A stretch of DNA of 64,000 bases from Synechocystis sp. LKSZ1 (GTDB taxonomy: Bacteria > Cyanobacteriota > Cyanobacteriia > Cyanobacteriales > Microcystaceae): assembly GCF_040436315.1 (NCBI RefSeq), contig NZ_AP031572.1, positions 1,364,001 to 1,428,000 on the forward strand, written 5' to 3'. The position numbers and the translations under genes were made by a program. Shown piece after piece: positions 1 to 64,000 of the stretch. Under the pieces are notes generated by a model. That model did no database searches. It had not been told where the DNA came from and worked only from the letters and a program-made list of their open reading frames with translations. Numbering within the stretch: position 1 is the stretch's first letter; each line of letters starts with the position of its first letter.

Positions 1-146
1 ACGTGGGGCCGATTGGCTAGCCAACACCGCTCATTATTCTGACAACTCCAATGCCCTCCAACGAAGATAGCAATCGCTGTAGATAGTAGGCCTATAAGGG
101 TCAAGGCCGCTTTATCGATGGGGGCTGTTAAGGGGGCACTAGTCAT
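1..146 (-). CDS. N-terminal fragment of a membrane-anchored protein (runs off the window)
   Basis: An open frame on the minus strand starts with ATG at 146 and stays open to the window edge, giving about 48 residues. After a short polar start (MTSAPLTAPIDKAA) there is one hydrophobic stretch (LTLIGLLSTAIAIFVGG) that looks like a single membrane anchor or uncleaved signal, followed by a Cys-containing polar segment. It is divergent from lspA, with about 127 bases between the starts. The family cannot be named from this piece; the reading frame and the anchor are all that is supported. Confidence 0.5.
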   Translation of the reverse strand, partial: MTSAPLTAPIDKAALTLIGLLSTAIAIFVGGHWSCQNNERCWLANRPH

Positions 147-273
147 GAATTTAACGAAAAGCTGGAGGGTTTCTCTGCCATAGCCGAAGGTCGCCTTTAT
201 CCTAAAATACGAGGAGTGTTCCTGGAAAGAACTGAAATACTTTATCCCCTGGAATAGCCTAGACTCCAATGCC

Positions 274-768
274 ATGCGCTTAAAATTTTTTGTGGCACCT
301 CAACCGAACTATCTCTTTTGGTTCGTGGCCATCACCGGCTTAATTCTGGATCAAAAAAGCAAGGATTGGGTCGTGCTCACCTTCCAAGAACCTGGCCAGA
401 CCTGGCCCCTGATTCCTCAGGTTTTTCATTTCACCTACGTCCTCAATACAGGGGCGGCCTTTAGCGCCTTCCGGGGCGGGGCCGGCTGGCTCAAATGGTT
501 ATCCCTTGGGGTGAGTTTTGCCCTGATGATCTTTGCCTGGAAAACCCCCAAATTGTCTCGCCTAGAGCAGATTGCCTATGGCTGTCTCCTCGCTGGGGCC
601 CTGGGCAATGGTCTAGACCGGTTTTTCCTGGGCCATGTCGTTGATTTTCTCGATTTTCGGCTGATTAATTTTCCGGTGTTTAACCTCGCCGATGTGTTGA
701 TTAACCTCGGCATGATTGGCCTTTTATTGGCCCATTTTCCCCGTTCCTCTGTTTCCCCTCGCCCTTAG
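274..768 (+). CDS. lspA: Lipoprotein signal peptidase (signal peptidase II)
   Basis: This aspartyl protease of the inner membrane cleaves the signal peptide of prolipoproteins after lipid attachment to the conserved Cys. At 164 residues it has the usual family length and four hydrophobic segments. The conserved motifs are present: NTGAAFS near residues 58-64, GNGLDR at 111-116, and the catalytic Asp pair, D124 in VVDFLDF and D140 in FNLAD. The ATG at 274 begins directly at the conserved N-terminus. The CCB-family gene follows 42 bases later in the same direction, so co-transcription is plausible. Family assignment is secure. Confidence 0.96.
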   Translation: MRLKFFVAPQPNYLFWFVAITGLILDQKSKDWVVLTFQEPGQTWPLIPQVFHFTYVLNTGAAFSAFRGGAGWLKWLSLGVSFALMIFAWKTPKLSRLEQIAYGCLLAGALGNGLDRFFLGHVVDFLDFRLINFPVFNLADVLINLGMIGLLLAHFPRSSVSPRP

Positions 769-810
769 TTTTGGCATGTCAATTCTGGCCCTTTATCCTA
801 CGGCAATGCA

Positions 811-1368
811 ATGACCCCTGCTTTTGATACTCCAGTTTTAGCTTCCACGCTTTTTCTCACCGTTATCTCCCTGATTGGCCTGGTGTTTTTCATCCGTGCT
901 TCGGTCAAGGAGCGCCAGGCTCAACTTTACCTGCCGGTGGAATCGTCCGCCGTTGACTTGCTCGATCAACTGAAGGACTATCTTTTACAACGGGCCTACC
1001 GCGTTATTGCCATTAATCCTGCGACGCAAAGCATCACCTTTGAAGGCACTGTCAGTCCCAGTAAATTTTTAGCCGTTTTTCTCTCGCTAATGGCGGCCCT
1101 GGGGCTTCTCTGTTTAGCGCTGGTAATTGGCACTCTCTGGCCCGAGGCGGCCCTGCCCTCCCTGGTTTTATTAGGCCTCGCTCCCTTGGCTGGTCTATTC
1201 TATTGGCGACGGGCCCAACGGCAAGAACAGGTACAGATTCAAGTCCTCTCCCGGCCCGAGAGTCAAGACCCAGATCAGCCCTGGTTAACCATCACCGGTC
1301 ATCGGGATGAACTCAAGGCCCTGCAGGCGCAGTTTCCCCTGCCGTGGCAAGGTCTGGCCTCCCATTAG
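811..1368 (+). CDS. Cofactor assembly of complex C subunit B (CCB2/CCB4 family, DUF2930)
   Basis: This 185-residue protein has an N-terminal membrane helix (residues about 9-28), a soluble stretch, and a hydrophobic hairpin (about 85-130) ending in a basic anchor. The N-terminal SLIGLVFFIRASVKER motif and the overall layout match the cyanobacterial and plastid CCB2/CCB4 family, known in algae for covalent attachment of heme c-i to cytochrome b6 on the stromal side. That role is transferred from the plastid homologues. Its last 56 bases overlap, tail to tail, the end of the recombinase-like gene on the other strand. Confidence 0.8.
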   Translation: MTPAFDTPVLASTLFLTVISLIGLVFFIRASVKERQAQLYLPVESSAVDLLDQLKDYLLQRAYRVIAINPATQSITFEGTVSPSKFLAVFLSLMAALGLLCLALVIGTLWPEAALPSLVLLGLAPLAGLFYWRRAQRQEQVQIQVLSRPESQDPDQPWLTITGHRDELKALQAQFPLPWQGLASH

Positions 1369-2341
1369 GGACGGCAAAACAAAACTGGGCCGTTAACTGC
1401 CAGCTTTTCCCCAGGGGCTGAATTTCAATCCGTTGAATAAATTCCCGCAGATAAAAACGCCGCTCGCCTTCGGACAGGTCATGCCAAAACTGGGGATGAC
1501 CAACGGCGCTGATCATGGGCGGCAAGTCATCGGGGGGTAATTGGTTGATTTGTTGCTGTAATTGGGCCATTTCCCCCTGGAGTTGGTAGTGACGTCGTTG
1601 CTCGGTATCCCTATCTAAAATCCCCTGCTGGGTCAGGGCCGGCAGTTGCTCACAGATCCGTTGCCGCTTCTCCCACTCGGACTGTAATTGTTGTCTCAGG
1701 GCCGCCACACGGGGCCGCTCCACCGTCGCCACCGCCCTGGGCAGTTGGTCGCAGATATATTGAATTAGGTCGTTGAGCACCTGGCTGTAGGTGAGACCCG
1801 GACATTTCTGCTGGTTAGGACAGGCCTGGGGCCGCAAGTATAGATAGCGTTGATCAGAGCCCCGACGGGTGACAGAACTGACGACATACCGAGAAGTACA
1901 TTGCTGACAATAGACCAGGCCCGCCAGGCAGTGGGGCGCACTCGCACTGCGTCGGGGATACTGGCGATGACTACGCAGGAGACGGTCGATCTGGGCCGCT
2001 TCCTGCCGTGACACAATAGCCGGGTGAGCATTAGCAATCACGGTTTGATCACCATAGAGCAGATCACCCCGATAGATGGGATGGCTTAGCCAGCGTCGTC
2101 CCGTAGCTGGGGAAATTTTTTTGCTGTAGCGTTTTTCCAGGTAACGGACGGCCCCCCGTAGAGAGCCAGAGCGGAGAAAGTAATCAAAAAAGGCCTTAAC
2201 CACGGGGGCCGCCGCTCGATCTAGCAAATAACGTTCCCGACTTTTGCGATAACCGTAGGGGGCCTTGCCAGGGGGCGGTAGGCCTTGGTGACGACGGCGC
2301 TGGTGGCCTTGGCGTTGGGGAGAGGGGGGGGACTCGCTCAC
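1313..2341 (-). CDS. Recombinase-domain/zinc-ribbon protein without a serine-resolvase catalytic domain
   Basis: The 342 residues contain a recombinase domain (about 23-120, with GKAPYGYRK near the start and an RRWLSHPIYRGDLLYG segment), a Cys zinc ribbon (about 138-190; CLAGLVYCQQC, then CPNQQKCPG), and a Gln/Arg-rich coiled region (about 205-270) before a C-terminal segment. These are the DNA-binding parts of large serine recombinases such as XisF. The N-terminal catalytic resolvase domain with its nucleophilic Ser is absent, and the basic start offers no room for it. The start is a GTG. It is therefore unlikely to recombine DNA alone and could be a domesticated DNA-binding protein; function unknown. 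Confidence 0.75.
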   Translation of the reverse strand: MSESPPSPQRQGHQRRRHQGLPPPGKAPYGYRKSRERYLLDRAAAPVVKAFFDYFLRSGSLRGAVRYLEKRYSKKISPATGRRWLSHPIYRGDLLYGDQTVIANAHPAIVSRQEAAQIDRLLRSHRQYPRRSASAPHCLAGLVYCQQCTSRYVVSSVTRRGSDQRYLYLRPQACPNQQKCPGLTYSQVLNDLIQYICDQLPRAVATVERPRVAALRQQLQSEWEKRQRICEQLPALTQQGILDRDTEQRRHYQLQGEMAQLQQQINQLPPDDLPPMISAVGHPQFWHDLSEGERRFYLREFIQRIEIQPLGKSWQLTAQFCFAVPNGRPDLATAGETAPAGP

Positions 2342-2375
2342 AGTGTTTGACCCGGATCATTTCCCCGGGGAGGGC

Positions 2376-3866
2376 CTAGGCCCCAATCCCTAAACGGTCC
2401 GCCAGGCCAGGACTGAGGGGAATGAGCATCGTTAGCATCAAAAACAGGGCCAGCAGACCCCAGGCGGCACGGGTGTCATCGGGTTCGCTCAATTCATTTA
2501 AGCTTGGCCGCTCTAACTCCCGTTGCAGAAACAGAATCACCACGGCCCAGTAGAGGGGAATCGGGTTGGCCGGATTCACCAGGGCAACAATGCCCAGCAG
2601 GATTAATGTGCCAATGGTCGTGCGACGGGCCGTTTTTCGGCCGTAGATGGCTTGAACTAAGCGGCCCCCATCCAGTTGGCCGGCGGGCAGTAGATTCAGG
2701 GCCGTGATAGTTAGGCCCAGCCAGCCCAAAACCACCAGGGGATGAATCGCCACCAGGCCCTGTTGCAATTGTTCCCCCAAAATAATGCGGGCCAAGGCCC
2801 CGACCAGAAGGGAACCCTGGAAAAATTGACTAGGAATTTGCAGAAGGCCCCCTGGCTGGGAAAGCAGCAGGCCCAAAACCAGAAACACCATCGACAGCAG
2901 GCCCCCGCAGGCCGGCCCGGCTAGGGCAATATCAAACAGGGCCGAGCGATTGGGCAATAGGGATTCAAAACGGGTAATCGCGCCAAAAGAACCAATTTGC
3001 CAAGTAGGCAAGAAAAAGGGCCAACTGAGGCCAACCTGCCATTGTTTAGCGACAAGGTAATGGCCGACTTCATGGGCCAAAAGAATGCTTGCTAGGCCCA
3101 GGACGAGGGGAAGAATTTCGGCATAGCGTTGCCATTGGGCAAAAAAGTCAAAGCCCAGGAGACTGGCAGCGGCTTCACCACTGGTGACCAGGGTTGCAAT
3201 AAAGAGAACGACGGCCAAATTTTTCTGGGGCAGGGTCATAGGTTGGGGGCGATTACTGCTGGGCAGAACCACCACCACCGGCCGGCCATCGGTTCCTTCC
3301 ACCAGGAATACCTGATAGCGGTTACCAGCGCATTCCTTTAATTTCTCCGCTAGTTTGGCGTAGGCTTGCTCTGGATCGGTGCGGAGATTCCCTCGAAAAA
3401 TAGCGCCGTCTTGGTAGGCAATGGTTTCCGTGGCAAAAAAGCTATCAATGCCAAAAATACCTTTGATAGCCGCCAGATCGTCGGTAGGAATCGGGGTCGG
3501 GGCAAGATTAGTCCCCTGGTCGCTAGGGACGGTTTCCTGATCACTATTGACGGTCTGGAGACGTTGATTAGCCTTTTCCTGGAGGAGCTTTTCCAGGCCT
3601 TCTTGACGCAGTTTCCGGCCCAGCCAGATATAACTCCCCGTCGAAATCAGGAGTAGAACCAAGATGGTGACGAGATTCAGATAAAGGCCTAGGGCAAATA
3701 GCGCAAAGAAGATCAGCCAAGGGGCCATCAAAATCAGGGACTGGAGCCAGGCCAATAATCCTAGTCGGCCGTAGGGTTTGGCACGCTGAAAGCCCCAGAC
3801 TAAAACCCCAGCCGCTAGGAGCAAAATTAGGCCAATGGTCGCTATTTCAGGGCTGTTGAGAGTCAT
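2376..3866 (-). CDS. Site-2 protease family (M50) intramembrane zinc metalloprotease
   Basis: This 496-residue polytopic protein has a soluble N-terminal insertion (about 80-215) between an N-terminal hydrophobic hairpin and the catalytic core. The zinc site HEVGH is at 265-269 inside a membrane helix, and the third ligand region NLLPAGQLDGG (D399) is the cyanobacterial/plant version of the NPDG motif. The layout resembles plant EGY-type proteases and cyanobacterial site-2 proteases, which cut membrane-embedded substrates. The substrate is unknown. It lies 17 bases downstream of murQ on the same strand and may be co-transcribed with it. Confidence 0.9.
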   Translation of the reverse strand: MTLNSPEIATIGLILLLAAGVLVWGFQRAKPYGRLGLLAWLQSLILMAPWLIFFALFALGLYLNLVTILVLLLISTGSYIWLGRKLRQEGLEKLLQEKANQRLQTVNSDQETVPSDQGTNLAPTPIPTDDLAAIKGIFGIDSFFATETIAYQDGAIFRGNLRTDPEQAYAKLAEKLKECAGNRYQVFLVEGTDGRPVVVVLPSSNRPQPMTLPQKNLAVVLFIATLVTSGEAAASLLGFDFFAQWQRYAEILPLVLGLASILLAHEVGHYLVAKQWQVGLSWPFFLPTWQIGSFGAITRFESLLPNRSALFDIALAGPACGGLLSMVFLVLGLLLSQPGGLLQIPSQFFQGSLLVGALARIILGEQLQQGLVAIHPLVVLGWLGLTITALNLLPAGQLDGGRLVQAIYGRKTARRTTIGTLILLGIVALVNPANPIPLYWAVVILFLQRELERPSLNELSEPDDTRAAWGLLALFLMLTMLIPLSPGLADRLGIGA

Positions 3867-3883
3867 GGATTACTACGGAAAGG

Positions 3884-4798
3884 TTAAAGGGTATTGGCCG
3901 AGCGGGCGAGGGCCTGGCGGAGATCACCTTGGCATTGGTCTAGTAGTAGTTGGCTGGCGTTGCTATCAAGGCCGGCCCAATGCATCAATAGGGCTAGTTT
4001 AACGCGATGTTTCCCCTTTGCTAGTAGGCTCTGGGCCTGCTCCCGACTGACCTGGGCCAGATCGACGATCATGCGTAGGGCTCGGTCTTCTAGCTTACGA
4101 TTGGTCACGGCCACATCCACCATGCGATTACCGTAAACTTTGCCTAATTGCACCATGACGCCGGTGGAGAGAATATTAAGGGCCATTTTGGTGGCGGTTC
4201 CGGCCTTGAGACGGGTGGAACCAGCAAGGATTTCGGGCCCCGTTAACAGACGAATATTGACATCCGCCGTGAAGGGAACCTGACTTTCTGGAACACAGGC
4301 CATGAAGATAGTTTTGGCCCCTTGGGTCTGGGCCGCTTGTAGGGCCCCTTGGACGTAGGGCGTCGTTCCTCCCGCGGTAATGCCCACCACCACATCCTGG
4401 GCTGTAATGCCTCGTTCGACGATGGCCAGGGCCCCATCCTCGGCTAAATCCTCCAGGCCCTCTGAGCTTTTGACCAGGGCCCCAGCTCCACCCGCAATAA
4501 TAGCTTGTACTAATTCCGGTGGCGTACAAAAGGTGGGGGGACATTCCGCCGCATCTAGAACCCCCAAACGGCCACTCGTTCCAGCCCCAATGTAGAAGAG
4601 ACGTCCTCCCTGCTTTAGGGCCTCAGCCGCGATCGTAATCGCCTGGGCCAGACTTTGCCTGGCTCCCGCGATAGCGGCCAAGGTCTGGGCATCTTCTTGG
4701 TTGAATAAATCCACCAGGGCCAGGGGGGACAATTGATCAAGATTTTGACTCTGGGGATTAATTTGCTCCGTCAGGAGATGGCCGCGTTCTTCTAGCAT
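3884..4798 (-). CDS. murQ: N-acetylmuramic acid 6-phosphate etherase
   Basis: MurQ cleaves the lactyl ether of MurNAc-6-phosphate to give GlcNAc-6-phosphate and D-lactate during cell-wall recycling. The 304-residue length fits the family. The SIS-domain signature is clear: the GAGTSGRLGVLDAAECPPTF segment (about residues 71-90), the GGAGALVKSSEGLEDL stretch, and KAGTATKMALNILSTGVM, which forms the sugar-phosphate pocket. The ATG at 4798 gives the standard N-terminus. No recycling partner such as anmK is next to it; the M50 protease gene follows on the same strand. Confidence 0.96.
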   Translation of the reverse strand: MLEERGHLLTEQINPQSQNLDQLSPLALVDLFNQEDAQTLAAIAGARQSLAQAITIAAEALKQGGRLFYIGAGTSGRLGVLDAAECPPTFCTPPELVQAIIAGGAGALVKSSEGLEDLAEDGALAIVERGITAQDVVVGITAGGTTPYVQGALQAAQTQGAKTIFMACVPESQVPFTADVNIRLLTGPEILAGSTRLKAGTATKMALNILSTGVMVQLGKVYGNRMVDVAVTNRKLEDRALRMIVDLAQVSREQAQSLLAKGKHRVKLALLMHWAGLDSNASQLLLDQCQGDLRQALARSANTL

Positions 4799-4888
4799 GA
4801 TGATTGTGAAAAAGAAAATTTAAGCGGAAAGGGGGCCGGCTAACCCCCCAACGGGAAAAAGTATAGATCCTAGACGCCAGTCGAAAAA

Positions 4889-5287
4889 CTAGAGCAGGCC
4901 CTCTAGACGACGACGAATGCGCTCTAACTCATCCGCCGAAAGCTCATCCTGGTCGGCTGGTGTATCGCTGGGTTCCGGTGCGGCCTGGAGTACGCCGTCC
5001 GGGTCCCAATCTGTCCCCGCCAAGTTTTTTTCGGGGGGAATGGCCAGCATCCCTTCTGTTACAACCTCAAAGTCATAACCCGCCTCTTCGCAAAAGGCCT
5101 CAATATCCTCCGAGTCCATTGCCTCCACCGTCGGGGCCGGGAAATCTTGGGCCTCTAGCAACAGGGCAAAACGAGTAGCATCGTCCTCCGACTCAAACAT
5201 GAGAATTTTATTCCGTCCCCCCATTTGAATCGTATGAATTCCTTCATTATCAGTGCGGGCGTTAAAGAGCAGGACATAAACACGCAT
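4889..5287 (-). CDS. DUF3110 domain protein
   Basis: The 132-residue soluble acidic protein opens with MRVYVLLFNARTDNEGIHT, the hallmark of the cyanobacterial/plastid DUF3110 family, over roughly the first 85 residues. The remainder is acidic and low in complexity, ending in a short predicted helix (ELERIRRRLEGLL). No catalytic motif is visible and no function is established for the family. It sits 61 bases downstream of the DUF2996 gene on the same strand, so the two may share a transcript. Confidence 0.85.
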   Translation of the reverse strand: MRVYVLLFNARTDNEGIHTIQMGGRNKILMFESEDDATRFALLLEAQDFPAPTVEAMDSEDIEAFCEEAGYDFEVVTEGMLAIPPEKNLAGTDWDPDGVLQAAPEPSDTPADQDELSADELERIRRRLEGLL

Positions 5288-5348
5288 AGGTCAAATGACG
5301 ACGGAAAACGCTAAAGCTTGAATGATTCAACGAGGGCCGAGCCAATCT

Positions 5349-5795
5349 TCAGTTACGATACAGCCATTTCTGTCCGTTAAGACGCTGGAGAGTGTAAAGC
5401 ACCATCAGATCGAGGGTCACTTTTCGTTCGTCAATCATAAAGGATTCTAGGGTACTGGGACGGCTCCCACTAGTGGCACAGGAAAAAGCTTTGGGGCCAG
5501 TAATATTGGCCGCTAGAAAATAGAGGTTAAATTGTCGTTGGCCCGTGAACCAAGTGCCAATGACCTGCCAATATTTTTGCTGGGGGTCTGCACCGGTGAG
5601 GGGCAGGGTCTGCTCCACAAACTGGAGGGCAACGTCGTCCAAACCAGCCTTTTTCAAGGCCTGGTCGAGACTCGGAAGGAAATGCTCCTGCACGAATTCA
5701 GCAAAAGGTTTGTCCTCGAGGGCTGGCTCCTTGGGCTTCTTGGCAGCAGGGGGCTTGGCTGGAGTCGGGTTGGGCGTTGCGTTTGTTTCTACCAT
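5349..5795 (-). CDS. DUF2996 domain protein
   Basis: This 148-residue protein has a Pro/Ala/Lys-rich N-terminus (about 1-30), probably disordered, and a compact domain from about 31 to 148 with the DUF2996 pattern (KYWQVIGTWFTGQRQFNLYF and a C-terminal TLQRLNGQKWLYRN). The family is confined to cyanobacteria and some plastid lineages, and no biochemical role is assigned. There is no signal peptide or membrane helix. Its start faces the divergent ndhF3 operon across a 385-base gap. Confidence 0.85.
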   Translation of the reverse strand: MVETNATPNPTPAKPPAAKKPKEPALEDKPFAEFVQEHFLPSLDQALKKAGLDDVALQFVEQTLPLTGADPQQKYWQVIGTWFTGQRQFNLYFLAANITGPKAFSCATSGSRPSTLESFMIDERKVTLDLMVLYTLQRLNGQKWLYRN

Positions 5796-6180
5796 CGGTT
5801 TTTAGGGGCGAGTAGGGAAGGAATGGGCAAGGGACATCTCAATCATATCGGTGACAGACTCCCGACGCTGATGCTATCGCATAGCGGGTGGGCTTCTCAA
5901 GACCAGTCAGAATTCGTGCTGGGCGTTGTCTCCTTTCCCTAAAATACCGTTACGGTCTGTTTTACGATTGACCCAAGGCGCCCCAAAAAGCAAGCCTTTT
6001 ATCAATGATAAAAACTTTTAATATCGAAATCAGCAAATGCTATTTACATCCAGATTAGCTTTGCTCTATGGTTAGTCTCAAAGAATACACTTGGGTCTAT
6101 GGTAATGAAGCCCCGCCATCGTCCCAGGTCTCCATTTTCCATCGTCATCCATACCACTTGCTCACTGAGGGAGAGTTTAT
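5796..6180. promoter_or_regulatory. Divergent intergenic region ahead of the CO2-uptake operon
   Basis: This 385-base gap separates the DUF2996 gene (minus) from ndhF3 (plus) and should hold both promoters. It contains the AT-rich palindrome at 5997-6013 and a short hairpin with GCTAT/ATAGC arms at 5873-5885. A purine-rich stretch (gagggagag) sits just before the ndhF3 ATG at 6181. No coding frame with family resemblance is seen inside it. Confidence 0.55.
5997..6013. promoter_or_regulatory. 17-bp inverted repeat, candidate NdhR/CcmR-type operator of ndhF3
   Basis: The sequence TTTTATCAATGATAAAA has perfect 7-base arms (TTTTATC and GATAAAA) around a 3-base centre, about 170 bases upstream of the ndhF3 start. 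LysR-type regulators bind AT-rich interrupted dyads, and in Synechocystis the homologous operon is repressed by NdhR (CcmR) under high CO2. The core TCAATG matches the first half of the reported NdhR consensus as I recall it, but the second half is not matched. The palindrome is observed; the regulator is inferred. Confidence 0.45.
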
Positions 6181-8028
6181 ATGTTGGAGAGCCTCAGGCA
6201 ATTCGCCTGGTTGATTCCTTGCTATGCATTACTCGGCGCTGTTCTGGCCCTTCCCTGGTCACCAGGAATTATCCGCCAAACCGGTCCCCGACCGGCTGGA
6301 TATATCAGTATTCTTATGACTGTGGTGGCTTTTTTCCATAGCTTGTTTGTGCTCAAGGCTAGCTGGGGTCAATTTCCCCTAACGCTCTCTTACCCTTGGT
6401 TAAGGGCCGCTGATCTCGCCATCAATTTTGATGTAGAGGTCTCGGCAGTCAATGCAGGGGCCTTGGTGATCATCACCGGCTTAAATCTCGTAGCCCAGGT
6501 ATATGCTGTAGGTTATTTGGAACAGGATTGGGGATGGGCCCGCTTCTTTTCTCTCATGGCCTTGTTTGAAGCGGGATTATGTACCCTCGTGCTATGTAAC
6601 TCTCTCTTTTTCAGCTACGTTGTCTTGGAAATCCTGACCCTAGGAACCTATCTCCTCATCGGTTTTTGGTTCAACCAATCCTTAGTGGTCACCGGTGCCC
6701 GGGACGCCTTTTTGACAAAACGGGTCGGGGATTTAATTCTCCTGATGGGAGTCGTAGCCCTTCTCCCCTTGGCCGGCACTTGGAACTACGAAGGCTTAGC
6801 CCGATGGGCCCAAACCACAACCCTCAATCCAACCTTGGTCAATTTACTTTGCTTGGCCCTGATTGCTGGCCCCTTGGGGAAATGCGCCCAGTTTCCTTTG
6901 CACCTATGGCTGGATGAAGCAATGGAAGGCCCCATGCCAGCAACGATTCTCCGCAATACCCTCGTCGTTAGTACGGGAGCTTGGCTATTGGTTAAGCTTC
7001 AGCCAGTGTTGGCCCTGTCTGGCCTTGCCCAGGGGGTGATGATGGCCGTCGGCGCGACCACGGCCATTGGGGCCTCTCTCATTGCCATTGCTCAAATTGA
7101 TATCAAGCGTTCCCTTTCCTACACCGTCAGTGCCTACATGGGTCTGGTGTTTATCGCGGTGGCTACAGGCCAAGGGGAAACGGCCCTGCAACTGATCCTG
7201 ACCTATACCTTGGCCATGGCCATTTTAGTGATGTGCGTCGGGGGGATTATTTGGAACAATGTCAGCCAAGACTTGACCCAGTACGGTGGCCTGTGGGCCC
7301 GTCGTCCCGTTTCCGGCTTAAGCTACTTGGTGGGGCTGGTGTCCCTCATTGCCCTGCCTCCCTTTGGTAGCTTTTGGGCCTGGTTAAAACTCACCGAAAG
7401 CCTCTCTGCTCAATACCCTCTCCTGGTAGGTGTTTTAGTCATCGTCAACACCCTAACCGCCTTCAGTGCCACCCGGGAATTCTGCCTCATTTTTGGCGGT
7501 GCCCCCAAGCCTATGACGGTGCGTTCCCCGGAGGTACTTTGGCTAATGGTACTTCCCATGGTGATCACCGTCGGTTTTGCTCTCCATGCGCCCCTGATCT
7601 TGCAACAGTGGGGCCTGTTACCAGCTTGGGCGGAGATTAACCTTACCTGGGCAGGGATTTTAGTCGCATCTAGTGTCCTTGGCGTAGCCAGTTCTGCCTT
7701 TATCTATCTTAATTCAGCGATTCAGAAGCCGATTCAATTGCCCCTGAAGCAAGTTCAGGATTTCTTTGCCTACGACCTCTATACGGCCCAACTCTATCGC
7801 GTCACTATTGTGGCGGTGATTGGCGCGGTTTCTCAACTGATCAATTGGTTCGACAAAATTGTGGTGGATGGTCTCGTTAATTTGGTTGGCCTAGCAACGG
7901 TTTTTGGCGGCCAAACGTTGAAATACAACGTTTCAGGTCAAACACAATTTTACGTGCTTTCTATCATTCTGGGCATCACCTTAATCGGTGTTTTGATTAG
8001 CTACCAATTTCTCCAGCCCTTTTTCTAA
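6181..8028 (+). CDS. ndhF3: NDH-1MS subunit NdhF3 (low-CO2 inducible)
   Basis: NdhF3 is the NuoL/MrpA-like proton-pumping subunit of the specialised NDH-1MS complex in the thylakoid membrane, which drives CO2 conversion to bicarbonate. The 615-residue protein has about 15 membrane helices and the antiporter-type core, including the CLALIAGPLGKCAQFPLHLWLDEAMEGPMPATI helix with its conserved Lys, and a long C-terminal lateral-helix part. The assignment to the F3 rather than the F1 or F4 type rests mainly on its position before ndhD3 and cupA. ATG at 6181 follows a good ribosome-binding site. ndhD3 starts 65 bases after its stop. Confidence 0.95.
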   Translation: MLESLRQFAWLIPCYALLGAVLALPWSPGIIRQTGPRPAGYISILMTVVAFFHSLFVLKASWGQFPLTLSYPWLRAADLAINFDVEVSAVNAGALVIITGLNLVAQVYAVGYLEQDWGWARFFSLMALFEAGLCTLVLCNSLFFSYVVLEILTLGTYLLIGFWFNQSLVVTGARDAFLTKRVGDLILLMGVVALLPLAGTWNYEGLARWAQTTTLNPTLVNLLCLALIAGPLGKCAQFPLHLWLDEAMEGPMPATILRNTLVVSTGAWLLVKLQPVLALSGLAQGVMMAVGATTAIGASLIAIAQIDIKRSLSYTVSAYMGLVFIAVATGQGETALQLILTYTLAMAILVMCVGGIIWNNVSQDLTQYGGLWARRPVSGLSYLVGLVSLIALPPFGSFWAWLKLTESLSAQYPLLVGVLVIVNTLTAFSATREFCLIFGGAPKPMTVRSPEVLWLMVLPMVITVGFALHAPLILQQWGLLPAWAEINLTWAGILVASSVLGVASSAFIYLNSAIQKPIQLPLKQVQDFFAYDLYTAQLYRVTIVAVIGAVSQLINWFDKIVVDGLVNLVGLATVFGGQTLKYNVSGQTQFYVLSIILGITLIGVLISYQFLQPFF

Positions 8029-8093
8029 CCGATCAACGCTGTTCTACTTTCCCTCTCTCAAACTGTTTTTGTATCACTCTATCCTAAACCGCT

Positions 8094-9608
8094 ATGCTCA
8101 GTGCTCTCCTGATTTTGCCGACCTGTGGGGCCCTGCTCCTCAGCTTCTGGCCTGGTACCCTCGAGCCGAAACGACTCCGCCAGATCACAGAAATTGTCGC
8201 TGTGGCAACCCTCGCTTGGTCTTTATGGCTGTTGTTTAATTTCGATCTGAGTAATCCCCAATTTCAATTTGAGGAATATTTACCCTGGTTACCACCCCTG
8301 GGTCTAAGCTATAGTCTGGGTCTAGATGGCCTATCCTTACCCCTAGTCATCCTCAATGGCCTCCTCACCGGCATTGCCATTTATAGTATTGGTTTTGATT
8401 TAGACCGTCCACGACTTTACTACGCCCTAATTTTGCTTATTAATGCGGGAATTTCAGGGGCCTTGATGGCGGAAAATCTTTTGCTTTTTATTATTTTTTA
8501 CGAATTAGAACTGATTCCCTTCTATTTAATGATTGCCATTTGGGGCGGAGAAAAACGGGGCTATGCATCCATTAAATTCCTGCTCTATACAGCCATCTCG
8601 GGTCTCTTAGTTTTAATTGCCTTTTTGGGCATTGGTTTTCTCGGTAATCAAGGCACCTTTGATTACAGTCAACTTTCAACAGAAAACTTTAGTGACAGCG
8701 CTAAACTGATTCTCCTGACCTTAGTTTTGGTTGGTTTTGGTATCAAGATTCCTCTAGTTCCCCTCCATACTTGGTTACCTGATGCCTACACTGAAGCCTC
8801 TCCGGCAACGGCCATTCTGCTGGGGGGAATTTTAGCCAAGTTGGGAACCTATGGCCTGATTCGTTTTGGACTGCAACTCTTTCCCCAGACCTGGGTCCAA
8901 CTTGCCCCCATTCTAGCCATTGTCGGGACGATCACCGTTCTCTACGGGGCCTTGGCGGCCATTGCCCAAAAAGACATTAAGCGGATGGTGGCCTATAGTT
9001 CCATTGGGCACATGGGCTACATCCTCGTGGCGGCGGCGGCGGGAACTGAGCTCAGCGTCCTGGGGGCCGTAGCCCAGATGATTAGCCATGGTCTGATCTT
9101 GGCCCTGTTGTTCCACCTAGTCGGGATTGTAGAGCGCAAAGTGGGTACTCGTGACCTAGATACCCTAAACGGTCTAATGAATCCCATCCGGGGCCTGCCC
9201 CTCACCAGTGCCCTATTGATTACGGCGGGCATGGCCAGTGCCGGAATTCCTGGACTGGTGGGCTTTGCGGCAGAATTTATCGTCTTTCAAGGGAGTTTTG
9301 CCACCTTTCCCATTCCCACCCTCCTGTGCATTATTGCCTCGGGTTTGACCGCTGTATATTTCGTGATTTTGCTTAATCGCACCTGCTTCGGCCGCTTAGA
9401 TAATCAGCGGGCCTACTATCCCAAGGTATTGACCTCGGAAATGGTACCGGCCCTGGTGCTGACCGCGATTATCTTCTTCCTCGGTATCCAGCCTAATTTC
9501 CTGGTGAAATGGATTGAACCGACCACTGATTCTTTTATTGCCCAGTTTCCTAGCAGTCCAACGCTAGCCCAACAAGAGGCCCCAAAAATCGGCTCCCAGG
9601 CCAGCTAA
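8094..9608 (+). CDS. ndhD3: NDH-1MS subunit NdhD3
   Basis: This is a NuoM-type proton-translocating subunit of 504 residues with about 14 membrane helices. The antiporter signature is intact: the YELELIPFYLMIAIWGG helix with its conserved Glu, VGFGIKIPLVPLHTWLPDAYTEASPATAILL, and the AQKDIKRMVAYSSIGHMGYI segment. It pairs with NdhF3 to form the distal membrane arm of the high-affinity, inducible CO2-uptake complex. It lies second in the three-gene operon, 48 bases before cupA. The D3 subtype is inferred from gene order. Confidence 0.95.
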   Translation: MLSALLILPTCGALLLSFWPGTLEPKRLRQITEIVAVATLAWSLWLLFNFDLSNPQFQFEEYLPWLPPLGLSYSLGLDGLSLPLVILNGLLTGIAIYSIGFDLDRPRLYYALILLINAGISGALMAENLLLFIIFYELELIPFYLMIAIWGGEKRGYASIKFLLYTAISGLLVLIAFLGIGFLGNQGTFDYSQLSTENFSDSAKLILLTLVLVGFGIKIPLVPLHTWLPDAYTEASPATAILLGGILAKLGTYGLIRFGLQLFPQTWVQLAPILAIVGTITVLYGALAAIAQKDIKRMVAYSSIGHMGYILVAAAAGTELSVLGAVAQMISHGLILALLFHLVGIVERKVGTRDLDTLNGLMNPIRGLPLTSALLITAGMASAGIPGLVGFAAEFIVFQGSFATFPIPTLLCIIASGLTAVYFVILLNRTCFGRLDNQRAYYPKVLTSEMVPALVLTAIIFFLGIQPNFLVKWIEPTTDSFIAQFPSSPTLAQQEAPKIGSQAS

Positions 9609-9656
9609 ACCCTCTGTCTAATTCCATCCTTTCCCCTGTATTGTTCTTCCACTGCC

Positions 9657-10952
9657 ATGACCACTACCCTTGCGCCGACGCCCCTTGCTCCCTCTACCCA
9701 TAAGTACGCCGATGTGATTCACCGCCTTGAATCCGGTGGCTCCATGCTTCCCGATACGCCGGAAAATTTGATGCAGATCATTGGCATCTACAAGGCCTAC
9801 GCCGTGCCCATGGACTTCTACTGGCGGGATTTACTCTACATTGCCGAACAGGTTTTTCTAGAACCCCTACCCTTTTTTAAGTACTTTCTTCCCCAGGAAT
9901 ACCTAGACCTGCCCAACCACTACGCTGGTGATACGGCAGATCTACGGATTTGGCGTGGCCCGGCCACAGCCCATCCGGAACTGCTAGAGTTTATGGAAAA
10001 GGGTAAAACCCGCAAGATGTCCAAACTCTTCCATCACCTCTGGCACGACCGTATTAATATGGAATTTGCCGAGGCCTGTATGCAGGCGATGCTCTGGCAC
10101 GGCCGTGATATGGGTTGGGGCCTGTTTGATGCCTACCTCGACAGTGAAGAATACAAAGCGAATGCCGACCGAGCGATCAAGGCCTACTTCAAAAATAACC
10201 CCGCCATGCTGGCTCTCTATAAACTCTTTCCTGAGATGTTTTTAGAACAGGTTCGGCAACTGTCCTACTATTCCAATCTGGGCCTGTTCTGGGAAGTGAT
10301 GGCCCCGGTCTTTTTTGAAATGTCGGATATCTATGATGAAGGCGGTTTTAAGGGCGTTCCCGATGCCATGAATTTCCTGGTGAACGGTATTTTTGCCATC
10401 GCCGGTCGCCCCATTTACCATCGGGTCAACATCCGGGGGGAATGGTTTGAGATTATTCCCAAATCTAAGGGGTTTACCTGGCTCTACGAGGCGGCCCTGC
10501 CCTACGTGGAAGCCGTATTTTATCGCACATCTCCCTTTCGGGGGACAAAATCCTACAATGCCCAAGCCAAACAGGTTCCGGATGAGCAAAAGGATTTCCA
10601 TTACGGTATTCTCTACGCTGACGTCTTTCCCGTTGGCACGGCCGGTATTCCCCCGACCCTGCTAATGGATGATATGTACCATTTTTTGCCAGATTATCTG
10701 ATAAAGTACTATCAACAGCATTGCCGTAGTGAAGACGATATGTTGATCCAGTTGGGTATTACCTTCCAGCGCTCCATGTATAATGTCACCTCGGCGGTGA
10801 TCCAGGCCCTGCGAACCGCATTGTTGTACCCCTTGGATGATCCCAATCCACGCCACCGAGCTAAAAATCGGCAATTCTTTGAGGGCCAGATGGATCGTTT
10901 TCTGCGGCCCGAAGCCCGTCTTGGGGACATTCAAAGTCGAGACTATCGATGA
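9657..10952 (+). CDS. cupA: CO2 hydration protein CupA (ChpY)
   Basis: CupA docks on NdhF3/NdhD3 on the cytoplasmic side of the NDH-1MS complex and takes part in CO2 hydration, a carbonic-anhydrase-like reaction with a zinc ion reported at its interface. The 431-residue soluble protein matches the CO2 hydration family throughout, for example GSMLPDTPENLMQIIGIYKAY at the N-terminus and the His-rich LFHHLWHDRINMEFAEA region near residue 125. It closes the operon; a strong terminator follows about 55 bases downstream. The usual fourth gene cupS is not found behind it. Confidence 0.94.
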   Translation: MTTTLAPTPLAPSTHKYADVIHRLESGGSMLPDTPENLMQIIGIYKAYAVPMDFYWRDLLYIAEQVFLEPLPFFKYFLPQEYLDLPNHYAGDTADLRIWRGPATAHPELLEFMEKGKTRKMSKLFHHLWHDRINMEFAEACMQAMLWHGRDMGWGLFDAYLDSEEYKANADRAIKAYFKNNPAMLALYKLFPEMFLEQVRQLSYYSNLGLFWEVMAPVFFEMSDIYDEGGFKGVPDAMNFLVNGIFAIAGRPIYHRVNIRGEWFEIIPKSKGFTWLYEAALPYVEAVFYRTSPFRGTKSYNAQAKQVPDEQKDFHYGILYADVFPVGTAGIPPTLLMDDMYHFLPDYLIKYYQQHCRSEDDMLIQLGITFQRSMYNVTSAVIQALRTALLYPLDDPNPRHRAKNRQFFEGQMDRFLRPEARLGDIQSRDYR

Positions 10953-11006
10953 AATCAGGATCACTCAATCGAAATCTAGGGCGGCTACAACACCACAGCT
11001 CAGACT

Positions 11007-11045
11007 GCTCAATCCCCCAATCCTGGGGGACTGAGCCATATTTTT
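11007..11045 (+). terminator. Rho-independent terminator of the ndhF3-ndhD3-cupA operon
   Basis: A stem is formed by GCTCA-A-TCCCCCA and TGGGGGA-C-TGAGC, 12 base pairs with one internal mismatch and an ATCC loop (11020-11023). It is followed by CATATTTTT. The GC-rich stem plus the T run, 55 bases after the cupA stop, is a convincing terminator. Confidence 0.8.
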
Positions 11046-11269
11046 AATCCTAGCTATGCCATCTATATCGCATCTCATAAATGGAGAGTTGTTGCAGGCA
11101 ATGACAAAGACGAATAATTGTTAATGCAATAATTGTCTTTCTGTTGCTGCCTACTATATAATGAGTACGGTCTGGAGCCGACAAAGTTGGCAACAATGGC
11201 TATTGTTGGGCAATGATAGGGATTGAGCTGAAGGAGTCATGGGGACTCCAAATCAGCACTTTAAGCTAT
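11046..11269. other. Non-coding gap between cupA and murE with an imperfect inverted repeat
   Basis: No cupS-like or other plausible reading frame is seen between the cupA terminator and the end of murE. An imperfect dyad spans about 11098-11147: GCAATGACAAAGAC on the left faces GTCTTTCTGTTGC on the right, with an inner AATAATTG/CAATAATT pair. It could be a hairpin terminator for a minus-strand transcript or a small RNA fold; neither is shown. Confidence 0.35.
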
Positions 11270-12760
11270 TCAACTCAAGCGGAGTTCCAGGGCCGCTCGG
11301 GCCTGTTCCCGGTCATCGAAGTGGACTTTTTCTGTGCCCAGAATTTGATAATCTTCATGGCCCTTGCCTGCAATTAAAACTCCATCGCCGGGCCGCGCTT
11401 CTCGAATGGCCTGGCGAATGGCCGTGGCCCGGTCTGCCAAAACAAGGGGGTTTTTCTCTGGAGCAATACCGGTCAAAATATCGCCCAGAATTTGTTCTGG
11501 GTCTTCAGTACGAGGATTGTCGGAAGTCACAACTGCTATGTCGGCTAATTCCGCCGCAATTTGGCCCATTATCGGTCGCTTGGTACGGTCTCGGTCTCCC
11601 CCGCAGCCAAAAACACAGATCAACCGGCCCTTAACGAAGGGACGAAAGGCCTTGATAGCATTTTCGAGACTATCGGGGGTATGGGCATAATCCACGATCA
11701 CACTAATATCCTGATCGGGCTGAATCTGCACCCGTTCCATCCGGCCCGGTACGGCGACAAAGTGGGGCAGGGCCTGGAGCATCGCTTGGGGATCTAGCCC
11801 GAGGTGAGTGCCGGCGGCCAGGGCCGCGAGCAGATTGGCCAAATTAAACTGGCCCACTAGGGGAGAAATGAAAGGAAAGGCCCCCTGGGGAGTGACGAGG
11901 GTACCTTGAACCCCGTTCGGGCCGTAGGTTAGGTCACGGGTATGGAAGTCGGCCTTGTTATCGTTGACAGCGTAGGTAAAGACTTGGGAGGGAGAAAGGC
12001 GCTCAATTAACTTGCGGCCGTAGGGGTCTTCCCGATTAAGAATTGCCCGGCCCTGGAGGTAATGTTCTTCAAACAGCAGGGCCTTAGCCGCGAAATATTC
12101 CTCCATGGTTTCGTGGAAGTCGAGGTGGTCTTGGGTCAGATTAGTAAAAACGGCACAGGCAAACTCACAGCCTTTAACCCGGCCTTGGGCCAGGGCATGG
12201 GAACTTACTTCCATCACAGCGTATTGATTGCCGGCATCCCGCGCCGCTCCGAGTTGCTGTTGGAGTTCGGGGGCAAAGGGGGTGGTATGGAGGGCCGTTT
12301 GTTGAAACCCCGGCCAGCGGGTGTAGAGGGTTCCGAGTAAGGCCGTGGGGCGTTGACTGGCCTGGAGAAAGTATTCGATCAGGTGACTGGTGGTAGTTTT
12401 ACCGTTGGTGCCCGTCACACCCACCAATTTCAGGGCCTGACTGGGATAACCATAAAACTTGGCCGCAATCTGGGCACAGGCCGTCACCATATCCGTTGCT
12501 GTAATCACACAAGCGGTTGCAGGGGCCGGGTACTTGGCCAGGGCCTGGGGCGTTACTAAGGCCGCCATGGCCCCGGCTTCGAGGGCACTGGGCCAAAATT
12601 CTCCCCCATCCACCCTCGTACCGGGCATGCCGATGAAGAGAGAACCGGTAGGACAGGCGTGAGAATTCGTACTCAGGGCCGTAATAGATTGGTCTAGGTG
12701 GGGGTGGTTACTGGCCTGAACGCCAGGGATGTCTGCTAAGAGATCGCGCAAGGTGGTCAT
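11270..12760 (-). CDS. murE: UDP-N-acetylmuramoyl-tripeptide synthetase MurE
   Basis: MurE is the cytoplasmic ligase that adds the third residue to UDP-MurNAc-L-Ala-D-Glu during peptidoglycan synthesis. The 496-residue protein has the three Mur ligase domains: an N-terminal UDP-binding part (about 1-105), the ATP-binding centre with GVTGTNGKTTTSHLIEYF near residue 113, and a C-terminal domain with TSDNPRTEDP. The DNPR motif is the known marker for meso-diaminopimelate specificity. ATG at 12760 gives the usual start. folD lies 56 bases further along on the same strand, upstream in transcription. Confidence 0.96.
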   Translation of the reverse strand: MTTLRDLLADIPGVQASNHPHLDQSITALSTNSHACPTGSLFIGMPGTRVDGGEFWPSALEAGAMAALVTPQALAKYPAPATACVITATDMVTACAQIAAKFYGYPSQALKLVGVTGTNGKTTTSHLIEYFLQASQRPTALLGTLYTRWPGFQQTALHTTPFAPELQQQLGAARDAGNQYAVMEVSSHALAQGRVKGCEFACAVFTNLTQDHLDFHETMEEYFAAKALLFEEHYLQGRAILNREDPYGRKLIERLSPSQVFTYAVNDNKADFHTRDLTYGPNGVQGTLVTPQGAFPFISPLVGQFNLANLLAALAAGTHLGLDPQAMLQALPHFVAVPGRMERVQIQPDQDISVIVDYAHTPDSLENAIKAFRPFVKGRLICVFGCGGDRDRTKRPIMGQIAAELADIAVVTSDNPRTEDPEQILGDILTGIAPEKNPLVLADRATAIRQAIREARPGDGVLIAGKGHEDYQILGTEKVHFDDREQARAALELRLS

Positions 12761-12815
12761 AAAGGTTGCTACCCAATACAGTGCATTTTTGCGGTGTTGA
12801 ACTGATTTTCTGGGT

Positions 12816-13703
12816 TTAGGTTCCAGCCGCCCACTGTTTGAGGTAGCTGGCGACGGTATTTTGCAGAAGCATGGCCACGGTCATGGGGCCAATGCCGCCG
12901 GGAACGGGGGTAATGTAGCTCGCCAGCGGGGCTACGGTGTCAAAGTCCACATCCCCCACCAATTTGGCCTTGCCGTCGGGGAGACTAATCCGATTAATAC
13001 CCACATCGATAACGATGGCCCCCGGTTTAACCATATCTGCCGTTACCAATTGCGGTTTGCCAATGGCGGCGACCAGGATATCGGCCTGGCGAGTGAGGTC
13101 AGCTAGATTGCGGGTGTGGGAATGGGCGATGGTGACTGTTGCATTTTTTTCGAGCAACATCAGGGCCAGGGGTTTGCCGACTAAAATACTCCGGCCTAGT
13201 ACCACAGCGGTTTTACCAGCCAGTTCAAGGTTGTATTCCGTCAACAGACGCATCACGCCAGCGGGGGTACAACTGCGGAGGCCGGCTTCGCCCCGCACGA
13301 GATGACCGAGGTTAACCGGATGCAGGCCATCGGCATCTTTTTCAGGCGCAATGGTGTGGAGCAGGGCCACGGCATCCAGGTGGGGCGGTAGGGGCAGTTG
13401 AACTAGGATGCCATCCACGCGCGGGTCTTGGTTCAGGTCTTGAATCACGGCCTCGAGTTCTTCCTGGGAGGTATGTTCAGGAAAATGACAGCCAAAAGAA
13501 TTGATACCAATTTTTTCACAGGCCAATTCTTTATTTCGCACATAGACAGCACTGGCGGGGTTTTCCCCTACCATCAATACCGCTAACCCTGGGGCACGAC
13601 TGACTTGGGGGGCCAGGGTGGCAATTTCCGCCTGGAGTTCTCCTTGCATTTTTTGGGCGAGGGCTTTACCGTCCAGGATTTGGGGAGAGGCCGCTGGGGA
13701 CAT
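12816..13703 (-). CDS. folD: Bifunctional methylenetetrahydrofolate dehydrogenase/cyclohydrolase FolD
   Basis: FolD interconverts 5,10-methylene-, methenyl- and 10-formyl-tetrahydrofolate using NADP in the cytoplasm. The 295 residues show the family motifs in order: [14 protein letters not shown] with the catalytic Tyr-Lys area (about 54-67), [22 protein letters not shown]-type [12 protein letters not shown], the cofactor motif [18 protein letters not shown], and [18 protein letters not shown] near the end. The ATG at 13703 is preceded by a divergent 200-base region shared with the CoA-transferase/GNAT gene. Confidence 0.96.
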
Positions 13704-13906
13704 AGAAGGTTTGCTGAAACGTCATCTCCCAGCTTAGAAAACTTTTGACGGATTCCAACAGGCCGACGCAAAATTTCACCTTTGATTTTGGATTAGGGTA
13801 AAAGCCCACCAGCTTTCGTTGCGGGCAAGCTTAGAATTGCTCTGTCAAGGATCATCCTGTCTAAGCCTGGCTATGATTGAGGCAACTCCCGCGGAGCGCC
13901 GAACCC

Positions 13907-15796
13907 ATGACCGCCGACCTGCTTGCCCAACTCCAGGCGACCTATCCCCAGAAATTTGCCCCAATAGCCCAGATTTTTAGCCGGATTCATCGGGGTGACC
14001 ATCTTTTCATCAGTACAGCCTGTGGAGAACCCCAATACTTGGTGCAGTCCCTGGTGGATTACGTCCAGGAACATCCCAAGGCCCTGTTTGATACAGAAGT
14101 TTTTCAGGTCTGGAGCCTCGGCTTGGCCCCCTACACCGATAGCAAGTTTGAGCGCAATTTTCGCCATAATTCCTTTTTTATTGGCCACCATACCCGTGAG
14201 GCGATTAACCAAGGCCTGGCAGACTATACGCCGATTTTTCTCTCCCAAATTCCCCGCCTTTTCCAAGATGGCCTGGTCTGTGTCGATGTGGCCCTGATCC
14301 AAACGTCCTATCCTGATGCCCACGGCTACCTCAACCTGGGGGTCAGTGTGGATATTGTCAAAGCCGCCGTCGAGCAAGCTTCTCTGGTGATTGCCCAAAT
14401 GAATCGCTTTGTGCCCCGCATCCATGGGGATGGGTTTTTACCCATCGAAGCCGTAGATTATCTCCTGCCCTATGATGAACCCCTATTGGAGTATGAAACC
14501 GGCACCAATGATCGTTTAGCCCAGAGCATCGGTACCTATGTGGCCAGCCTAATCCGGGATGGTGATACCCTCCAGGTCGGCTACGGTAGTATTCCCAATC
14601 AGATTCTGGCCCATCTCGACCACAAAAAACACCTGGGCATCCACACGGAACTCCTCTCTGATGGCATTATGCACCTCCTTCAGCAGGGGGTGATTGATAA
14701 CAGTCGCAAGACCCAAAATCGTGGCAAGGTGGTGGCGACCTTTGCCATGGGAAACGCCCAGACCTACCAGGCCCTGCACGATAACCCTGCCATTGAATTT
14801 AGAACGGTGGACTATACCAACAATCCCCTGGTAATCGCCCAGCATGACAATATGGTGGCCATTAACAGCGCCCTGGCGGTGGATCTGACGGGCCAGGCCT
14901 CAGCGGAATCCATAGGCTATCATTTCTATAGTGGCATTGGGGGCCAGGCTGATTTTATGCGGGGAGCCGTGCTGGCCTACCAGGGCCGCAGTATTCTGAC
15001 CCTAGCCTCAACGGCGGAGAACGAAACCCTTTCCCGGATTGTGCCCTTTCTCCCAGAAGGGGTCGGCATTACCCTCAACCGGGGAGATATCCACTACGTT
15101 GTTACCGAGTACGGCATTGCTTACCTGCACGGCAAAAATATCCGGGAACGGGCCATGGAGTTGATTGCCATTGCCCATCCCAAATTTCGTCCTTGGTTAA
15201 TTGCCGAGGCCAAGAAACACCACCTGATCTACGCCGACCAGGCCTTTATTGTGGGCCAGGCCGGGGAATACCCCCAGGCCTTAGAAACCTATCGAACCAC
15301 CCGTACTGGCCGTGAACTCTGGCTCCGTCCCGTCAAAATTAGTGATGAATCGCGGCTAAAGGAATTTTTCCATGTCCTTTCCGATGAAACCCTCGTGCGG
15401 CGCTTTATGTCCACCCGCACCGATATGCCCCACTGCCGCCTACAGACCTTCGCCGTAATTGACTTTAGTGAGGAATTGGTGTTGTTAGCTATTGATGCCC
15501 AGGCTACCCCGGAAACGATCCTGGGGGTGGGCCAGTATAGCCTCAATAGCGACAGCCACACCGCCGAAGTGGCCCTGGTTGTCCGGGATGATGTGCATAA
15601 TCAGGGTATTGGGCTGGAACTCCTACGTTACTTAACCTTTCTGGCTAAAAAGCAGGGCCTATTGGGCTTTACCGCCGAAGTCATGCTCGATAATCGGGCC
15701 ATGATCCATCTTTTTGAAAAAATGGGCTTTGAGATCCAGCGCCGCATGAGCGGAGGCGTCTACAGTCTCACCATGGCCTTTCGTCCCACGGCCTAG
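13907..15796 (+). CDS. Acetyl-CoA hydrolase/transferase-GNAT acetyltransferase fusion
   Basis: Residues about 1-445 form a CoA-transferase of the acetyl-CoA hydrolase/4-hydroxybutyrate CoA-transferase type (STACGEPQYLVQSLVDYV, then GYGSIPNQILAHL and YSGIGGQADFMRGA). The last 165 residues are a GNAT domain (WLRPVKISDESRLKEFFHVLSDETLVRRF, and an acetyl-CoA loop region around VVRDDVHNQGIGLELLRYL). The fusion suggests coupled acyl-CoA use and acylation, possibly of proteins as in Pat-like enzymes. The substrate is unknown. ATG at 13907 is preferred; an in-frame TTG at 13877 would add ten residues. Confidence 0.88.
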   Translation: MTADLLAQLQATYPQKFAPIAQIFSRIHRGDHLFISTACGEPQYLVQSLVDYVQEHPKALFDTEVFQVWSLGLAPYTDSKFERNFRHNSFFIGHHTREAINQGLADYTPIFLSQIPRLFQDGLVCVDVALIQTSYPDAHGYLNLGVSVDIVKAAVEQASLVIAQMNRFVPRIHGDGFLPIEAVDYLLPYDEPLLEYETGTNDRLAQSIGTYVASLIRDGDTLQVGYGSIPNQILAHLDHKKHLGIHTELLSDGIMHLLQQGVIDNSRKTQNRGKVVATFAMGNAQTYQALHDNPAIEFRTVDYTNNPLVIAQHDNMVAINSALAVDLTGQASAESIGYHFYSGIGGQADFMRGAVLAYQGRSILTLASTAENETLSRIVPFLPEGVGITLNRGDIHYVVTEYGIAYLHGKNIRERAMELIAIAHPKFRPWLIAEAKKHHLIYADQAFIVGQAGEYPQALETYRTTRTGRELWLRPVKISDESRLKEFFHVLSDETLVRRFMSTRTDMPHCRLQTFAVIDFSEELVLLAIDAQATPETILGVGQYSLNSDSHTAEVALVVRDDVHNQGIGLELLRYLTFLAKKQGLLGFTAEVMLDNRAMIHLFEKMGFEIQRRMSGGVYSLTMAFRPTA

Positions 15797-15960
15797 TGCA
15801 GGGGGCCCGACAGGAGGGCCTAGAAGTGCTAAAAATCCCTGGGCATCTTAACTGATCGTTAAGGATTTGCGCTAAACTGATAATCTAGAAATAATTCTTA
15901 ACTTAGACCCTAATCCTAAATTTTACTCTTTATTATCTTAAATTCTAGGTCTAATTTTCT

Positions 15961-16497
15961 ATGACAAATAGTAATGGGTTTCCTTATCTTAAGGAACGTC
16001 TTTCCATTTTTGTTGATGGAAATAATATGTTTTACGCCCAGCAAAAGAATGGCTGGTTTTTCGACCCACGTCGGGTGTTAGAGTACTTCACCAACGATCC
16101 GGGCGTGAGCTTAATTAATGCTTTTTGGTACACGGGTCTAAAAGATTCCCAGGATCAACGGGGATTTAGAGATGCTCTCATTAGCTTGGGCTATACGGTA
16201 AGAACTAAAATTTTAAAAGAATATTATGATGACAATTCGGGTCGTTACTCCCAAAAGGCGAATTTAGATATTGAAATTGTTGTTGATATGTTTAATACTG
16301 TTGATCAGTACGACCGTGTGATTCTTTTCAGCGGAGACGGCGATTTTGAGCGGGCCATTGAACTCCTGCGCTCTAAAAATACGCACATTACTGTGGTTTC
16401 AACGGAGGGCATGATTGCTCGAGAACTTCGTAATGCTACCGACCGCTACATTGACCTCAACGATATCCGCAGTTTTATTGAAAAGAACGACTACTGA
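15961..16497 (+). CDS. LabA-like NYN domain protein (DUF88)
   Basis: This 178-residue PIN-like NYN protein carries the acidic residues of the putative nuclease site: FVDGNNMFYAQ (D19), the LDIEIVVDM stretch, and FSGDGDFERAIELL. The sequence closely follows the cyanobacterial LabA/LALF group; LabA in Synechococcus elongatus takes part in negative feedback of clock-controlled kaiBC expression. Family is clear from motifs; a clock role here is an inference. A 6-bp-stem hairpin (CTTAAC/GTTAAG, 15847-15863) lies in the AT-rich leader about 100 bases upstream. Confidence 0.88.
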   Translation: MTNSNGFPYLKERLSIFVDGNNMFYAQQKNGWFFDPRRVLEYFTNDPGVSLINAFWYTGLKDSQDQRGFRDALISLGYTVRTKILKEYYDDNSGRYSQKANLDIEIVVDMFNTVDQYDRVILFSGDGDFERAIELLRSKNTHITVVSTEGMIARELRNATDRYIDLNDIRSFIEKNDY

Positions 16498-16505
16498 ATT
16501 TCCAT

Positions 16506-16542
16506 AAAAATTGGCCACAGGACAGGCCTCTGACCAACTTTT
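16506..16542. terminator. Bidirectional terminator between the labA-like gene and psaJ
   Basis: An 11-bp stem with two mismatches is formed by TTGGCCACAGG (16511-16521) and CCTCTGACCAA (16527-16537), flanked by AAAAA on the left and CTTTT on the right. It sits between two convergent genes, so it can end transcripts in both directions. Confidence 0.6.
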
Positions 16543-16576
16543 ATACGCACTGAATTATCGAGATAGCAACCGACGG

Positions 16577-16699
16577 CTAGGGATGGAAAAGCAAGTCGGG
16601 ATAAAAGCGATTAAATTCGATCAAGATGCCCGCCGTAAAGGTGAGCAGGGCCATGATTAAAACAGGAGCAGTCGATAAAAACTTAGTCAAACCTTCCAT
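16577..16699 (-). CDS. psaJ: Photosystem I subunit IX (PsaJ)
   Basis: This 40-residue reading frame starts with ATG at 16699 and ends with TAG at 16577. It translates as [20 protein letters not shown] followed by [20 protein letters not shown], which is the PsaJ sequence with its single membrane helix and the conserved [16 protein letters not shown] end. PsaJ binds chlorophyll and carotenoid and stabilises PsaF at the edge of photosystem I. It lies 38 bases downstream of psaF on the same strand, the standard psaF-psaJ operon. Confidence 0.97.
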
Positions 16700-16737
16700 A
16701 AAATGAGTCTCCAAAAAGGGTCAGTAAACAAAAAAGT

Positions 16738-17235
16738 CTAGCGAGGTGAAGTCGGAACTTCAGAATCCTTAACCACCAATTGGCCGGAGGTAAATTCCCC
16801 CACAGCGGCGAGGGGCCAGAGGAAACCCGTCAGCATTTTGCTAATGGCCAGGGGCACATTGATTACCACTTCCTGCATTTCTGCATCTTTGCTATCCCGA
16901 ATCGCAATCAGATAGGAGCGGCCGACCCAGCCAATCCAACCTGCAATATAAAGGAATAGAATGCTAGGAATGAGGAAGTCTCCCATATGACTAAAGCGGC
17001 CATCCACAATTAGGTGGGGATAACCTTCAGGGCCACAAAGAGCCGCAGAATAGCGTTCCGCCCGGATCTGTCCGGACTGGGGATCAGCGGTGGTATTGCG
17101 GAAGTTTTTGGCTTTTTGTTGGTAGGCGGGGTTCTCGCTACAGGGGGTCAGGTGAGAAAAGTCCTCCGCCGAAGCAGAAGGAGAAAAATTGAACCACAGC
17201 GTTAGGGCGAGAAGGAAAGCTAACAATTGTTTCAT
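16738..17235 (-). CDS. psaF: Photosystem I subunit III (PsaF)
   Basis: The 165-residue precursor begins with a cleavable signal peptide ([23 protein letters not shown], cut before EDFSHLTPC). The lumenal domain has the two conserved Cys of [10 protein letters not shown] and [18 protein letters not shown] membrane helix follows ([23 protein letters not shown]) and a second hydrophobic C-terminal segment. PsaF helps dock the lumenal donors plastocyanin or cytochrome c6 and lies near the PsaJ/PsaB edge. It is transcribed divergently from tsaD, about 150 bases away, and leads into psaJ. Confidence 0.97.
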
Positions 17236-17384
17236 GAGAATTGTTTCCTTATTGTTATCAAAGACTAAGTTCTTTGGTTGAAAGAGCGAGCAATTCAGTG
17301 GCTGTCGATGTCATCTTACTCTGGGAAGCTTGTAGAGTAAAGATTGGCCCATCAAAATCGTCTTTTGTATCAAACTAGCAGACA

Positions 17385-18428
17385 ATGGCAATTATTTTAG
17401 CAATCGAAACAAGTTGTGATGAAACTGCCGTAGCAATTGTAAAGAATCGTAACGTTTTAAGTGGCGTGGTAGCTTCCCAAATCCCGGCCCATCAAGTTTA
17501 TGGGGGGGTTGTACCGGAATTAGCTTCCCGCCAACACTTGGCTCTGATTAATCCTTGCGTGGCCCAGGCCCTGACGGAATCCCAACGGACTTGGTCTGAG
17601 ATTGATGCGGTTGCTGCTACGGCGGCGCCTGGCCTGGTGGGCTCTCTGATGGTAGGGGTAACTGCGGCCAAAACCTTGGCAATGCTCCACGCCAAACCAT
17701 TTCTGGGAATCCACCACCTAGAAGGCCATATCTACGCCAGTTATCTCAGTCAGCCGGAGTTGATGCCGCCGTTCCTCTGTTTGTTGGTTTCTGGCGGCCA
17801 TACAAGTCTCATCCACGTCCGGGGCTGTGGTCATTACGAACAACTGGGAACAACCCGGGACGATGCGGCGGGGGAGGCCTTTGACAAAGTGGCTCGTTTA
17901 TTAGGGTTAGGCTATCCTGGAGGGCCAGCCATTGATCGCGCGGCCCAGCAGGGAAATCCCCAGGCCTTTGCATTGCCGGAAGGGCGTATTTCGCTACCGG
18001 AGGGGGGCTACCATCCCTACGACTCCAGCTTTAGTGGTTTGAAAACTGCGATGTTACGTTTAATCCAGCAACTCCAGGCTAAGTCTAATGGCCCTTTGCC
18101 CGTCAATGATTTAGCGGCCAGTTTTCAGGAAACCGTCGGTCGTTCCCTAGCCCAGAAAACCATCCGCTGTGCCCTAGACCATGGTCTAACCACTATTGCC
18201 ATTGGCGGCGGGGTGGCGGCCAATAGCCGTTTACGCCACCATCTCCAGGCCCTGGCTCAGGAAAAAGATTTAAAGGTTTATTTTCCGCCCCTCAAGCTTT
18301 GTACCGATAATGCCGCCATGATTGCCTGTGCGGCGGCAGAACACTACGACCAAGGAGACCGCTCTTCCCTAACCCTAGGAGTTCAGTCTCGATTACCCAT
18401 TCAGTCGGTTCAGCAACTTTATCTATAG
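17385..18428 (+). CDS. tsaD: tRNA N6-adenosine threonylcarbamoyltransferase TsaD
   Basis: TsaD transfers the threonylcarbamoyl group from TC-AMP to A37 of ANN-decoding tRNAs, with TsaB/TsaE as partners. The 347-residue ASKHA-fold protein starts with the typical LAIETSCDETAVAIV and carries the metal-binding HLEGH motif at residues 111-115, SGGHTSL, and the GGVAANSRLR segment. ATG at 17385 matches the family start. In Synechocystis the same gene lies next to psaF, which supports the inferred relationship. Confidence 0.96.
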   Translation: MAIILAIETSCDETAVAIVKNRNVLSGVVASQIPAHQVYGGVVPELASRQHLALINPCVAQALTESQRTWSEIDAVAATAAPGLVGSLMVGVTAAKTLAMLHAKPFLGIHHLEGHIYASYLSQPELMPPFLCLLVSGGHTSLIHVRGCGHYEQLGTTRDDAAGEAFDKVARLLGLGYPGGPAIDRAAQQGNPQAFALPEGRISLPEGGYHPYDSSFSGLKTAMLRLIQQLQAKSNGPLPVNDLAASFQETVGRSLAQKTIRCALDHGLTTIAIGGGVAANSRLRHHLQALAQEKDLKVYFPPLKLCTDNAAMIACAAAEHYDQGDRSSLTLGVQSRLPIQSVQQLYL

Positions 18429-18635
18429 CTTAAGACAGGAAAAATTGACAATATTTTCAAATCAACGTGAGCAGGTTAAGCTAAATTTAAGGCATAGCTA
18501 AAAGCCATTGATATTGATAGTTAGACTTTTAGATATTGATGCTTGGTTCTTGTGAATAACCCTCGTGTCATTGATCGGGAATGTTCTTGGAGCCTGGCCA
18601 ATGGATCTGCAATCAAATAGCTTGCGGTGGACGTT

Positions 18636-19148
18636 ATGCGTTTAGTGTTTCTATTTCCGTTGGCCCTAGGCCTTGCTATCGGGGCTATCTCCCAACAGTT
18701 AGCCGATGAGATTGCTTACCTAACCGGGGCCTTTGCCGTCCTTAACCTGCTGCTGAGCTTGATTCTAGCGCCTTGGCAAGTGCAAATTATCTTGCTCATT
18801 GCCGCCTTTTTTGTGGTTCGCTACCTTTGGCTCAAGACACAGGCCCGCACGGAGGAGGAGGAGGCCCAGACCAACCCAGGCCAGAAGGGAAACCGACAAT
18901 ACCGGGGAGTGAGCTACGACGACCAGTCTCGGACAATTAATTTAGACCCGGGCCAAACGGTTAGCCGACAGTATCGAGGCGTCAGTTACGAAGGCCCTAC
19001 GGCGACGATTCCCCAGAAAAATTTGGTTCCCTCGGGTAAAGCCTCGTTATTGTCTCGTTGGGCCCTCAAGTACCGAGGGGCCAATTTAATGAGTCCTCCA
19101 GCAGCACCATCGGGCCAAGGGTCTAACGCCGAAGCCCAACAATCCTAG
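18636..19148 (+). CDS. Membrane protein with repeated DUF4278 (YRGVSY) motifs
   Basis: Residues about 1-70 are two hydrophobic hairpins (LVFLFPLALGLAIGAI; IILLIAAFFVVRYLWL), followed by a charged linker and three copies of a short motif: NRQYRGVSY, SRQYRGVSY and the diverged LKYRGANL. The first two fit DUF4278, a short cyanobacterial motif of unknown function that is usually present once. The C-terminus is Pro/Ser-rich. ATG at 18636 is chosen; GTG at 18627 is possible and adds three residues. No function can be assigned. Confidence 0.7.
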   Translation: MRLVFLFPLALGLAIGAISQQLADEIAYLTGAFAVLNLLLSLILAPWQVQIILLIAAFFVVRYLWLKTQARTEEEEAQTNPGQKGNRQYRGVSYDDQSRTINLDPGQTVSRQYRGVSYEGPTATIPQKNLVPSGKASLLSRWALKYRGANLMSPPAAPSGQGSNAEAQQS

Positions 19149-19209
19149 CCAAGCCCCCAGACAGATTGTCGGTGGAGAAAGGCCCAGCGTAGAGTGAAAT
19201 GGTTCCTCA

Positions 19210-20175
19210 TTGATTGCCATTATTGTGCTGGGTTTCTTGATTGTTCTGACCGCGGCTATTTTTTTCTGTTTTCAGAATGTGATTGTGCGGGTTTTGTTTA
19301 CTCCCCAGACTTTGCTCGGTTTCTGGCCGACGGGTGGCTTTGTCTCCCCGACACTATATCACTCCCTTTTATTACTGCTCCTACGGATGGCAGTGGTAGT
19401 TCCCCTCATGGCAACGTTGGCCCGAGCTCTTTATCCCAAGACCTGGCAGGAAATTCGGTCTCTCTCTACCCAGCCTCAGCGTCCCTTATTGCTTCAGACC
19501 CTGGCCTGTGGCTTTTTGATGTTTTTATACTTGGTTTTGCTCTACATTGCCGTTGGTCTGATTCCCACGGGTATTGCCCTGACCCTCTTTTTTTCTTATC
19601 CCGTGTTTACGGCCCTGTTGGCCTGGTATCTCTTTGGCGACCGGCCTACGGCCCTGCGCTGGTCTGTTATGGGCCTGGTGTTAGTGGGGAGTGCCTTGAC
19701 CGTGCCCCAGCGAGCATCGGGGGCCGTTAACTTGGGTTGGGGAGTGGCCATGGGCATTGCCTCTGGTCTAGCCTATGCGGGTTATACCGTTATTGCTCAA
19801 AAAAGCGTGGCTCATCTCCATCCAGTCCCCTTCACCTGGATCAGTTTTTTGACGACGCTGGTGCTGTCGGTCTTCTGCCTGAGTTTTTGGCCCCATCATG
19901 AAACCGCTTTACCCTGGTTGCCCCTCTGGATTGGGGGGTTTTGTTCGGCCCTGGTCACCTTTGTCGGTCATTTACTTCACAACTACGGCATTCGTCTGAT
20001 CGGGGCCAGTCAGGCTGCTATTATCGGTGCTACTAATCCGGCCCTAACGGCGGTTTTGGCCTGGTTTACCATCCAGGAACGGCTCACCGTTTTGCAGGTC
20101 AGCGGTATTCTGTTGGTGACGTTGAGTGTGGCTCTACTCAGTCGGCGGCTGGAACCCCAGGCCCTTATGGATTGA
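19210..20175 (+). CDS. EamA-family transporter (drug/metabolite transporter superfamily)
   Basis: This 321-residue membrane protein has ten predicted helices arranged as two EamA repeats; the second contains GASQAAIIGATNPALTAVLAWFTIQERLTVLQVSGILLV in two parts, typical of the family. Such proteins export metabolites such as amino acids or nucleosides; the substrate here is unknown. No ATG is near the start: a TTG at 19210 or a GTG at 19225 are the options, because the frame is closed by a TGA at 19195. The 3' end overlaps the convergent PPOX gene by 11 bases. Confidence 0.85.
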   Translation: MIAIIVLGFLIVLTAAIFFCFQNVIVRVLFTPQTLLGFWPTGGFVSPTLYHSLLLLLLRMAVVVPLMATLARALYPKTWQEIRSLSTQPQRPLLLQTLACGFLMFLYLVLLYIAVGLIPTGIALTLFFSYPVFTALLAWYLFGDRPTALRWSVMGLVLVGSALTVPQRASGAVNLGWGVAMGIASGLAYAGYTVIAQKSVAHLHPVPFTWISFLTTLVLSVFCLSFWPHHETALPWLPLWIGGFCSALVTFVGHLLHNYGIRLIGASQAAIIGATNPALTAVLAWFTIQERLTVLQVSGILLVTLSVALLSRRLEPQALMD

Positions 20176-20743
20176 TCTCGTAGGACTGCCAAACTCCCTG
20201 AGCATATTCGTAGCAATGACGATGTTGGGGATTCCCCGTCAGTTCTAAGTGGTCAACGCTCGCGGGGTCGAGAAGCAGGAGACAAAAATGGGCCACAGGT
20301 TCAGGGGCCGTCTGGGGCGAAGGAAAGGAAAGTTCCGGGTTTCTGGGTTGACCAGGGGCCGGCCAGAGGAATTGGGCTTGGGCAGCACTGGATAATTTCT
20401 GCCAGGCCTGATGACGGGCCGCTTGCAGAGAAGCGTCGGCTGTTTGTTCGGTCACGAGGGCCAGGCGGCCATGGAAGCGAAATTGTTCACGGGTTTTGGG
20501 AAAGTACCAGCACACTTCCCCCCAGGCACAGTAGTCGATCTGAGCCGGTTTTGGGGAACGGGCATCGGTGACAAATTGGAGTTGGTTGCTGTCGCCTAAA
20601 AATCCCCGAAAAACGATGGTGCGATTGGCTGGGCGGCCATTGGGACGGACAGTGGCTAACTGTACATAACGAGCCTGGGGCAGACTCCGATGGCGGTGCT
20701 GGGCGCGGGCTAAGAGAGAACGCCAAGGTGCTAGATTGTCCAT
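20165..20743 (-). CDS. PPOX-class FMN-dependent flavoprotein (alr4036/Npun_F5749 type)
   Basis: The 192-residue soluble protein has the pyridoxamine 5'-phosphate oxidase-like split barrel: YVQLATVRPNGRPANRTIVFRGF, then LQFVTDARSPKPAQI, where Arg/Lys residues would hold FMN phosphate, and WYFPKTREQFRFHGR. It matches the cyanobacterial alr4036-type group rather than PdxH itself, since the C-terminal PdxH signature is not seen. The reaction is unknown. It is convergent with the EamA transporter (11-base overlap) and divergent from the pterin glucosyltransferase gene. Confidence 0.85.
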   Translation of the reverse strand: MDNLAPWRSLLARAQHRHRSLPQARYVQLATVRPNGRPANRTIVFRGFLGDSNQLQFVTDARSPKPAQIDYCAWGEVCWYFPKTREQFRFHGRLALVTEQTADASLQAARHQAWQKLSSAAQAQFLWPAPGQPRNPELSFPSPQTAPEPVAHFCLLLLDPASVDHLELTGNPQHRHCYEYAQGVWQSYEINP

Positions 20744-20787
20744 AGGCTTGATCCTAGCCCATTGTTTAACCCCCTCAATTTTTTGTC

Positions 20788-21864
20788 ATGGCCCTGCTTT
20801 CACCCCTGCGTGTTCTGTTGGTTTCTACCTCGGTGGGGCCCCTGGGGTCGGGCCTCGGTGGCGGGGTCGAATTAACCCTCAAGAATTTTGCCCAGGCCCT
20901 GCGTCTCAAGGGCCATCGGCCGACGGTGTTGGCCCCCAAAGATTCAGTGCTGGAGGGGTTTGAACTCTATGAAGTTCCAGGTCAATGGCAAATTCCTCAG
21001 CAAACCCTAGATCCTCAGGCCCCCATGTGTCTACCGGACAATTCTGTCTTGGTGAATCTCTGGGAACAGGCTCGGGCGATGCAGACTCAGTATGACCTAA
21101 TCGTTAACTTTGCCTACGATTGGTTGCCTTTTTATCTGACGCCATTTTTTCAACGGCCAGTGGCCCATTTGGTCAGTATGGGGTCTTTAACCGCCATGCT
21201 GGATCGGTTTCTGCATCACGTCAATGCAAACTTTCCCCAGGCGCTAGCCTTCCACAGCCAGAGCCAAGCTGGTACCTTTGGACTCAAATCAGCTCGCTGT
21301 ATCGGTAATGCCCTAGATTTGGCCCTCTACCAATTTTGTCCCCAGCCCCAGGACTATCTTGCTTGGGTGGGACGGATTTCCCCCGAAAAGGGCCTGGAAG
21401 ATGCCCTAGCGGCCTGTCAGACGACGGGCCAAGTTCTACGCATCTATGGCAAAGTCCAGGATGAATCCTATTGGCAGGCCCTCCAGGGCCAATTTCCCCA
21501 GGCCAGTGCATATTATCGGGGTTTTCTGAGTACAGAAGCCTTGCAAGCTGAACTGCGGCAAAGCCGGGCTTTGGTGATGACCCCCCGCTGGGTCGAGGCC
21601 TTTGGCAATGTGGTCATTGAGGCTATGGCCTGTGGCGTTCCGGTGGTGGCCTATCGTCGGGGCGGCCCCAGTGAAATTGTTCGGGAGGGCCAGACGGGCT
21701 TTCTGGTGGAACCGGATAATGTGATGGCCCTGGCAGAGGCCCTAAAGAGTATCGATCACATCGACCGCCAGGCCTGTCGTTGGCAGACGGAGCAGGACTA
21801 TTCCCTGCCGGCCTTTGCAGAGCGTTTAGACACTTGGTTCCAAGCGATGTTGGCCGATGCCTGA
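20788..21864 (+). CDS. GT4 glycosyltransferase, probable UDP-glucose:tetrahydrobiopterin glucosyltransferase
   Basis: This 358-residue two-domain GT-B enzyme resembles, from memory and along its length, the BGluT enzyme of Synechococcus PCC 7942 that glucosylates tetrahydrobiopterin. Shared-looking features are the N-terminal VSTSVGPLGSGLGGGVELTL, the FAYDWLPFYLTPFF stretch, IGNALDLALY, VGRISPEKGLEDA and MTPRWVEAFGNVVIEAMACG, which includes the family EX7E motif at the nucleotide-sugar site. BH4-glucoside has been linked to UV-A response. The general GT4 call is secure; the pterin acceptor is inferred. Confidence 0.82.
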   Translation: MALLSPLRVLLVSTSVGPLGSGLGGGVELTLKNFAQALRLKGHRPTVLAPKDSVLEGFELYEVPGQWQIPQQTLDPQAPMCLPDNSVLVNLWEQARAMQTQYDLIVNFAYDWLPFYLTPFFQRPVAHLVSMGSLTAMLDRFLHHVNANFPQALAFHSQSQAGTFGLKSARCIGNALDLALYQFCPQPQDYLAWVGRISPEKGLEDALAACQTTGQVLRIYGKVQDESYWQALQGQFPQASAYYRGFLSTEALQAELRQSRALVMTPRWVEAFGNVVIEAMACGVPVVAYRRGGPSEIVREGQTGFLVEPDNVMALAEALKSIDHIDRQACRWQTEQDYSLPAFAERLDTWFQAMLADA

Positions 21865-21876
21865 ACAAACACTCAC

Positions 21877-23319
21877 TTATCCTGGAAGCGATGCCGGCTG
21901 GTTTGCTCGCCCCTGCCAGTACTGTTTCAGATCTTGACTGAGGTCGTTGGAGAGCAAAAAATTCCCTAACAAGTTAGGAAAGGCCATGCCCAGGAGCATC
22001 ATGTCACTAAAATCCACCACAGCGCCCAAATTCACCACGGCCCCTAGAAAAATAAAAGCTAAGAATAAGACCTTGTAGAGGACTAAAGACGATTCACCAA
22101 ATAAATAGGCCCAACAGCGCTCTCCGTAATAGCTCCAGGTGATCGTGGTTGAAAAGGCAAAGAGTAGAATCACGACGGCTAAAATGTAGGGAAACCAAAT
22201 CACCACGGAACCAAAGGCCAGGGCCGCCAGGGCCGAGCCATCCACAACCTCCGGCAGATCAAAGCCGTAAACCCCTGTCGTTAAAATGACCAGGGCCGTC
22301 AAGTTACAAACTAGGACGGTATCGATCAGCGGCTCTAGCATGGCCACCAGGCCCTCTTGAATTGGATTATTGGTTTTTGCCACCGCATGGGCGATAGCCG
22401 CGGCCCCCAGACCAGCATTATTGGAAAAAGCACTGCGACGAAACCCCTGGACAAAGACCCCCAGTACGCCACCGGCAAGGGCCTGGGGAGCAAAGGCTTC
22501 TTGGCTAATCAGGGCCAGGGCCGGCAGAATGGCCGACAAACGCTGGCATAAAATCCAGGCCGCCATGGCAAAATACACAATCACCATCAAGGGAATCAGG
22601 CGACTCGTCACCTGCCCAATGCGACCAATGCCCCCCAGGATCACTAACCCCGTCAGTAGAGCAAACAGCAGACCGTAGAGCCAATCATAGCCCTGGAGGG
22701 CTGGTACAATTGTCACCAGGATGGCGTAGGATTGGTTAGCCTGAAACATATTGCCGCCGCCCAGGGCCGCTCCAATACCAAATCCCGAAAAAATAATGGC
22801 CAGGATCTGGCCCAGTGTTCCCCGGCCCTGTTCCCCTAAACCGAGGGAAAGATAGAACATTGGCCCGCCTCGAATCGTCCCTGAGGGGTCAATTTGCCGA
22901 TACTTGACCCCTAGACTACATTCGACAAACTTATTGGCCATGCCCAGAATGGCCGCCACCGTCATCCAAAAAACGGCCCCTGGCCCCCCAGTTTGAATGG
23001 CAATGGCTACCCCTGCAATATTACCCAGACCAATACTGCCGGATAGGGCCGTGGTCAAGGCCTGGAAAGGCGTTACTTCCCCCTCGTGGGTCTCCTCCGC
23101 GCTGGAACGAAATCCGAGTCGCATCGCTTCTGCTAGGCCAAAAAGATTGACCAATCTAAGGCGCAGGCTAAAGAATAGGCCCCCGACTGCCAGCCAAAGA
23201 ATAATGGCTGGAACACCACCAACGGAGAAAAACAGAATGGGCTCAAGGGCCGTGACCAGGAGCGAAAAGATGGCATCTAGCCACTCTGGTAAGCTTTGTA
23301 GGGAAGAGAGAAAGGACAC
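21877..23319 (-). CDS. Alanine/glycine:cation symporter (AGCS family)
   Basis: This 480-residue protein has about 11 membrane helices and the AGCS signature: GSIGLGNIAGVAIAIQTGGPG, then FWMTVAAILGMANKFVECSLGVKYR and the NNAGLGAAAIAHAVAKT segment. Family members import L-alanine, D-alanine or glycine with sodium. The exact substrate is not readable from sequence. It starts with GTG at 23319 and is convergent with the glycosyltransferase upstream. It marks the last ordinary core gene before the polysaccharide island. Confidence 0.92.
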   Translation of the reverse strand: MSFLSSLQSLPEWLDAIFSLLVTALEPILFFSVGGVPAIILWLAVGGLFFSLRLRLVNLFGLAEAMRLGFRSSAEETHEGEVTPFQALTTALSGSIGLGNIAGVAIAIQTGGPGAVFWMTVAAILGMANKFVECSLGVKYRQIDPSGTIRGGPMFYLSLGLGEQGRGTLGQILAIIFSGFGIGAALGGGNMFQANQSYAILVTIVPALQGYDWLYGLLFALLTGLVILGGIGRIGQVTSRLIPLMVIVYFAMAAWILCQRLSAILPALALISQEAFAPQALAGGVLGVFVQGFRRSAFSNNAGLGAAAIAHAVAKTNNPIQEGLVAMLEPLIDTVLVCNLTALVILTTGVYGFDLPEVVDGSALAALAFGSVVIWFPYILAVVILLFAFSTTITWSYYGERCWAYLFGESSLVLYKVLFLAFIFLGAVVNLGAVVDFSDMMLLGMAFPNLLGNFLLSNDLSQDLKQYWQGRANQPASLPG

Positions 23320-23395
23320 TCGTCAGATAAGCCAGAATGAATTTTCTCTCACTATTATGTTCGACGATTGCTGTCAAAAGTCTTGCCCCAGTTAA

Positions 23396-25423
23396 TCAAT
23401 TCGTAGAGAAAGGAACGTCCTTAGCCTTGACAGTGGAGGTTGAAGAAAATGAAGATAGGGCTGCCACTGGGAGTTGTTTTGTTGATAGTAGCTCTCTTTT
23501 GGGTTGATACTCTGGCACTAAGTGCTTCAATACAGCCTGTAAATTTTCTAAATTTCTAGCTCTAGCAGCCTTGAGTAATTCGTTTAGAGCCGGTTCCAAC
23601 TGTTCCCAGGGTACCGTAGCTTCCTGGGCTCCATAGATTTTAGGGTGACAGGTTTGTTTAACCTTGTCGTCTTGGATTAGTAACTCCTCATAGAGCTTTT
23701 CTCCAGGGCGCAGGCCGGTAATCTCAATATCAATATCTTTGCCGAGCACTAAACCACTCAATTCGATCATGTGCTTAGCAAGGTCATAAATTTTAACTGG
23801 CTCACCCATATCGAGCAAAAAGACCTCTCCCCCTGCGCCAATGGCCCCTGCCTGAATTACTAAACGAGCCGCCTCTGGAATAGACATAAAATAACGAGTG
23901 ATCTCTGGATGAGTTAAGGTAATCGGCTGGCGTTTCTTAATCTGTTGCTGAAAGCGAGGCACAACCGAGCCCGTACTATTAAGCACATTCCCAAAACGTA
24001 CCATTATAAAGCGAGTCCGCTGCTTAGGTAGCTGAGCAAAGGCTTGGAGAATTAATTCTGCAACCCGCTTGGTCGCCCCCATGATGTTAGTAGGGCGTAC
24101 TGCTTTATCTGTAGAAATTAAAACGAAGGTTTCAACTTGGCATTGACTAGCTACCTGGGTACAGATCCAAGTCCCATAAACATTATTAATAATGCCCTGG
24201 GTAGGATTAATTTCCACGAGAGGCACATGTTTATACGCTGCTGCATGGTAAATGGTTTCAACAGAGTAGTCTATTAAAACCTGTTGTAGATGTTCTGCAT
24301 CAGTAACAGAACCAAGGCAAGCCACACAGTTTAAATCAGGATAGCAATCTCGTAGCTCTATATCAATGGAATATAGGGCAAATTCATTGAGTTCAAATAA
24401 AATTAACTGCTTAGGTTTTTGTTGAGCAATTTGACGACAGAGTTCAGACCCAATTGATCCACCTGCTCCTGTAACTAAAACCACTTTATCAGTAATACTG
24501 CAACTTAGGAGTGTCGGATCGGGCAATACTTCAGGACGACCGAGAATATCAGTGATTTCAATATCTCGAACCTGGGTAATAGAGACTTTGCCGGAAATGA
24601 GTTCACTAAGGGTTGGGATAGTTTTGACCTTCAAGCCTTGAGCTGTTAACATGGAAACCACTGCTTGCTTACGCTGGGGGGAAGCAGAAGGGATTGCCAA
24701 CAGCACCAAGTTAACAGAATAGTGTTGAGTGATTTGTGGTAATTTAACTGGATCAAAGATTTTGATGCCTTCAATGAAATGTCGCCAAAGCTGGGAATTA
24801 TCATCGACAAACGCTACAACCTCAAAAACATTATCTAGCCGTAAAGATTGAGATAGTTGAAAACCTGCTTGACCCGCACCATAGATAATAACAGGCTGTC
24901 TCCAATCTTTTTGAAAAGCAATTTTTGTTTGAGTTAAATTAGAAGTAAAAAACTTATATAAAAACCAGCGAGCAATCAACCGAATCGCTACAATAAAGCA
25001 GAGGCTCAGTAAGAAATTGATAATTTCGATGGAACGGGGAAGTTGATGAAGACGGAGGAAGACATTAAAAGCAATAAAAATTCCTTCACTGGCCAATAGG
25101 GCCTTGAGAGATGTATAAATAAAAGCTGAGTGGGTGTATTTGAGAATTCCCCTATACACTCCCATCATTTGGAAGGTTATCAGCCGCAGGGGAATAATTA
25201 GAAAAATTACTAGATAATAACGTGTCAGTAAGTCTTTATTAAAAAGGGTTTCGGTAACAATAAAAAAGGAGAAATAGAACGCCACTAAAAATAGGACTGT
25301 ATCTGTCCCATAAAGAATCAAGCGCTTCTGGGGTCTGGAAAGGTTAATAAAGGCTCTGAGTGTCTCTTTAAGAGAGACATATAAAAACATTTTGGTTTTC
25401 TTAAAAAATATTGTCAAAGACAT
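23396..25423 (-). CDS. Membrane-bound UDP-sugar 4,6-dehydratase (CapD/WbpM/PglF family)
   Basis: About four N-terminal membrane helices (first 150 residues) are followed by a nucleotide-binding domain (VIIYGAGQAGFQL) and a C-terminal SDR dehydratase domain with TGAGGSIGSELCRQI and a TDKAVRPTNIMGATKR active-site segment, where the SMK-type variant replaces the YxxxK motif as in WbpM-like enzymes. Such proteins convert UDP-GlcNAc to the 4-keto-6-deoxy sugar that starts bacillosamine-, QuiNAc- or FucNAc-type synthesis. The start is ATG at 25423; a TTG at 25438 would add five residues. The WbpL-like gene lies 34 bases upstream on the same strand. Confidence 0.92.
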   Translation of the reverse strand: MSLTIFFKKTKMFLYVSLKETLRAFINLSRPQKRLILYGTDTVLFLVAFYFSFFIVTETLFNKDLLTRYYLVIFLIIPLRLITFQMMGVYRGILKYTHSAFIYTSLKALLASEGIFIAFNVFLRLHQLPRSIEIINFLLSLCFIVAIRLIARWFLYKFFTSNLTQTKIAFQKDWRQPVIIYGAGQAGFQLSQSLRLDNVFEVVAFVDDNSQLWRHFIEGIKIFDPVKLPQITQHYSVNLVLLAIPSASPQRKQAVVSMLTAQGLKVKTIPTLSELISGKVSITQVRDIEITDILGRPEVLPDPTLLSCSITDKVVLVTGAGGSIGSELCRQIAQQKPKQLILFELNEFALYSIDIELRDCYPDLNCVACLGSVTDAEHLQQVLIDYSVETIYHAAAYKHVPLVEINPTQGIINNVYGTWICTQVASQCQVETFVLISTDKAVRPTNIMGATKRVAELILQAFAQLPKQRTRFIMVRFGNVLNSTGSVVPRFQQQIKKRQPITLTHPEITRYFMSIPEAARLVIQAGAIGAGGEVFLLDMGEPVKIYDLAKHMIELSGLVLGKDIDIEITGLRPGEKLYEELLIQDDKVKQTCHPKIYGAQEATVPWEQLEPALNELLKAARARNLENLQAVLKHLVPEYQPKRELLSTKQLPVAALSSFSSTSTVKAKDVPFSTN

Positions 25424-25457
25424 AGAATAATAGCCCAATTTCTAGAAGGTTAGCAAA

Positions 25458-26447
25458 TTAATTTTGCACAGAAGAATGTACTTTTTTTAGATAAAATTCT
25501 GTCACAGGAATCAAGAGTAAAATTAGTCCTACAGCAGCGAGTGCTCCCCACATTTTTCCGAGAAAAACTAATGCAGCAATGGTAATGGTTAACACGCCAT
25601 AGGCTACCGTAACTTGAGCATGGGACCAGCCTGCCTGATGGAGACGCTGAAAGAGGTGAGAACGATGAGCTAGAAAAATATTTTCTCCACGACGTAGGCG
25701 GATAATGAGGGTATAAATGGTATCAGCAGTCACTGGCAAGGTAATGGCTAGGGCCGACCAAGCTAATTCTGTAGTAGGAGACTGGATCAGGGCAATTGCG
25801 ACTACTGCCCCTAAAACGGTACTACCTACATCCCCCATAAAAATTTTCGCTGGTGACCAATTCCAATAAAGGAATCCCAACAAAGCGGCAATAAATAACC
25901 ACCAGATAGGTTGATTTAAGAACAACGCAATAAAACTTAATTGGATCGTTGTAATAGTTGTGATAAATCCATCTAGTCCGTCCATAAAATTATAGAAATT
26001 TACTAAAGCAGTAAAACCAATTGCAGTCAATCCTAGAGCCAATAACAATCCTCCTATCCCCAAACTATCTAGCCAGGGTTGAGGGAAATTTCCGTAATGC
26101 CAAACAGTGAGTAGAGCAGAGGCTAATTGGATGGTATAACGTAGACCAGAGGGTAAGTTATAGCGGTCATCTAAAAATCCAACAATAGCTAGAGGAGTGA
26201 TAACAAGAAATAAAAATAAATTTGGTGATAAGTTTATGTCAGGAAGCCAATTAATTAGCATTAATATAATTAGAAATGCCGCAGTAAAACCAATTCCTCC
26301 ACCCCGAGGTGTTGGTACTTGATGGGAACTTCGTTCATTGGGGATATCGATTAAGCTTTTATTTAAAGCCAAAACTTGTACTCTCTTTGTTATCAACAAA
26401 GACATGGAAAAAGACAGAAGAAGAATGATCAAAAATGGTAGCTTCAT
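25458..26447 (-). CDS. Undecaprenyl-phosphate sugar-1-phosphate transferase (WecA/WbpL family, GT4-type MraY fold)
   Basis: This 329-residue polytopic protein (about ten helices) carries the motifs of polyprenyl-phosphate N-acetylhexosamine phosphotransferases: PTPRGGGIGF, VGFLDDRYNLP with its Asp pair, NFMDGLDGF, FMGDVGSTVLGA and the C-terminal AHRSHLFQRL loop. It would transfer a sugar phosphate to undecaprenyl phosphate to start a glycan on the cytoplasmic face. Pairing with a CapD-type dehydratase and a WbpV-like reductase points to a QuiNAc/FucNAc-type first sugar, as in WbpL systems; that substrate is inferred. Confidence 0.92.
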   Translation of the reverse strand: MKLPFLIILLLSFSMSLLITKRVQVLALNKSLIDIPNERSSHQVPTPRGGGIGFTAAFLIILMLINWLPDINLSPNLFLFLVITPLAIVGFLDDRYNLPSGLRYTIQLASALLTVWHYGNFPQPWLDSLGIGGLLLALGLTAIGFTALVNFYNFMDGLDGFITTITTIQLSFIALFLNQPIWWLFIAALLGFLYWNWSPAKIFMGDVGSTVLGAVVAIALIQSPTTELAWSALAITLPVTADTIYTLIIRLRRGENIFLAHRSHLFQRLHQAGWSHAQVTVAYGVLTITIAALVFLGKMWGALAAVGLILLLIPVTEFYLKKVHSSVQN

Positions 26448-26688
26448 TGGTTGGTATTAAGATGGTTTTTGTAAAGTCGAGGTTAACTAGAAGAGATGCA
26501 TCTTCTCAATAAACCACCTAGAAAAAGCGATAATTTACTAGAGCTTGTCATTAATTAGAGGGAGCCAAGGTGTTTTTCTACTGTCTGCTATGCTTGCTCT
26601 GCCGATGCTGGTGTTATCTAATTTCAGCAGAGGAGATATCATAGATTGAAGAAACAAGTGTCAAACTACAGTGGGCGGGAGCAAGGTG

Positions 26689-27321
26689 ATGACAGCTTTA
26701 ATCGATGGGGGTTTAGCTTATTGCCAGCAGTTGATCCACCAAATCCATGTTGGTAGCGGGAAAATGGAGCAAATCGTAATTATTTCGGACGTTACTTGGC
26801 AGGATTACAATGCGCTACTCAATTTATTGAGTGATAATGCCCATGTTCTTTTGAAATACTTACGAGAAACGCTACAAATTATGTCCCCTAGCTATCGTCA
26901 TGAATTTTATAAAGAAAACTTGGGTATTTTGCTTGAAGCTTACTTTCAAGAAAAAGGTATTCGCTTTTATTCCTTGGGCTCGACTACTTTGAGGTCTGAA
27001 TTGACGCAACGGGGTATCGAGCCGGATAAATCTTACTGTTTAAGAAACCGCAAAAGTATTCCTGATTTAGCCATTGAAGTGGCGCTAACCAGTGGTGGTA
27101 TTGATTCCCTGGAAATTTATCAGGCTTTAGGAGTGCCGGAGGTTTGGTTCTGGCAGAATCACCAACTTCAGGTTTATAGCTTGCAAGCTCAGAAGTACGA
27201 GAGGGTTACTCAAAGTGGGTTGTTACCCGACCTAGATCTGGCTTTACTGGCTAGCTATATTTCTTGGGAAGAGCCCTTTGATGCGGTGTTAGCTTTTCGG
27301 GAGCAGATTCGGGGTTGTTGA
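26689..27321 (+). CDS. Uma2 family nuclease-like protein (DUF820)
   Basis: The protein (210 residues from ATG 26689) has the PD-(D/E)XK-like core of the cyanobacterial Uma2 family: LQIMSPSYRHEFYKENLGILLEAYF, then SIPDLAIEVALTSGGIDSLEIYQALGVPEVWFW, in which the D, ExA and following Lys/Leu region correspond to the nuclease motif. The typical Lys after the Glu is poorly kept. These genes occur in many copies and their role is unsettled. The ATG at 26689 follows GGGAGCAAGG, a good ribosome-binding site; a GTG at 26671 is less likely. It stands alone against the minus-strand neighbours. Confidence 0.85.
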   Translation: MTALIDGGLAYCQQLIHQIHVGSGKMEQIVIISDVTWQDYNALLNLLSDNAHVLLKYLRETLQIMSPSYRHEFYKENLGILLEAYFQEKGIRFYSLGSTTLRSELTQRGIEPDKSYCLRNRKSIPDLAIEVALTSGGIDSLEIYQALGVPEVWFWQNHQLQVYSLQAQKYERVTQSGLLPDLDLALLASYISWEEPFDAVLAFREQIRGC

Positions 27322-27356
27322 CTGCGCCTCCCCTGTTCCCCTGCAGTCAGGGGGGG

Positions 27357-28310
27357 TTAGCGGATACGCAGGGTAAACCAATCGGCTGTTATTTTTAATC
27401 CCTCGTCTATCGTATAGGGTGGTTTCCAGTTGAGGGTGTTTCTGATCTTACTACTGTCCACTTGGAGAGAGCCAAGGAGTCTATTGGCGATGCCTGCTTT
27501 GCCAATACTCTTGGCAGCTAGTTTGAGGAGAGAGGGAGGAAAGGGTAAGAGTTTCGCGGGTTTGCCTAATGCCTGACCTAGCTGTCTAATCAGTTTGGGG
27601 GTGGAGAGGTCTTGGCCATCACTGACAATAAAGGTTTGATTTTTAGCCTTGGGATGCTCAATGCATGTGATGATGGCATCCACTAAATTACCGACGTAGA
27701 GCAGGCTACGGACATTATGAATAGAAGCGAAGGGAAGGGGCAAGCTTTTATTAACTAAAGCCAGTAGGCGTTCCATATTGCCCGGGTTGTTGGGGCCATA
27801 GACTAAAGTTGGGCGTAAAATTGTCCAGGTCATGTCTGACCCTTGGCAGAGTTGGATTAAGGATTGTTCGGCATCATGTTTACTGCGGCCATAGGGGGTA
27901 TCAGGATTACAAGAGGTTTTCTCTGAGATAATGGTGTCGCTGAGGGTGGTTACAGCTCCAATGGAACTTATAAAAATAAAGTGTTTAACACCGGCAGAAA
28001 TGGCTTGTTGAGCAAGGTTAACGGTGCCGTGGTGATTAACGTTTTGAAATTCAGCTTCTGGATCATCGGCTTGGTCGTTGAGTTGGTGGGCCCGAGCGGC
28101 AAGGTGAATAATTGTATTTGTATGCTCAAGGATGCTGGTAGGTAGGATATGGTTCAAGCCGGATATTAATTGACACTTCGTACCCTGGGGGAGTTTTTGC
28201 TGATCTTTGGGGCGGCGGATAGTGGCGGTAATAGTATAGTTTTGTTTTATTAGGTGTTGGCAGAGGGGCTGGCCGACAAACCCGGTGGCACCTGTGATCA
28301 AAACATTCAT
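27357..28310 (-). CDS. NAD-dependent epimerase/dehydratase, WbpV-like 4-ketoreductase/epimerase
   Basis: This 317-residue extended SDR has the Rossmann motif TGATGFVGQPL at the N-terminus, a SSIGAV segment, and the catalytic YGRSKHDAE (YxxxK). The RPTLVYGPNNPGNMERLLAL sequence is typical of the WbpV/WreQ-like branch that reduces UDP-4-keto-6-deoxy-GlcNAc or epimerises the product. It lies just beyond the CapD and WecA-like genes on the same strand, so the three may form one pathway despite the intervening plus-strand Uma2 gene. The exact reaction (reductase or epimerase) cannot be told from sequence. Confidence 0.85.
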   Translation of the reverse strand: MNVLITGATGFVGQPLCQHLIKQNYTITATIRRPKDQQKLPQGTKCQLISGLNHILPTSILEHTNTIIHLAARAHQLNDQADDPEAEFQNVNHHGTVNLAQQAISAGVKHFIFISSIGAVTTLSDTIISEKTSCNPDTPYGRSKHDAEQSLIQLCQGSDMTWTILRPTLVYGPNNPGNMERLLALVNKSLPLPFASIHNVRSLLYVGNLVDAIITCIEHPKAKNQTFIVSDGQDLSTPKLIRQLGQALGKPAKLLPFPPSLLKLAAKSIGKAGIANRLLGSLQVDSSKIRNTLNWKPPYTIDEGLKITADWFTLRIR

Positions 28311-28497
28311 TGGTTTAGGGGTTAACTAATTTTTGTACATCTTATTGATACATCAAGAAAGACAAGGGGATTGATAGTACTGGATTTTAATGTTAATCTT
28401 GTTTCGTGGTTTTGTTCTATTGGATTACGGAAGATTTTTAGTTGCAAGTTGGATAAATACTACCAAACGCAAAATAACAATTAAGATTTTTATAAAA

Positions 28498-29112
28498 TTA
28501 ATGAATGGATTCTATTGTTTTAATGCTGATGGACAAAATGCCCAAAATCTTGGGCAAGTTAGCCAAATAATATTCTGTCAAATCTAGGAAAACTTGATTT
28601 CCCACCAATTTAAGGAATTTCCATACCGTTCCAGAGGTAACAACGCCATAAATTTCAGTGATTTTATTACCTTCTTGTTCATTAAAGCGTTGGGCGGCAA
28701 TCATCTCTGCAATACACTGCCCTAGTCCACTATTTAAATCTTCTTTTTTTGCTTCCACTAGAGTGATAATGGGAGCTATTATCAATAACAATTCTCCTGA
28801 GTAACTGATTAAAAAATCACAATTGCCATTCAATCCTTGACTGGGATCAACAGTAAAATTGACGCCAGAAAAAATGCTGATGTGGTTTGCAAATTGTTTT
28901 CTTAAATCAATTAAAATTGGAGCAATAATCATCTCAGATCTGGATTTTTCGGTATTACTGGCTAGAGCGATCGCCAGGTTATCTTTAAGCGTTGCGGTGA
29001 GGAATGGACTTGGGTTTAGATCTGGAGTTTGCTCAAATAAGTCTGTTTGCTCAATTAGGTGCAACTGAAATGATTTTTTTACGGAGCTAAGGCTAAAATC
29101 GATGTAGGCCAT
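28498..29112 (-). CDS. Hypothetical PD-(D/E)XK-like protein
   Basis: From ATG 29112 (MAYIDFSLSSVKK) the protein has 204 residues. The segment NCDFLISYSGELLLIIAPIITLVEAKKED followed by GLGQCIAEMIAAQRF, here in two parts, has the order D...ExK...Q expected of a PD-(D/E)XK nuclease fold. A similar layout is common in cyanobacterial proteins of unknown role. The frame stays open to 29169, but that upstream part reads through the TnpB element's end, so 29112 is preferred. No partner gene is evident. Confidence 0.6.
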   Translation of the reverse strand: MAYIDFSLSSVKKSFQLHLIEQTDLFEQTPDLNPSPFLTATLKDNLAIALASNTEKSRSEMIIAPILIDLRKQFANHISIFSGVNFTVDPSQGLNGNCDFLISYSGELLLIIAPIITLVEAKKEDLNSGLGQCIAEMIAAQRFNEQEGNKITEIYGVVTSGTVWKFLKLVGNQVFLDLTEYYLANLPKILGILSISIKTIESIH

Positions 29113-29125
29113 TACTTTCTGTCTT

Positions 29126-29165
29126 GTTGACGTTCTCTCCGTCCTGAAGGACGGGGATTCTTCAT
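29126..29165 (-). ncRNA. Right end and probable omega-RNA 3' hairpin of the TnpB element
   Basis: Directly after the tnpB stop, CCGTCC and GGACGG (29139-29154) form a perfect 6-bp stem with a TGAA loop; on the coding strand this is followed by GAGAGAACGTCAAC. IS200/IS605 right ends have such a subterminal hairpin and often end in TCAA-like sequence, and the omega-RNA guiding TnpB runs from the tnpB 3' part to this end. The hairpin is seen. The RNA, its true 5' end (inside tnpB) and the exact terminus near 29126 are inferred. Confidence 0.5.
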
Positions 29166-30359
29166 TCAACGTCCAACCTTAACACCGCAGGATTGCTCCA
29201 ACGATGCTAGAGGGTCAAACTCCTGAAGCGTAGATTCGGCCGCGCCCCGACCTATTTGTTCTAATCCTCGTCGCAGGATATTCCTGGCTGCATTCACGTC
29301 ACGGTCTTCAACGTAACCGCAGTTAGAGCAGACATGAGTTCTAATACTCAAGGACTTCTTAACTGTAGCGCCACATTGCGAACAGTTCTGGCTGGTGTAA
29401 TGCGGAGGTACCGCAACTGTTACCTTGCCGTACTTCCTACCAAAGTAATCCAACCATTGACAGAATGTTGTCCATCCTGCGTCACTAATCGACTTGGCTA
29501 GATGCCGATTACGTACCATGTTCTTTACATTTAAGTCTTCGTAGGCGACCAAATCGTTAGATTGGATTACGCAGTATGCAACACGCTTGCAATACTCTTT
29601 ACGCTGCCTACTTACTTTTAAGTGTTTCCGAGCATATCGTTCTCTAGCCCTGTGATAGTTACGAGACTGGGGTTTTGCACCTTTGCGGTACTTCTTGGAT
29701 TTTTGACGGTTAGCTCGGTTGAGTTGATGCTCCGCCTTACGGTAGAACTTCGGGGACTCCACTGTCTCACCATCACTGGTAGCAATGAAGTAGTTTAGTC
29801 CCAGGTCTATCCCCACCGTTTTGTGGGTCGGTTCAGACGGTACTTCAACCTTAACGGATATACAGAACTGACAGTAATAGCCATCTGCCCGTTTGACTAA
29901 TCGCACCCGTTTAATTTGTGCCGGGTCGTAAAAGGCTAAATCCCAGGTGCCCACCAGCTTGAGCACACCGATGTTGTTCCCATCAGTGAACTCAATGTGT
30001 TTAGGGTCATGAAGCTTCCAGCCCGAGGTTTTATACTCCACTGAGCGGCAGTGCTTCTTGAATTTAGGAAATCCTTTCTTGCCTTTGACCTGCTTTTTAC
30101 AGTTGTCGTAGAAGCGAGCAATGGCAGACCAGGCTCGTTCAGCGGCAGCCTGTCTAGCCATGGAGTTCAGAGCCTTGGCGAAGGGAAATTCCTGGGCCAA
30201 CTCAGCGCAATATTTGTTGAGGTCGTAACGCCCTACCCCACGATTATCCATCCAGTAGCGTAGTGCTTTGTTGCGGACAAACTGGGCGGTGCGAATAGCC
30301 TCATCTATGCGCTGGTATTGAAGGTCTTTTCCTTTAAGTTTGAACTTAAGAACTATCAT
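29166..30359 (-). CDS. tnpB: TnpB RNA-guided nuclease (IS200/IS605 or IS1341 type)
   Basis: TnpB is the omega-RNA-guided DNA endonuclease ancestral to Cas12. From ATG 30359 the protein has 397 residues and all catalytic positions are intact: D185 in GIDLGLNYF, E274 in VAYEDLNVKNM, and D354 in EDRDVNAARN. The zinc-finger Cys pairs are C326/C329 (CSQC) and C344/C347 (CSNC). The basic N-terminal helix-turn part and the KGKKGFPKFK motif are typical. No tnpA is in the window, so mobility would need a transposase supplied in trans. Confidence 0.95.
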   Translation of the reverse strand: MIVLKFKLKGKDLQYQRIDEAIRTAQFVRNKALRYWMDNRGVGRYDLNKYCAELAQEFPFAKALNSMARQAAAERAWSAIARFYDNCKKQVKGKKGFPKFKKHCRSVEYKTSGWKLHDPKHIEFTDGNNIGVLKLVGTWDLAFYDPAQIKRVRLVKRADGYYCQFCISVKVEVPSEPTHKTVGIDLGLNYFIATSDGETVESPKFYRKAEHQLNRANRQKSKKYRKGAKPQSRNYHRARERYARKHLKVSRQRKEYCKRVAYCVIQSNDLVAYEDLNVKNMVRNRHLAKSISDAGWTTFCQWLDYFGRKYGKVTVAVPPHYTSQNCSQCGATVKKSLSIRTHVCSNCGYVEDRDVNAARNILRRGLEQIGRGAAESTLQEFDPLASLEQSCGVKVGR

Positions 30360-30454
30360 AGCTTCGACCCTGTGCCACAACTTTATGTTAATTTAGTCAA
30401 CATAAAACTGCAAGTAGTCGAGTAAGGAATATCAAGGAAGTAAGGCGCATTGTC

Positions 30455-30483
30455 ATCCCTGCCCTAAAGGGCAAGGTTTTCCG
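30455..30483 (-). repeat. IS605-like end hairpin, possibly a relic right end
   Basis: TGCCC (30460-30464) and GGGCA (30469-30473) form a stem with a TAAA loop. On the minus strand the context reads AAAACCTTGCCCTTTAGG then GCAGGGATGACAAT. This resembles the layout of the right end at 29126-29165 (ACC/CCCC, hairpin, purine tract, GACAA/GTCAA), suggesting a remnant of another TnpB element in the same orientation, or the left end of the present one. Confidence 0.35.
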
Positions 30484-30639
30484 CGCCATCTTCGATAATG
30501 AGTGTTGCTACATGCCACGATTGGAAATCGGCTAGGGCTGATCAAATATCTGGGTTAGGGGCAAGGTGATGAGAGCCAGAAGGCTTACCATGACTCTAAT
30601 TTAGGGTATGGGTTGCGTCATCAATCTGGGCAAAACAGC

Positions 30640-31068
30640 TCAATCGGGTAGAAATTGGTTGCTCAGCAATTCTTCTGGACTATAGGGGCAATGTTCAGGA
30701 TAGCTGGACAGTCCCGTTTCTCGTTCGGCACTGATAACCGCTAGGGGATAGGCTGACAGGATGGACTCTGCTAAGCAGGGCTTAAGACTGGGGTTTTCTT
30801 GCAGTAGTTTGGCTAGCCGTAGTCGTTGTTCTTTGATGGTCAACTGCCAACTCCGAGATCTTAAATTGGGTTGGTATTGCCACTTCAGTAGGTGCATGAT
30901 CAGCACTTCTAAGCGGCTGGCAAGCTGGCGTTTTTCTGAGCGACCCATTGTTTCGATTTCTTCAGCTAGATTCATCCAATCTAAACTACTCGTCTGTCGT
31001 TGTCGCAGTAGGTCTGCCTGCTGGCTAGCCCAGGCATAAAAGTCGGTCTCGTAATCGATTATCTGCAT
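30640..31068 (-). CDS. DUF29 domain protein
   Basis: This 142-residue all-helical protein shows the DUF29 pattern: YETDFYAWASQQADLLRQRQ, then LAEEIETMGRSEKRQLASRLEVLIMHLLKWQ, and SWQLTIKEQRLRLAKLLQENPSLKP. DUF29 proteins are numerous in cyanobacteria, often near transposons and Uma2 genes, and have no established function. It lies between the TnpB element and a Uma2 gene on the same strand. The ATG at 31068 fits the family start. Confidence 0.85.
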   Translation of the reverse strand: MQIIDYETDFYAWASQQADLLRQRQTSSLDWMNLAEEIETMGRSEKRQLASRLEVLIMHLLKWQYQPNLRSRSWQLTIKEQRLRLAKLLQENPSLKPCLAESILSAYPLAVISAERETGLSSYPEHCPYSPEELLSNQFLPD

Positions 31069-31098
31069 ATTGTCTATCTCACCTCAGTAATGCCGCTA

Positions 31099-31236
31099 GG
31101 CACTGGTCTTTTGACGATGAATGTAACACTGAAACGCTTACTGGACTAAGACTTGAGCCTCCTACTTTTCTCTGACGCGAAAATCTGCTCTTAGCAAGGG
31201 ATTAAGATGCTCATCCCTCTTTTGGAGACCAGTGCC
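31099..31236. repeat. Non-coding 138-bp segment bounded by an 11-bp perfect inverted repeat
   Basis: GGCACTGGTCT at 31099-31109 is exactly repeated in inverse orientation as AGACCAGTGCC at 31226-31236. The segment between has no plausible frame. The size and terminal repeats are compatible with a small non-autonomous element (MITE), but no target duplication is visible and no second copy was found in the window. The rest of the 272-base gap (31069-31340) shows nothing else. Confidence 0.35.
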
Positions 31237-31340
31237 AAAGTCGCCATGGTTGGATAATTAAGGGATATTTCTAGGATTTCAGTCAAGTATAATACCAGAG
31301 TTTATCTTATGTTTTGGTCATTATTGGCATAGGGAAGAAT

Positions 31341-31991
31341 TCACTCTTGTCCAATATTAAAAATTTGCTCTGCGGTCAAGCGAAGTTCAGGAAAGCAGAG
31401 AGATTTAATCATATTTTGACCTTGAAATAGTTCAAAAACATACTCTCCTTCAACTAAATGAAAAACAGAGATAGTGGGTTGCTTTGGCTCACCGATATAA
31501 CGTCTTCCACCTAATCCCAAGTAGTCAACAATCCAATATTCTTCGATGCCTAATTTTTCGTATTCTCCTAATTTCATTAAATAATCATCCTGCCAGTTTG
31601 TGCTGACCACCTCAATCGCTAATTTAATTGTGCTTCCTTCAATAATCGTTGATCGTTTTTCCCACAATAGTTCATTGTTTTTGACCGCATCATTATCTAG
31701 CACCATGACATCGGGAATATAGCCTGATTTATCTGTGTTTATTGCTTTGACTAATCCTTGACGGGGGATGAATAAGGGTAAATTTAAGCGCTTAATTTCA
31801 AAACCTATTTCCATCGAAAGAAAACCAGCAACTTGTTCGTGAGTACCCGTGGGTTGCATTTTGACAATGACTCCATTGTGTAATTCAAATCGCCCTTCAT
31901 AGCCATCGGGATACCAATGCCAAAACGCTTCGAGGGTGATTAGATTTTTTTCTGGTTTTAGGTCACTATCTGTTTTCTCTTGGACAAACAT
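31341..31991 (-). CDS. Uma2 family nuclease-like protein
   Basis: The 216-residue protein has the standard Uma2 order: an N-terminal YEGRFELHNGVIVKMQPTGTHEQVAGFL segment, a central GYIPDVMVLD, and IKLAIEVVSTNWQDDYLMKLGEYEKLGIEEYWIVD, here with a PD...ExV pattern and the conserved KLxEYxxLGIxEYWIVD tail. This is a complete copy of usual length. A related but broken copy lies just upstream (32059-32570). Function is unknown despite the endonuclease label. Confidence 0.9.
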   Translation of the reverse strand: MFVQEKTDSDLKPEKNLITLEAFWHWYPDGYEGRFELHNGVIVKMQPTGTHEQVAGFLSMEIGFEIKRLNLPLFIPRQGLVKAINTDKSGYIPDVMVLDNDAVKNNELLWEKRSTIIEGSTIKLAIEVVSTNWQDDYLMKLGEYEKLGIEEYWIVDYLGLGGRRYIGEPKQPTISVFHLVEGEYVFELFQGQNMIKSLCFPELRLTAEQIFNIGQE

Positions 31992-32058
31992 GCTTGGTAC
32001 CTCTTCGTTTTTTACTATTATAGCTGTGCTTTTAACTGCGCCAGCCTGTGCTTTGTCT

Positions 32059-32570
32059 CTACCATCGAAACAAGTCTTTGAGGGAAAGTTCTAAATTGGG
32101 AAAGGCTGGAGGGGAGATGACCCCGTCAGAGGAAACCTGCACCCTGGCATACTGGCCATTGACGGGATGATCAAAAATAAAGACCTGGCAGTGGCTCAGA
32201 TCCGCGACCCAGTATTCTTTAAATGCCTTCGGCGGCATAAATCTGCTTCTTATCATTCAAATCAGAGGCTAAGGTGCTATTGGCGATCTCAATTAAACAG
32301 AAAATATCATCGGCTCTGGGATAGCGTTCTTTGTAGCCTTCCTGGGGAGGAACAACAATGGCAATATCGGGTTCTGGTTCTGAACGACTGAGGGTGATGG
32401 GATGAGACTCTCTGATTAATGCTATTCCTTTTAATTTTTGGCGTAGATAGTCGGCGCTTGTATGGTTCATATAGCTGTGCAAAGGACCTTCCGGGGGTAT
32501 GGTGACGATGTTTCCCTCTAAAAGTTCTACGGCTGGATTATCACGGAATATTTTGAAGACATTTCATCTA
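32059..32570 (-). pseudogene. Frameshifted Uma2 family gene
   Basis: Two overlapping minus-strand frames together make one Uma2 protein. The first (about 32550-32219) encodes NPAVELLEGNIVTIPPEGP, a PEPDIAIVVPP core and IEIANSTLASDLNDKKQIYA. The second (32256-32059) resumes with AFKEYWVADLSHCQVFIF and ends LSLKDLFRW. The join near 32220-32256 requires a frameshift. The natural N-terminus is also lost: VTLDEMSSKY lies in a third frame just upstream, with a TGA in the main frame. At least two lesions make this a pseudogene. Confidence 0.8.
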
Positions 32571-32663
32571 AGGTAACGCAGGGGGGATTCGGCGATCGCC
32601 CTTGATTCTCCGTATTCTTGTAGGAAAGTAAGGAAATCGACCCCAATGATGGTTGACAATGGA

Positions 32664-33821
32664 TTACATGGTATTAAAAATACCATTTTTGCTTAAGACT
32701 TTTTCATATATTGCCTCAATCTGGCGAACCATTTCTTTGCCATCAAATAGTCTTCTGGTCAAGACTTTTGCATTTTTTCCCAGTCGCTGACATTCTTGGG
32801 GATTATTTAAAAGGAAAACTAAGTGATTGGCTAATTGGTCTGTATCTTTAGCTTCAAACAGAAGTCCTGTCTCGTTATGATGAACAATTTCTGGAATACC
32901 ATAAATGTTAGGGACAACAACAGGAATCCCCATGAGCATTGCTTCTGTCATGGCCCGTCCTAATCCTTCCCATAGGGAAGAAAGAGCAAAGATATTAGTA
33001 ATATTTAAAATGACGGGTACATCGTCTCTAGAGCCTAAAAATTTAACGTTTAGTTCAATATTTAATGCTTTGATTTGATTTCTTAGAGATTCTTCTAATT
33101 CCCCCTCTCCCACAAGCAATAAGATGGTATCAGGGAATTTTTCTAAAACTTGAGCAAAGGCAGTAATTAAATAATAGGGGGCTTTTTGTTTGTCTAAACG
33201 TCCTACCATCGTAATGATTTTAGTCTCCGGGATAATGTTTAGCTCTTGCTTGAGGGAATTATAGTCAAAGGTTTGATCTAATTTGTCAAAGTCAATACCA
33301 CTATAGATAGTTTGGGCGTTATCTTGATTAACAATACCTAGTTGTAAGGCTTCTTTTCGGTTTAGCTCGCATACAGTGATGAGAAAATTAGTTTTTTGGG
33401 CAATTTTTTTCTCAATGGTAATAAATAACTGTTTTTTCCACGGGGGCATGAAGTCATGAAAAGGGAAGCCATGAATGGTGTGAACTACTGGAATTTTACA
33501 ATAGTTAGCGGCCAGTCTACCCAAGATACCGGCCTTGGAGCTATGGGTATGAACTATATCAATTTTTTCTTTTTTGAGAATAGCAACAATATCCCAAAAA
33601 GCTTGCCAATCTTTAAAGGGTGAAATAGGATTAACTAAACTAGAAATAGGATAAAAGCAATCACTATAATTTTTCGCCCTATCTAGCCAAATACCATCAG
33701 GATTACTTGCTAAAGAAATATGATAGAAGGCGCGATCGTGATTTTTGACAGTAAGAAGAGTATTATCTTGAGCTCCCCCTACTACCAAACGAGTTATGAT
33801 ATGTAATATCTTTTTTTTCAT
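32664..33821 (-). CDS. GT4 family glycosyltransferase
   Basis: This 385-residue GT-B enzyme has the N-terminal acceptor domain (ILHIITRLVVGGAQDNTL, HTHSSKAGILGRLAA, HTIHGFPFHDF) and the C-terminal donor domain (VGRLDKQKAPYYLITAF, SSLWEGLGRAMTEAMLMGIPVV with the EX7E-type motif). It should add a sugar to the growing lipid-linked unit at the cytoplasmic membrane. Donor and acceptor are not known. It is the last gene of the minus-strand polysaccharide run, 12 bases after the acetyltransferase gene. Confidence 0.92.
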   Translation of the reverse strand: MKKKILHIITRLVVGGAQDNTLLTVKNHDRAFYHISLASNPDGIWLDRAKNYSDCFYPISSLVNPISPFKDWQAFWDIVAILKKEKIDIVHTHSSKAGILGRLAANYCKIPVVHTIHGFPFHDFMPPWKKQLFITIEKKIAQKTNFLITVCELNRKEALQLGIVNQDNAQTIYSGIDFDKLDQTFDYNSLKQELNIIPETKIITMVGRLDKQKAPYYLITAFAQVLEKFPDTILLLVGEGELEESLRNQIKALNIELNVKFLGSRDDVPVILNITNIFALSSLWEGLGRAMTEAMLMGIPVVVPNIYGIPEIVHHNETGLLFEAKDTDQLANHLVFLLNNPQECQRLGKNAKVLTRRLFDGKEMVRQIEAIYEKVLSKNGIFNTM

Positions 33822-33833
33822 ATTATCTCTTGT

Positions 33834-34430
33834 TCAAGAAATATTTTTATCATGATCATTAACAATAGACTTGAAAAAACTTTCTCTTTTATTAAAAAAA
33901 ATAGTATTTGGTGGAATATTACTTTTTACGAGAGACCCTGCACCAATCACAGAATTTTTTCCGATATAAGTACCTTTCAAAATAATCGTCCCTGAACCAA
34001 TCCAAACATTATCCTCAATAATAATTTCTTTTTTAGAAAAACCTTGAGATTGGAATAATCCTTCTTCTTTAAAATTATGGTCATGATCGTAAAGTAAGAC
34101 ATTCTCTCCAAAAATACAACCTTCACCAATTTCAATTTTATAATGACAATTAATGGAGCAACCTCGATTGAAAAAGACCTGATTTCCGAGAATTAAAGAA
34201 CCATCATTGATATTAATTGAAGCATCTTTTCTTAAAATTAATCTTCCTTTTATTTCAAATAAAGCATTCTCACCGGTAAGAATTAATTCACAACGAGGGC
34301 CAGCAAAAACTTTCATAAAATTATGAATTTGCACTTGCTTTTGATAAAGTATCTTCCATAGACCTAGAGTTAAAAAAGAAGCAGGTACATTGATATAGCG
34401 TAAATTCATTGCAGAAAATTGCGGAAACAT
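33834..34430 (-). CDS. Left-handed beta-helix (hexapeptide) acyltransferase
   Basis: The 198-residue protein contains hexapeptide repeats across about 85-185, including the catalytic-His segment LYDHDHNFKEEG and the CapG/WcaF-like IIIEDNVWIGSGTIILKGTYIGKNSVIGAGSLV, here quoted in part as observed. Such enzymes transfer acetyl groups from acetyl-CoA to sugars. The N-terminal 40 residues could be a short membrane-associated part. The native spacing to the acyltransferase-3 gene upstream was about 26 bases before the IS element inserted between them. Confidence 0.88.
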   Translation of the reverse strand: MFPQFSAMNLRYINVPASFLTLGLWKILYQKQVQIHNFMKVFAGPRCELILTGENALFEIKGRLILRKDASININDGSLILGNQVFFNRGCSINCHYKIEIGEGCIFGENVLLYDHDHNFKEEGLFQSQGFSKKEIIIEDNVWIGSGTIILKGTYIGKNSVIGAGSLVKSNIPPNTIFFNKRESFFKSIVNDHDKNIS

Positions 34431-34440
34431 TAATTGAACT

Positions 34441-34449
34441 GATTTTATA
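34441..34449. repeat. 9-bp target-site duplication, left copy
   Basis: GATTTTATA immediately precedes the left terminal repeat of the IS element and is repeated exactly at 35626-35634 right after the right terminal repeat. A perfect 9-bp duplication is expected for IS4-type insertion and indicates a recent event. Confidence 0.9.
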
Positions 34450-35625
34450 CAGAAATGTTGAATGGTTTCTTTGAACTATCAAGGAATAGACACAACGATT
34501 CTGTAAAAGCCCACATTCAACAACCTACCACTAACTCTCTCAGCCAGTGTACATAACTTATTTTTTCACACATAAATGCCTGTAAATACCTTAGTTTATC
34601 TAATAATGATTCCCCAAACTCTTTCGGAATTCTTACCAATCTCAACATCCCATACCCAATCAGGCAACAATAAATCTGAATCTCTATTCCATTTGTATTC
34701 TTAGTGATTAGCCTGTCCAATTTTAGGTGCATTTTTAAAAACTTCCATAATAGTTCTATTTGCCAGCGCAATCGATAGAATTCAGCGATTTCTTCATTGC
34801 TTACTCCTCCCTCTCCCTCTTCTGGTAAATTTGTCACTAACCTGAACTCTGTCCTTTCTTCTCTATCGCTAAACACTACTCCTCTTCCTTCTACCTTTTT
34901 TTCCCCAGTTCCTATTTCATATTTTCCATTGTCCAGCATTTTTAAGCTTATATTATTCTTTATTCTCAACAAAAAATAACGCTCTTTCTTTTCTTGCAGT
35001 TTAGCTATTCTTTCTAGACTACAAAATCCTCTATCCATTATCCCAACTCCATTCTCTGGCGTTGCTTCTATCGTTTCATTTCCATATTTACTATCATGCC
35101 CTTGACCAAAATTAATCACTATTCCCCCTGGGACTCCTGTTTCTAAATCAATTCCACTAAATAGTTTTACCTGATGATGTCCTTGTCGCCATAACAACTT
35201 GCTGGTTAACGATATCACTGTTGAGTCCAGCGGAAACAAAACTAGTCCCCTTGTTTTCTTTTTTTGAGAAACTTCTACTTCTTGTTTTAGCTTTTCCCAT
35301 ATTTCTTTAAAAATCTTTAGGTTTCTCTTTTTACTTGCTTTTGAGAAGGTCGATATATCTACTGACTCTCCTCTCGCGTTTAGTCTCTTGAATTGACTTC
35401 TCATGCTTGTTTGGCTTTGGTCTAGTACGAAACTTAGCCAAATTGAGACAAACTTAAAGGTGTCCAGTTCTGGATAATCATTTTTGGACAAGTGACCCAG
35501 ATACTTTTTCACAACTTGAGGAAAGTTTGATATAATCATCTTTAGTTATTTTAGATTTTATGCCCCTATTCTACAAGATTAGGGGTTTTATTTTTTTGAT
35601 TTTCTTCTAACATTCAACACTTCTG
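34450..35625 (-). mobile_element. Complete IS4-family insertion sequence, 1176 bp
   Basis: Terminal inverted repeats are CAGAAATGTTGAATG (34450-34464) and, read inward from the right end at 35625, CAGAAGTGTTGAATG: 14 of 15 bases match. One intact transposase gene fills the element, and an identical 9-bp direct repeat flanks it. The element is probably active or recently so. It splits the acyltransferase-3 gene from the hexapeptide acyltransferase gene without cutting either frame, but could reduce transcription of the last two genes of the run. Confidence 0.93.
34517..35539 (-). CDS. IS4-family DDE transposase
   Basis: The 340-residue transposase keeps the full DDE set of the IS4 family: first Asp in LFPLDSTVISL, second Asp in GIMDRGFCS, and the Glu in the YREK signature (YRLRWQIELLWKFLK, with Tyr, Arg, Glu and Lys at the expected spacing). 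The length and uninterrupted frame indicate a functional enzyme. It acts on the 15-bp terminal repeats of its own element. Confidence 0.95.
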   Translation of the reverse strand: MIISNFPQVVKKYLGHLSKNDYPELDTFKFVSIWLSFVLDQSQTSMRSQFKRLNARGESVDISTFSKASKKRNLKIFKEIWEKLKQEVEVSQKKKTRGLVLFPLDSTVISLTSKLLWRQGHHQVKLFSGIDLETGVPGGIVINFGQGHDSKYGNETIEATPENGVGIMDRGFCSLERIAKLQEKKERYFLLRIKNNISLKMLDNGKYEIGTGEKKVEGRGVVFSDREERTEFRLVTNLPEEGEGGVSNEEIAEFYRLRWQIELLWKFLKMHLKLDRLITKNTNGIEIQIYCCLIGYGMLRLVRIPKEFGESLLDKLRYLQAFMCEKISYVHWLRELVVGC

Positions 35626-35634
35626 GATTTTATA
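35626..35634. repeat. 9-bp target-site duplication, right copy
   Basis: GATTTTATA, identical to 34441-34449. It lies just after the stop codon region of the acyltransferase-3 gene (stop at 35640-35642), so the insertion site was in the short gap between that gene and the next. Confidence 0.9.
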
Positions 35635-35639
35635 CTTAT

Positions 35640-36782
35640 TTATTTGACAAAGCCTGACACTCTTTTTTTTGACCAATTCCAAACCGGAAGCTCTATGTAT
35701 AGATAAGCCAAGATACTTAGTACCAATGATAGGAAAACTATCAAATACATCGTTAAAGTTGATCCCAAAATAATTTCTAATTTTATTAAAAATAAAATTT
35801 TTACAAATAAAAATAATGCAGGATAATGAACCAAGTAAATAGAATAGGATGCATCTCCTAAGAATTTCAAGAAGGAACCAGGCTTAAAACTGGTCAGATA
35901 TTCCATGATAGTTGATACATATAACAAAATACTTACAACACAACTATACCAGAAAATCATTAGTATTTTATTTTTATAAATAAAACTTAGACTATCAGGA
36001 GATATCAAAAAAATAAATAGGAAAATAATACTCAGAACAGAAAAAATTAATTTTGCACTATTTATTTGTTTAATAGTTTTATGTTTGTTTTTTCTCTTAT
36101 TTTCATTTAGCAAGTATTTATGAGCTAAAAAAGCTGATACACAACCCGCAAAAAATTCTAGATTAAATCTACTAAATATAAAAGAAAGTAAGAAGTTAGA
36201 ATCAAGAATGGTTTGATAGGTTCTGTACTTATAATCCCAAGTTCCAGCAAAGTCAAAAAAAGCTTTATATAAACTACCAAAAACAATGGTTAAAAAAATT
36301 GCACGAGCTATTTTAGAGTTCCAGTAATAAATTAATAATGCCGCTAAAATATAAAAATATAATTCATGGGTCAGAGTCCAAGCTGGACTTAATAAAGGTA
36401 ATTTTTCTTGAGGAACCAAGAGAAAAGAATTAATTAGGTACCACCAGTCTCCGTTAAAAGATTTCTCTTCAGAAATTGATAAAAAGAAAAATGGTAGACA
36501 AAGAATAGTAATAACCCAGTAAATAGGATAAATTCTTATTATTCTTTTGATAGCAAAAGACCTTACTTTGTGTGATTGTCCTATATCTTTAATGTGAACA
36601 AACAGTAAAATGAATCCACTTAAAACAAAAAAAAAGTCAACACCTATACCACCTTGTGCAAAAATTCCTCCTATAAAGTTCTGACCAAATTTATTTTGGG
36701 AAATTAGAGTTGCATGGCGAGTAACAACTAGTACTGCTGCCAGTCCTCTAAATGCTTGAATTGTTAAAAGTTGTCTTCTCAT
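35640..36782 (-). CDS. Acyltransferase family 3 (OafA/YrhL-like) membrane O-acyltransferase
   Basis: From ATG 36782 (MRRQLLTIQAFRGLAAVLVV) the protein has 380 residues and about ten membrane helices. The family marks are the N-terminal QAFRGLAAVLVVTRHA with its catalytic His, GGIGVDFFFVLSGFIL, and RIIRIYPIYW. Such enzymes acetylate or otherwise acylate surface glycans on the outer face of the inner membrane. A GTG at 36842 would overlap the upstream Wzy-like gene by 28 bases; the ATG removes the overlap and matches the family start. Confidence 0.88.
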   Translation of the reverse strand: MRRQLLTIQAFRGLAAVLVVTRHATLISQNKFGQNFIGGIFAQGGIGVDFFFVLSGFILLFVHIKDIGQSHKVRSFAIKRIIRIYPIYWVITILCLPFFFLSISEEKSFNGDWWYLINSFLLVPQEKLPLLSPAWTLTHELYFYILAALLIYYWNSKIARAIFLTIVFGSLYKAFFDFAGTWDYKYRTYQTILDSNFLLSFIFSRFNLEFFAGCVSAFLAHKYLLNENKRKNKHKTIKQINSAKLIFSVLSIIFLFIFLISPDSLSFIYKNKILMIFWYSCVVSILLYVSTIMEYLTSFKPGSFLKFLGDASYSIYLVHYPALFLFVKILFLIKLEIILGSTLTMYLIVFLSLVLSILAYLYIELPVWNWSKKRVSGFVK

Positions 36783-36814
36783 TCTACCTATTTTATTAAA
36801 TGCTACCTTTAACT

Positions 36815-37957
36815 TTAACGCATTAATCCTAAAATAATCCACATGTTAGTATCCCTGAATAATTGATGAGTTATTGAGTACAAAACTAAAGAAAAAATAC
36901 TAGACCAAGCAAGAAAATTAATATTTCTTTTAAGTCGAAACAGGACAAATAAAGTAAAAAAAATGAAAGAAAACACTCCGCTGATGACTATTAAAGAAGG
37001 AAAAAGGGAATGAATCTCAAAAGTCTCTCCTAAACGTTGATAATATCGATAATAGCCTATACCTGTAAACCAATCTATCCAAGTTAGTTTTGTGATTAAA
37101 TAAATATTTCTCCCATGCCACAGATCACTATCACTTTCATTTACAGATGATTCTATTCTTTGATTTGTAAAATCTAAAGCATTGGAAAAAATATTGATAA
37201 ATTTTTCTACTTGCTCAGGAAACATAAATAATACAACGGAAGCCATTACCAGTATTATCAGTATGTATAAAGACTTGTTTTTAAGAAATTCAAATAACAA
37301 GAACAAATTTCTTTTAATATTAAAAATTAGCGAAAATGCAACTGAAATGATGATAGGTATCCCCCCTACCAAAGCGGCTTTTGAGCCAGTTTGTATTGCT
37401 GGAGTTATCAGCAAAGCAAAAATAAGAATAGTCTTCCAAGAAACAAGATTACTTTTACTAAAGAGAATACTTATTATCAATAGGCTTAAGATATGAGAAC
37501 CAAATTGATTTGGATTATTCATAAATCCACTTCCTCGTAAACCTTGTTGAACATAAGTAGAAATAAAGTCAATGAAAGCACATAGTAAACAAGAATTGAG
37601 GAACATAGGATAAGTACTTATTTCTTTAGAAAAGAAATTAAATGATAAATAAATAGCTAAGTTAAATATTATATAAGCAATACCCAAAAAAGCACCCCAA
37701 AAAGTTACATCTGGATAAAATCTTAAAGAATAAATATTAGCAATGATAAAACAAGAAAGAAAGCCTATTAAGAATTTTCGAGCAAATAATTGTTGAGTTA
37801 AAAATTTTAAAATTTTAGGATTAACTATCAGGAAAATAAATCCAATTAGCGATAAAAAATCTGTAGGTTGAGGTAAGCCGCTAGGAAAAAAATAACAGGA
37901 GGATAAAATAATAGATAGACACAAAAAAAGGGCCGCTATTTTAGCACTAGATGCCAT
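36815..37957 (-). CDS. Wzy-like O-antigen/exopolysaccharide polymerase
   Basis: This 380-residue protein has about ten hydrophobic helices and a large hydrophilic loop (about 250-330, with SSVNESDSDLWHGRNIYL), the arrangement of O-antigen ligase/polymerase family (Wzy_C) proteins. The conserved Gln/Lys-containing TGSKAALVGGIPIIISV stretch fits the family. It would link lipid-borne repeat units in the periplasm. The sequence is too divergent to tell polymerase from ligase, but its place within a repeat-unit gene run favours a polymerase. Confidence 0.75.
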   Translation of the reverse strand: MASSAKIAALFLCLSIILSSCYFFPSGLPQPTDFLSLIGFIFLIVNPKILKFLTQQLFARKFLIGFLSCFIIANIYSLRFYPDVTFWGAFLGIAYIIFNLAIYLSFNFFSKEISTYPMFLNSCLLCAFIDFISTYVQQGLRGSGFMNNPNQFGSHILSLLIISILFSKSNLVSWKTILIFALLITPAIQTGSKAALVGGIPIIISVAFSLIFNIKRNLFLLFEFLKNKSLYILIILVMASVVLFMFPEQVEKFINIFSNALDFTNQRIESSVNESDSDLWHGRNIYLITKLTWIDWFTGIGYYRYYQRLGETFEIHSLFPSLIVISGVFSFIFFTLFVLFRLKRNINFLAWSSIFSLVLYSITHQLFRDTNMWIILGLMR

Positions 37958-37997
37958 GATAGAATTCTTTATTTAACTTGATCTATGTCGATACTTT

Positions 37998-39077
37998 TTA
38001 TAACTCATCATACTCTATTCCCAAAGATTCTTTTAGTATTTCTTTTAGTTCGTCTGAGTTTCTTTTAAGATTAATAGCATCACAACTCTTGTAAGGATTT
38101 GAGCGGCTGTAGTCATTAATAATAATACGCTTACTATGAAGCAAGCCCATGATTAAATGGTCAAAAGGCATATCAAGTTTTTGCATCTGTTTTATTGTCA
38201 GAGATCTATATTTTTCTGGACGGGAAGTAGTCAAAATTATTTTAAATTTACCGCTTTGATAAAGCGTTCTTAGAATATTTATATTGGCATCTATGGCAGG
38301 AGTATTACCAATGTAAGGGGGAAAGTGGGATGATGAGTTTTCAACGAGTGTACCGTCAATATCAACAAATAAAGTTGCATAGGTTCTTTTAAATCTATCC
38401 CAGTCTTCTAATGTTCCCCAATCCCGATACTCAGTAACTTCTTCTCCAACAAATAAACTACCATCAAGAATTAGTTGAAAAATTATATTGCTGATATATC
38501 TTTCTGCATTGAAATTAATGGCATCAACTGCTTCTACAAAAACCTGAGCAGAGTCAAATCCATAACCACCAACGCAAAAATGAGGACTAATAACCTGCTT
38601 TTCTACAATATTGGAAATAGAGCCGTTAGAGTCGATGATAATATAGGATTTATTTTTGGGCTTGATTAAACCACAAGAATTTAGATTGGCAAAACAAACA
38701 AAATTTCCGCCTCGATATTGAGCTTTAAAGAAATTATCAGAGTCCTTAATAAAAATTGGCCCTGTGATATGTGCTTGTTTAATAGCGGTATAAACTGTTT
38801 CTGGCTGGTCTTTAGTTTCCTTATTCAAAAAAATAAGTTGACTTTTATTAGACAAACCAAGATCTTCTAATTCTTCTTGAAATCCCTTGAGAAATTGATA
38901 CCGTTCCTGATGTTCTGATAAACAAACGAAATAAATATTGCTAAAGTCGTCCAAATCTAACCCTCTGATAGCTTCTATGGCCATAAATTTCCCAGAGGGA
39001 TGGGTCAGCATCCATTTTGGTCTGAGATTAGGAAATCGACTAGATTTTCCTGCCATGGGCATAATTAAATTAGTCAT
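37998..39077 (-). CDS. Nucleotidyltransferase-HAD phosphatase fusion
   Basis: Residues about 1-230 form a sugar/small-molecule nucleotidyltransferase: IMPMAGKSSRFPNLRPKWML contains the phosphate-binding loop variant and the Lys, and IKDSDNF carries the metal-binding Asp. Residues about 235-359 are a HAD domain with DIDGT at 239-243 (nucleophile D239) and ILTTSRPEK as motif II. Such fusions occur in capsule gene sets for phospho-substituents. Its start overlaps the preceding kinase-like gene by 8 bases, so the two are likely translationally coupled. Substrate unknown. Confidence 0.8.
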   Translation of the reverse strand: MTNLIMPMAGKSSRFPNLRPKWMLTHPSGKFMAIEAIRGLDLDDFSNIYFVCLSEHQERYQFLKGFQEELEDLGLSNKSQLIFLNKETKDQPETVYTAIKQAHITGPIFIKDSDNFFKAQYRGGNFVCFANLNSCGLIKPKNKSYIIIDSNGSISNIVEKQVISPHFCVGGYGFDSAQVFVEAVDAINFNAERYISNIIFQLILDGSLFVGEEVTEYRDWGTLEDWDRFKRTYATLFVDIDGTLVENSSSHFPPYIGNTPAIDANINILRTLYQSGKFKIILTTSRPEKYRSLTIKQMQKLDMPFDHLIMGLLHSKRIIINDYSRSNPYKSCDAINLKRNSDELKEILKESLGIEYDEL

Positions 39078-39963
39078 AGGAATTCAATAGAATTTTAATA
39101 TGTTTTTTTACAAAATTTATTTCATTGACCTTAGTCACATAGGGCATAATTCTTACCAAATTAAACAATTCCAAGTATTTATACCAAGTATACATTTCAT
39201 ATTCCCATTTGAGAAGATATTGTTCTAAATATCTATCAATATAAGATAATATTTGCATCGTTTTACAGGAATTATAATTTTCCAAATCAGCGTCAACTAT
39301 GATTGACCAAAAGAACTTTGTATCTTGTCTTAGTTTGACTAAATCAATAATAGGGGATTCAACAAAAGAGTCAAGGAAATCTATTAAATAGATTTTATTA
39401 TTACAAAATAACATATTGGAAAAAGTTAAATCCCCATGACAATAACCTTGATAAAATTTTGCTTTTGAAATTCTCTTTTCTAAAAAGGAAAAAACGTTTT
39501 GTTTAAATTCTTTATTAAAATTTTCGTTGGAGCATAAAATTGTTTTTAAATCATTTATTTTTCTATAAATTATTCTTATGGGAGGGTTGGTTGGCTGTGC
39601 TGATTCAAATAGACAGTCTAAGTAATTTATTATATGCTTGACGATTTGTTGAATTTGCTTAACACTAATTCGACATAAAAAGCTGCTAAATTTTTCTGCC
39701 GCAATATATTCCATGTCAAAATAGTTTAATTCTTCGTGAGTAATTCCTTGAGAAAATATTTTTGGGGAGTCAAAAAAGACTAAAGAATTAAGTTGTTTAA
39801 ATTCATTTTGTTTTCTTGCCTGTTTGACTAAGCGAGCGTTATAGCTAAAAGAAGAAGAAACTTTTCTGACTAAAAATTTTTCTCGATCTTGAATAATCGT
39901 TATGTTACATCCTGAGCGTCCTTCAATTTTAAGAAAAGGAGTATTGCTTCTCAAATTTTTCAT
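39070..39963 (-). CDS. Aminoglycoside/choline-kinase-fold phosphotransferase
   Basis: The 297-residue protein has the APH/choline-kinase catalytic loop CHGDLTFSN (H176, D178, N183) and the metal-binding IDFLDSF (D195, with D198 close by). An N-terminal lobe Lys in FLVRKVSSSF would contact ATP. It probably phosphorylates a small alcohol or sugar. Because its stop overlaps the start of the nucleotidyltransferase-HAD gene, a kinase followed by nucleotidyl activation, as in LicA/LicC phosphocholine routes, is a reasonable but unproven model. Confidence 0.75.
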   Translation of the reverse strand: MKNLRSNTPFLKIEGRSGCNITIIQDREKFLVRKVSSSFSYNARLVKQARKQNEFKQLNSLVFFDSPKIFSQGITHEELNYFDMEYIAAEKFSSFLCRISVKQIQQIVKHIINYLDCLFESAQPTNPPIRIIYRKINDLKTILCSNENFNKEFKQNVFSFLEKRISKAKFYQGYCHGDLTFSNMLFCNNKIYLIDFLDSFVESPIIDLVKLRQDTKFFWSIIVDADLENYNSCKTMQILSYIDRYLEQYLLKWEYEMYTWYKYLELFNLVRIMPYVTKVNEINFVKKHIKILLNSYD

Positions 39964-39971
39964 TTTTGATC

Positions 39972-41054
39972 CTAATTATTAAGTTTTTGAAGTGTTTTTT
40001 GAGTTTGATTATTCCAGTAGCTTAAACCTACTGTCATTAATTTTTGAGAAATAAACTGACCAATAAATCCACTAAGCAATAATACTCTTAATAGCTTTGC
40101 TTTTGTGTTTTTATTGATAGATTTGGGATAGGTTGCTAGTCCGAAATGCAAAATACGTCTTGCTAATAGAGAATTCCCCTCCCCTAGAAACTTTAAACCT
40201 CGTAAAGCAATATCTTGTTCAATAAAAGCATCAATTAATTCTTGACGGGTTATACTTGCTTTTTTTAGTAAAGATTCCTGTACATTAATTGTGGCAACGT
40301 ACTCATCGATATGATGTTTGATTGCTCCCATTTTTGCCTGTTGACTACCCTGATTGTTATTATGAATTCGATAAGAAAATAAGGCTTCATCCACGAAATA
40401 CGCTTTTTCTGCAACTCCTAAAAGTTCCCACCCAAAACGTTTGTCAGGATTGATTAGACTACCATGATAATAACTTTCTACCTGATCATGTAAACACTTT
40501 GGATAGAGAGTTGTTAGAAAATGAAAAGGGTTACGCATTAATAAAAAAGAAAATCGCAATAAAGTTTCCGCTGATAAACTATAAACAGAATTATTAATTA
40601 ATTCAGTTAATTTCTCTTCATTGTTTGCCTGATTCCACAATTTTTGATCTATTTCTAGATAGTTAATTTGCTGATCATATTCATTAATGATTTTTGCCTT
40701 ACTACATAAAATTACTTTATTTCTTTCTTCGTCTAAAGATTGTAATATTTGACGATAAGTTTCTAATGCATTAGGCAACATCAAATCGTCAGAAGATAGC
40801 ATCAACATATAATCTCCCGAAGCCATAGAAGCGGCTTTCAAAAGATTGGGACCAAAACCAATATTTATTTTATTAATTTGAAATTTAATTCTGGGATCAT
40901 TAAAACTTTTGATGATTTCTACAGAAGAATCTGTGCTGGCATTATCAGATATAAGAATTTCAAAGTCTTGATAAGTTTGATTTAAAACACTTTGGATGGT
41001 TTTGCCGATATAGACTTCATAATTAAAGTTGGGAATACACACTGAGAATTTCAT
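39972..41054 (-). CDS. GT2 family glycosyltransferase
   Basis: This 360-residue protein has a GT-A domain in its first 220 residues: FSVCIPNFNYEVYIGKTIQSVLNQTYQDFEI, quoted in part, DNASTDSSVEII, and the DxD-type SSDDLML that binds the metal-nucleotide sugar. The C-terminal helices are typical of membrane-associated repeat-unit transferases. Donor and acceptor are unknown. It sits between a GT4 gene and the kinase-like gene on the same strand with short gaps, consistent with one operon. Confidence 0.92.
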   Translation of the reverse strand: MKFSVCIPNFNYEVYIGKTIQSVLNQTYQDFEILISDNASTDSSVEIIKSFNDPRIKFQINKINIGFGPNLLKAASMASGDYMLMLSSDDLMLPNALETYRQILQSLDEERNKVILCSKAKIINEYDQQINYLEIDQKLWNQANNEEKLTELINNSVYSLSAETLLRFSFLLMRNPFHFLTTLYPKCLHDQVESYYHGSLINPDKRFGWELLGVAEKAYFVDEALFSYRIHNNNQGSQQAKMGAIKHHIDEYVATINVQESLLKKASITRQELIDAFIEQDIALRGLKFLGEGNSLLARRILHFGLATYPKSINKNTKAKLLRVLLLSGFIGQFISQKLMTVGLSYWNNQTQKTLQKLNN

Positions 41055-41105
41055 TGTTTAAAGTCTCGTGACAACAATCTTCAATGATTATAGTTTTTCT
41101 AGGAT

Positions 41106-42227
41106 TTAGTTAACCAGTAGTTCTTCTAAGAAATAATCGTATTTATTAATAATTTTTTGTGTATCAAAGTATTCATAACAAAAATTAATAATTTCTTGTG
41201 AGTTTATTATACCAAATTCAGAGATTGCCATTTTTATACCCTCCGAAATTGCCAAAACATTCTCCGTTTGGATCAGCCAACCACTCAGATTAGGAATCAC
41301 TATTTCCGAAGTACCTCCTGGACAATTAGTGGCAAGGACAGGTTTACCAAGGGAAGTGGCTTCCAAAATAACGTTAGGAAATCCCTCATAGCGGGAAGTG
41401 GAAACTAAGAAGTCGCAAGCCAAAATATGGGGATAGGGATTAGCACAGAAGCCGGGTAAACTGACATGTCCCTCCAAATTGTTCTTGGTGATTAATGATT
41501 CTAACTCAGGACGCTGGGGCCCTTCCCCCAGGACTGTAACATGGGCATGGGGATACTGCTCAATAACTTTTGGTAGTGACCGTAACAATAAATCAAATCC
41601 TTTTTGGGGAAAAAGTCTGCCAATGGCTAAAATTGAGGGATCGCCCCACCGGGGAATCTTTTCAGCTTGGGCTTTTTCTCTCACAGACTCTATATCAATG
41701 GGATTATTAATAACAGCAGATTTATGTTTGAGTGGAGCATATTTACTTAGATCTTCTTGTAGGCTTTTGCTTTGACAAATAACAAAGTTACTTAACCACA
41801 GTGTCAAAATATTAACTAAAAACGATGCGGTATGTTTAAGGGGTGATTGACGAATTAATGATAAACCATCCAGCGTAAGGTGATTTGCCGGGCGAATAAT
41901 ATGAACGGGCGCCTTAGGCATTAACATTCTAGCGAACGTCGCTGTCACAATCATTCTGAGGGTGCTAACAATTACATCAGGCTTTTCCTCTCGGATTATA
42001 GACCGTAGTTCAGCAATAGGGTACTTAGTCTGTTTTGGATTTGAACTATCTATAACATGGCACTTAACATCTTCCGGCAAATGTTTGAGATAGTAACCGC
42101 TGGCCTCCTGCACAGCCAGAACACACTTATATTTTGAGCGATCAAAGTTACTGATTAACTCAAAAAAAACCCGATCTGGCCCTCGTTGATCGATAGAAGG
42201 AATGGCAAACAAAACCTTTTTTTGCAT
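41106..42227 (-). CDS. GT4 family glycosyltransferase
   Basis: A 373-residue GT-B protein: N-terminal domain with VLFAIPSIDQRGPDRVFFELI, and donor domain with AIGRLFPQKGFDLLLRSLPKV, GFCANPYPHILACDFLVSTSRYEGFPNVILEA and GGTSEIV. The EGFPNVILEA segment is the EX7E donor-binding motif. It probably builds the repeat unit on the cytoplasmic face. Its base composition (better GC in third positions, codon choice) is closer to the core genome than most neighbours. Confidence 0.92.
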   Translation of the reverse strand: MQKKVLFAIPSIDQRGPDRVFFELISNFDRSKYKCVLAVQEASGYYLKHLPEDVKCHVIDSSNPKQTKYPIAELRSIIREEKPDVIVSTLRMIVTATFARMLMPKAPVHIIRPANHLTLDGLSLIRQSPLKHTASFLVNILTLWLSNFVICQSKSLQEDLSKYAPLKHKSAVINNPIDIESVREKAQAEKIPRWGDPSILAIGRLFPQKGFDLLLRSLPKVIEQYPHAHVTVLGEGPQRPELESLITKNNLEGHVSLPGFCANPYPHILACDFLVSTSRYEGFPNVILEATSLGKPVLATNCPGGTSEIVIPNLSGWLIQTENVLAISEGIKMAISEFGIINSQEIINFCYEYFDTQKIINKYDYFLEELLVN

Positions 42228-42302
42228 CCTATTTAGATTTTCTTAGCACAACAATAGGAACTTGATAAGGACGATAAAGCCAAAACAAACGATGAAAGTA
42301 AT

Positions 42303-42893
42303 TTAACCATATCTTTGGCTTGTAAGATGGCAAAAAAGGCGCAATACATATTTTAAGAAAAACACAAGAGCCTTTTTGCTTTTGGTATCTGTAACTAAAG
42401 AACCTGCTTCTATAATCTTAGAATTCACAATAGTTGTATTGGGAAATAACTGAGCTATTTCAGATGGAATTGGTCTGTAATATGTGTCAATGGGATCAGC
42501 ATGATAAGGATAACTAAGAGGTACAGAAATAAATAAGTATCCACAAGAGGAAATAAGTTTTAGACAAGTTTCGGCAAGAGTTTTCCGGTCTGCTATATGC
42601 TCCAGAACATTAGTCAATAAAATAGATCGAGGATTTTTTGGGCTTATTATTTGCTGAACCGACTCAGAAAAAATATCACCATATATATCTACTCCTTCAC
42701 CTTGTTTTAAATCAGAATGAATAAATTTATAACCGTTGTTTTCTAATGGGTGAAAAAAACTGTTCCTGTATATGAGGTTTTTTTCTTCTCGAAACTTTTT
42801 AGTAGATGATCCAATGTTGAGAATGGGATTAACATTTGTAGTCTCAATTTTATTCAATATTTCCCGAAGGTAAATGGCTTCTTGTTGTCTCAT
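42303..42893 (-). CDS. Class I SAM-dependent methyltransferase-like protein
   Basis: The 196-residue protein has a motif I-like loop (NPILNIGSSTKKF, about residues 22-34), an acidic strand end (SDLKQGEGVDIYGDIF), and motif IV/post-IV elements SILLTNVLEHIADRKTLAETCLKLISSCGYLFISVPLSYPYHADP, quoted in pieces. These fit a small-molecule or sugar methyltransferase of the methyltransferase-11 type. It overlaps the preceding sialyltransferase-like gene by 44 bases, which implies coupled expression. Substrate unknown. Confidence 0.75.
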   Translation of the reverse strand: MRQQEAIYLREILNKIETTNVNPILNIGSSTKKFREEKNLIYRNSFFHPLENNGYKFIHSDLKQGEGVDIYGDIFSESVQQIISPKNPRSILLTNVLEHIADRKTLAETCLKLISSCGYLFISVPLSYPYHADPIDTYYRPIPSEIAQLFPNTTIVNSKIIEAGSLVTDTKSKKALVFFLKYVLRLFCHLTSQRYG

Positions 42894-43782
42894 GTTCTAT
42901 GTTTGCAAAATAGTAAGGTAAATTTGGATATAAAGCTGATTTTGTTGAACCTATATACAATTTTATATCATTAGGCTTTAAAAGATAATTATTAAGACTA
43001 AGAATAACTTTATTGATTGTTATTTGTCCATAAGTCTCAGAAATAGTTTTATGAACTGATTCAGACTGAATTTTTTTGGGGATAGGAATATTCTTGTTTT
43101 TATAGTCGTCATTTTCATAAAAATAGTTTATATTATTAAGATCTACCCCACAGAAAACTATATTTTTATATCCGGCTTTTAATGAAAAAGAGAGAGCTTG
43201 ACTTAAAGAAGCTCTCTTAAATAAGAAGATATTTTGAAGTTCTAAAATTTTGAATTTTTTAATCAATTTAATGGATTTGTGAAGGCTGGATTCTAGTCTA
43301 CCCGGTATCACTAACTCATATCCACTATAAAAATTAAGACGCAATTCTTCGGTTATAGGGTTTAAGTCTAAATTTGGGTTTTCAATATTTTTTATAATAA
43401 AGGGAACATGAGAGTATTGATGTTTTTTGAGTTGAAGAAGTTTGATCAAAGTTTCATAACGTTCTTTGTCCTCCCCAGACTCAAACATATAATATGTTGG
43501 TACATGAGAATGTATTAACCAGAAGTTAATTCCAAAAGAATCATGTTTTTTTATCATTTCCCATTGATCTTTATTTAATTCATTAATGGAACTACCGCTA
43601 CCAAGAATAAAAATAGTATCACTTTTTTTGTATTTACTTATATTCAATGCCTTTAAGGGATTTGTTTTTTTTTTCAATCTGTTTTCTTGCCAAGCCAAAT
43701 ATTTAGGCATTTCGGATAACATCTTCAAAATAAAGAAGATGATAAAAAATTTTTCTTCAATAAATAACTTTATTTGTTTCAT
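42850..43782 (-). CDS. Sialyltransferase-like (GT42/DUF115-type) protein
   Basis: From ATG 43782 the protein has 310 residues. After an N-terminal hydrophobic/basic segment it shows IFILGSGSSINELNKDQWEMI, then GINFWLIHSHVPTYYMFES, SLSQALSFSLKAGYKNIVFCGVDL and a late SVHKTISETYG. The order resembles bacterial GT42 sialyltransferases (Gly-rich N-terminal loop; ALGYKEIYLSGIDF-like strand; a late His segment) and DUF115/Maf proteins. Placed near neuB and neuA, it is the best candidate for the nonulosonate transferase. Assignment rests on motif order only. Confidence 0.5.
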   Translation of the reverse strand: MKQIKLFIEEKFFIIFFILKMLSEMPKYLAWQENRLKKKTNPLKALNISKYKKSDTIFILGSGSSINELNKDQWEMIKKHDSFGINFWLIHSHVPTYYMFESGEDKERYETLIKLLQLKKHQYSHVPFIIKNIENPNLDLNPITEELRLNFYSGYELVIPGRLESSLHKSIKLIKKFKILELQNIFLFKRASLSQALSFSLKAGYKNIVFCGVDLNNINYFYENDDYKNKNIPIPKKIQSESVHKTISETYGQITINKVILSLNNYLLKPNDIKLYIGSTKSALYPNLPYYFANIEHETTRSHLPSGNIE

Positions 43783-43842
43783 TATTCTTAGCAAGAGTCG
43801 AAGTAATTTATTTTTTTAATAGTGTTTATATACAACTTTACG

Positions 43843-45042
43843 TTAATTTTGACGACGGGGTTTTCTTGCAACGAAAAGATGTCCTGAGTACAGCAAGTCA
43901 TTGATCGAGATTTCAGGATAATTTTCTAAAGCATCTTTATTTATTTGAGATGACAAAAGTGTTCTTTCACTTTTTGAAATAAAAGACGAGTGCCAGTAGC
44001 AAATATCAAAACCAGAATTAACGATCAATAGTTGCATTTTTTGTATCGGATAATCCCTATGGATTCCTTTATGATACCAGTCAAGGGCTAAATCTGCTTC
44101 ATTGGGTCTAAACCAAAATAAATATCTTGCATACTCAGATTCAGAAAGTCTTAAATGTCCCCAAGCAGAATCTAACATTCCCAGTGAATGCCCTCCTTTT
44201 GGATGAAAATAAGGATCATAACGATGAATCATTAAACCTCCTGGTTTTAATATCCTAAAGCACTCTTTCATCATATCTGGCAAATTCATAATATGTTCAA
44301 GTACAGAAATTGAATGAACACAATCAAGGGATTCAGCTTCTATCGGTGTTTTTTCTGTAATATCTCCTTTCAAAAATAACGCTTTACTATTAAGTAACTG
44401 GGTTATATATTGGTGAAGCGGAATATCAGAAATTAGCCCACTATAAAAATTATCAATCCCCATTGCTGTAAATCCCATTTTTTCAAATGCAAAGATAGAA
44501 TGTCCACCTGTAATATATCCTATTTCAAGAATCTTATCTCCTTGTTTATATTCATAGATAGATTTCTTATGTAGAAAATCAAAAAACTTTTTATGTGATA
44601 AATAAAGTTGATTGATTTTTAATATAGTTTGCTTTCTATCAGGTTTGAGAACAGGGCGAAAACTATTGGAATTTACATGATTGGTAAATAGATAATTTGA
44701 ATATTTTTGTGTTACTTTACAAATAAAATATTCATCTATTTCTTCGAGGGATTTTTCTATTGTACTTTTGCCGATAGAGTTCTTCAAAAATATTCTATCT
44801 TCTTCATCTAAAACCCCTTTGTGCAAAAGTTCATCCATAATGTTTAGCTGGTATATATAACGCCATCCTTGTTTCAACGAAAACCTATAGTATTCATGGC
44901 AAGGAATTTTACTACCATTATCTTTAATAAAAACCCTATCAACGGCTTCCAATTTGCCAGAATCGGAAATTATTATCTTTTCACTGTCGAATAAGCTCGT
45001 GACGATGGATTTTAGTTTAGAAACAATTTTAGTTGTAAACAC
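43843..45042 (-). CDS. SAM-dependent methyltransferase with N-terminal extension
   Basis: The 399-residue protein has an N-terminal part of about 175 residues without recognisable motifs and a class I methyltransferase domain: KILEIGYITGGHSIFAFEKMG (motif I), MGIDNFY, DCVHSISVLEHIMNLPDMMKECFRILKPGG with YDPYFHPKGGHS after it. The HxxGGHS stretch recurs in proteins of this group. It starts with GTG at 45042. It is probably a sugar methyltransferase of the glycan pathway, though the substrate is not readable. Confidence 0.8.
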   Translation of the reverse strand: MFTTKIVSKLKSIVTSLFDSEKIIISDSGKLEAVDRVFIKDNGSKIPCHEYYRFSLKQGWRYIYQLNIMDELLHKGVLDEEDRIFLKNSIGKSTIEKSLEEIDEYFICKVTQKYSNYLFTNHVNSNSFRPVLKPDRKQTILKINQLYLSHKKFFDFLHKKSIYEYKQGDKILEIGYITGGHSIFAFEKMGFTAMGIDNFYSGLISDIPLHQYITQLLNSKALFLKGDITEKTPIEAESLDCVHSISVLEHIMNLPDMMKECFRILKPGGLMIHRYDPYFHPKGGHSLGMLDSAWGHLRLSESEYARYLFWFRPNEADLALDWYHKGIHRDYPIQKMQLLIVNSGFDICYWHSSFISKSERTLLSSQINKDALENYPEISINDLLYSGHLFVARKPRRQN

Positions 45043-45103
45043 AGGGTAGATTTAACTTATTTTTAAGTACCAAAAACATTTTTCATATTGTATAAATGTT
45101 GAC

Positions 45104-47350
45104 TTAGAGTAAAGCCTCTAATTTTTCAAAAGCAATCCAAAAACCCTCACCGTCATTTTTATGCCCTTGCCATATTTCGGGTATAAAGGAGGCATTTGGG
45201 GCAGTTTTATCTAAGTCTTCGACAAAAGCTGGAAAATCGATTTCTCCCTCGCCGATTTGTAATCCTTCTCCATCTAATCCTTCTGAATCAGCGATGTGTA
45301 AATGAGCTACAAAGGGACTTACTTGCTCAATAAACTGCTTGAATGACCAGTTATGATGATTACAGGCTAATTTAGAATGGGATATGTCTAAACAGACTCG
45401 ATAACTATGTTGAGAGCAAAATTGCGCAGTATCTTGGGGATCAACAAAAAGATTATGGTACCTCTGTCCGCCAAAGTGCCAAGGGAAAGGTGGCATGGTT
45501 TGAGGAATGATTTCAACTCCTTGTGTATCTAACTGAGAAAGGCTATCAATGAGTAATTCATAAAGTTTTGCTCTTTCCGTAAGACTTAGAGGAGCATCAA
45601 GGGTAAAACCACCAACGTTAGTAACAATACAAGGACGATCGCACCTTTTAAAATAGGGTTTTAACTTTCTGGTAATGTCAATAACCCTTTGCATTTCTTC
45701 GATCGACCTTTGACGATAACTTTCATCTTCAGAACAGAGATTGAGTAAATGATCCCCGGCGAATAATTCAGGGGTGTGAACCACTAAATCCAGATCGTAA
45801 GGATGAGCAAAAAACTGCTTAATATCTTGCTCTAAGTCTTTATAACTAAGATGAAATTCTAGTAAATCGGGATTAGTTTTACTTAAAAGATTTTTAAAGT
45901 CATGATAACGAACTGGTAAGCCCCAAGGACGCTTAAATTTGTAATTTCTTGGTTGTACTTGTACTTGTTCTAAATCACTAGAATACAAGAAATCTCCTGC
46001 TTTTAAGTCTCTTTTGGCAGGTTTACCGATGAGTTCTTTTTTTCGATTGGGTTGTAATCCCTTACCCGGACTTTTTACTTCAAGCATTGATTCAGTAATG
46101 ATGTCTCCTGATTTGAGATCGCAGTTGATAACTAAACTTTTTGCCAAAGTTTCCCTATTCATTAATTCTCCTTGACTGATTTTCCGTTCTCCTACTTCTC
46201 CTAAAGATTGTTCTACTTGACGGATACCTTCTACCATCAAACGAAACTCATCAGGCAGTAAACTGACTTTATGATCATTCCCCTCCATGGTTTTGTCGAG
46301 GGTAAAATGTTTCTCGATTACCTTTGCTCCTTTAGCAACAGCAGCGATCGCCACGTTAATACCTCTTTCGTGGCCAGAGTAACCGATAGGACAATCACCA
46401 ATTTCCTTGAGTCGATTGAGATAGTTGAGGTTAACATCTTTAAAGGGAGCTGGATACGTCGAATTACAGTGCAGTAAAACGTACATTGAACCTAATTCTT
46501 TAAGTAGTTTAACTGATTCGCTAATTTCTTGTTCTGTAGCCATCCCCGTTGAGCAAATTAGGGGTTTTCCCGTTTTTGCCAAGGCTTTTAATAAGTCGTG
46601 ATTAGTTAAGTCAGCGGAAGCAACTTTATAAGCCTTCATGCCATAATTTTCTAACAGAGCTAAACTTTCTAAATCCCAAGGAGTACAAAGAGGCAAAATC
46701 CCCTTAGATTGACAGTAATCAAAAGCAGTGAATAATTCTTCAGGGGTTAATTGAAAACGAGATAGTAAATCTAATGTATATTGTGAACCTAAATCTTCGC
46801 TAGCATCATTGGCATTACCGGCATTTCGATAAAGAGATTTGAGATCTCTCATTTGAAATTTAACACAGTCAGCCCCAGAGGCAATCGCCTCACCAATTAA
46901 TTTTTTGGCTAATGCTAAACTGCCGTTATGATTATTACCGATTTCCGCAATGATAAAGGTCGGAAATTTTTCATTAATCGTAAAGTCACCAATGCGAATG
47001 TCATCAGACTTGAGATGGGCGATCGCTACTAGATGACGATTCTTATCTAACAGGGGAATAAACTCTGTTTCGTTAGAAATAACTGACTGAATCTTATAAG
47101 TATCTTCTGTGTAATCGAAATATTTATAATTTTTATTAGTAATTTTGGATACAGGTTGATTCAGATCAATGGTATTTTGAGTGACTAGCCAACGGCGAAA
47201 ATCACCATCTGTTAGAACTCCTTCCAATACCCCCGCCTCAGTAACAGAAAAAATAATACGACTCTTATTGTCGCTTATCTTCTTTAAAGCATTGATGATG
47301 TCATCTTCAGCGAAGACAATATATTTAGATAGATTTTTATCAATAATCAT
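45104..47350 (-). CDS. CBS-NeuB-SAF-TIM barrel fusion: nonulosonic acid synthase
   Basis: From ATG 47350 the chain has 748 residues. Domains (numbered from TTG 47389, i.e. +13): paired CBS-type regulatory domain about 14-128, NeuB condensing barrel 137-395 (IIAEIGNNHNGSLALAKKLI, KFQMRD, CSTGMATEQEI, GYSGHERG, EKHFTLDK), SAF domain about 413-473, and an AP-endonuclease-2/xylose-isomerase-like barrel 485-761 with VVHTPE, CLDISHSK, HLHIADSEG and PEIWQGH metal ligands. NeuB joins PEP to an N-acyl hexose to make a sialic-type acid. The extra barrel may supply an epimerisation step. NeuA follows as partner. Confidence 0.88.
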   Translation of the reverse strand: MIIDKNLSKYIVFAEDDIINALKKISDNKSRIIFSVTEAGVLEGVLTDGDFRRWLVTQNTIDLNQPVSKITNKNYKYFDYTEDTYKIQSVISNETEFIPLLDKNRHLVAIAHLKSDDIRIGDFTINEKFPTFIIAEIGNNHNGSLALAKKLIGEAIASGADCVKFQMRDLKSLYRNAGNANDASEDLGSQYTLDLLSRFQLTPEELFTAFDYCQSKGILPLCTPWDLESLALLENYGMKAYKVASADLTNHDLLKALAKTGKPLICSTGMATEQEISESVKLLKELGSMYVLLHCNSTYPAPFKDVNLNYLNRLKEIGDCPIGYSGHERGINVAIAAVAKGAKVIEKHFTLDKTMEGNDHKVSLLPDEFRLMVEGIRQVEQSLGEVGERKISQGELMNRETLAKSLVINCDLKSGDIITESMLEVKSPGKGLQPNRKKELIGKPAKRDLKAGDFLYSSDLEQVQVQPRNYKFKRPWGLPVRYHDFKNLLSKTNPDLLEFHLSYKDLEQDIKQFFAHPYDLDLVVHTPELFAGDHLLNLCSEDESYRQRSIEEMQRVIDITRKLKPYFKRCDRPCIVTNVGGFTLDAPLSLTERAKLYELLIDSLSQLDTQGVEIIPQTMPPFPWHFGGQRYHNLFVDPQDTAQFCSQHSYRVCLDISHSKLACNHHNWSFKQFIEQVSPFVAHLHIADSEGLDGEGLQIGEGEIDFPAFVEDLDKTAPNASFIPEIWQGHKNDGEGFWIAFEKLEALL

Positions 47351-47423
47351 TTTAACTGACTTGGTTGAATTTTCTAACAGTGTAACCAAAATTTAAATGA
47401 ATGGGGATTTTCGTGGAAGTAGC

Positions 47424-48116
47424 TTAGTGAATTTGTGACATTGTTTTATTCATTAAAAATTCTATATATTCAAAATCTTGTAATGAGTCTATTTCGTGAC
47501 TCTGTGTTTTTTCCATCACAAATAAGGAAATTTTGCCCCCCAAACGATTATGGAATTCTTTCAATACCCAAGGCTTGAAAATATATATAGATCCATTTTC
47601 CATATATTGAGGATTCAACTCCTGTCGTCGTTGGCGGTGACGATAATCATAATTAATGGATTGAGCTTCCCCGTCTACTTTATGCCAGATAAAACGATGG
47701 GTCGGGGAAACAGATAATAGGGAGTCGGCATTTTCTTGCCTTAGTTGAGTAATGGCGCGATCAATATCTTCACCAGTACGCAAAGGAGAGGTGCATTGTA
47801 AAAAAACTATTAACTCTGGTTCAATGCCCATTTTTTCTATTTCTATAAGGGCATGAAGTAAAGCTGATTCTGAAGAAGCTGTATCACTAGCAAATTCAGC
47901 CGGACGTTGGATAATTTCCGCCCCATAGCCTTCTGACACGGAAGCAATTTTATCATCATCGGTGGAGACGAAGGTGAGATCGACTTCTTTAGCTTCTAGT
48001 GAATCCAGGATAGAATGAGCAATGAGAGGTTTATCAGACAAAAAACGAATATTTTTTTGCAGAATACCTTTTGAACCACCGCGGGCGGGGATGATTGTTA
48101 TAACTGAATTGGACAT
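47424..48116 (-). CDS. neuA: CMP-nonulosonate (acylneuraminate) cytidylyltransferase
   Basis: NeuA activates a sialic-type acid as its CMP-sugar for transfer. The 230-residue protein has the family motifs: IIPARGGSKGILQKN with the nucleotide-binding Arg and Lys, VSTDDDKIASVSEGYGA, QRPAEFASDTASSESALLHAL, and FLQCTSPLRTGEDID. The late ENGSIYIFK segment is also typical. It lies 73 bases upstream of the NeuB fusion on the same strand. Whether the substrate is Neu5Ac, legionaminic, pseudaminic or another acid cannot be told from sequence. Confidence 0.92.
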   Translation of the reverse strand: MSNSVITIIPARGGSKGILQKNIRFLSDKPLIAHSILDSLEAKEVDLTFVSTDDDKIASVSEGYGAEIIQRPAEFASDTASSESALLHALIEIEKMGIEPELIVFLQCTSPLRTGEDIDRAITQLRQENADSLLSVSPTHRFIWHKVDGEAQSINYDYRHRQRRQELNPQYMENGSIYIFKPWVLKEFHNRLGGKISLFVMEKTQSHEIDSLQDFEYIEFLMNKTMSQIH

Positions 48117-48161
48117 GCTTAGAAAAGAAAAAGTCTTTTGACAGAAACATTTTGTATCTAT

Positions 48162-48761
48162 TTATCTTGAATGCGCACAAAAAAAGGAGCGGTTAATACA
48201 TTTTAATAGTACTAAAATATTGTTTAGTTTTTTTTCTTGATTCTTTTTATGACCAGAGAACCTCATAACATGACCAGATTCTCCATGTAAACTAGTAAAT
48301 TTGGACTTGTATTTGTCTACAAGGTATGTTGAGTTTAGCGTCGTATTATATGGCAGTGTGTCAAAGAAATTTCGGGTAAAGTAATAGGTATGAGGTATAT
48401 GAATTTTCCCATTTGGATAAGATTGAGGGTTATCAGCATGACAATTAGGAACTTCAAAATAAATCACGCCTGAAGGAGATAACAGTCGCTCAACATGATT
48501 GAAGAACTCAGTCACATTAGTAACGTGTTCTAGGGAATGACTCCCATAGATTAAGTCATACTGTCCTTCTGCATCAGTGGGCGTCGGAGTTAATTTCCAA
48601 TATCCATCTTCTACCCACTTTAATCCTCTCCAATTCCAGATCTTTTTATTGATTTGATTTACTCGTTCCCATGCTTTTGTTTTGGTCTTCAATCTATCAG
48701 GTAATACGCCTAACTTGCCAAAGAAAATGGCTAGATTCTTTAAAAAATTTTTCTTGTTCAT
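48162..48761 (-). CDS. Methyltransferase-like protein lacking the SAM-binding loop
   Basis: The 199-residue protein contains the later half of a class I methyltransferase: YDLIYGSHSLEHVTNVTEFFNHVERLLSPSGVIYFEVPN, quoted in parts, and a C-terminal region with HTYYFTRNFFDTLPY. The Gly-rich motif I that binds SAM is not found in the 75 residues before it. It may be a truncated or non-catalytic form or depend on a partner. It sits between neuA and another methyltransferase gene on the same strand. Confidence 0.65.
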   Translation of the reverse strand: MNKKNFLKNLAIFFGKLGVLPDRLKTKTKAWERVNQINKKIWNWRGLKWVEDGYWKLTPTPTDAEGQYDLIYGSHSLEHVTNVTEFFNHVERLLSPSGVIYFEVPNCHADNPQSYPNGKIHIPHTYYFTRNFFDTLPYNTTLNSTYLVDKYKSKFTSLHGESGHVMRFSGHKKNQEKKLNNILVLLKCINRSFFCAHSR

Positions 48762-48776
48762 AGTTTTAGTCGTGTA

Positions 48777-49613
48777 TTATTTAAGCATATCCACATAAAG
48801 ACTCATTTCTGGATGAGTCCGATCCATATCTGTTCCTTGCATAGCTGAAGAAATAGAACCATTAGGTTTACTCTTGATTATGAACTTAAATCCTGCTTCT
48901 TCTCCTAGATTTTTTAATCGAGAAAAATCCCAAGCATTAATATGTTGTCCAGGATGATTGACTCGGAAGGACAACCCTTCTGTTAATAAATTAAGTGCTT
49001 GATCATAACTTAAATCTTTGATGTCATTGCCATTAATGATTATGGTTTCAATGCTATTGCCTTCATAGGCACTGCGAGGGGTGCTAACCTCCCGAATAAA
49101 AAAATCCATTTGACTTGGTAGACTTTTTGGAGAATTAAGCATTTTATCTCTCAGTTTATTTATTCCTTTTTCAATTAATCCTTTTCTCCATGTCCAATAC
49201 TCGTTATCAAAACGACTAACTCTCCACAAGAACTCAGCATCAGGACAGGCAATCCTTAAAACTCCACCAGTTTTTAAGACTCTATGAGATTCTCTCATAA
49301 AAATAACGACATAATCGGTTTCAACGTGTTCGATAACATGGGAAATATAAATATTGTCAACAGAATTATCGGGAAAAGGTAAACGATCTTTGCGTAAATC
49401 ATATTCAATAAAGTCACGTTTACGATTACGATGATAATGTTCGGTATAAATATCTAGGCTGATAAAGCCATCAATAATATATTTACCACAGCCTACATTA
49501 AGATTTTTTTTTCCTTTCCGATTAGCTAAATTCTTTTTAGATTGTGAAAGACTAATCTGAATTCCCAACGAGGAGAGAGCTTTTTTCAGTGTTTTAAAAA
49601 TAGCAGATTTCAT
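48777..49613 (-). CDS. SAM-dependent methyltransferase (methyltransferase-11 type)
   Basis: From ATG 49613 the protein has 278 residues. Motif I is LNVGCGKYIIDGFISLDIY, followed by YDLRKDRLPFPDNSVDNIYISHVIEHVE and a long helix with MRESHRVLKTGGVLRIACPD, all standard for this family. C-terminal residues after about 165 are extra and not recognised. A TTG at 49619 adds two residues. It is likely a glycan or sugar methyltransferase; the acceptor is unknown. The ABC flippase gene lies 43-50 bases upstream in transcription. Confidence 0.82.
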   Translation of the reverse strand: MKSAIFKTLKKALSSLGIQISLSQSKKNLANRKGKKNLNVGCGKYIIDGFISLDIYTEHYHRNRKRDFIEYDLRKDRLPFPDNSVDNIYISHVIEHVETDYVVIFMRESHRVLKTGGVLRIACPDAEFLWRVSRFDNEYWTWRKGLIEKGINKLRDKMLNSPKSLPSQMDFFIREVSTPRSAYEGNSIETIIINGNDIKDLSYDQALNLLTEGLSFRVNHPGQHINAWDFSRLKNLGEEAGFKFIIKSKPNGSISSAMQGTDMDRTHPEMSLYVDMLK

Positions 49614-49661
49614 ATTCAAGTAGTATATATAATTGATTCTTTATTTTAAAGTAATTCTTTA

Positions 49662-51494
49662 TTAAATTAGTGTGGTCATTCGTTTAAAGCTACTAGAATG
49701 ATCGCACAATTCTTGATAAGTCCCTTGAGCTATGACCTGCCCTTGACTTAACTCAAATATGTGATCACACTTTTCTACAGTACTGAGTCTATGAGCAATC
49801 ATAATAATGGTGAAATCATGACTTAAAGATTCAATGGCTTTCATCACCTCCTTTTCTGTTGCATTATCTAGGGCACTAGTCGCCTCATCAAATAATATCA
49901 CTGACGCATCTCCATATAAAGCCCTTGCAATGCCAATTCTTTGGCGTTGGCCACCACTAAGGCGCACCCCTCTTTCTCCCACATGAGTATCATAACCAGC
50001 CGGTAAACTCATAATAAATTCATCAATTTGAGCGAATTTAGCGACCTTTCTGACTTGATGTAAGTCTATTCGCTGATAAGAAATACCAAAAGCAATATTC
50101 TCAGCAATAGTAGCATCCATAAGAAAAATTGATTGAGGTACATGGGCAATATTTCGTTGCCATTGAGCTAGTTTTTCACCTTCTAAAGATAAGCCATCAA
50201 CTAATATTTTTCCTTCTTGAGGCTTAAGTAAGCCTAAAATAAGATCTGCTGTGGTACTTTTTCCACTCCCAGTACTGCCCACAAAAGCAACAGTCGTTTT
50301 GGCTTTGATGATTAGATTTAGATCTTTCAATACCCAATCAGCGTTACCTCGATAACGAAACCAAATATTTTCTAGTCGTAGTTCGCTATTTAAAGGTAGT
50401 TTTTCTTGAGGAAGCCAAGTTTGCAAAGGATCAATCGTTCTGCGTAATGCAATTAAGATTCGTTTGAGGGAACTTCTCGCGCCTTGAATTCTCACTAAAG
50501 CTGAAAAGGTTTGTTGTAGTGCTGGCAGTAAACGATTTGCTCCTAAGACTAGTCCACCTAATATTGGTACGGCACGACTAAAATCACCATCTTTACCTAA
50601 GGTCAATGCCAAGATAGCTGTAGCACCCATGGCTACAGATTCCACAATGTAACGAGGAGTCAGACCAATTACTGTATTGGATGCGACGGCTTTTCGATAA
50701 GGGCGATCGGCATTTTTGTAAGCTGTTTGAAAAAATGGTTGACTTCCTCCTAATAGAACATCTCTAATACCCCCTAAACTTTCTTGGACGATTTTAATTT
50801 GCTGTTGACTATTTTCTACCAAAATCTTGCTATTTCTTAATAAGAGAGATTTGCGTAATTGATAAATGATAATAAAAGAACCACCAAAAATCACAACAGA
50901 GTATAAGGCGATTATTTTGTCAATCCAAAATAATCCTATAATCAAAGCAAAAGCGACAAAAGCAGTACTAATCCCGGAAACCAGAGGAATTAATATATTT
51001 GTGGTAAGTTGTTTCGTATCCTCTGTGACTGAACTGATTAAATTGCTACTATTAGATAAAACATGGAATTCATAGGGTTGCAAGAGAGTCTTTCGATAAA
51101 CTTCGCAACTTAAATCTCCAGAGATTTTAGCGGCGAGATGAGTTTGTATATTAATAGTAAAAATTCTAATGGCAGAAGCAGTGATAACAGCGATGATAAA
51201 AACTATTGCAAGAGTTAAAACTAGCTTAGGCGGCGTTGTAATAGCGAAAAAATTAAGTATAGGTTTAACCTTGGAATTATTTAATAATAAACTAGCATTA
51301 CTCAAGGCACTAAGAAAAGGCAAGATTGCCCCCAAGCTCACAACTTCACTTAAAGATGAGACTACCATTAAAATGAGCAAGCAAAATAGTTGGTAACGAC
51401 GACGAAGTTTTAGATAGATTAATAATTCTCTTAACTCCGCAAGTAGAGAGCTATTTGCTCTGTTACTTTTTCCAGACGAGTTTTTTTTTGCCAT
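49662..51494 (-). CDS. PglK/MsbA-type ABC transporter (lipid-linked oligosaccharide flippase candidate)
   Basis: This 610-residue half-transporter fuses a six-helix membrane domain (about 30-330) to an ATPase domain. Walker A is GSTGSGKST near residue 403, the ABC signature LSGGQRQRIGIAR near 511, and Walker B VILFDEATSALD near 534. The layout and the lack of any Wzx gene in the run suggest a flippase for lipid-linked glycan, as PglK does in Campylobacter. It would work as a homodimer in the plasma membrane. Substrate is inferred from context. Confidence 0.85.
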   Translation of the reverse strand: MAKKNSSGKSNRANSSLLAELRELLIYLKLRRRYQLFCLLILMVVSSLSEVVSLGAILPFLSALSNASLLLNNSKVKPILNFFAITTPPKLVLTLAIVFIIAVITASAIRIFTINIQTHLAAKISGDLSCEVYRKTLLQPYEFHVLSNSSNLISSVTEDTKQLTTNILIPLVSGISTAFVAFALIIGLFWIDKIIALYSVVIFGGSFIIIYQLRKSLLLRNSKILVENSQQQIKIVQESLGGIRDVLLGGSQPFFQTAYKNADRPYRKAVASNTVIGLTPRYIVESVAMGATAILALTLGKDGDFSRAVPILGGLVLGANRLLPALQQTFSALVRIQGARSSLKRILIALRRTIDPLQTWLPQEKLPLNSELRLENIWFRYRGNADWVLKDLNLIIKAKTTVAFVGSTGSGKSTTADLILGLLKPQEGKILVDGLSLEGEKLAQWQRNIAHVPQSIFLMDATIAENIAFGISYQRIDLHQVRKVAKFAQIDEFIMSLPAGYDTHVGERGVRLSGGQRQRIGIARALYGDASVILFDEATSALDNATEKEVMKAIESLSHDFTIIMIAHRLSTVEKCDHIFELSQGQVIAQGTYQELCDHSSSFKRMTTLI

Positions 51495-51613
51495 AGTTAA
51501 TAGTTAGCAATATAATTGTTTTTTGCAACTCGAAGAAAAAATTAGAGACCCTCGTTAGTTAATATTGCCCCAACTTAGTCAGAAAGCTTTCTCAGTCTCC
51601 CATAATCGTTGCA

Positions 51614-52582
51614 TCAGGAATTATAGAATCTTCTATACCAATTAACAAAATTGCTTAAACCTACTGATAAAGGAGTTGCAGGAGCAAAACCCACGTCCGC
51701 CATCAAATCCGCCACATCCGCATAGGTTGTCGGCACATCCCCCGGTTGCATCGGCAAAAACACTTTTTCTGCCTTTTTCCCCAAACAATCCTCCAAAATT
51801 CCAATAAAATCTCCTAAATTGAACGGGCTATGATTGCCAATATTATAGAGCCGATAGGGAACCGGGCTAGTTGGTACATAGCCAAGCACTCGCACGAGTC
51901 CTTCCACCACATCATCAATATAGGTAAAATCCCGCCGCATCTGGCCATGGTTAAACACCTTAATTGGTTCACCTGCCAAAATAGCCTTCGTAAACGAAAA
52001 ATACGCCATATCCGGCCGCCCCCAGGGGCCATAGACCGTAAAAAACCGTAGTCCAGTTGTTGGGACACCATAAAGATGACTGTAGGTGTGGGCCATCAAC
52101 TCATTGGCCTTCTTTGTCGCCGCATACAAGCTCACCGGATGATCCACATTATCCATAACTGCAAAAGGAATCTTTTTATTGGCCCCATAGACCGAACTCG
52201 ACGATGCATAAACCAAATGCTTGACTGGGTTATGACGACAGCCTTCCAAAACATTGACAAACCCAACCAAATTGCTGTCTACATAGGCATGGGGATTTTC
52301 CAGAGAATATCTCACCCCCGCCTGGGCCGCTAGATGCACCACCCACTCAGGCTTTTCCTGGGCAAAAAACTCTGCCATCCCCTGACGGTCTGCCAGATCT
52401 AGTTTCGTAAAACGAAAATTCGCCCTGTCTTTCAATTGGGCTAAACGAGCTTCCTTTAGGGAAACATCGTAATAATCATTGAGATTGTCCAGGCCAATCA
52501 CCGTCTCTCCTTGCTGCAGCAATCGTTGACACAGGTGAAAACCAATAAAACCAGCGGCCCCTGTAACTAAAATTTTACTCAT
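51614..52582 (-). CDS. NAD-dependent epimerase, UDP-glucuronate 4-epimerase type
   Basis: The 322-residue extended SDR has the Rossmann loop [35 protein letters not shown], the catalytic SSSSVYGA Ser and YAATKKANE (YxxxK), and the [16 protein letters not shown] segment that characterises UDP-glucuronate 4-epimerases (WcvA/Cap1J-like). It would give UDP-galacturonate for the glycan. It is the first gene of the minus-strand island run by transcription; its codon use (CCC, GCC rich) is closer to the core than to its AT-rich neighbours. Confidence 0.9.
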
Positions 52583-52694
52583 AGAATTAATGTGTTGTTA
52601 TTCGACGCTCTTCTCCCTCAAGCTAGAATAAATTTCTATATTCCGCCAACAGAGACAATACTCATGAAAATTGAGCGTTTAATTGAGCCAACAT

Positions 52695-52838
52695 CTATCT
52701 AGTACCTATTTTATAAGCTATCTCAATCAATTCAGGAAGCATATCTTTAAATAGCCAAGTTAGGGAACATTTTGCTTTCTTGACTTGTTTGATAAACCCG
52801 CTGGGAATACAAATAAAACCGAGATTGGTTAATATTCA
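52695..52838 (-). pseudogene. Short coding remnant, unidentified
   Basis: In the gap between the epimerase and a Uma2 gene, one minus-strand frame encodes a plausible protein tail: NLGFICIPSGFIKQVKKAKC, then SLTWLFKDMLPELIEIAYKI, ending GTR and TAG at 52695. There is no start codon and no ribosome-binding site. The character is like a transposase or hypothetical-protein fragment, but no family is recognised. The rest of the 266-base gap (52583-52848) holds the island's likely promoter. Confidence 0.3.
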
Positions 52839-52848
52839 CCTGTTTCTG

Positions 52849-53418
52849 CTAACTAAGGCTCAGCCAACTAAATAGCTCCCCAACGGGGAGTTCGAGCATT
52901 GATAAGGACTCCAAAACCGGTAAACGATCGCCTTCAGACTTCATTTCCGGGAACTGCTGGGGTTTAAACACCAACACCGACTCATCCTCCGGATCTACTA
53001 GCCACGCCAACTGAGTACCAGCCTCCAGGCAAGCCATAATTTTCTTGATCACCTTATTGGCCGACTGCTCTGGCGATAAAATTTCAATCATCCAATCCGG
53101 ATAGGTATCAATGCGATTGGCAATGCGACCCGTTGCCGTCTTAGGAATACGTTCCCAAGTAAAAACACTGATGTCCGGCACATAAGAGCGACCATTGATA
53201 TTGCACCGGAGTTCTGTAAAAGCATGGGCTAACTTTTGCGGTAACGCAACCTGATTAATGGTTGTGCCTAAACGGATTTGTAAAGTGCTATGTTCACCTT
53301 GGGGCATGGGTTTTTGCTCAATTTTGCCGTCAATGTATTCACTGTAGGGTTTCGTTTCCGGCAGGGCCAAAAAGTCCTCTAAGGTTGATGGGGGTTTGAC
53401 TGGGGAGGTAGTGATCAT
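52849..53418 (-). CDS. Uma2 family nuclease-like protein
   Basis: The 189-residue protein opens with TLEDFLALPETKPYSEYIDGKIEQKPMPQGEHSTLQ, the commonest Uma2 N-terminus, has VPDISVFTWERI, and the core PDWMIEILSPEQSANKVIKKIMACLEAGTQLAWLVDP. The PD...E...K arrangement of a PD-(D/E)XK nuclease is complete. First of three adjacent Uma2 genes on the minus strand. Function unsettled. Confidence 0.92.
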   Translation of the reverse strand: MITTSPVKPPSTLEDFLALPETKPYSEYIDGKIEQKPMPQGEHSTLQIRLGTTINQVALPQKLAHAFTELRCNINGRSYVPDISVFTWERIPKTATGRIANRIDTYPDWMIEILSPEQSANKVIKKIMACLEAGTQLAWLVDPEDESVLVFKPQQFPEMKSEGDRLPVLESLSMLELPVGELFSWLSLS

Positions 53419-53443
53419 AATGTTAAATTCCTCACAAATGATT

Positions 53444-54208
53444 CTAATCCGGGTCTATACCCAAGGCTTGTAACTTGGCCGCTAGGCGATCGGCTCTCAA
53501 TTTTTCCTGCTCTGCTCGTTGAGCTTCCTGCTCTGCCCTAGATTTTTCCTGCTCTGCTCGTTGTGTCTGATATTCTGCCGTGGCGATCGCCTGATTGGCC
53601 CTGAGAATTTCATTCCTGGCCGCCTCGTCCGGGGTCGGAATCACACTTCCTTCCACAGAAAAATAACGCAATTGACCGTTATGAACACCTAGGAAAAAAC
53701 CGAGGGCTTCACTCCAGAACCAGCCCTGCTCATTGGGAATGAGGGGAACGTATTGGTTGTAATCTAACTTAAAGCCGGCAAATTCCAGGGTTTCCGGTGA
53801 AAAATAGAAATATTCAGGGGTATGGAACCGTTGGGCGTAGAGATCACGCTTAGTGGTGCGATCCACCTTGGCCGTGGAGTCGGAAAGTAACTCGATGATG
53901 AGATCGGGATAACGACCATCCTCCTCCCACACGACCCAGGAATTACGAGGTTCCCGCGTCGTATTTTTGACTAGAAAAAAATCAGGGCCCCGAAAGTCAC
54001 GGTGCTTGAGTTGCTGACGGCTAAAGTAAATGCTGAGATTAGCCCCAATGAAAAAGTCATCCCGCTCCCGCCAGGCCCATTCCAAGCTAGTTACCAACAG
54101 GAGAAGTTGCATATAGTGCAAGGAACTTTCCATTTCTGGCTCATCGCTCAACAATTTACGGGCATCGGGCATCTGCAATTCTAGTTCCTGGGCTGTGATT
54201 GCTGCCAT
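53444..54208 (-). CDS. Uma2 family nuclease-like protein with heptad-like charged tail
   Basis: Residues 1 to about 200 form a Uma2 domain (GPDFFLVKNTTREPRN; RYPDLIIELLSDSTAKVDRTTKRDLYAQRFHTPEYFYF). The last 50 residues are a Glu/Arg/Gln/Lys repeat (RAEQEKS, RAEQEAQ, RAEQEKL units of seven) ending KLQALGIDPD, predicted as one long helix or coiled coil. This tail is seen on many cyanobacterial Uma2 proteins. It lies 25 bases upstream of the preceding Uma2 gene and may share its transcript. Confidence 0.9.
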   Translation of the reverse strand: MAAITAQELELQMPDARKLLSDEPEMESSLHYMQLLLLVTSLEWAWRERDDFFIGANLSIYFSRQQLKHRDFRGPDFFLVKNTTREPRNSWVVWEEDGRYPDLIIELLSDSTAKVDRTTKRDLYAQRFHTPEYFYFSPETLEFAGFKLDYNQYVPLIPNEQGWFWSEALGFFLGVHNGQLRYFSVEGSVIPTPDEAARNEILRANQAIATAEYQTQRAEQEKSRAEQEAQRAEQEKLRADRLAAKLQALGIDPD

Positions 54209-54248
54209 AGCTCCATCCTCCTGATGCTTTGGGTGATTAACGAGTCTC

Positions 54249-54950
54249 CTACTCTACAGGGTCTATTCCCAGAGCTTTGAGTTGCGTGGCTAGACGTTCC
54301 GCCCGGGCTTTTTCCTGATTCGCTCGAGCTTTTTCCTTCTCAGCCCGGGTCTTTTCCTGTTCAGAGCGTTGTCTCTCTTGAGTAAGTTCCTTTCTGAGGT
54401 CTAGTGGTGATAAAAACAGATTATTTTGACCATCATAGATATTCAAGGTTGAGGGCGTTAGTTCAAACCGAATCCCCAAGCGAGGGCTGACCCAGCTTTC
54501 TATGTTTTCTATGGGGGCTAATTCTCCATCAACTCTGATCAAACCCGTTAGTTCATTATTATCTGGATCATAAATATAATATTCTTCTACACCGTAGTGA
54601 TTATAAAACAGTAGCTTACGGCTCATTTCCTTAGTCGTATTCCCTGGCGACAATATTTCAAATACCACCTGCGGAGCTACGTTTTCTTCCTGCCATTGTC
54701 GGTATGATCCTCTGTCTCCCTTCGGACGACTAAACGCGACGAGAACATCTGGCGCAACTCGAATATCGGGACGACCTTCCACCGGATACCACAACAGATC
54801 CCCCGCTACAAAAACAGTCTCATTATCTGCAAATAGGGCATCTAGATTTTCTTTAATTAAAACAATCCAGCGAAATTGCTTAGTATTATCTGCCATGGGT
54901 TGACCATCGCTATCCGGATAGATAATCGTTTTATCTAGTGCTACTGTCAT
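54249..54950 (-). CDS. Uma2 family nuclease-like protein with heptad-like charged tail
   Basis: This 233-residue protein has the Uma2 core (PDIRVAPDVLVAFSRPKGDRGSY; PQVVFEILSPGNTTKEMSRKLLFYNHYGVEEYYIYDP) and a C-terminal run of seven-residue charged units (RSEQEKT, RAEKEKA, RANQEKA) ending QLKALGIDPVE. The tail closely matches that of the neighbour at 53444-54208, although the nuclease domains differ, so the tails may be exchanged or converted between copies. The start is ATG at 54950. Confidence 0.9.
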   Translation of the reverse strand: MTVALDKTIIYPDSDGQPMADNTKQFRWIVLIKENLDALFADNETVFVAGDLLWYPVEGRPDIRVAPDVLVAFSRPKGDRGSYRQWQEENVAPQVVFEILSPGNTTKEMSRKLLFYNHYGVEEYYIYDPDNNELTGLIRVDGELAPIENIESWVSPRLGIRFELTPSTLNIYDGQNNLFLSPLDLRKELTQERQRSEQEKTRAEKEKARANQEKARAERLATQLKALGIDPVE

Positions 54951-55051
54951 ACCCCTGAGCCTCGACTTTGCATAGTGCTCCTAATCAGTGTAACCAAATA
55001 TTTCTGTTATCGGCGCTATTCTTTTTTCCCTGTCCGACCACTCCTCAACCC

Positions 55052-55450
55052 TTAGCAACGACTGGATTTTCGGCTCATACGATAGCTAAATTCGCTGACA
55101 GAGGGATTGGGCTTATTGGGGTCGATGGTGTGGGTGGAGCGTTGCCAATGCTGTTCTTGGGCCGGGGTACTAGTGATGGTTCCATCCTCAGCCTTCGTTA
55201 ACAGTAACCAAATCTTGCCATCAACGGCGCAAAAAAATTCTTCTAGCCAGGCGCTACGGATAAGTTGAACAGAACTTTGCTGGGCCAGAAAATTGGCGTT
55301 TTTGCGGCTGAGCTGGAATTGCTCTTGGATTTCCTGAACTCCTTCACAGTAGAGGTAATGCTTAGTAGACCCATTGCGCCAAAGCCGGCGAGAACAACGG
55401 GGACAGTAGAATTTGTGGACTTGATGGTATCGACTGCGTTTACCTGGCAT
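55052..55450 (-). CDS. Conserved hypothetical zinc-ribbon protein
   Basis: The 132-residue basic protein has one Cys pair at the start (YCPRCSRRLW) and a later Cys in the same fold (HYLYCEG), giving an incomplete zinc-ribbon-like motif over the first 40 residues. The remainder has no known motif. Such short proteins are found in cyanobacteria without assigned function. It is the last minus-strand gene before the divergent wzc/wza pair. Confidence 0.6.
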   Translation of the reverse strand: MPGKRSRYHQVHKFYCPRCSRRLWRNGSTKHYLYCEGVQEIQEQFQLSRKNANFLAQQSSVQLIRSAWLEEFFCAVDGKIWLLLTKAEDGTITSTPAQEQHWQRSTHTIDPNKPNPSVSEFSYRMSRKSSRC

Positions 55451-55981
55451 GAATTTAAGATGGGGGGAGAATTGAAATAAGAACTAACCACTAGTTGTCA
55501 AACAGGTTCTCATGTTCTAACAAAAACTAGGGACTAGGATTCTCGGCCCTAAAACCTTGGAGTGCACTCAATGGTGTCTTCTCTTCTGGTTTGCGGCAAT
55601 CTTTAGGATAAATGCCGGTAGTCGTTGGTATTGATTTTCTAGATTGCATCCGAGAATAACCGAGGTTGCCCTAAAAAGACAAGGGCCCATTTCTTAATCT
55701 TGTTAGCCTATGGATAATCACTGAGACAAAAGGTACTACTTTGCGATTCATATCCCAAAAACCCCGTACATTACTTGATTTTTCTCCTTCTTAAGATTGG
55801 CCTTACAAAAATTGCTTATATGAGACTATATCTTTACAGTTTTATCTGCAAGTACCTAGAATGGCAAGAAGTATATTTGATCAACCCAAAGAGAAGCTTC
55901 TAGGGTCAGAGCGGACGGAACAGACGGCCGACAACTTGTAAATGTTTATGATATATTGGGTGCAAAAATTCCAGCACCCGC
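55451..55981. promoter_or_regulatory. 531-base divergent intergenic region upstream of wzc
   Basis: No reading frame with family resemblance is seen. The region should carry the wzc-wza promoter and the promoter of the zinc-ribbon gene. AT-rich stretches occur near 55800-55850 and 55940-55957, but no consensus promoter can be claimed. Its last 24 bases form the hairpin at 55958-55979. Confidence 0.45.
55958..55979 (+). promoter_or_regulatory. Hairpin directly before the wzc start codon
   Basis: GGGTGC (55958-55963) and GCACCC (55974-55979) form a perfect 6-bp GC-rich stem around a 10-base loop (AAAAATTCCA), ending two bases before the ATG at 55982. There is no purine-rich ribosome-binding site in the usual place. 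The stem would cover the ribosome landing area, so translation of wzc may depend on opening it. This is an inference from position. Confidence 0.4.
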
Positions 55982-58246
55982 ATGAATCCTGAACATTTTG
56001 TCCGAACTAGTGCTAGTAACGAATCCCTCAAGGGGAGCACTAGCGCCTATGCTCTCCCTGGTATGGCAGACACGCCGGAGGAAGAAGGAATAGCCTTGAG
56101 GCATTGGCTGGGGATCCTCTCCCGGCGCTGGTTGGTGTTGTTAGTGGTGGCGGCCGCTGTTAGTGGCTTTCAACTATTCCACTTGCTCAATCGCCCCCCG
56201 CTTTACCGTGCTGATTTTGAGCTGTTAGTACAGCCTCCGGAAAAAGACCCTGCCAGTTCTCTAGAAGGACTTGGTGGGGCCTTGGTAAATCCTATTAGTA
56301 CTAGTGAGGAATATTACGATACCCAAGTTACCATTCTCAAAAGTAATAAATTACTCAAGCCGGTTCTAGAAGCCATCTATCAGAAATATCCTGAATTAAA
56401 TACCCAAAATTTTAGTTATAGCCAGTTTTTAGAAGCATTATCCATTACCCGATCCAATAAAGGTCAAGTTTTAGAAATTGGCTTTACTGCTTCAGATCCT
56501 CAGATGGTGAAGTATGTCTTGGATCAGTTATCCCAAGCCTATTTAGATTATACCCAAAACGAGAAGTTGCTTAGTGCTAAACAGCGATTGGGCTTTGTGG
56601 ATCAGCAGATTCCTCTGCAAGAAGCCAAGGTAGTTAATTTGCAAAATGAATTATTAAATCTCCAACGAAAATATAATTTTTATAGCCCTGAAAAGCAAGG
56701 AGAATTTTATAATGAAGCCTTAAATTCAACGCTACAAAAGCGACTTGAAACAAAAGTTCAAATTGAGCAACTGCAAAAAACAATTGCTACTCTCCGTCAG
56801 CAATTACCGGTGGCAGAAAATCAAGCGATGGCGTTAGAAAATCTATCCCAATCCCCCGAATATATGAAGCTGGTGGCTCGTTTGAATGAAATTAATCTGG
56901 AATTGGCCAAGCAATCGACTCGTTTAACCGACGAGAATATCGTGATTCAGCAACTGAAGGAAGAACGGGCCAAAATCTTGCCTCTGATTAACCAACAGGC
57001 CGCTTCTCTGACTAATCAGGTGAAGGGCCAAAACCCCCTGGGGACTGCTCCCAATAGCCTCCGCACCACGACTCTGGCTAAGTTACAAGAAGCTAATTTA
57101 CAGCTCAAAACCCTGGAAATTCAACAACAGGCCTTGGCGGAAAGTGAGAAAACGGCCCGGCAGGACTTGCAGAACTTTAACTCTGTGGTGGGCCGCTACT
57201 TCAATATCCAACGGGAGCTCCAGCTAGCCACAGAAAGCCTCAACCGTTTGCTAGCGGCCGCCCAAGATTTAGAAATTGAAAGTTCTAAACGCTTTAATCC
57301 TTGGCGTTTGGTTTCCGAGCCTGTAGCACCAACGGTTCCGCTCCGAAATTTGCCTCGAGATCTGGCCCTGGCCCTGCTGATGGGACTGATTGCAGGTATC
57401 GGGGCCGCCCTCTTAGTCGAAAACCTAGACCGAACCTATCATGACCCCGAAAGAATGGCCCAGGAAATGCGTCTCTCGATCTTGGGACGGATTCCCTTCG
57501 AGGCAACCTTGGCGGCGGTGGTTCAAAATCAAAAGGGAGACATCAGCCGGGGTTTTTTAGAAGCTTTTGCTATTCTTTTCTCCAATCTTTTCTTCCTGCG
57601 CCAGAAGCAGACCTGCCATTCCTTTGTGATTTCTTCGGCCACTTCGGGGGATGGAAAATCCACCACGGCTTTCTTCTTGGCCCAGGCAGCAGCCAAACTG
57701 GGCCAGCGGGTACTGTTAATCGATGGCGATCGTTACTTTCCCCAGGGAAAAAATTGGCAGGCCCTGGCGAATGCCCTTAAAGCCAAGGATTTACCAGACA
57801 AGATCCAGGACATTTCTGCTTTGCCTGAATCCGAAAACGACGAGTTTACCTGGCTGATGCATAATCTGGCTTATTTTAAAACGAAGGATAATGCCATGGA
57901 GCCGGAGCAACTCATGGCTTCCGATAGTTTACTCACGCGTCTCCAGGCCTGGCAGAGTCAGTTTGATATCATTTTGATCGATGCGCCACCAATTCTGGGA
58001 CTGAGCGATGCGAAATTGATTGCTCGACATACGGACGGTATTTTGTTGGTGGCTCGGCTCGATAAAACTACTAAGGATGATATTCGCATGGCCCTGCAGG
58101 AGTTGGATTTTGCGGATTTGACGGTATTGGGCTTTGTGGCCAATGGCATCAAGCGTTATTCCGGTTATTACTATTACCACTACTACAACCGTTACTACAG
58201 TGCGCCGCGCTTGGAGTCTCAAACGACGCCGCTGTTGTCGCGGTGA
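55982..58246 (+). CDS. wzc: Polysaccharide co-polymerase/tyrosine autokinase (Wzc family)
   Basis: The 754-residue protein has a Wzz domain with two membrane helices (about 50-70 and 465-480) enclosing a long periplasmic coiled coil (about 195-430). The cytoplasmic BY-kinase has Walker A in SSATSGDGKSTT (near 553-559), Walker A' in LLIDGDRY, Walker B in IILIDAPPI (near 663), and a C-terminal Tyr cluster (about 722-741; SGYYYYHYYNRYYS). It controls chain length and export together with the Wza-like protein encoded 54 bases downstream. Confidence 0.95.
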   Translation: MNPEHFVRTSASNESLKGSTSAYALPGMADTPEEEGIALRHWLGILSRRWLVLLVVAAAVSGFQLFHLLNRPPLYRADFELLVQPPEKDPASSLEGLGGALVNPISTSEEYYDTQVTILKSNKLLKPVLEAIYQKYPELNTQNFSYSQFLEALSITRSNKGQVLEIGFTASDPQMVKYVLDQLSQAYLDYTQNEKLLSAKQRLGFVDQQIPLQEAKVVNLQNELLNLQRKYNFYSPEKQGEFYNEALNSTLQKRLETKVQIEQLQKTIATLRQQLPVAENQAMALENLSQSPEYMKLVARLNEINLELAKQSTRLTDENIVIQQLKEERAKILPLINQQAASLTNQVKGQNPLGTAPNSLRTTTLAKLQEANLQLKTLEIQQQALAESEKTARQDLQNFNSVVGRYFNIQRELQLATESLNRLLAAAQDLEIESSKRFNPWRLVSEPVAPTVPLRNLPRDLALALLMGLIAGIGAALLVENLDRTYHDPERMAQEMRLSILGRIPFEATLAAVVQNQKGDISRGFLEAFAILFSNLFFLRQKQTCHSFVISSATSGDGKSTTAFFLAQAAAKLGQRVLLIDGDRYFPQGKNWQALANALKAKDLPDKIQDISALPESENDEFTWLMHNLAYFKTKDNAMEPEQLMASDSLLTRLQAWQSQFDIILIDAPPILGLSDAKLIARHTDGILLVARLDKTTKDDIRMALQELDFADLTVLGFVANGIKRYSGYYYYHYYNRYYSAPRLESQTTPLLSR

Positions 58247-58300
58247 CCTAGGAAAGGATGGGTTTCTTCCCGGTCTACCTAACTAATCTTTTTTCGTGCT

Positions 58301-59809
58301 ATGGTCACCTCTCCAATTATGAATTCTCTACAGCGTTTTTCCTTACCTCTGCTGGGACTCGGGCTGAGTAGTAGCTTGGGTTTTCTCAGCTTAATGGCAA
58401 TGCCAAGCATGGCTCAAGATTCCATTTCAACGTCTCCTGTATCCCCTACTGGAACAGCTCAGGCCCTGCCGCCAGAATCAGAATATATTCTGGGGCCTGG
58501 GGATCGTCTGAGTCTTAGCATCTATCAAGTCGCAGACGTGAATGGAGAATTTCAGGTATTGGTTGACGGCTCCCTGGGATTACCGCTGATTGGGGCCCTA
58601 AAGGTAGAAGGGATGACTCTGCCACAGTTGACGGCTCTCCTGCGACAACGTTACCAAAAATATATTAAGCGACCCGAAATTACCCTGGTGCTCCGCCAGC
58701 CCCGCCCCCTTAATATCACCGTTGCTGGTGAAGTCAATGCACCAGGGGCCTACAAACTGCCCTTAGAACAGGGGCAAAAGTTTCCGACTGTCACCGACTT
58801 GATTCAACAGGCTAAGGGCCTGACACCGGTGGCAGATATTAGTCAAGTCGAGCTTCGACGCAATACCGGTAATGGTGAATCTCGCTTTCGGGTCAACCTA
58901 CTGGCCCTACTCCAAGCTGGGGATGCCCGTCAAAATGTTACTCTACGGGACGGGGATGTTCTGGTTATTCCCAGCAAAGCCAATAATGACCCCCAAGTGG
59001 TTCGTCAATTAGTAGACGCCAACTTTGGCATTCGCTTTGATTCCGAAATTAATGTGGCCATCGTCGGACAGGTCTTTCGACCGGGGGCTTATAAACTGGC
59101 CCCAACGACCCGTGCCTCTAATCTGTCCGAAGTAGGAGGCGGGGCCACAGGCTCGGCCAGTGCGAACAATCAGGACTTGGGCACTCGCCAACCGGTTCGC
59201 CTTACCCAGGCCCTGCAAGAGGCGGGCGGGGTAAAACCCGATGCGGATATTCGAGATATCCAGATCCGTCGTCAAAATCGCAATGGCCAGGAGCAATTGA
59301 TTACGATTAATCTCTGGGACTTGTTGGAGCAGGGCAACCTGGAAAAAGATGTCATTCTCCAGAGTGGGGATACCATCTCCGTTCCCCAGGCCAAGGAATT
59401 AACGACTGCCCAATTTGATGCTATGGCCACGGCTAATTTTTCCCCTAAAACCATTCGAGTCAACGTGATTGGAGAAGTTAAACGACCAGGCATTATAGAA
59501 TTACCGCCCAACAGCACCTTGAACCAAGGCCTTTTAGCCGGGGGCGGTTTTGACCCCCGTCGGGCCGACCAAAGCAATGTGAATTTGATTCGCTTGAACC
59601 CTGATGGTACGGTGACCAAGCTGGCCATCAAGCCTGATTTTGGCGAAAATATTAATCCCCAGAATAACCCTACCCTCCGCAATAATGATGTCATCTTAGT
59701 GAATACTAGTGCTTTGGCTTCTACGACTGATACTCTGGGGACGGTGTTTAGTCCCTTGGGCGCTATTTTTGGCGGCGGATTGTTTGGAATCTTGAATCTA
59801 TTTGATTAG
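58301..59809 (+). CDS. Polysaccharide export outer-membrane protein (Wza-like, SLBB domains)
   Basis: The 502-residue precursor has a long N-terminal signal (hydrophobic SLPLLGLGLSSSLGFLSLMA, likely cut after PSMA before QDS). A polysaccharide-export domain follows (EYILGPGDRLSLSIYQVADV; about 62-140), then several SLBB-type segments with VAGEVNAPGAYKLP, VGQVFRPGAYKLAP and IGEVKRPGIIELPP. There is no lipobox Cys at the cleavage site, unlike enterobacterial Wza. It follows wzc by 54 bases and should form the outer-membrane exit channel. Confidence 0.93.
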   Translation: MVTSPIMNSLQRFSLPLLGLGLSSSLGFLSLMAMPSMAQDSISTSPVSPTGTAQALPPESEYILGPGDRLSLSIYQVADVNGEFQVLVDGSLGLPLIGALKVEGMTLPQLTALLRQRYQKYIKRPEITLVLRQPRPLNITVAGEVNAPGAYKLPLEQGQKFPTVTDLIQQAKGLTPVADISQVELRRNTGNGESRFRVNLLALLQAGDARQNVTLRDGDVLVIPSKANNDPQVVRQLVDANFGIRFDSEINVAIVGQVFRPGAYKLAPTTRASNLSEVGGGATGSASANNQDLGTRQPVRLTQALQEAGGVKPDADIRDIQIRRQNRNGQEQLITINLWDLLEQGNLEKDVILQSGDTISVPQAKELTTAQFDAMATANFSPKTIRVNVIGEVKRPGIIELPPNSTLNQGLLAGGGFDPRRADQSNVNLIRLNPDGTVTKLAIKPDFGENINPQNNPTLRNNDVILVNTSALASTTDTLGTVFSPLGAIFGGGLFGILNLFD

Positions 59810-59822
59810 GGCCAGCGCTAGC

Positions 59823-60389
59823 TTATGTTTGAGATAAACGATGGAGGTTGGCCAGCATTGTTTTCGCGCGTTTTTGATTAGCCAGGGCCTGGCGCTGACT
59901 GGCTTTTTGTTTGGCCTGGGTGATAATTGCCTTTTTGGCCGAACGGTCTTGTTCATAATGCTCAAACAAGGCCTCAATCAGTACCTCACGGCTTAGATTT
60001 TCCTTGGCACAGAGTTTGCTTAACCGCTCTAGTAGCTTAGCTTCTAGACGGAGGGTGGTTTGCTTCGTGGTAAAGCCAGGAGGGGCATAGTCCGCCAATA
60101 GCACGGCCATGAGCTGTTCTCGATCAAAGTTCGTCTGGCTGGCGAGTTGAGTGATCTGCTCCTGCAACAGGTTTATCGGGGGATGACTCTCCGTTGTGTC
60201 GTTGCCTTTTTTGACCCGTTGTTTTTTGGGACGCTTGGAGTCAGCCGGTGTGGGTTGAATCGTTGCTTCCTCAGATGAAGGGCCTAGAGAAGCGGCTTTG
60301 GTGCGGCGTCGCTTGGGCAACACTGGGGGAGTGGCCGGCTCGGTTGCTGGGTCTGGGCTGGCCTCCGTCGGAATCAAACCAGAAGACAT
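59823..60389 (-). CDS. Ribbon-helix-helix DNA-binding protein with basic N-terminal extension
   Basis: Residues 1-70 are Pro/Lys/Arg-rich and probably disordered. Residues about 109-148 have the ribbon-helix-helix layout: a strand (KQTTLRLEA), a helix (LLERLSKLCAKEN), a turn and a second helix (SREVLIEALFEHYEQD). The C-terminus is a basic helix. It ends 13 bases from the wza stop, convergently. Three contiguous 8-bp TCTAGA repeats lie 57-80 bases upstream of its ATG, as expected for an autoregulated repressor or partition-type protein. Family-level function is inferred. Confidence 0.65.
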   Translation of the reverse strand: MSSGLIPTEASPDPATEPATPPVLPKRRRTKAASLGPSSEEATIQPTPADSKRPKKQRVKKGNDTTESHPPINLLQEQITQLASQTNFDREQLMAVLLADYAPPGFTTKQTTLRLEAKLLERLSKLCAKENLSREVLIEALFEHYEQDRSAKKAIITQAKQKASQRQALANQKRAKTMLANLHRLSQT

Positions 60390-60445
60390 GATAGTATTAA
60401 TTTGTTTTCTTTAGTAAAAGATTTCTTGATTTTAAAAAAATTGGT

Positions 60446-60469
60446 TTCTAGAATTCTAGATATCTAGAA
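60446..60469. promoter_or_regulatory. Three contiguous 8-bp TCTAGA-centred repeats (candidate operator)
   Basis: TTCTAGAA, TTCTAGAT and ATCTAGAA follow one another without gaps, so TCTAGA recurs at exactly 8-bp steps (60447, 60455, 60463). The 24-bp block is palindromic as a whole apart from the central unit. Ribbon-helix-helix repressors such as MetJ bind contiguous 8-bp palindromic boxes cooperatively. The block lies between the RHH gene and the recombinase gene, upstream of the former. The repeats are seen; binding is inferred. Confidence 0.55.
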
Positions 60470-60503
60470 ATAATGATAACAAAAACTCGATTATTCTCGA
60501 TAC

Positions 60504-61448
60504 TTAGATTAATTGAGATAAGATTTCTGTGACTTCTGCTTGGTGGTGATGGCGGTTGTCGTCGTAGATCATCAACGTATTAAGATTGCTGTGACGACTG
60601 AGCTTCTGCACCTTGCGGGTATCGCCCTGGGTGGCTTCGAGGGCGGCGGTAATGGCGCTGTGGCGAATACGGTGGGGACTCAAGGTCTTGCTCAGACCAG
60701 CAGTTTCAGCGGCACTGCGGACAATGGTATAGATAGCGTTCCCGCTCAAGCGATGGCCAAAGGTAGCTCGGTCTAGGGTACAAAATAAGGGCTTGCTTTT
60801 AGCCCGTCGGCCCATGGCCTGGAGCCATTGATCAATGAGTAGGATGGCTTTGTCGCTCAGGCGAACGGCCTCTTTGGTCAGTTTTCCCTTGCCCTTAATC
60901 CAGAGTTGGGCCGCCTCTGAGTCGTAATCTTCAATATTTAACGTACAAACTTCGGCCCGCCGCAGGGCGTTATCCCAGAGGAGGCGCAAAATGGCTAAAT
61001 CCCGTTTGCCTTTGAGGGATTCCCCATCAATGTGAGCTGTTATTTGTCGGAAGCTTTCGGGCTGAATGCCTGTGGTGTCCCGATAGGTATGGACTCGCAG
61101 GCCTTCTACCTCTTCTAGGGTATAGTCGCATTTTCCGACTCGGCGGGCATAGTTGACCAAGCTCTTGATCGCCGCGAGGCGGACATTGATCGTGGCAGGG
61201 GACAGGCCTTTTTCCACTAAGGTTGCCCGATACCTGAGCACCAGGCGCAGGGCCTCAAAGCGATTCAGTTGCAAAAATTGGCCCACGATTTCCGGGGTGG
61301 GGTCTTGCTGAGTTAGGGCCTGGAAAAAATCCCGCAGACTTTTGGCGTAGGTACGCCGGGTATTGGGAGAGCGTTTGTCCTGGAGAAGTTCTGCCAGCAG
61401 ATCGGGTTCTACCAGGGCAAAAGGGGTTAGGGGGAAATCGGTGGACAT
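60504..61448 (-). CDS. Tyrosine-type site-specific recombinase/integrase
   Basis: The 314-residue protein has an N-terminal SAM-like core-binding domain (about 15-105; NTRRTYAKSLRDFFQAL) and a catalytic domain with Arg I in LLWDNALRRAEVC, the HxxR box HRIRHSAITAALE, the later His in KLSRHSNLNTL and the nucleophilic Tyr in MIYDDN. All active residues are present. It resembles XerC/XerD-type and plasmid/element integrases. No attachment site repeat is obvious nearby. It precedes the RHH gene on the same strand, separated by the palindromic block. Confidence 0.88.
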   Translation of the reverse strand: MSTDFPLTPFALVEPDLLAELLQDKRSPNTRRTYAKSLRDFFQALTQQDPTPEIVGQFLQLNRFEALRLVLRYRATLVEKGLSPATINVRLAAIKSLVNYARRVGKCDYTLEEVEGLRVHTYRDTTGIQPESFRQITAHIDGESLKGKRDLAILRLLWDNALRRAEVCTLNIEDYDSEAAQLWIKGKGKLTKEAVRLSDKAILLIDQWLQAMGRRAKSKPLFCTLDRATFGHRLSGNAIYTIVRSAAETAGLSKTLSPHRIRHSAITAALEATQGDTRKVQKLSRHSNLNTLMIYDDNRHHHQAEVTEILSQLI

Positions 61449-62327
61449 AAACCTTGGTCGGGAGGATTCCTGTTATTGTCTCTCCTTCCTATGACTACCA
61501 TCGCTGGAAAGTAGCTCTTGCCCTCGAAATTAATAGATTTTGTGTACAAGTAAAGAAGAAAGCCACCAGTAGGGAAGAAATACAACTCGTCGTCGATGAC
61601 AATACCGACAGCGTACTTGGTGGCAGAGTAGTAGGAACAGGACTAATCGGATGAAAAAGGCTTGATCATAGGCGTAAATAAAATTCGTTCTGTTACAGAG
61701 GCATTTCATTGAATTACTATTTGATTATTGGTTAATAAAAATAACGTTTTGTGTCTAATTCTATAGCATGTCTCTCCCTGTCAAAAAATGCAATGTAATG
61801 CCGAAGACGGGATAGTGGATCTAAGACTGTGGAAAGATTTATTATCACATTCTTAAGTTTGCTTTGCCAGCGGAAAAGCTTGTAGAACAAGACTTTGACA
61901 GAACGATCGCCAGTAAGAGTTAGTCATACCAATTCTTCACGTTGAAGCTACAGATGTTTACCCCTCCGCCTCCGTCACCTCCCCTTACCAAGGGGAGGAC
62001 GGGTGGGGTCATTTGTGTAGTTAGGTTTCAGAGATTTGGTATCACTCATTTTCTAGAACATAACCCTCTCAAGTCTTCAGAACGGTATTCAGGGCGATTC
62101 TCGTGGGTGTCAAATGTTCTACAATTAGCGAATCAAGACGAACGTCTTAGGCCCAGCCCAAAGGGGTCAAAACTTAGCCAGAAAAAACAGAAGGCCCCTG
62201 GTATGATTGAAAACTTATCCCGTCCCCAAAACCCCTTAGACTGGCTTGACGCGGGTGTTAGTTAGCCGGCCTAATGCCACCCGATAATAGGGATACTTCA
62301 TGCTCAGATGATTTAGGAGAGAACGAG
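61449..62327. other. 879-base non-coding region between the integrase and acnB
   Basis: No convincing gene is found. A GC-rich hairpin lies at 61978-61998 inside AT-balanced sequence, and the acnB ribosome-binding site (taggagagaacgag) is at the right edge. The size of the gap next to an integrase would be compatible with decayed mobile DNA, but no terminal repeats or frames support that directly. Confidence 0.4.
61978..61998. repeat. REP-like hairpin
   Basis: CCTCCCCTT (61978-61986), an ACC loop and AAGGGGAGG (61990-61998) form a perfect 9-bp stem, followed by ACGGGTGGGGT. From general knowledge this type of CTCCCCTTACCAAGGGGAG sequence is a dispersed repeat in many genomes, including cyanobacteria. 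No second copy was noticed in the window. Confidence 0.45.
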
Positions 62328-64000
62328 ATGCTAGCGGCATACCATCGCCACTGTGAAGAGCGGGCCCAATTGGGCATTCCCCCCCTGCCCCTGACGGCGG
62401 CCCAAACCACGGAACTCTGTGAACTATTGCAGAATCCTCCCCAAGGCCTCGATGATGAACTCCTCGCCCTCCTGCGAGACCGCGTTCCCCCTGGCGTTGA
62501 TGAAGCGGCCTACGTCAAGGCGGGTTTCCTGACGGCCCTGGCCAAAGGAGACTTGACCTCCCCCCTGATTACGCCTTCAGAGGCGGTAGTTCTGTTAGGG
62601 ACAATGATTGGGGGCTATAATGTTCAATCCTTGGTGGCCCTGCTCCAGTCGGCGGATGATACGATTGCGGCCACGGCCGCGGCGGCCTTAACCAAAACCC
62701 TCCTTGTTTTTGATGCGTTTAACGAAGTTTTAGAATTATCCCAGCACAACGCCTATGCCAAACAAGTGATTGAGAGTTGGGCCAATGGGGAATGGTTCTT
62801 ACAAAAACCAGCAGTGCCTGAGAAAATTACCGTTACTGTCTTTAAGGTTCCCGGTGAAACCAACACCGATGATCTCTCGCCGGCCCCCCATGCCACGACC
62901 CGGCCCGATATTCCCCTCCATGCCCTGGCTATGCTGGAGACCAAAATGCCCGAGGGCCTGGCCATCATCGCCGAATTAAAACAGAAGGTCCATCCGGTAG
63001 CCTACGTCGGCGATGTCGTGGGAACGGGGTCTTCCCGTAAGTCCGCGATTAATTCCGTGCTATGGCACATTGGCACCGATATCCCCTTTGTCCCCAATAA
63101 ACGTGCCGGGGGCTACATTCTGGGGGGTAAAATTGCGCCGATTTTCTTTAACACCGCGGAGGATTCTGGGGCCTTACCCATCGAGTGCGATGTCAGCCAG
63201 TTCCAGAACGGTGATGTGATTACCATTTATCCCTACGAGGGCAAGATTACCAACGAAGCCGGGGAAATCCTGACTACCTTTAGCCTCAAACCCGATACGA
63301 TTTTAGATGAAGTCCGGGCCGGGGGCCGTATTCCCCTCCTGATTGGCCGCAGTTTAACGGATAAAACCCGTCAGGCTCTGGGCCTTGAACCCACGACTCT
63401 CTTTGTTCGTCCCCAGGCCCCCATTGATACCGGGCACGGCTATACCCTGGCCCAGAAAATGGTCGGCAAGGCCTGCGGCTTACCGGGAGTACGACCGGGG
63501 ACGTCCTGTGAGCCGGTGATGACCACCGTCGGTTCCCAAGATACCACTGGCCCCATGACCCGAGATGAACTGAAGGAACTAGCCTGCTTGGGCTTTAGTG
63601 CAGATTTAGTCTTGCAAACTTTCTGCCATACAGCGGCCTATCCCAAACCCGTCGATATCAAGACTCACCACGAACTACCCGACTTCTTTGCGACCCGTGG
63701 TGGGGTGGCCCTGCGGCCTGGCGATGGCATTATTCATTCCTGGCTCAATCGGATGCTCCTTCCCGATACTGTGGGCACGGGCGGCGATTCCCATACCCGT
63801 TTTCCCCTGGGCATTTCCTTCCCGGCGGGCTCTGGTCTAGTGGCCTTTGCAGCAGCCTTGGGCGTGACGCCTCTGGATATGCCGGAGTCCGTTCTCGTGA
63901 AATTTACCGGCGATCTGCAACCCGGTGTTACCCTGCGGGATATTGTCAATGCCATTCCTTGGGTCGCTATGCAACAGGGCAAGCTTACCGTGGCCAAGGA
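62328..64000 (+). CDS. acnB: Aconitate hydratase B (runs off the window)
   Basis: The ATG at 62328 ([20 protein letters not shown]) begins an uninterrupted frame of about 557 residues reaching the window edge. The N-terminal helical HEAT-like domain typical of AcnB (about 1-155) is followed by the swivel domain ([44 protein letters not shown]) and the start of the catalytic part, including [24 protein letters not shown] and [19 protein letters not shown]. AcnB isomerises citrate to isocitrate with a 4Fe-4S cluster; the first cluster Cys region ([12 protein letters not shown]) is included and the other Cys ligands lie beyond the window. Confidence 0.95.

Follow-up and report, generated by a model that had tools for sequence, protein, structure and literature searches.

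A NeuB-type nonulosonate synthase fused to a CBS pair and a sugar-isomerase-like barrel in Synechocystis sp. LKSZ1 and across bacterial groups

Why would a nonulosonate synthase of the NeuB type carry a CBS pair at one end and a second TIM barrel at the other, and what could these added parts be doing? The question is raised by one gene in a window of 64,000 nucleotides from Synechocystis sp. LKSZ1 (the whole stretch of DNA analysed here, positions 1,364,001 to 1,428,000 of contig NZ_AP031572.1). A first-pass annotation had proposed that a single chain joins a CBS pair, NeuB, SAF and an AP_endonuc_2-type barrel, and that this chain might be a self-contained and regulated entry into a sialic-type acid. 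Positions 45104-47350, as first annotated, are the likely gene, since the majority of aligned homologues begin at, or close to, the ATG that has its first base at 47350. The coding span runs from 47350 to 45107 on the minus strand and gives 748 amino acids (aa), within a minus-strand frame that is open over 45104-47389 and that, read as an ORF with a TTG start, reaches 761 aa. The gene and its parts are as follows:

45104-47350, minus strand: gene of the CBS-NeuB-SAF-barrel fusion, 748 aa from the ATG at 47350
47012-47350, minus strand: CBS pair, residues 14-126 of the 761-aa frame, from a Pfam match under the cut-off and a profile against solved CBS pairs
46190-47002, minus strand: NeuB barrel, residues about 130-400, keeping eight listed active-site residues of Neisseria meningitidis NeuB
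45962-46150, minus strand: SAF domain, residues about 414-476, in which Ser440 replaces the conserved Arg314 of N. meningitidis NeuB
45107-45934, minus strand: xylose-isomerase-like TIM barrel, residues about 486-761, from Pfam, fold and invariant polar residues

Profile searches of each segment confirm the domain order that had been proposed. Three Pfam families match well above their cut-offs: NeuB at residues 164-398 (E 1.9e-87, 293.2 bits against a curated cut-off of 22.1), SAF at residues 418-474 (E 4.6e-10, 40.4 bits against a curated 21) and AP_endonuc_2 at residues 512-743 (E 2e-23, 83.8 bits against 31.1). The AlphaFold2 model of the whole chain has a mean pLDDT of 91.3 and a pTM of 0.75. 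For the CBS part, Pfam gives a single repeat at 18.5 bits, under the cut-off of 24, and it is a profile of 31 homologues that covers both repeats and finds CBS pairs of known structure (3kh5, E 8e-13; 4o9k, E 1.4e-11). The best match in a single stretch, which includes the motif GV(F/L)TDGDLRR, is to the CBS pair of 4o9k, an arabinose 5-phosphate isomerase of the KdsD/KpsF type. This enzyme is presumably also part of a CMP-ulosonate pathway, and we take its structure to hold CMP-Kdo as ligand and its CBS pair to lie C-terminal to an SIS isomerase domain, unlike that of the fusion.

The fusion is old and widespread across bacterial groups. We compared 102 loci, consisting of the window and of loci from genome scans, among them the best 80 of the 174 relatives found by a pattern-based scan with one genome per species. 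The full architecture is present without a stop in 95 of the 102, or in 90 of 97 once duplicates are removed (five of the 95 full loci, judged by an identical C-terminal stretch). Three further loci are incomplete at contig ends (L061, L121, L123), two lack the CBS part (L047, L118) and two have the fusion broken by stops or frame changes (L077, L098). By their record titles, which supply our phylum labels and some of which denote metagenome bins, the best 80 of the 174 relatives belong to cyanobacteria, Bacillota, Proteobacteria, Chloroflexi, Desulfobulbaceae, Bacteroidia, Flavobacteriales, Acidimicrobiales, Epsilonproteobacteria, Lentisphaerae, Nitrospirales and others. Two loci labelled Actinomycetota (L093) and Sphingomonas (L097) share an identical C-terminal stretch, and a mis-binned contig is likely there. 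A sequencing error, or two genes joined by mistake, is ruled out by the recurrence of the uninterrupted architecture in so many loci.

How tightly are the parts bound to each other? In a sample of 291 genomes of Cyanobacteriota the barrel was found in 21, always within a frame of 617-892 aa; three further members of the genus in that sample lack it. Searching a second group of 299 genomes brought up four strong matches, each in a frame of fused length, and two of the four consist of NeuB, SAF and barrel only, with no Pfam CBS match. Among the genomes sampled, the barrel is thus always linked to NeuB, and the CBS pair is an extra that can be absent. No stand-alone barrel of the same subfamily occurs among the matches in the 291 and 299 genomes. 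The second group also holds one weak barrel match, of 29 bits, in a frame of 265 aa. A viral origin found no support, as one scan of viral contigs returned no relative of the barrel and a phage collection gave no match; among plasmids, 102 records match and one of them, a plasmid of Ensifer canadensis (56.5% identity), covers most of the query.

The NeuB-SAF part closely resembles known synthases in fold, with Z scores of 38.8 to N. meningitidis NeuB (1xuu) and 34.6 to Campylobacter jejuni PseI (8h2c), neither of which has CBS domains or a second barrel, unlike the fusion. Both NCBIfam equivalog scores fall under their cut-offs (NeuB_NnaB, 336.2 against 399.65; PseI, 255.6 against 340.25). From the active-site list for N. 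meningitidis NeuB given in excerpts of PMC6795526, the equivalents of E25, Q55, T110, K129, Y186, S213, H215 and E234 are each identical in 62 of 62 fused homologues. The position of F112 is Trp in 59 of the 62, and that of N184 is Ser in 61 of the 62 and in 10 of 13 other NeuB rows; N74 and F288, which have no confident placement, are left out of the comparison.

A departure from N. meningitidis NeuB lies in the SAF domain. According to the excerpted text of PMC6795526, Arg314 is the sole SAF residue in the active site and positions the N-acetyl group of ManNAc. At the equivalent position, fusions have Ser in 98 of 100 sequences, with one Cys and one gap (61 of 62 in the smaller set), whereas 13 other NeuB-like rows, 12 of them from the same loci and row L121 being itself a cut fusion, show Arg in nine and Lys, Glu, Ser and a gap in one each. 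From this replacement we infer that the sugar substrate is probably without the usual 2-N-acetyl group, which argues against the N-acyl hexose of the first-pass annotation. Still, the change of Arg to Ser alone does not prove a change of substrate.

Two neighbours of the fusion gene were given an assignment:

47424-48116, minus strand: CMP-nonulosonate synthetase-type cytidylyltransferase (Pfam CTP_transf_3, E 2e-24)
42850-43794, minus strand: candidate nonulosonate transferase, distantly MptE/Maf-like, a weak assignment

The cytidylyltransferase scores 121 bits against PseF, under the cut-off of 205.7, and is the single CTP_transf_3 match in the genome, while PF03102 matches the fusion gene and, weakly and partially, one other sequence (35.9 bits). 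With one full NeuB and one CTP_transf_3 match in the genome, the fusion and its CMP-synthetase stand alone as a pair. The putative transferase has no family match itself; a relative in locus L028 (48% identical) has an MptE-like match below threshold, and in six other loci the fusion is followed directly downstream by a gene that is more clearly MptE-like. Other neighbours of the fusion in the window include two glycosyltransferases, an ABC transporter, a NAD-dependent epimerase and methyltransferases.

Across the 97 loci, a CMP-sugar synthetase lies within 8 kb of the fusion in 67 and is adjacent (same strand, less than 400 bp away) in 49; of the 30 loci without one, 16 are flanked on one side by less than 5 kb. 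Upstream genes, of the types that would supply the usual substrates, are scarce: Epimerase_2 is found in four loci, PseB-like genes in eight and DegT in eight, giving 14 of 97 with any of them, and this includes the window by virtue of the PseB-like query, which also catches general sugar epimerases. The same three types occur in 16 of 20 ordinary NeuB loci against the 14 of 97 fusion loci (Fisher p 2e-8), the controls coming from one group only, having been hand-picked for short frames and room around, having longer flanks (some 16 kb, the fusion loci averaging 13.4 kb), and including one locus (L209) with no match to the NeuB query. CMP-synthetases, at 67 of 97 against 10 of these 20 loci, do not differ significantly (p 0.12).

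The absence of a NeuC-type epimerase from the window was borne out and extends to the genome, in which an Epimerase_2 profile search finds two matches, a non-hydrolysing WecB and LpxB, and no NeuC. The idea of a self-contained entry is weakened by an N-acylglucosamine 2-epimerase scoring above its NCBIfam equivalog cut-off (672 against 600 bits), which could supply ManNAc. Together with WecB, it means that ManNAc may well be available to the cell. This epimerase is no obligate partner of the fusion, and was rejected as such: GlcNAc_2-epim matches in 17 of 37 other genomes with the fusion, and in 13 of 37 at E < 1e-40. Epimerase_2 is absent in 4 of 18 other such genomes, and the complete genome of a Desulfopila (G299) that has the fusion matches neither Epimerase_2 nor GlcNAc_2-epim. 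A second, ordinary NeuB-like frame is present at the Desulfopila fusion locus. Type I mannose-6-phosphate isomerase (PF01238) has no match in the LKSZ1 genome, in a search whose control matches only 2 of 14 genomes.

Modelled alone, the C-terminal barrel reaches a pLDDT of 95.4, and its nearest solved fold is that of MJ1311 (3wqo, D-tagatose 3-epimerase-like; Z 24.4, rmsd 2.6, 241 aligned), which is also its nearest solved sequence; next come the Thermotoga maritima L-ketose 3-epimerase (Z 23.7) and endonuclease IV (5zhz, Z 22.6), rows within one Z unit of each other being counted as tied. Both epimerases are separate enzymes, unlike the fused barrel. Profile comparison gives an hhalign probability of 98.1% against 20 sugar isomerases and a weak 19% against nine endonuclease IV sequences, a smaller and less diverse set whose alignment leaves the domain partly in a gap. 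Endonuclease IV binds three zinc ions through nine ligands; its metal Glu is not Glu in the barrel by this weak alignment, and the strand region with one metal His falls in the gap.

Constraint on the barrel is about as strong as on the synthase. Over 62 aligned homologues the mean pairwise identity is 0.645 for NeuB, 0.585 for the barrel, 0.524 for SAF and 0.427 for CBS, and invariant positions number 45 of 276 in the barrel and 43 of 267 in NeuB, so that the barrel is under selection. Ten polar residues (E511, H513, H538, Q630, D668, H671, H698, E708, E738 and H743) are identical in 100 of 100 sequences and D701 is kept in 99, in agreement with the conserved barrel with metal-type ligands that had been described at first.

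Ketose 3-epimerases bind their metal through Glu, Asp, His and Glu; both Glu are catalytic, and the first acts both as metal ligand and as acid/base. In our alignment, Gln630 falls in the column of this first Glu: 19 of the 20 isomerases have Glu there, and 100 of 100 fusions have Gln. The set of 20 excludes rows L182 and L189, which were translated in a wrong frame, and the pairing of Gln with Glu is the same with all 22; a narrow isomerase set gave no confident alignment for placing the barrel Glu. Asp668 and His698 each take up a metal position, the latter being aligned to His in MJ1311 and to Gln in the isomerase row displayed. Glu738, in the last strand and outside the aligned part, is assigned by strand order to the predicted place of the second catalytic Glu. 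The four motifs quoted at first as metal-ligand motifs (VVHTPE, CLDISHSK, HLHIADSEG and PEIWQGH) are in the translation, three of the four metal positions are occupied and the predicted structure is isomerase-like, but the fourth position carries Gln, which weakens the claim that the metal-ligand motifs are retained. As far as the alignment goes, the barrel does not have the two-glutamate metal site of ketose 3-epimerases, and the known 3-epimerase mechanism could not run with Gln in place of the metal-binding, catalytic Glu in every sequence. The barrel looks like a working enzyme with a chemistry unlike that of a textbook 3-epimerase.

The reading we favour, as a tentative proposal that falls somewhat short of being probable, is that of a bifunctional, probably feedback-regulated nonulosonate synthase in which the barrel prepares the hexose. 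The NeuB-SAF part would condense PEP with a six-carbon sugar, as its family and conserved active site suggest. The barrel would belong to the xylose-isomerase superfamily as an active enzyme that works on sugars with the help of a metal, most likely converting a common hexose, free or phosphorylated, by isomerisation or epimerisation ahead of the condensation, and the change of Arg to Ser points to a Kdn-type acid as product rather than Neu5Ac. By family and synteny, the neighbouring cytidylyltransferase would then activate the acid with CMP; the CBS pair may sense a nucleotide, perhaps the CMP-nonulosonate, as an end-product brake; and the nearby glycosyltransferase, methyltransferase and ABC transporter genes suggest a surface glycan as the destination of the product. 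Our confidence in this reading is lowered, for LKSZ1, by the N-acylglucosamine 2-epimerase in the genome, which also lowers that in the bolder version that follows and raises that in a barrel acting after the condensation or a NeuB fed with ManNAc. The bolder version, a distinctly doubtful one, would make this gene pair a route of two genes to a CMP-nonulosonate that needs no NeuC and has spread across bacterial phyla. In it the barrel, by a new Gln-for-Glu variant of isomerase chemistry (turning, for instance, fructose into mannose, free or phosphorylated), feeds NeuB for a Kdn-type acid with no N-acyl group, and the CMP product throttles the enzyme through CBS. In excerpts of PMC6200933, Prymnesium parvum makes Kdn-9-P by a synthetase from mannose 6-phosphate, followed by a phosphatase, as an established route that likewise needs no amino-sugar steps; there the enzymes are separate, with no fused barrel mentioned.

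What else could the barrel be doing? It is rather unlikely that it acts after the condensation, or is a non-catalytic scaffold shaping the oligomer, NeuB then being fed with ManNAc by the N-acylglucosamine 2-epimerase of the genome. The invariant Gln at a catalytic Glu position and the place of the barrel C-terminal to NeuB are in its favour, together with the presence of that epimerase; a mere scaffold, however, would hardly keep ten polar residues identical in every sequence, and feeding with ManNAc sits badly with the inconstancy of GlcNAc_2-epim in other fusion genomes and with the missing Arg that would position the N-acetyl group.

The chief rival to a hexose-processing barrel, which we consider unlikely, is a phosphatase that removes the 9-phosphate after NeuB has condensed PEP with Man-6-P or ManNAc-6-P. 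It was put forward in 2012 for a NeuB of Leptospira whose C-terminal domain resembles endonucleases (PMC3438082, in excerpt), the combination of Kdn-9-P synthesis from Man-6-P with a phosphatase is the Prymnesium precedent cited above, and the fold match extends to endonuclease IV. It fits most of the same facts, and would explain both the lost N-acetyl-binding Arg and the scarcity of upstream amino-sugar genes. Against it are the profile comparison, which favours sugar isomerases even if the endonuclease set is the smaller and less diverse, and the endonuclease IV metal Glu that the barrel, in that weak alignment, does not keep.

Finally, that the barrel is a 2-epimerase making ManNAc or another N-acyl hexose in place of NeuC is very unlikely: the lack of NeuC, the rarity of Epimerase_2 near the fusion and the Desulfopila genome speak for it, but the Arg for the N-acetyl group is gone, the genome already has an N-acylglucosamine 2-epimerase, and the hydride or enediol route of xylose-isomerase-type enzymes requires a 2-hydroxy sugar, to which a 2-acetamido sugar is unsuited.

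The kind of fusion studied here has been known since 2012, and the LKSZ1 protein is a further member of a kind that is uncharacterised as far as the literature searched. The Leptospira interrogans protein (YP_002104 / NP_711794), likened to ours by its published description only, is in the excerpted text of PMC3438082 a NeuB-type synthase with an endonuclease-related C-terminal domain in a nonulosonate cluster, and differs from most fusion loci in lying beside a full legionaminic acid pathway. The term "CBS" is absent from the main text of that paper, and its excerpts are silent on the Ser in SAF, the Gln in the barrel and the lack of upstream genes. Fusions of NeuB to other pathway enzymes, NeuB/NeuA and NeuB/NeuD, appear in excerpts of PMC4045943 for oral fusobacteria, with other partner domains and neither barrel nor CBS, and the words fusion, CBS and barrel do not appear in PMC7371886. 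Beyond PMC3438082, we found no description of such a fusion in the open-access literature searched, and nothing there on its CBS part, SAF Ser, barrel Gln or missing upstream genes.

The fused family is a recurrent branch of nonulosonate synthesis, found in 21 of the 291 sampled genomes of Cyanobacteriota, and the combination of a missing SAF Arg, scarce upstream genes and an invariant barrel site leads to a specific, testable prediction. If our favoured reading is true, many bacteria, probably including marine picocyanobacteria (the small genomes L040-L046), would carry a surface nonulosonate of a structure that has not been predicted, and predictions keyed on NeuC, LegG or PseG would overlook such producers.

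Four fusions that have no CBS pair (L134, L135, L118 and L047) keep both Ser440, in the SAF part, and Gln630, in the barrel (numbered as in the 761-aa frame of the window), so the core of the fusion can be separated from its CBS part. A different NeuB fusion was seen in locus L212, where a single 795-aa frame (1516-3900) joins an N-terminal half resembling, by eye, an FAD/NAD-binding oxidoreductase to NeuB-SAF. The C-terminal stretch of the fusion is identical in L093, a contig labelled Actinomycetota, and L097, from Sphingomonas corticis, probably because of a mis-binned metagenome contig.

Around the fusion gene of the window, GC content falls from about 0.52 to 0.28-0.44 between 24000 and 52000, and this low-GC stretch holds glycan genes along with two transposition-type genes:

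29166-30380, IS605 OrfB/TnpB-type protein
34517-35539, DDE transposase

The stretch looks like an acquired surface-glycan island. Two adjoining genes of the window may act as a pair that activates a sugar or an alcohol for that same surface glycan:

within 37998-39963, nucleotidyltransferase-like protein (by eye), its C-terminal part HAD-like on no more than weak matches
within 37998-39963, APH-type kinase

Genes resembling MptE (Maf-type) lie, by coordinates, immediately downstream of the fusion in six loci (L031, L034, L035, L062, L065 and L066), and are candidate transferases of the nonulosonate presumed to be its product. A Pfam scan of four of them placed those of L034, L062 and L065 above the cut-off and that of L031 below it. 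Among the 97 fusion loci, other neighbours recur, such as an SDR (17 loci), a Gfo/Idh/MocA oxidoreductase (six) and a DHDPS-family gene (six), for example:

L127:4002-4787, SDR
L074:9837-10832, Gfo/Idh/MocA oxidoreductase
L038:4487-5446, DHDPS-family

These could possibly provide later pathway steps, or a rival aldolase chemistry.

In L040-L046, whose hosts have small genomes and are probably marine picocyanobacteria, the fusion is found with a putative DUF6716 glycosyltransferase (family assigned from a scan of one member), present in as many as three tandem copies, and with sulfotransferase-like, KpsC-like and KpsS-like genes, all three named by eye. This gene content suggests a sulfated nonulosonate capsule in these hosts.
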